A stretch of 10,135 bases of DNA from Candidatus Saccharimonadota bacterium. Lineage in GTDB: Bacteria; Patescibacteriota; Saccharimonadia; Saccharimonadales; UBA4665. Below the pieces are notes generated by a model that made no database searches, was not told the origin of the DNA, and was given only the letters and a program-made list of their open reading frames with translations. The position numbers were made by a program, and so were the translations under genes. The stretch covers positions 1-10,135 of the forward strand of contig DAHVAE010000021.1 in the NCBI GenBank assembly GCA_027314795.1, written 5' to 3'. Of this stretch, positions 1-10,135 are shown one piece after another. Positions within the stretch are counted from its first letter, which is position 1; each line of letters opens with the position of its first letter.

Positions 1-42
1 GCAGTTAACTATTAGTTGAGTAGCTAGATAGTTTCATAATTT

Positions 43-444
43 TTAAAAGTGATTTTCTACTAGTAACTTTTTTCTTAGTGCTGCAAAATGATAACTTTTC
101 ACCATTGCATGCTTTACGCCCCTTCGGATCCCGTTCATTAGTATCATTTCATCTAAAGAATTTACAGCCTCCCTGTTCATGTCAGGAAGCTCGCTACAAA
201 AATGTTGGAATCGTTCTGAGCATTTCTGACGAAGTTCATTATGCCAGTCAGCCAGGCCCTGAGCTTCTTGTCCTATTGTGTCTGAGTGTTCAAAAAAAGA
301 AGGTGCCACTAACCCCGTAATTATAGCAATAGCATCTGTCCTTGGCATTCCTGTTTCAATTAATGCTGGAATTACGTATGCATCGTTGGTAAATTGACAG
401 CTAAGTCTGTCTGTAGCATCGGCAGTTTCGAATGAGGTATTCAT
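43..444 (-). CDS. Hypothetical protein, 133 aa, unknown function
   Basis: I do not recognise this protein. It is a soluble-looking, probably mostly helical polypeptide with no signal peptide or membrane segment. It has three cysteines: one near the N-terminus and two in a central charged stretch (KCSERFQHFC). The C-terminus is basic. The start at 444 is supported by a promoter rather than a ribosome binding site: a TACAAT box lies 8 bases upstream of the ATG, so the mRNA should begin at or next to the start codon. The gene follows the PilB-type ATPase gene on the same strand with a 45-base gap that holds this promoter, so it may be transcribed alone as well as by read-through. A link to pili is only positional. 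The reading frame is intact and ends in TAA. Confidence 0.7.
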   Translation of the reverse strand: MNTSFETADATDRLSCQFTNDAYVIPALIETGMPRTDAIAIITGLVAPSFFEHSDTIGQEAQGLADWHNELRQKCSERFQHFCSELPDMNREAVNSLDEMILMNGIRRGVKHAMVKSYHFAALRKKLLVENHF

Positions 445-452
445 AGATGCAT

Positions 453-481
453 ATTGTACAACCTAAAAGATTAACAAGCAA
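453..481 (-). promoter_or_regulatory. Sigma-70-type promoter for the 133-aa gene, leaderless geometry
   Basis: On the minus strand TTGCTT (476-481) is followed by exactly 17 bases and then TACAAT (453-458), which matches the -10 consensus at 5 of 6 bases. The -35 box keeps only the TTG. The ATG at 444 begins 8 bases after the -10 box, so the predicted transcript has almost no leader. No Shine-Dalgarno sequence lies at normal distance; an AGG sits about 17 bases away, too far to help. Confidence 0.5.
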
Positions 482-489
482 AATACTAT

Positions 490-2097
490 CTAACCGACAA
501 CCCTGAACATTTCTTCAAGTGTTGTCAGCCCGGCAATAACTTTAAGAGCAGCATCTTGAATCATCGTAGCCATGCCACTGTTTATTGCTGCCGCTTCGAT
601 TTGTGGTGCGGTCACACGTTTATCTGTTGAGGTTAGTATTGATCTGATATCGTCAGACATTAAGAATTGTTCACGAATTGCTATCTGGCCTTTATAGCCG
701 TAAGGATTAGCTGCTGTCGCTAATGGTTTAAATAGTTCTAAGTTATTCAAGTCTGGCCTTTGAACATTGGCAGGCAAACCGTTAATTATTTCATTAAGTC
801 TATTTAGTTCGTCTGCAGTTGCCTGGTATGCCTGTTTAGAACTTGGGTCTAGGCTTCGAACTAATCTTTGAGCCATTACTAGACGGATAGCTGATATATA
901 CAGCGGGTTTTGATTAATTATGTCTGCCAGGCGAGTAATGGCAGCAGCAGCTGAATTTGCATGAAAGGTGCTTAAGACCAAGTGGCCAGTCATGGCGGCT
1001 TGCAAGGCAGCTCTCGCTGTATCCATATCCCTTATCTCGCCAACCATGATAATATCTGGGTCTAGCCTTAAAACAGCTCTTAACTGATCAGCGAAAATAG
1101 ACTCGTTAGCTTCTTCTGAGGTTTTAACTGATATCTGCGTAATGCCTTTAAACTGGTATTCAACCGGGTCCTCAATAGTGATGATTTTCCTCTCTTCGTT
1201 GGATAGCGACTGAAGCATTGAATAAAGGGTAGTAGTTTTACCTGACCCTGTCGGACCAACAATCATGACTAAGCCACTTGGTTTAGAGATAATACCATCA
1301 ACTACTGCTCGTTCTGTCTGAGATAAGCCTAGTTTATCGAGATTATACATCGATTCGTTTAAGTTAAATAACCTCATGACTACGTCCATAGAGTGGATCG
1401 TCTGAACAGTTTCGAGCCTGACGTTAACTTCAACGTGAGATTTATCTGCCATGGTAACTGATTGGGAGATATGGCCCTGCTGGGCTTCTTTAGACGAAGT
1501 TGAGATGTCACCGGCATTAGCAATTGCCGATAACAAGACTCGGTATTTGTCATAAGTTAGATTGGCTATGGGATGAAGCACGCCGTCAATACGAAAACGG
1601 ATCCTAACCCCATTGACCTGAGATTCAAGGTGGATATCCGAAGCGTTTAAACGGTGGGCCTGCTGAACCAGGTAGGCAAGCATGTCGTTAGCTTTAATTT
1701 GATTTAAAATATTAGATATCTCAACGACCATTTGATCGCTAGATGCGCTAGATAATTCGATCTCTTTATAGGTAATCTTTGGCGGCGGGTCATAGAGGTT
1801 AAGGTAATCATTAAACCCATTGTCTGAGATTAGGGCTGTTTTCAGTCGCTGATCGTTATATGTCTGATTTAGCCAGTTAAGCGTTTGTTGGGACGTAGTT
1901 GTTGTTATACCAAACAAAATGTTACTTTTGTCGGCCTGAATTGGTACGACCCTGAGTTGTTTAATCTGTGGAGTCGATAATATATCACTGTATAATGTTT
2001 TATTAGTAATCTTAGAGGTGTCAACGTAATTTAGCCCTAGTACTCGAGCTCGCCTTTCGGTTGATTGTTCTTCATCTAGCCTGGCGTCTTGACTCAT
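490..2097 (-). CDS. pilB: PilB/GspE-family type IV pilus or type II secretion assembly ATPase, cysteine-free
   Basis: This is a cytoplasmic hexameric ATPase of the kind that powers extension of type IV pilus-like fibres. Residues about 10-105 form an MshEN-like N-terminal domain. The N2 domain follows (ASDIHLE at 152-158, arginine-rich RIRFRIDG at 165-172). The motor then shows the Walker A GPTGSGKT (281-288), the Asp box TIEDPVEY (307-314), Walker B DPDIIMVGEIRD (346-357) and the His box GHLVLSTFHA (371-380). At 535 residues it is near full family length. It is odd that the zinc-binding tetracysteine insertion expected around 415-470 is present as a segment but has no cysteine; the whole protein has none. 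The flanking MAQRLVR and GYKGQ anchors are kept. No other pilus gene is in the window, so a paralogue with a specialised role is possible. The start at 2097 fits a TATAAT box 7 bases upstream. PilB versus GspE cannot be settled here. Confidence 0.88.
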   Translation of the reverse strand: MSQDARLDEEQSTERRARVLGLNYVDTSKITNKTLYSDILSTPQIKQLRVVPIQADKSNILFGITTTTSQQTLNWLNQTYNDQRLKTALISDNGFNDYLNLYDPPPKITYKEIELSSASSDQMVVEISNILNQIKANDMLAYLVQQAHRLNASDIHLESQVNGVRIRFRIDGVLHPIANLTYDKYRVLLSAIANAGDISTSSKEAQQGHISQSVTMADKSHVEVNVRLETVQTIHSMDVVMRLFNLNESMYNLDKLGLSQTERAVVDGIISKPSGLVMIVGPTGSGKTTTLYSMLQSLSNEERKIITIEDPVEYQFKGITQISVKTSEEANESIFADQLRAVLRLDPDIIMVGEIRDMDTARAALQAAMTGHLVLSTFHANSAAAAITRLADIINQNPLYISAIRLVMAQRLVRSLDPSSKQAYQATADELNRLNEIINGLPANVQRPDLNNLELFKPLATAANPYGYKGQIAIREQFLMSDDIRSILTSTDKRVTAPQIEAAAINSGMATMIQDAALKVIAGLTTLEEMFRVVG

Positions 2098-2103
2098 GGA
2101 ACG

Positions 2104-2110
2104 TATTATA
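2104..2110. promoter_or_regulatory. Overlapping bidirectional -10 element (pilB-type gene / SpoU methyltransferase gene)
   Basis: The seven bases TATTATA read as TATTAT on the plus strand (2104-2109) and as a perfect TATAAT on the minus strand (2110-2105). Going left, 7 bases separate the box from the ATPase ATG at 2097. Going right, 8 bases separate it from an ATG at 2118. One symmetric -10 box would therefore give two divergent, essentially leaderless mRNAs. Neither side has a convincing -35 hexamer at 16-18 bases and neither gene has a Shine-Dalgarno sequence. Promoters with symmetric -10 boxes firing both ways are known in bacteria; their use to start two leaderless genes here is inferred. 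Confidence 0.6.
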
Positions 2111-2117
2111 AATGCTT

Positions 2118-2654
2118 ATGCCTAGAAGCTTAAATAAAAATTCAAGAGTTGTCTTAATTGCTCACAATATACGGAGTACTCATAATGTCGGCTCGTTATT
2201 TCGAACTGCAGAGGGTCTGGGTGTTAGCGAGTTATTATTAAGCGGTTACAGCCCCTACCCTAAATTAACTAGAGATAAGCGATTAGATTATTTAGCCATA
2301 AAACAAGAAAAGCAAATTGAGAAAACTGCTTTAGGATCTCAAAAGATGCTGCCTTGGAGAAAGATTAATAACCTAGCTGCTGAAGTTAGTAAGCTTAGAA
2401 ATGACGGTTATCAGATTGTGGGTCTGGAGCAACATAAAAGAGCCATAAATATTAAGAACTTCAGACCGAAAGACATGATTGCGGTTATTTTAGGTAACGA
2501 GACAACTGGCTTAGAGGCCGATGAAATCAAACTATGCGACCTGATTGTTGAAATACCGATGTTAGGTAAAAAGGAGTCATTTAACGTTGTTCAGGCAGCA
2601 GCCATGGCCTTGTTTGCTATCGTGCATTTAAATTCTAATGTCGATTCGCTTTAA
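2118..2654 (+). CDS. SpoU/TrmH-family (SPOUT) RNA 2'-O-methyltransferase
   Basis: This enzyme transfers a methyl group from S-adenosylmethionine to a ribose 2'-OH of tRNA or rRNA. With the start at 2118 it has 178 residues and consists of little more than the SPOUT trefoil-knot domain. Motif 1 is NIRSTHNVGSLFRTAEGLGV (17-36, with the conserved asparagine and arginine). Motif 2 is LGNETTGL (125-132). Motif 3 is IPMLGKKESFNVVQAAAMA (146-164), close to the usual IPM-G-SLNVS-AA pattern. There is no N-terminal L30e-like RNA-binding domain, so it is a minimal TrmL/TrmH-like form. The RNA target cannot be told from sequence. An in-frame ATG at 2112 exists but lies at or before the predicted transcription start, so 2118 is preferred. 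The gene is divergent from the ATPase gene and has no same-strand partner. Confidence 0.87.
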   Translation: MPRSLNKNSRVVLIAHNIRSTHNVGSLFRTAEGLGVSELLLSGYSPYPKLTRDKRLDYLAIKQEKQIEKTALGSQKMLPWRKINNLAAEVSKLRNDGYQIVGLEQHKRAINIKNFRPKDMIAVILGNETTGLEADEIKLCDLIVEIPMLGKKESFNVVQAAAMALFAIVHLNSNVDSL

Positions 2655-2978
2655 GCCAAGCGGGCCGTATACATAAAGTCAGTTTTACCTACAGGCCAGT
2701 AGCTTCATTTAGTTTTAGTTAGGACCCAATATGTCTATGAACGTATCCAAATGGCAGGCTACTGTTGCGGTGCATGAATCTAAAATAAATATCCTTACCT
2801 TGAGGCAACTTGTAGGTGAAAAATAAATAACAACGAAGCCTATAATCCTACCCCGGCTTTACCATACTGTTGATAATCGGCGTTTAACAAAGAGATAAGG
2901 TATAGAACTTAGGTTATTCTAGATGCAATTCTAATGGCTATTCCAGTGTCAGAATCTAGCTGATAGTGAATATCTTGA
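2655..2978. other. 324-base stretch between convergent genes without a complete gene
   Basis: The methyltransferase gene enters from the left and the lipoprotein gene from the right. I see no intact protein gene of normal length, tRNA or clear intrinsic terminator with a U-tract. The left part (2683-2821) folds on paper into a three-way junction and is listed separately. Outside that, AAGCGGG (2658-2664) can pair with bases 2852-2859 through one bulged base, which could close a larger structure. The right part (2909-2978) reads in the minus +1 frame like a protein tail and is listed separately. A TATAAT at 2841-2846 has no -35 and no start codon behind it. Confidence 0.6.
2683..2821 (+). ncRNA. 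Candidate structured RNA, three-way junction, not a family I recognise
   Basis: Hand folding gives three adjoining helices. P1 pairs TTTTACCTACAGG (2683-2695) with 2809-2821: 13 pairs, two of them G-U. P2 pairs CAGTAGC (2697-2703) with GCTACTG (2758-2764), continues as CATTT (2706-2710) with AAATG (2749-2753), and ends in a small hairpin around 2718-2742. P3 pairs TTGC (2765-2768) with GCAA (2805-2808) and possibly GGT with ACC inside. Only base 2696 is unpaired at the junction. The G-U pairs favour the plus strand, because they would be A-C mismatches on the other. I see no signature of RNase P RNA, tmRNA, SRP RNA or a hammerhead. No convincing promoter precedes it, so it could be the 3' UTR of the methyltransferase mRNA. 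Chance pairing is not excluded. Confidence 0.3.
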
Positions 2979-3010
2979 TTAAATTTGAACTGCGTTTGGA
3001 TTAATAGCAA
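2909..3010 (-). other. Coding-like out-of-frame tail behind the lipoprotein gene (possible frameshifted C-terminus or tiny ORF)
   Basis: In the +1 frame relative to the lipoprotein, an open stretch runs across and past its stop codon (2979-2981) and ends in TAA at 2909-2911. The 25 or so residues from about 2989 onward contain QFKFNQDIHYQ followed by LDSDTGIAIRI. This looks like real protein: alternating beta-type residues and a D-x-DTG turn. It recalls the C-terminal pattern of FlaG-type proteins (a D-ETG-VIR-like strand), but the match is short. The only start-like codon is a TTG at 3010, with no promoter or Shine-Dalgarno sequence. It may be the true lipoprotein C-terminus separated by a single-base frameshift (mutation or sequencing error), a remnant of a lost gene, or chance. 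Confidence 0.3.
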
Positions 3011-3620
3011 TGTTGTTATCGTTGCTTATATGATCTATGGTGGTTTCAACCTCGCCGACTACTTGTTTATATATGCTGCGAGCCTCTGCTGGGCTCGTGG
3101 TAACTTTCAGCGGAATTGAACCTGGGCTAGCCTGAGTTTCTACTGTCGTTTGGTTTTTTTCGCTAATACTAAATTCGCTACTTGAGGACACGTACTGGTA
3201 GTAAGTTGCTTCCCATCTACCGTTAACTTCTTTACCTAAGTCATAAGCAGCTTCAGGTTTTGTGTTCTTAAGGTCTGCTCCAGGATTATAAAAAGTCACA
3301 TCTATACCTTCGACCGCACTCGTACTATACTTGTTAGTCGGTAAGCCTTTTGCATTGGTTTTAGTAGGATAGGTTACCTGAAGTTCGATTTGTGTATCGT
3401 TAGGTAAAACTGACACCCAATTCTTTTCAATAGCACCGATATTAACGGCTGTAGAGCCGACAAATGAAGTGTTGCTTGTGCTCAGCCCATCTATCTGTGA
3501 TTGTATTCTTACCTCGACCGAGCTAGAAGAAGGTTTAGCTTCGCCACATGCTGTAATGCCGATACCTGCCGCTAGCCCAGCTGCTAAGACTTTGCCAACT
3601 TTCTCAAATGTCTTTTTCAT
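2979..3620 (-). CDS. Predicted surface lipoprotein, 213 aa, unknown function
   Basis: The N-terminus is a type II signal peptide: MKK, then a hydrophobic stretch rich in Ala, Gly and Val, ending in a lipobox ITAC with the lipidated cysteine at residue 25. The mature protein starts CGEAKPSSSS, a serine-rich linker, followed by about 170 residues that look beta-rich and extracellular (many T, V, Y, N and S, few hydrophobic runs). It should sit on the outer face of the cytoplasmic membrane. I recognise no domain. A longer frame opens at 3698, but its first 26 residues spoil the signal peptide and would include the promoter; the start at 3620 has a TATAAT box 7 bases upstream with an extended TGT. 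The extreme C-terminus may be altered: the +1 frame continues in a protein-like way past the stop. The gene stands alone, convergent with the methyltransferase gene. Confidence 0.75.
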   Translation of the reverse strand: MKKTFEKVGKVLAAGLAAGIGITACGEAKPSSSSVEVRIQSQIDGLSTSNTSFVGSTAVNIGAIEKNWVSVLPNDTQIELQVTYPTKTNAKGLPTNKYSTSAVEGIDVTFYNPGADLKNTKPEAAYDLGKEVNGRWEATYYQYVSSSSEFSISEKNQTTVETQASPGSIPLKVTTSPAEARSIYKQVVGEVETTIDHISNDNNIAINPNAVQI

Positions 3621-3627
3621 TATGTAT

Positions 3628-3636
3628 ATTATAACA
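3628..3636 (-). promoter_or_regulatory. Extended -10 promoter of the lipoprotein gene, leaderless geometry
   Basis: On the minus strand TGT directly precedes a perfect TATAAT (3628-3633), an extended -10 (TGn) promoter that can do without a good -35, and none is seen. The ATG at 3620 starts 7 bases after the box, so transcription should begin at the start codon itself. Confidence 0.6.
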
Positions 3637-3780
3637 CAGTTGTTCAGCATATGCCACATTGTTGTGGCGGCGACTATACCTACACGTACTGTAAGCAATA
3701 TTTAAGTGCTTCATTTGTATGTAAATTTTGTTAGTCTTCGATAGTCTCACGGAGAGTGCCCTAAATAGCGTTTGATAAGG

Positions 3781-3786
3781 TATAAT
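3781..3786 (+). promoter_or_regulatory. -10 box upstream of the 3808 membrane-protein gene
   Basis: A perfect TATAAT lies 21 bases before the ATG at 3808. The expected transcription start is about 3793, giving a leader of about 15 bases that ends in AAAGAAA, at best a poor Shine-Dalgarno sequence. No -35 hexamer is evident. The box rules out the upstream TTG at 3772 as a start for this transcript. Confidence 0.45.
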
Positions 3787-3807
3787 ATAACTAAACTATT
3801 AAAGAAA

Positions 3808-4218
3808 ATGACTTTAGTAAAAACAAAACATCGCACTACGGTTAATCAACGAAAAGTGACTGGTTCGCATCACCGTAAAAGTGGCAAGTATTTAAAGCCA
3901 TATTGGCCGTACTTACCAATAATCCTTATCTTAGGTGGCGCCTTTATAGCTAACGATTATCTGCCAAGGTCCTTTAGCAATAGTTTTGTTACAACTACCA
4001 ATAGCGCCCGAATAGACTCAATAATCGGTAGCCACAACAGCTTACTTATCGGTTTAATGACCGGCTCATTAGTCCTGTTAATTGTTTGGTTGGCCTTTCG
4101 CCACTTGCGAATATTTAAAAAGTTAGTCCTTGAAGGTGAGCAAATTGTTACTCGTAACTTCATGCTCGATATTGTTTTCGCTTTATTTATTGCTGGGCTT
4201 TATATAATGCTACGTTAA
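3808..4218 (+). CDS. Small membrane protein, 136 aa, resembling the ends of a CAP-domain membrane protein
   Basis: A basic, histidine-containing N-terminus (about residues 1-30) leads to three hydrophobic segments: a first one starting with PYWPYLPIIL (about 32-50), a second at about 79-101 (LLIGLMTGSLVLLIVWL) and a third near the C-terminus (LDIVFALFIAGLYIML). From memory, the opening wording (histidines, then PYWPYLP) and the closing wording (basic residues, GE-IV, LDIV) resemble the two ends of CAP/SCP-domain membrane proteins of Saccharibacteria and relatives. Here the two ends are joined by only about 25 residues and no CAP domain is present. This resemblance is unverified. The start at 3808 is chosen because the promoter -10 box lies inside the longer frame that begins at TTG 3772. 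The stop overlaps the dnaE stop: the four bases TTAA at 4215-4218 hold both. Function is unknown. Confidence 0.68.
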   Translation: MTLVKTKHRTTVNQRKVTGSHHRKSGKYLKPYWPYLPIILILGGAFIANDYLPRSFSNSFVTTTNSARIDSIIGSHNSLLIGLMTGSLVLLIVWLAFRHLRIFKKLVLEGEQIVTRNFMLDIVFALFIAGLYIMLR

Positions 4219-7200
4219 TTTAGAGCAAGGTTTTCAACTCCGACAAGCTCTTTTAATCTTCCCAAGGCTTCTTGGTTTGAATGGTCGAACCCCTTAGGTA
4301 GTCTAATAGCCTGGCGAGCATTTATCTCGTCTAAAACTAAAATTACCTTGGTGTCACCAAGGTATTTGTCTATGGTGTTTTTAAGATTAGTTAGTAGCCG
4401 GTCGTCAGAAGTATCTTTGAGTTTGATATATAACTTAAGATCATCTTTAGCCTTAAGATTACCGTCGTCTTCGGCCTCTTTGGTCGCTTCATTAGCTATT
4501 TGTTCAATGCTCTCTAGGACTAGGCTTTTTTGATTATCGTTTACAGACGAAGTTCTTGAAGACACTCTGGCATGAAAAAGATATATTTTGTCTCTTGATA
4601 AATAACTCATGAATTTAGCGTAAACTTTAGGGAATACCACCATTTCAAGTTCGCTAGTCATATCTTCAATTCGCATAAAAGCCATACGTTGACCTTTTTT
4701 AGTGTTTACCTCTTTCAGCTCGAGGATTAATCCGCCAACGGTAACAGGTGCATCATTAGTCAAGCCCTTTATCTGATTAAGCGGTAGGCAATTCTTTTTT
4801 AAATAGTTGGTTAGATCAGCCAGCGGATGCTGACTTAAATATATGCCAAGCAGCTCTCTTTCCCAATTTAAATATTGCTTGTCAGTTTGTTTATTATTGT
4901 TCGTATCTAAGTCCAGTTTGGCGCTAATTAGATTGGAGTCAGTAGAGTCATTTTCATTAAAAAGGTTTAGCTGCTTCGACTCAACGACTTTTTGGTGTTT
5001 GGCAGCATAAGCTATCAGCAGGTCTATATTCTTTAGAAGCACAGATCTTTCGTAAAATCGGTCAAAGGCTCCAGTTTTAATCAGGCTTTCAAGAGCTTTC
5101 TTGTTAACTATCCTTGCATTCACTCTAGTTAGGTAGTCCTCAAGACTTGTGAATGGATTTTCACCCCGGGCTTCAACTATGGCTTCAGCAGCAGCAGCAC
5201 CAACGTTTTTAATAGCCTTAAAGCCAAACCGAATTTGGTTCTTTTTGGGTACAATACCAAATTCTACAAATGATTCGTTAATATCCGGCGCTAGAACTTC
5301 TATACCTATGTGGCGGCATTCAGCTATCTCGATAGCTAGTCTATCGATATTGTCATAATCTGTAGTCATCAGGGCTGCCATAAAAGCATCGGGGTAATGA
5401 GCTTTAAGGTAAGCCGTCCAATAAGAAATTTGGGCATAGCAGGTGGCGTGGGCTTTAGGGAATGAATAGTCCGCAAAAGGCTGAATTTGAGACCAAAGCT
5501 CTTTGGCTTGCTTTTCAGTCAAGCCTTGACGAAGAGAGCCGTCAATAAACTTAGGTTCTTCGCCTTGAAGGATATCTCGCTTTTTTTTACCGATAGCTTT
5601 ACGTACAAGGTCGGCCTCGCCTGCGGAATAGCCAGCTACTCTTTGCAGTAACTGAATAATTTGCTCTTGGTAAACCATCACTCCATAAGTGTCTTTAAGT
5701 ATTGGCTCTAGTGATTGGTGCAAGTACTTAATGCTTTTCGGATGGTTCTTGCCCTCGATAAACCGTGGAATTTCCGACAAAGGACCTGGCCGATATAAGG
5801 CATTCATGGCTATGATGTCCGTGAATATAGTTGGTTTAAGCTCTTTAAGATAACGCTTCATACCGGCTGATTCCATTTGAAAAACTCCAACTGTATCGGC
5901 TCTACGGAGTAGATCAAAGGTCTGCTTATCGTCATTGGGTAGTTCGTCAATGTTAATGGAATCTTTATATACCCTTCGGATTATTCGCTGGGCGTTTCTA
6001 ATCGTTGTTAAGTTAGACAAGCCTAAAAAGTCTATTTTAAGCAGTCCCAGCTCATCTATTGGGCCCATTGAGTATTGAGTAGCTATAACACCTTTTTGAG
6101 CCATCTCTAGAGGAGTAAAGTTGACTATATAGTCAGGTGCTATAACAACACCGGCAGCATGAACACCGTGACTTCTAATGGTGCCTTCAAGCTGCATGGC
6201 CAAGTCAAAAACCTTTTTTGCTGTTTCGTTTGTCTTGTACTCAGCTTTCAGTTGCTGATCGGATTCCAGTGACTTCTTCAGAGGTATATGTCTGCCCTGG
6301 ACTGGCAGTGGCAACATTTTGGCTAGTCGATCAGCTTCAGCGTAGGGTACCTCTAAAACTCTTGCAACATCTCTGACCGCGTTTCTAGCTGCCATCTTAC
6401 CGAAAGTGACAATGTTGGCAACTTTTTCTCTGCCGTACTTACGAACACAGTATTCAATTACTTCGTCACGACGTGTATCTTGGATATCTATGTCTATATC
6501 TGGCATCGATACCCGCGAAGGATTTAGGAACCTTTCAAACATCAAATTATATTCAAGTGGATCAACTTCGGTAATTCGTAAAGCATAAGAAACTATTGAG
6601 CCAGCCGATGATCCTCTGCCAGGACCAAAAATAACCTTATGGTTTTTACCCCAGTTAATAAAGTCTTGCACAATTAAAAAGTAACCGCTAAAACCCATGG
6701 AGTGTATAACGCTCAGTTCATACTCGGCTCGTTCGAGTATCTCTTTTGGTAGTACTTCTTTAGTCTTTTCAAGCGTCAGTTTAGCAGCTTCATCACGACT
6801 TAGCCGGCCGTAGCGCCAGGCGAGGCCGCGGTGAACAAGTAAATCTAAAAACGTCTTTTCGTTTTGGCCGGTTGGTAGTGGAAACTTAGGTATTAGTATT
6901 TTGCCTAGTGGTATAGTTACGTCAGATTTATCGGCTATTATTTTAGTGTTTTTAATTAACTCAGGGTGAGCTTTACCCCACCGTTTGATGATTTCTTTTG
7001 GATCGGTAACGTAAAGATTAAACTCACTTAGGCTCATGCGGTCTTTATCGGCTAGGAATGAGTTTGTTTGAATGCAAAGCAAAACTTCATGGGCTGTTTG
7101 GTCTTCAGGTTTTAAATAATGAGCATCACTAGTAACAACCATTGGGAGCTTGAGCTGGTCGGCAATTTTAAACAGTTGGTTATTAATGTTTTCTTGGGTT

Positions 7201-7808
7201 TTGTTATAGGTTGGATGATTTGGGTGGCCGTGATCTTGGACTTCCAGATAGTAGCGTTCTTTAAAGGTGGTTTTATACCATTTGGCAATTTTAAGAGCTT
7301 GGTCATACAGCCCTTGATCTAGTGCTTGTCCAATTTCACTGCCCATACAGCCACTTAAGCAAATTAGACCTTCTGCGTACTTAGCGAGTGTTTGGCGATC
7401 TATTCGTGGCTTGTAATAATAGCCATCAAGATTAGCTATTGAAGATAACTTCATTAAGTTTTTATAGCCTGCGTTGTTAATAGCGAGCAATATTAAGTGG
7501 TAATTTTCCTTATCTAAGTTACTTTCTTTGTCGCTTAGTTTTCTAGCTGCGACGTAGGTTTCTATCCCCAGCAGCGGCTTGATTGATTTATGATTAGCCT
7601 CTTTATAAAACTCAATAAGTCCGCTTAGCGTACCATGATCAGTTATGGCAACCGACTCCATGCCGGCGGATTTAACTGCTTCCATGAGTTCTGGAATCTT
7701 GGTTAGCCCATCAAGTAGGCTATACTGCGTATGGTTGTGCAGGTGTACGAAATCTTTAGCAGTTAGGGTTTTTCTTTGAACCAATTGTCCCTCCATAACG
7801 GGTGGCAT
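4215..7808 (-). CDS. dnaE: DNA polymerase III alpha subunit (replicative polymerase)
   Basis: This is the catalytic subunit of the chromosomal replicase, 1197 residues, normal for DnaE. The N-terminal PHP domain carries all nine metal ligands by comparison with remembered mycobacterial DnaE1: H24, H26, D33, H58, E83, H104, C154, D228 and H230. It is therefore probably an active 3'-5' proofreading exonuclease. The polymerase part shows GPGRGSSAGS (395-404), the catalytic aspartates in PDIDIDI (436-442) and the third in KIDFLGL (D593). Helix-hairpin-helix wording lies at about 865-900. QLNLF (946-950) is a near-ideal sliding-clamp binding motif. The OB fold is at about 1020-1085, followed by a short C-terminal domain. 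The start at 7808 has no Shine-Dalgarno sequence but a TATAAT 10 bases upstream. It is convergent with the 3808 gene (overlapping stops) and divergent from the 7903 gene. Confidence 0.97.
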   Translation of the reverse strand: MPPVMEGQLVQRKTLTAKDFVHLHNHTQYSLLDGLTKIPELMEAVKSAGMESVAITDHGTLSGLIEFYKEANHKSIKPLLGIETYVAARKLSDKESNLDKENYHLILLAINNAGYKNLMKLSSIANLDGYYYKPRIDRQTLAKYAEGLICLSGCMGSEIGQALDQGLYDQALKIAKWYKTTFKERYYLEVQDHGHPNHPTYNKTQENINNQLFKIADQLKLPMVVTSDAHYLKPEDQTAHEVLLCIQTNSFLADKDRMSLSEFNLYVTDPKEIIKRWGKAHPELIKNTKIIADKSDVTIPLGKILIPKFPLPTGQNEKTFLDLLVHRGLAWRYGRLSRDEAAKLTLEKTKEVLPKEILERAEYELSVIHSMGFSGYFLIVQDFINWGKNHKVIFGPGRGSSAGSIVSYALRITEVDPLEYNLMFERFLNPSRVSMPDIDIDIQDTRRDEVIEYCVRKYGREKVANIVTFGKMAARNAVRDVARVLEVPYAEADRLAKMLPLPVQGRHIPLKKSLESDQQLKAEYKTNETAKKVFDLAMQLEGTIRSHGVHAAGVVIAPDYIVNFTPLEMAQKGVIATQYSMGPIDELGLLKIDFLGLSNLTTIRNAQRIIRRVYKDSINIDELPNDDKQTFDLLRRADTVGVFQMESAGMKRYLKELKPTIFTDIIAMNALYRPGPLSEIPRFIEGKNHPKSIKYLHQSLEPILKDTYGVMVYQEQIIQLLQRVAGYSAGEADLVRKAIGKKKRDILQGEEPKFIDGSLRQGLTEKQAKELWSQIQPFADYSFPKAHATCYAQISYWTAYLKAHYPDAFMAALMTTDYDNIDRLAIEIAECRHIGIEVLAPDINESFVEFGIVPKKNQIRFGFKAIKNVGAAAAEAIVEARGENPFTSLEDYLTRVNARIVNKKALESLIKTGAFDRFYERSVLLKNIDLLIAYAAKHQKVVESKQLNLFNENDSTDSNLISAKLDLDTNNNKQTDKQYLNWERELLGIYLSQHPLADLTNYLKKNCLPLNQIKGLTNDAPVTVGGLILELKEVNTKKGQRMAFMRIEDMTSELEMVVFPKVYAKFMSYLSRDKIYLFHARVSSRTSSVNDNQKSLVLESIEQIANEATKEAEDDGNLKAKDDLKLYIKLKDTSDDRLLTNLKNTIDKYLGDTKVILVLDEINARQAIRLPKGFDHSNQEALGRLKELVGVENLALN
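4344..4364. terminator. Perfect 10-bp inverted repeat inside dnaE, possible terminator for the convergent gene
   Basis: TACCTTGGTG (4344-4353) and CACCAAGGTA (4355-4364) are exact reverse complements around one central base, giving a strong RNA hairpin on either strand. On the minus strand it is followed by AATTTTAGTTTTAG, on the plus strand by ATTTGTC and, a little later, TTTTT. Because the two convergent genes share their stop bases, any terminator must lie inside a gene. This hairpin is about 126 bases past the stop of the 3808 gene and could end that transcript. On the minus strand it would cut dnaE mRNA before its stop, so terminator activity that way is unlikely. Confidence 0.35.
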
Positions 7809-7818
7809 ATTTAGTTAA

Positions 7819-7847
7819 ATTATACAAGATAAACTCAACACTATCAC
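7819..7847 (-). promoter_or_regulatory. dnaE promoter with near-leaderless geometry
   Basis: Minus-strand TATAAT (7819-7824) lies 10 bases before the dnaE ATG, so the mRNA should have a leader of only about 3 bases. A -35-like GTGATA (7842-7847, 4 of 6 consensus bases) sits 17 bases further upstream and falls inside an inverted repeat that could be an operator. Confidence 0.55.
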
Positions 7848-7857
7848 TATTGATAGT
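7840..7857. repeat. 7-bp inverted repeat between divergent promoters, candidate operator
   Basis: ACTATCA (7840-7846) and TGATAGT (7851-7857) are exact reverse complements with a 4-base centre. The left arm overlaps the -35 of dnaE and the right arm overlaps TTGATA, the likely -35 of the plus-strand gene at 7903. A protein bound here could block or couple both promoters. No regulator gene is recognisable nearby. Confidence 0.4.
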
Positions 7858-7876
7858 CTGCTATTAATATTATAAA
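7850..7876 (+). promoter_or_regulatory. Putative promoter of the 7903 gene
   Basis: TTGATA (7850-7855, 5 of 6 consensus bases) and TATAAA (7871-7876, 5 of 6) are separated by 15 bases, shorter than the ideal 17. An overlapping TATTAT at 7868-7873 is closer still. The predicted transcript would have a leader of about 20 bases, unlike most genes in this window. Confidence 0.35.
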
Positions 7877-7890
7877 GTTTTGAAATAAAT

Positions 7891-7896
7891 AAGGAG
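7891..7896 (+). promoter_or_regulatory. Strong Shine-Dalgarno sequence for the 7903 gene
   Basis: AAGGAG lies 6 bases before the ATG at 7903, an ideal ribosome binding site. It fixes the start codon and contrasts with the neighbouring genes, most of which have none. Confidence 0.8.
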
Positions 7897-7902
7897 AGTT
7901 TT

Positions 7903-8805
7903 ATGCCGCCCTTTAAAAAAAACTGTGAAGTTGACCCTTTGTTTAACGGTGACACTTTAGCTGCTTTAAGAGATAGCGGCGATGGTAAGCCCATATTTGT
8001 AATTGGGCAGGGGTATGAGGATGCGGCTGACGTTACAACCTTAGAGTACCCCGGGACTACGTTTATGGCATTAAATGGTATCGCTAAGTTGATTTCACTA
8101 CAAGCCAGTACCGGCGTCGAGCATATAGTACCTGAAAAAGTTAGCGATTTATTCAATCATTTACGATCAGAATTAGAAGATTTTGAAACAGTATATGGAC
8201 TTAAGCCGGAGCAAGTTTCAGAACAAAGCTTCTCCAGCCAGCTTAGAATAGATCGTAGTGATGGTATTTTACCAATAGTTATACGAAGTACTAGTCAAAG
8301 TAGCTTAGCCAGCGCTAAGGTAGTTGTCGGCCAATCACAAGAACATTTTGATGTGCCTGGTTTAATCAGGACTGCAAGTAAAGCTTCAAGAGAGCGAGTT
8401 AAAGACGTAATTATAGATAAATCGGAGTTTAGAAAGTTTGGCGTCCAAAACAAGGCTTTTGGAACGCTTGTAGCTGATAGAACGTGGGGTATCTTGGTTG
8501 ATCTTTACATTTATCGTCATTACCCAGAAGAGTTTATTGGCAATGCATGGTTTAAACCAGAAAGTTACTTACATGTAAATTTAGACTTTGATGAAGCACC
8601 AGAACATTATTCAAGCCACATGAGGAATAGTTTTAACGGACTGAGGTTATCTACTTTAAAAGAGCTTGTCGATCAAGTAGACAGCGCAGTCGAGAAGCAT
8701 GGTGAGTACGGCCTAAGGATGGTGCTTGGTCAAAGCCCAAGCGTTAACCAAAAAAGTTTTAAATTCATGCAAGCATTCTTGGAGTCAAAAAACCCTAATC
8801 AGTAA
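7903..8805 (+). CDS. Hypothetical protein, 300 aa, unknown function
   Basis: I do not recognise this protein. It looks soluble and cytoplasmic, with mixed alpha and beta composition, no signal peptide or membrane segment and one cysteine (residue 8). The middle has a charged helical stretch (about 150-185, with KASRERVKDVIIDKSEF). A more conserved-looking segment follows (about 190-235) with RTWGILVDLYIYRHYPEEF and then LHVNLDFDE. No nucleotide-binding or metal-binding motif stands out. It is translated from a strong Shine-Dalgarno sequence, unlike its neighbours. It diverges from dnaE across 94 bases with a shared inverted repeat in the promoter region, so co-regulation with dnaE is possible. 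It runs tail-to-tail with the YtxH-like gene, with only 9 bases between the stops. An A8 run (7915-7922) near the start is a site where indels could arise. Confidence 0.78.
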   Translation: MPPFKKNCEVDPLFNGDTLAALRDSGDGKPIFVIGQGYEDAADVTTLEYPGTTFMALNGIAKLISLQASTGVEHIVPEKVSDLFNHLRSELEDFETVYGLKPEQVSEQSFSSQLRIDRSDGILPIVIRSTSQSSLASAKVVVGQSQEHFDVPGLIRTASKASRERVKDVIIDKSEFRKFGVQNKAFGTLVADRTWGILVDLYIYRHYPEEFIGNAWFKPESYLHVNLDFDEAPEHYSSHMRNSFNGLRLSTLKELVDQVDSAVEKHGEYGLRMVLGQSPSVNQKSFKFMQAFLESKNPNQ

Positions 8806-8814
8806 TGTTAAAAG

Positions 8815-9204
8815 CTAATCTTTCTTAATAAATCTCTTCAGATCAGTTAATACTTGCCTTGCATCTTTTAGGGCCTCATCTAGATCCTCGTCAACATTGT
8901 CTTCGCCGTGTATGGCGCTAATAACCGTCTTTACTTTTGCTTGTGACTTTAAGGCTGCCGACTTAGCGTTTTTATATCTAGTTGTTAACTCTGGATTATT
9001 TTTAGCTAACTGATCTAATGTGGCTTTAGTTTGGCTATATATGGTTTTTAAGTCTCGTTCTAAATCGGCTATAGAGCTTTTGGCAGTTTTTTTAAGCTTC
9101 TTTCTGGTTTGAGACCCCTTTCTAGGCGCCGTTAATACTCCTAGCGCATAACCAATAGCTACTAAACCGACACCACCGCTAATTAACTTCCTAAGCTTAG
9201 CCAT
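8815..9204 (-). CDS. YtxH-like membrane-associated protein
   Basis: This 129-residue protein belongs by its look to the YtxH family: an N-terminal hydrophobic, glycine-rich segment (GGVGLVAIGYALGVLTAP, about 10-27), directly followed by the typical basic wording RKGSQTRKKLKK, then a long charged helical region (about 40-128). It should be anchored in the membrane with the helical part in the cytoplasm. The start codon overlaps the stop of the upstream gene as TAATG, and GAGG lies 7 bases before the ATG, so translation is probably coupled. The pairing with the upstream DUF948-like gene resembles the ytxG-ytxH neighbours of Bacillus subtilis. The biochemical role of this family is not established. 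Confidence 0.78.
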   Translation of the reverse strand: MAKLRKLISGGVGLVAIGYALGVLTAPRKGSQTRKKLKKTAKSSIADLERDLKTIYSQTKATLDQLAKNNPELTTRYKNAKSAALKSQAKVKTVISAIHGEDNVDEDLDEALKDARQVLTDLKRFIKKD

Positions 9205-9461
9205 TACTTGACCTCGTGTTCGTTAAAGAAACTATGGATTAACTTGAGTAACGGGAACCTACTTTTGGCGGCTTTACCCATTTGGCTTAAAACGTCAGCA
9301 GCGGAACTGACATTATGGACTACGCGTTCCGCCTGATCGACAACTTTCTTGATTTTATATACGACTATTATCGTTTCAATGACTAAGACGATAATAACTA
9401 AAAATAGAGCGCTTAAGACAATAGTGATTATTAGAAGTTCTATGCTATTGGCTGTCGACAT
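9204..9461 (-). CDS. DUF948/YtxG-like small membrane protein, 85 aa
   Basis: One long N-terminal hydrophobic helix (about residues 7-35, rich in I, L and V) is followed by an amphipathic helix (KIKKVVDQAERVVHNVSSAADVLSQM) and a basic tail. That is the layout of DUF948/YtxG-type proteins: a membrane anchor plus a heptad-like cytoplasmic or coiled-coil segment. The family call rests on layout and context (next to a ytxH-like gene) rather than on diagnostic residues. It lies 6 bases after galU and overlaps ytxH by one base, so the three form an operon. It also has its own promoter inside the end of galU: TATAAT 9 bases before the ATG. No Shine-Dalgarno sequence is seen. Confidence 0.7.
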   Translation of the reverse strand: MSTANSIELLIITIVLSALFLVIIVLVIETIIVVYKIKKVVDQAERVVHNVSSAADVLSQMGKAAKSRFPLLKLIHSFFNEHEVK

Positions 9462-9467
9462 AATATC

Positions 9468-10135
9468 TTAATTATACCCCTCTAGCTCATTTTTTAAGTA
9501 TTGTCTTAGCTCACTCGAGAGATCTGGATCATTAAGAGCAAATTTAAAAACTGTTTTTAGATAGTCTAACTTATCGCCGGTGTCGTGATAGATAGCGTTT
9601 CTAATAGGGCAAGCTATCACCCGCTTATTATCTGCCAGCATTAACTTAAGCGAGTCGTTGTAATGATGTTCGTTATTTGGGCTAAGCTCCTGCTTGCTCT
9701 TGTTTACATACTCTTGAAGCTCGGGTGTAATTATCATGCCGCAAACGGTAGCTTGATCTGAAGGTGATAATTCTTTGCCTGGTTTTTCAATGATTTGGCT
9801 GACTTCAACATAATCCTCATCAATAACGCTGCCAGCCGCAAAGCCATAACGATCATAGTCTCTATCCTCGGTAACTTTTATGGTACTTAGAATTGGGGCT
9901 TTGTATTTATTGTAGGCTTCCAGCATCTGGGCGAAGCGTAAGGGAGTGGCAGAGATAAAATCATCGCTAAAAGTATAAAAGCATGGTTCATCGCCAATTA
10001 GGTGTTGAGTATTTAAAATCGGCGTAGCAGTACCGTAGACGCCCTTTTGCCGCACATATACAAAGTTTGCCATGTCTGCTATTTTTTGAATTTGATCAAG
10101 TAAGTGGGCCTTTTTTTCACCGCCTTGCCTTAAGT
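9468..10135 (-). CDS. galU: UTP--glucose-1-phosphate uridylyltransferase-like protein, partial (N-terminus beyond the window)
   Basis: GalU joins glucose-1-phosphate and UTP to make UDP-glucose for surface sugars. Only the C-terminal 222 or so residues are present: the frame runs open to the window edge, and the ATG at 10073 is internal (ADMANFVYVRQK matches mid-protein wording of the family). Recognisable parts are YVRQKGVYGTATPIL, the metal-binding region FSDDF (usually GDD), VSQIIEKP with the conserved lysine, VCGMIITPEL, and HDTGDKLDYL, which matches the family's DCGDKLGYL. The usual GLGHA after YVRQK is replaced by VYGTA, and GDD by SDD. This may be a lineage variant or a related sugar nucleotidyltransferase. 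The last sense codons GGG TAT AAT double as the -10 box for the next gene. Confidence 0.88.
   Translation of the reverse strand, partial: LRQGGEKKAHLLDQIQKIADMANFVYVRQKGVYGTATPILNTQHLIGDEPCFYTFSDDFISATPLRFAQMLEAYNKYKAPILSTIKVTEDRDYDRYGFAAGSVIDEDYVEVSQIIEKPGKELSPSDQATVCGMIITPELQEYVNKSKQELSPNNEHHYNDSLKLMLADNKRVIACPIRNAIYHDTGDKLDYLKTVFKFALNDPDLSSELRQYLKNELEGYN
9471..9476 (-). promoter_or_regulatory. -10 box embedded in the last codons of galU
   Basis: The minus-strand codons TAT AAT (the final Tyr-Asn of the GalU-like protein) form a perfect -10 box, followed by the TAA stop and, 9 bases after the box, by the ATG of the DUF948-like gene at 9461. The predicted mRNA would start about 2 bases before that ATG. 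No good -35 is visible, so strength is uncertain. Confidence 0.5.

Follow-up and report, generated by a model that had tools for sequence, protein, structure and literature searches.

A minority of genes in this Saccharibacteria genome are very probably expressed as leaderless mRNAs from sigma-70-type -10 boxes placed close to the start codon, beside other genes that are led by a Shine-Dalgarno sequence. In the scheme we propose, the gap between the end of the -10 box and the start codon is 6-8 bases, with an upper limit near 10, and RNA polymerase would initiate on the first letter of the ATG or up to a few bases ahead of it. The resulting mRNA would carry no Shine-Dalgarno site, and the ribosome would bind its 5'-terminal AUG directly. 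Some other genes combine a promoter 20-36 bases upstream with a Shine-Dalgarno site, which is also present ahead of roughly half of the operon-internal genes. The position of the boxes, their promoter grammar and their conservation were observed directly and are described below.

The window, the whole 10,135-nucleotide stretch that was analysed, is contig C15 of a genome of 681,117 bases in 101 contigs. Its DnaE protein was 73% identical to that of locus L042 (MAG LSA5.bin99) and 51-63% identical to those of the remaining 79 loci among the best 80 of at least 584, which were mostly labelled Candidatus Saccharibacteria. Comparisons with same-genus orthologs represent one genome, as G001 and L042 are identical in sequence. 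The own sample comprised 40 of the 101 contigs (395,478 bases), in which 378 genes were called by a custom coding score blind to upstream sequence, and the 366 starts with full upstream sequence were scored. A box was defined as TAnnnT matching TATAAT at 5 or more of 6 positions, and the background rate, 0.0265 per start per 4-base span, was taken from distances 40-88 upstream of starts in the same genome. The relatives' sample consisted of the 80 named loci, which cover one neighbourhood, so their genes are not independent; its counts (1,094 starts) were made after the removal of 79 genes at least 3 kb long, which excludes dnaE, and of one identical upstream region.

Boxes clustered just ahead of start codons in both samples. 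In the own sample, a box ended 6-10 bases before 78 of 366 starts, compared with 12.2 expected and with 25 in the highest other 5-base bin at a distance of 15 or more, and in the relatives it preceded 297 of 1,094 starts against a background of 35.5. By class, the own sample had boxes at 52/191 divergent or distant, 12/51 intermediate and 12/108 operon-internal genes, and the peak was likewise lower inside operons in the relatives (45/318). The excess thus amounted to about 18% of starts in the own sample and 24% in the relatives, and to 21-32% where an own promoter is likely. The earlier note on this DNA had proposed that most genes are leaderless, which is too high in view of these figures and of the 47 of 191 divergent or distant genes that bear a Shine-Dalgarno word instead. 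Its proposal of a split strategy, with a promoter-proximal leaderless class beside Shine-Dalgarno-led genes, was borne out in a gene-specific manner in the own sample and the 80 relatives' loci.

The distances of the boxes agreed with leaderless transcripts. Six bases separate the -10 box from +1 in the textbook geometry, and therefore a box at distance 6 makes the A of the ATG position +1. Among the 642 divergent or distant genes of the relatives, here including dnaE, 1 box was found at distance 5, 56 at 6, 66 at 7 and 37 at 8, and leaderless mRNAs would be expected to show just such an abrupt onset at 6. The transcription start points and the direct binding of ribosomes are inferred. The edge was less clean in G127, a genome outside the class Saccharimonadia, where 5 boxes lay at distance 5 next to 7 at distance 6. 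The genome-wide peak that the earlier note anticipated at 7-10 bases therefore exists, but it lies at 6-8.

Shine-Dalgarno sites were found at 0 of 78 boxed starts in the own sample and 11 of 297 in the relatives, and their exclusion from boxed starts was significant (Fisher 5e-15). This absence is kept out of the main evidence: the box takes up bases that the site would need, which partly forces the exclusion. ATG was the start codon of 59/62 boxed versus 279/304 other starts in the own sample, and of 250/257 versus 837/917 in the relatives. Escherichia coli K-12 served as the sole control of the pipeline, its genes being called with the same script and not taken from annotation. With retrained calls over 150 kb, 0 of 78 non-operon genes were boxed and 36 of 78 had a Shine-Dalgarno site; in the first 50 kb alone, 1 of 25 genes was boxed at distance 5-10. 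A crude count of exact TATAAT-N6-8-ATG over the whole own genome gave a weak signal, 45 versus 35 at a shifted distance, and we take this count to be diluted by matches inside genes. A reversed-pattern control (50 versus 55 for the pattern in the own genome) was set aside since its composition differs, and the shifted distance was used instead.

Several features of the boxes suggested that they are promoters. Of the 20 words that the letters of TATAAT can form, none was as strongly enriched at distances 6-10 as TATAAT itself, 15.6-fold in the own sample and 19.1-fold in the relatives. The next permutation, TTATAA, reached 8.9-fold and 6.4-fold, and the third-ranked was ATAATT in the own sample (8.1-fold) and TAATAT in the relatives (3.4-fold); TTATAA and ATAATT each share five letters with TATAAT at a one-base offset, and the counts include overlaps. 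A TGn extension stood ahead of boxes at 6-8 in 20/62 own and 123/244 relatives' cases, compared with 8/102 and 42/294 (8-14%) for far-upstream boxes. With a TTGACA-like hexamer (4 of 6 matches) as the -35 criterion, 46 of 313 boxes in the relatives had a match at spacer 17, against 7-19 at other spacers, and their far-upstream boxes likewise leaned to spacer 17 (16/170, the next spacer 13). The peak was weak in the own sample, where spacers 17, 18 and 10 accounted for 9, 7 and 6 of 87 boxes. Hexamer specificity, the extended -10 and the -35 spacing, the last of them clear in the relatives only, together identify the boxes as predicted promoters. When the box lay at 18-36 instead, a Shine-Dalgarno site was present in 17/25 divergent, 6/12 distant and 6/10 intermediate genes.

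We considered whether the TATAAT-like signal could be an A/U-rich translation signal in leadered mRNAs and no promoter at all. Passages of PMC9581028 describe AT-rich non-canonical translation signals for the FCB group, the boxes occupy the position typical of such A/U-rich signals, and in genome G078, which belongs to another family, A is strongly favoured at -6 and both boxes and Shine-Dalgarno sites are scarce. Against it stand the top rank of TATAAT among its permutations, the -35 peak at 17 bp in the relatives, the TGn extension, the fewer boxes in operon-internal genes and the sharp edge at 6, and we regard this explanation as very unlikely. Chance matches in an AT-rich genome are a still poorer account: TATAAT-like words are common at the genome's G+C content of 40%, but the box counts exceed a background taken from these very upstream regions, so that chance is next to negligible for the signal as a whole, though an individual site, 9461 for instance, may still be a chance match.

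The promoters could also be real and the called ATG wrong, with initiation taking place further downstream at a codon that has a Shine-Dalgarno site of its own. This most likely applies to dnaE, both in the window and in its same-genus ortholog. If it were general, Shine-Dalgarno-like tracts should follow boxed ATGs, but at +4 to +18 such tracts occurred in 4/59 starts boxed at 6-8 and 1/24 boxed at 9-11 versus 12/255 unboxed starts in the own sample, and in 21/239 and 2/64 versus 44/726 in the relatives without dnaE. As a general explanation we therefore judge it improbable.

In the window itself, direct reading confirmed the six hexamers and distances on which the earlier note was built: TACAAT at 8 bases from 444, TATAAT at 7 from 2097, TATTAT at 8 from 2118, TATAAT at 7 from 3620, TATAAT at 10 from 7808 and TATAAT at 9 from 9461. 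Six boxed starts out of ten correspond to P of about 7e-8 and five out of ten to about 3e-6, values that are flattering since the sites were picked by their boxes, and the ten include an incomplete frame at 10073. Leaderlessness was best supported for two genes that face each other. The T2SSE family (PilB-type) ATPase gene (490-2097, reverse strand; PF00437, 2.7e-87) has its TATAAT at 2105-2110, reverse strand, 7 bases from the ATG, and the SpoU rRNA methylase gene (2118-2654, forward strand; PF00588) has TATTAT at 2104-2109, forward strand, 8 bases from ATG 2118. The two starts are 20 bp apart, and TATTAT overlaps the opposing TATAAT.

This arrangement was retained in the same-genus genome G001, which has the face-to-face starts with overlapping -10 boxes, an identical stretch ATTATAAATGCTTATG at the SpoU box, and TATAAT at distance 7 from the T2SSE start. 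Among the 67 named T2SSE orthologs, 39 had a box at 6-10 versus 14 at the control distance, 6 had only a Shine-Dalgarno site and 22 had neither. For SpoU, 45 of 68 named orthologs had a box versus 8 of 68 at the control distance, 2 had only a Shine-Dalgarno site and 21 neither. These results suggest that the predicted leaderless starts at 2097 and 2118 recur among relatives. Start 2118 was chosen over 2112 because, by the same geometry, 2112 precedes the predicted +1; both ATGs are kept in the same-genus genome, and conservation does not choose between them. Divergent pairs with starts 0-24 bp apart numbered 2 of 56 in the own sample and 9 of 177 in the relatives, with 4 more overlapping.

Leaderless starts are plausible at 3620 and 444. 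The former belongs to a predicted lipoprotein gene (2979-3620, reverse strand; lipobox ITAC, by eye; no Pfam hit) that is likely leaderless, with TATAAT in its extended form TGTTATAAT at 3628-3633, reverse strand, 7 bases from the ATG. The latter opens a 133-aa reading frame (43-444, reverse strand) without a Pfam hit and with a low coding score of 8.3, possibly a leaderless gene, behind TACAAT at 453-458, reverse strand, 8 bases away. No homologs of the genes at 444, 3620 and 7903 were found among the 98 loci compared, which mostly contain just the dnaE neighbourhood. The gene at 3808 has TATAAT at 3781-3786, forward strand, 21 bases from its ATG, which predicts a short leader. Its same-genus ortholog has an identical ATGACTTTAGT at the start and likewise a short leader, and a box preceded 5 of 17 named orthologs versus 6 at the control distance, no commoner than the control; it is therefore not leaderless. 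The preference of the earlier note for starts 2118, 3620 and 3808 over longer frames is thus reasonable, except that 3808 would have a leader of about 15 bases.

The Shine-Dalgarno sites that had been pointed out at two other genes were present, AAGGAG at 7891-7896, forward strand, before 7903, and GAGGT at 9211-9215, reverse strand, before 9204. The gene at 9204 is an operon-internal, YtxH-like gene whose Pfam match (8815-9204) scores under the family cut-off, and 25 of its 25 named orthologs had a Shine-Dalgarno site and 0 a box. Start 9461 is a doubtful leaderless case. Its TATAAT is present (9471-9476, reverse strand, 9 bases from the ATG), but it is also the coding end of the preceding gene, as the codons TAT AAT (Tyr-Asn) before a TAA stop, and the G001 ortholog is Shine-Dalgarno-led, with GAGGA ahead of its ATG. 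Coupling to the preceding gene, or initiation of the Shine-Dalgarno type, is just as likely here. A nucleotidyl transferase Pfam match lies from 9468 on, and among the 46 named orthologs of the NTP transferase 12 had a box and 31 only a Shine-Dalgarno site.

The leaderless start assigned to dnaE (DNA polymerase III alpha) at 7808 was rejected. The frame as given, 4215-7808, is identified as DnaE by Pfam, and it contains an in-frame TTG at 7784 served by GGAGGG (7789-7794, reverse strand, 4 bases from the TTG), so the statement that none of the six starts has a usable Shine-Dalgarno sequence does not hold for this gene. Ahead of its conserved stretch, the G001 dnaE offers a single in-frame candidate among ATG, GTG and TTG codons, a TTG behind GGAGG; it aligns gap-free with TTG 7784, and TATAAT lies 34 bases upstream of TTG 7784 and 32 bases upstream of its G001 counterpart. 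Because TTG 7784 behind GGAGGG lines up with the only candidate start of this one same-genus genome, dnaE (4215-7784, reverse strand) is most likely Shine-Dalgarno-led, with a predicted leader of about 28 bases from its TATAAT at 7819-7824, reverse strand. Among the 76 named dnaE orthologs, 34 had a box, 22 only a Shine-Dalgarno site and 20 neither. Boxes at distance 9-10 can thus mislead, as dnaE and 9461 illustrate.

Leaderless mRNAs are taken by the 70S particle in other bacteria. The anti-Shine-Dalgarno sequence ACCTCCTTT is intact in the own 16S gene, as is the anti-Shine-Dalgarno in the nine other genomes examined at the 16S end, and its loss was rejected as a cause of leaderless use. 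Absence of bS21, IF3 or S1 was rejected likewise: of 21 genomes, 20 had bS21, 18 had IF3 and all 21 had S1-like matches, none of the last above the rpsA cut-off (just 2e-12 in G010), which only 2 of 14 control genomes reach. With the anti-Shine-Dalgarno intact and IF3 and bS21 found, both initiation routes can therefore coexist, and leaderless initiation is best read as an addition to the Shine-Dalgarno route and not as its replacement.

Systems of this type are already known, and what is added is a group for which the literature searched gave no earlier report. According to Zheng et al. 2011 (PMC3160421), leaderless genes make up about 20% in Actinobacteria and about 40% in Deinococcus-Thermus, and there, as here, a TA-like -10 lies about 10 bp before the start, beside Shine-Dalgarno genes; the same paper describes the TAtaaT form, and a TG extension in several low-G+C genomes, for other groups. 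The difference is taxonomic, as the groups named in its section 7 include neither Saccharibacteria nor other Patescibacteria, although a single unclassified genome also appears there. The StartLink+ article (PMC9581028) describes the leaderless class of GeneMarkS-2, with leaderless genes predicted for 21.6% of bacterial species, and the word 'Patescibacteria' is absent from its main text. In excerpts on Mycobacterium (PMC3898074, PMC4633059), leaderless mRNAs are a major class whose 5' ends were mapped by sequencing, in contrast to the DNA sequence analysis presented here. Among the matches listed, which leave most subscription journals outside, no report of leaderless genes in Saccharibacteria or Patescibacteria was found. 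In PMC6851277 and PMC7441243 the word 'leaderless' occurs solely in the reference lists, PMC10434106 and PMC13361665 also pair it with Saccharibacteria or Patescibacteria, and the discussion of PMC12641178 presents YchF, a promoter of leaderless translation, as broadly conserved.

Uncultured Saccharibacteria, and the phylum with them, are studied largely via gene predictions, and where genes look leaderless, as a fifth to a quarter of them do, start calls derived from Shine-Dalgarno models may be in error. The results provide a usable promoter and start rule for Saccharibacteria, and the start choice of the ribosome is testable in cultured strains.

Across the phylum, some families showed the peak and others did not. 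In 145 genomes, exact TATAAT-N6-8-ATG occurred 8,232 times versus 4,952 for TATAAT-N16-18-ATG, with more at 6-8 in 130 of 145 genomes, 67 of them at one-sided P < 0.01, uncorrected. By family, 44 of 82 reached P < 0.01 and 13 of 82 had a ratio of 1.1 or less. Gene-level counts were made in genomes chosen from the high and low ends of these counts, which are no random sample; G069, with short contigs only, was excluded before counting. Non-operon genes boxed at 5-10 numbered 12/37 in G129 of the same order (2.3 expected), 19/48 in G145 (1.1) and 20/57 in G127 (1.9), which had 13/31 more in operons. Low values at 5-10 were seen in G100 (5/64; 3.7 expected), G134 (6/48; 2.3), G078 (2/40; 2.1) and G076 (3/44; 2.1), and at 6-10 the counts were 5/53 in G148 (3.3), 1/30 in G119 (1.1), 4/51 in G041 (2.9) and 2/60 in G123 (1.8).

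A different start context appeared in G134, G119 and G148 of family f75 and in G076 of family f57. T preceded 56/68, 47/62, 48/71 and 50/67 of their ATG starts, respectively, a UAUG share of 68-82% compared with 28-39% at in-frame internal ATGs. Shine-Dalgarno words stood at 2/71, 1/63, 13/77 and 4/67 starts, yet all four 16S ends read CACCTCCTTT, with an intact anti-Shine-Dalgarno. Promoter-proximal and operon-internal genes were alike in this respect (operon-internal versus others, 17/18 versus 36/45 in G134 and 16/20 versus 32/44 in G076). One idea is that U at -1 could pair with the base following the initiator anticodon. Patescibacteria may have variously replaced or supplemented Shine-Dalgarno initiation with the anti-Shine-Dalgarno kept intact, by leaderless genes in Saccharibacteria and other families and by UAUG starts in at least two (f75 and f57); we put this forward tentatively, as a generalization that is rather less probable than its opposite. 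A milder T excess at -1 was seen in G129 (31/56), G100 (36/65) and G127 (37/82); the own sample had T at -1 in 140 of 338 ATG starts versus 34% internally, and G041 showed little excess (26/70 versus 30%).

The two divergent starts in the window, 2097 of the T2SSE ATPase gene (- strand) and 2118 of the SpoU methylase gene (+ strand), are both predicted to be leaderless and have only 20 bp between them. Their overlapping -10 boxes, one on each strand, together cover 2104-2110, and this arrangement was kept in the same genus. Given such spacing and overlap, the -35 region of each gene would fall within the coding sequence of the other.

To the 3' side of the start codon, dnaE orthologs preceded by a -10 box were marked by a G tract. 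Among the named relatives (loci L042-L121), 35 of 42 boxed dnaE orthologs had GGGG, GAGG or a similar run between +4 and +18, compared with 3-9% of other boxed genes, and 19/42 began with ATGGGG. The tract set in 12-13 bases past the -10 box in 23/44. It may represent what is left of a Shine-Dalgarno sequence, a site for a regulator, or a point of ribosome contact downstream.

As counted at loci L143-L145, L150-L154, L163-L168 and L246-L255, UAUG made up 68-82% of ATG starts in G134, G119 and G148 (family f75) and G076 (f57), and operon-internal genes were likewise UAUG-rich in the two genomes G134 and G076. Shine-Dalgarno words preceded 2-6% of starts in G134, G119 and G076 and 17% in G148; the anti-Shine-Dalgarno was intact in all four. 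G078 (f58; loci L146-L149, L169-L172) had few boxes (2/40 non-operon genes) and few Shine-Dalgarno words (5/73). Despite this, a strong A was observed at -6 upstream of its starts.

At locus L001 (G000, contig C35), the 16S rRNA gene is interrupted by an intron of group I (RF00028, 87.6 bits), and a match to group II D1-D4 close by scored 39 bits. The 3' end of this 16S gene lay ~900 bases beyond the CACCGCCCGTC motif.
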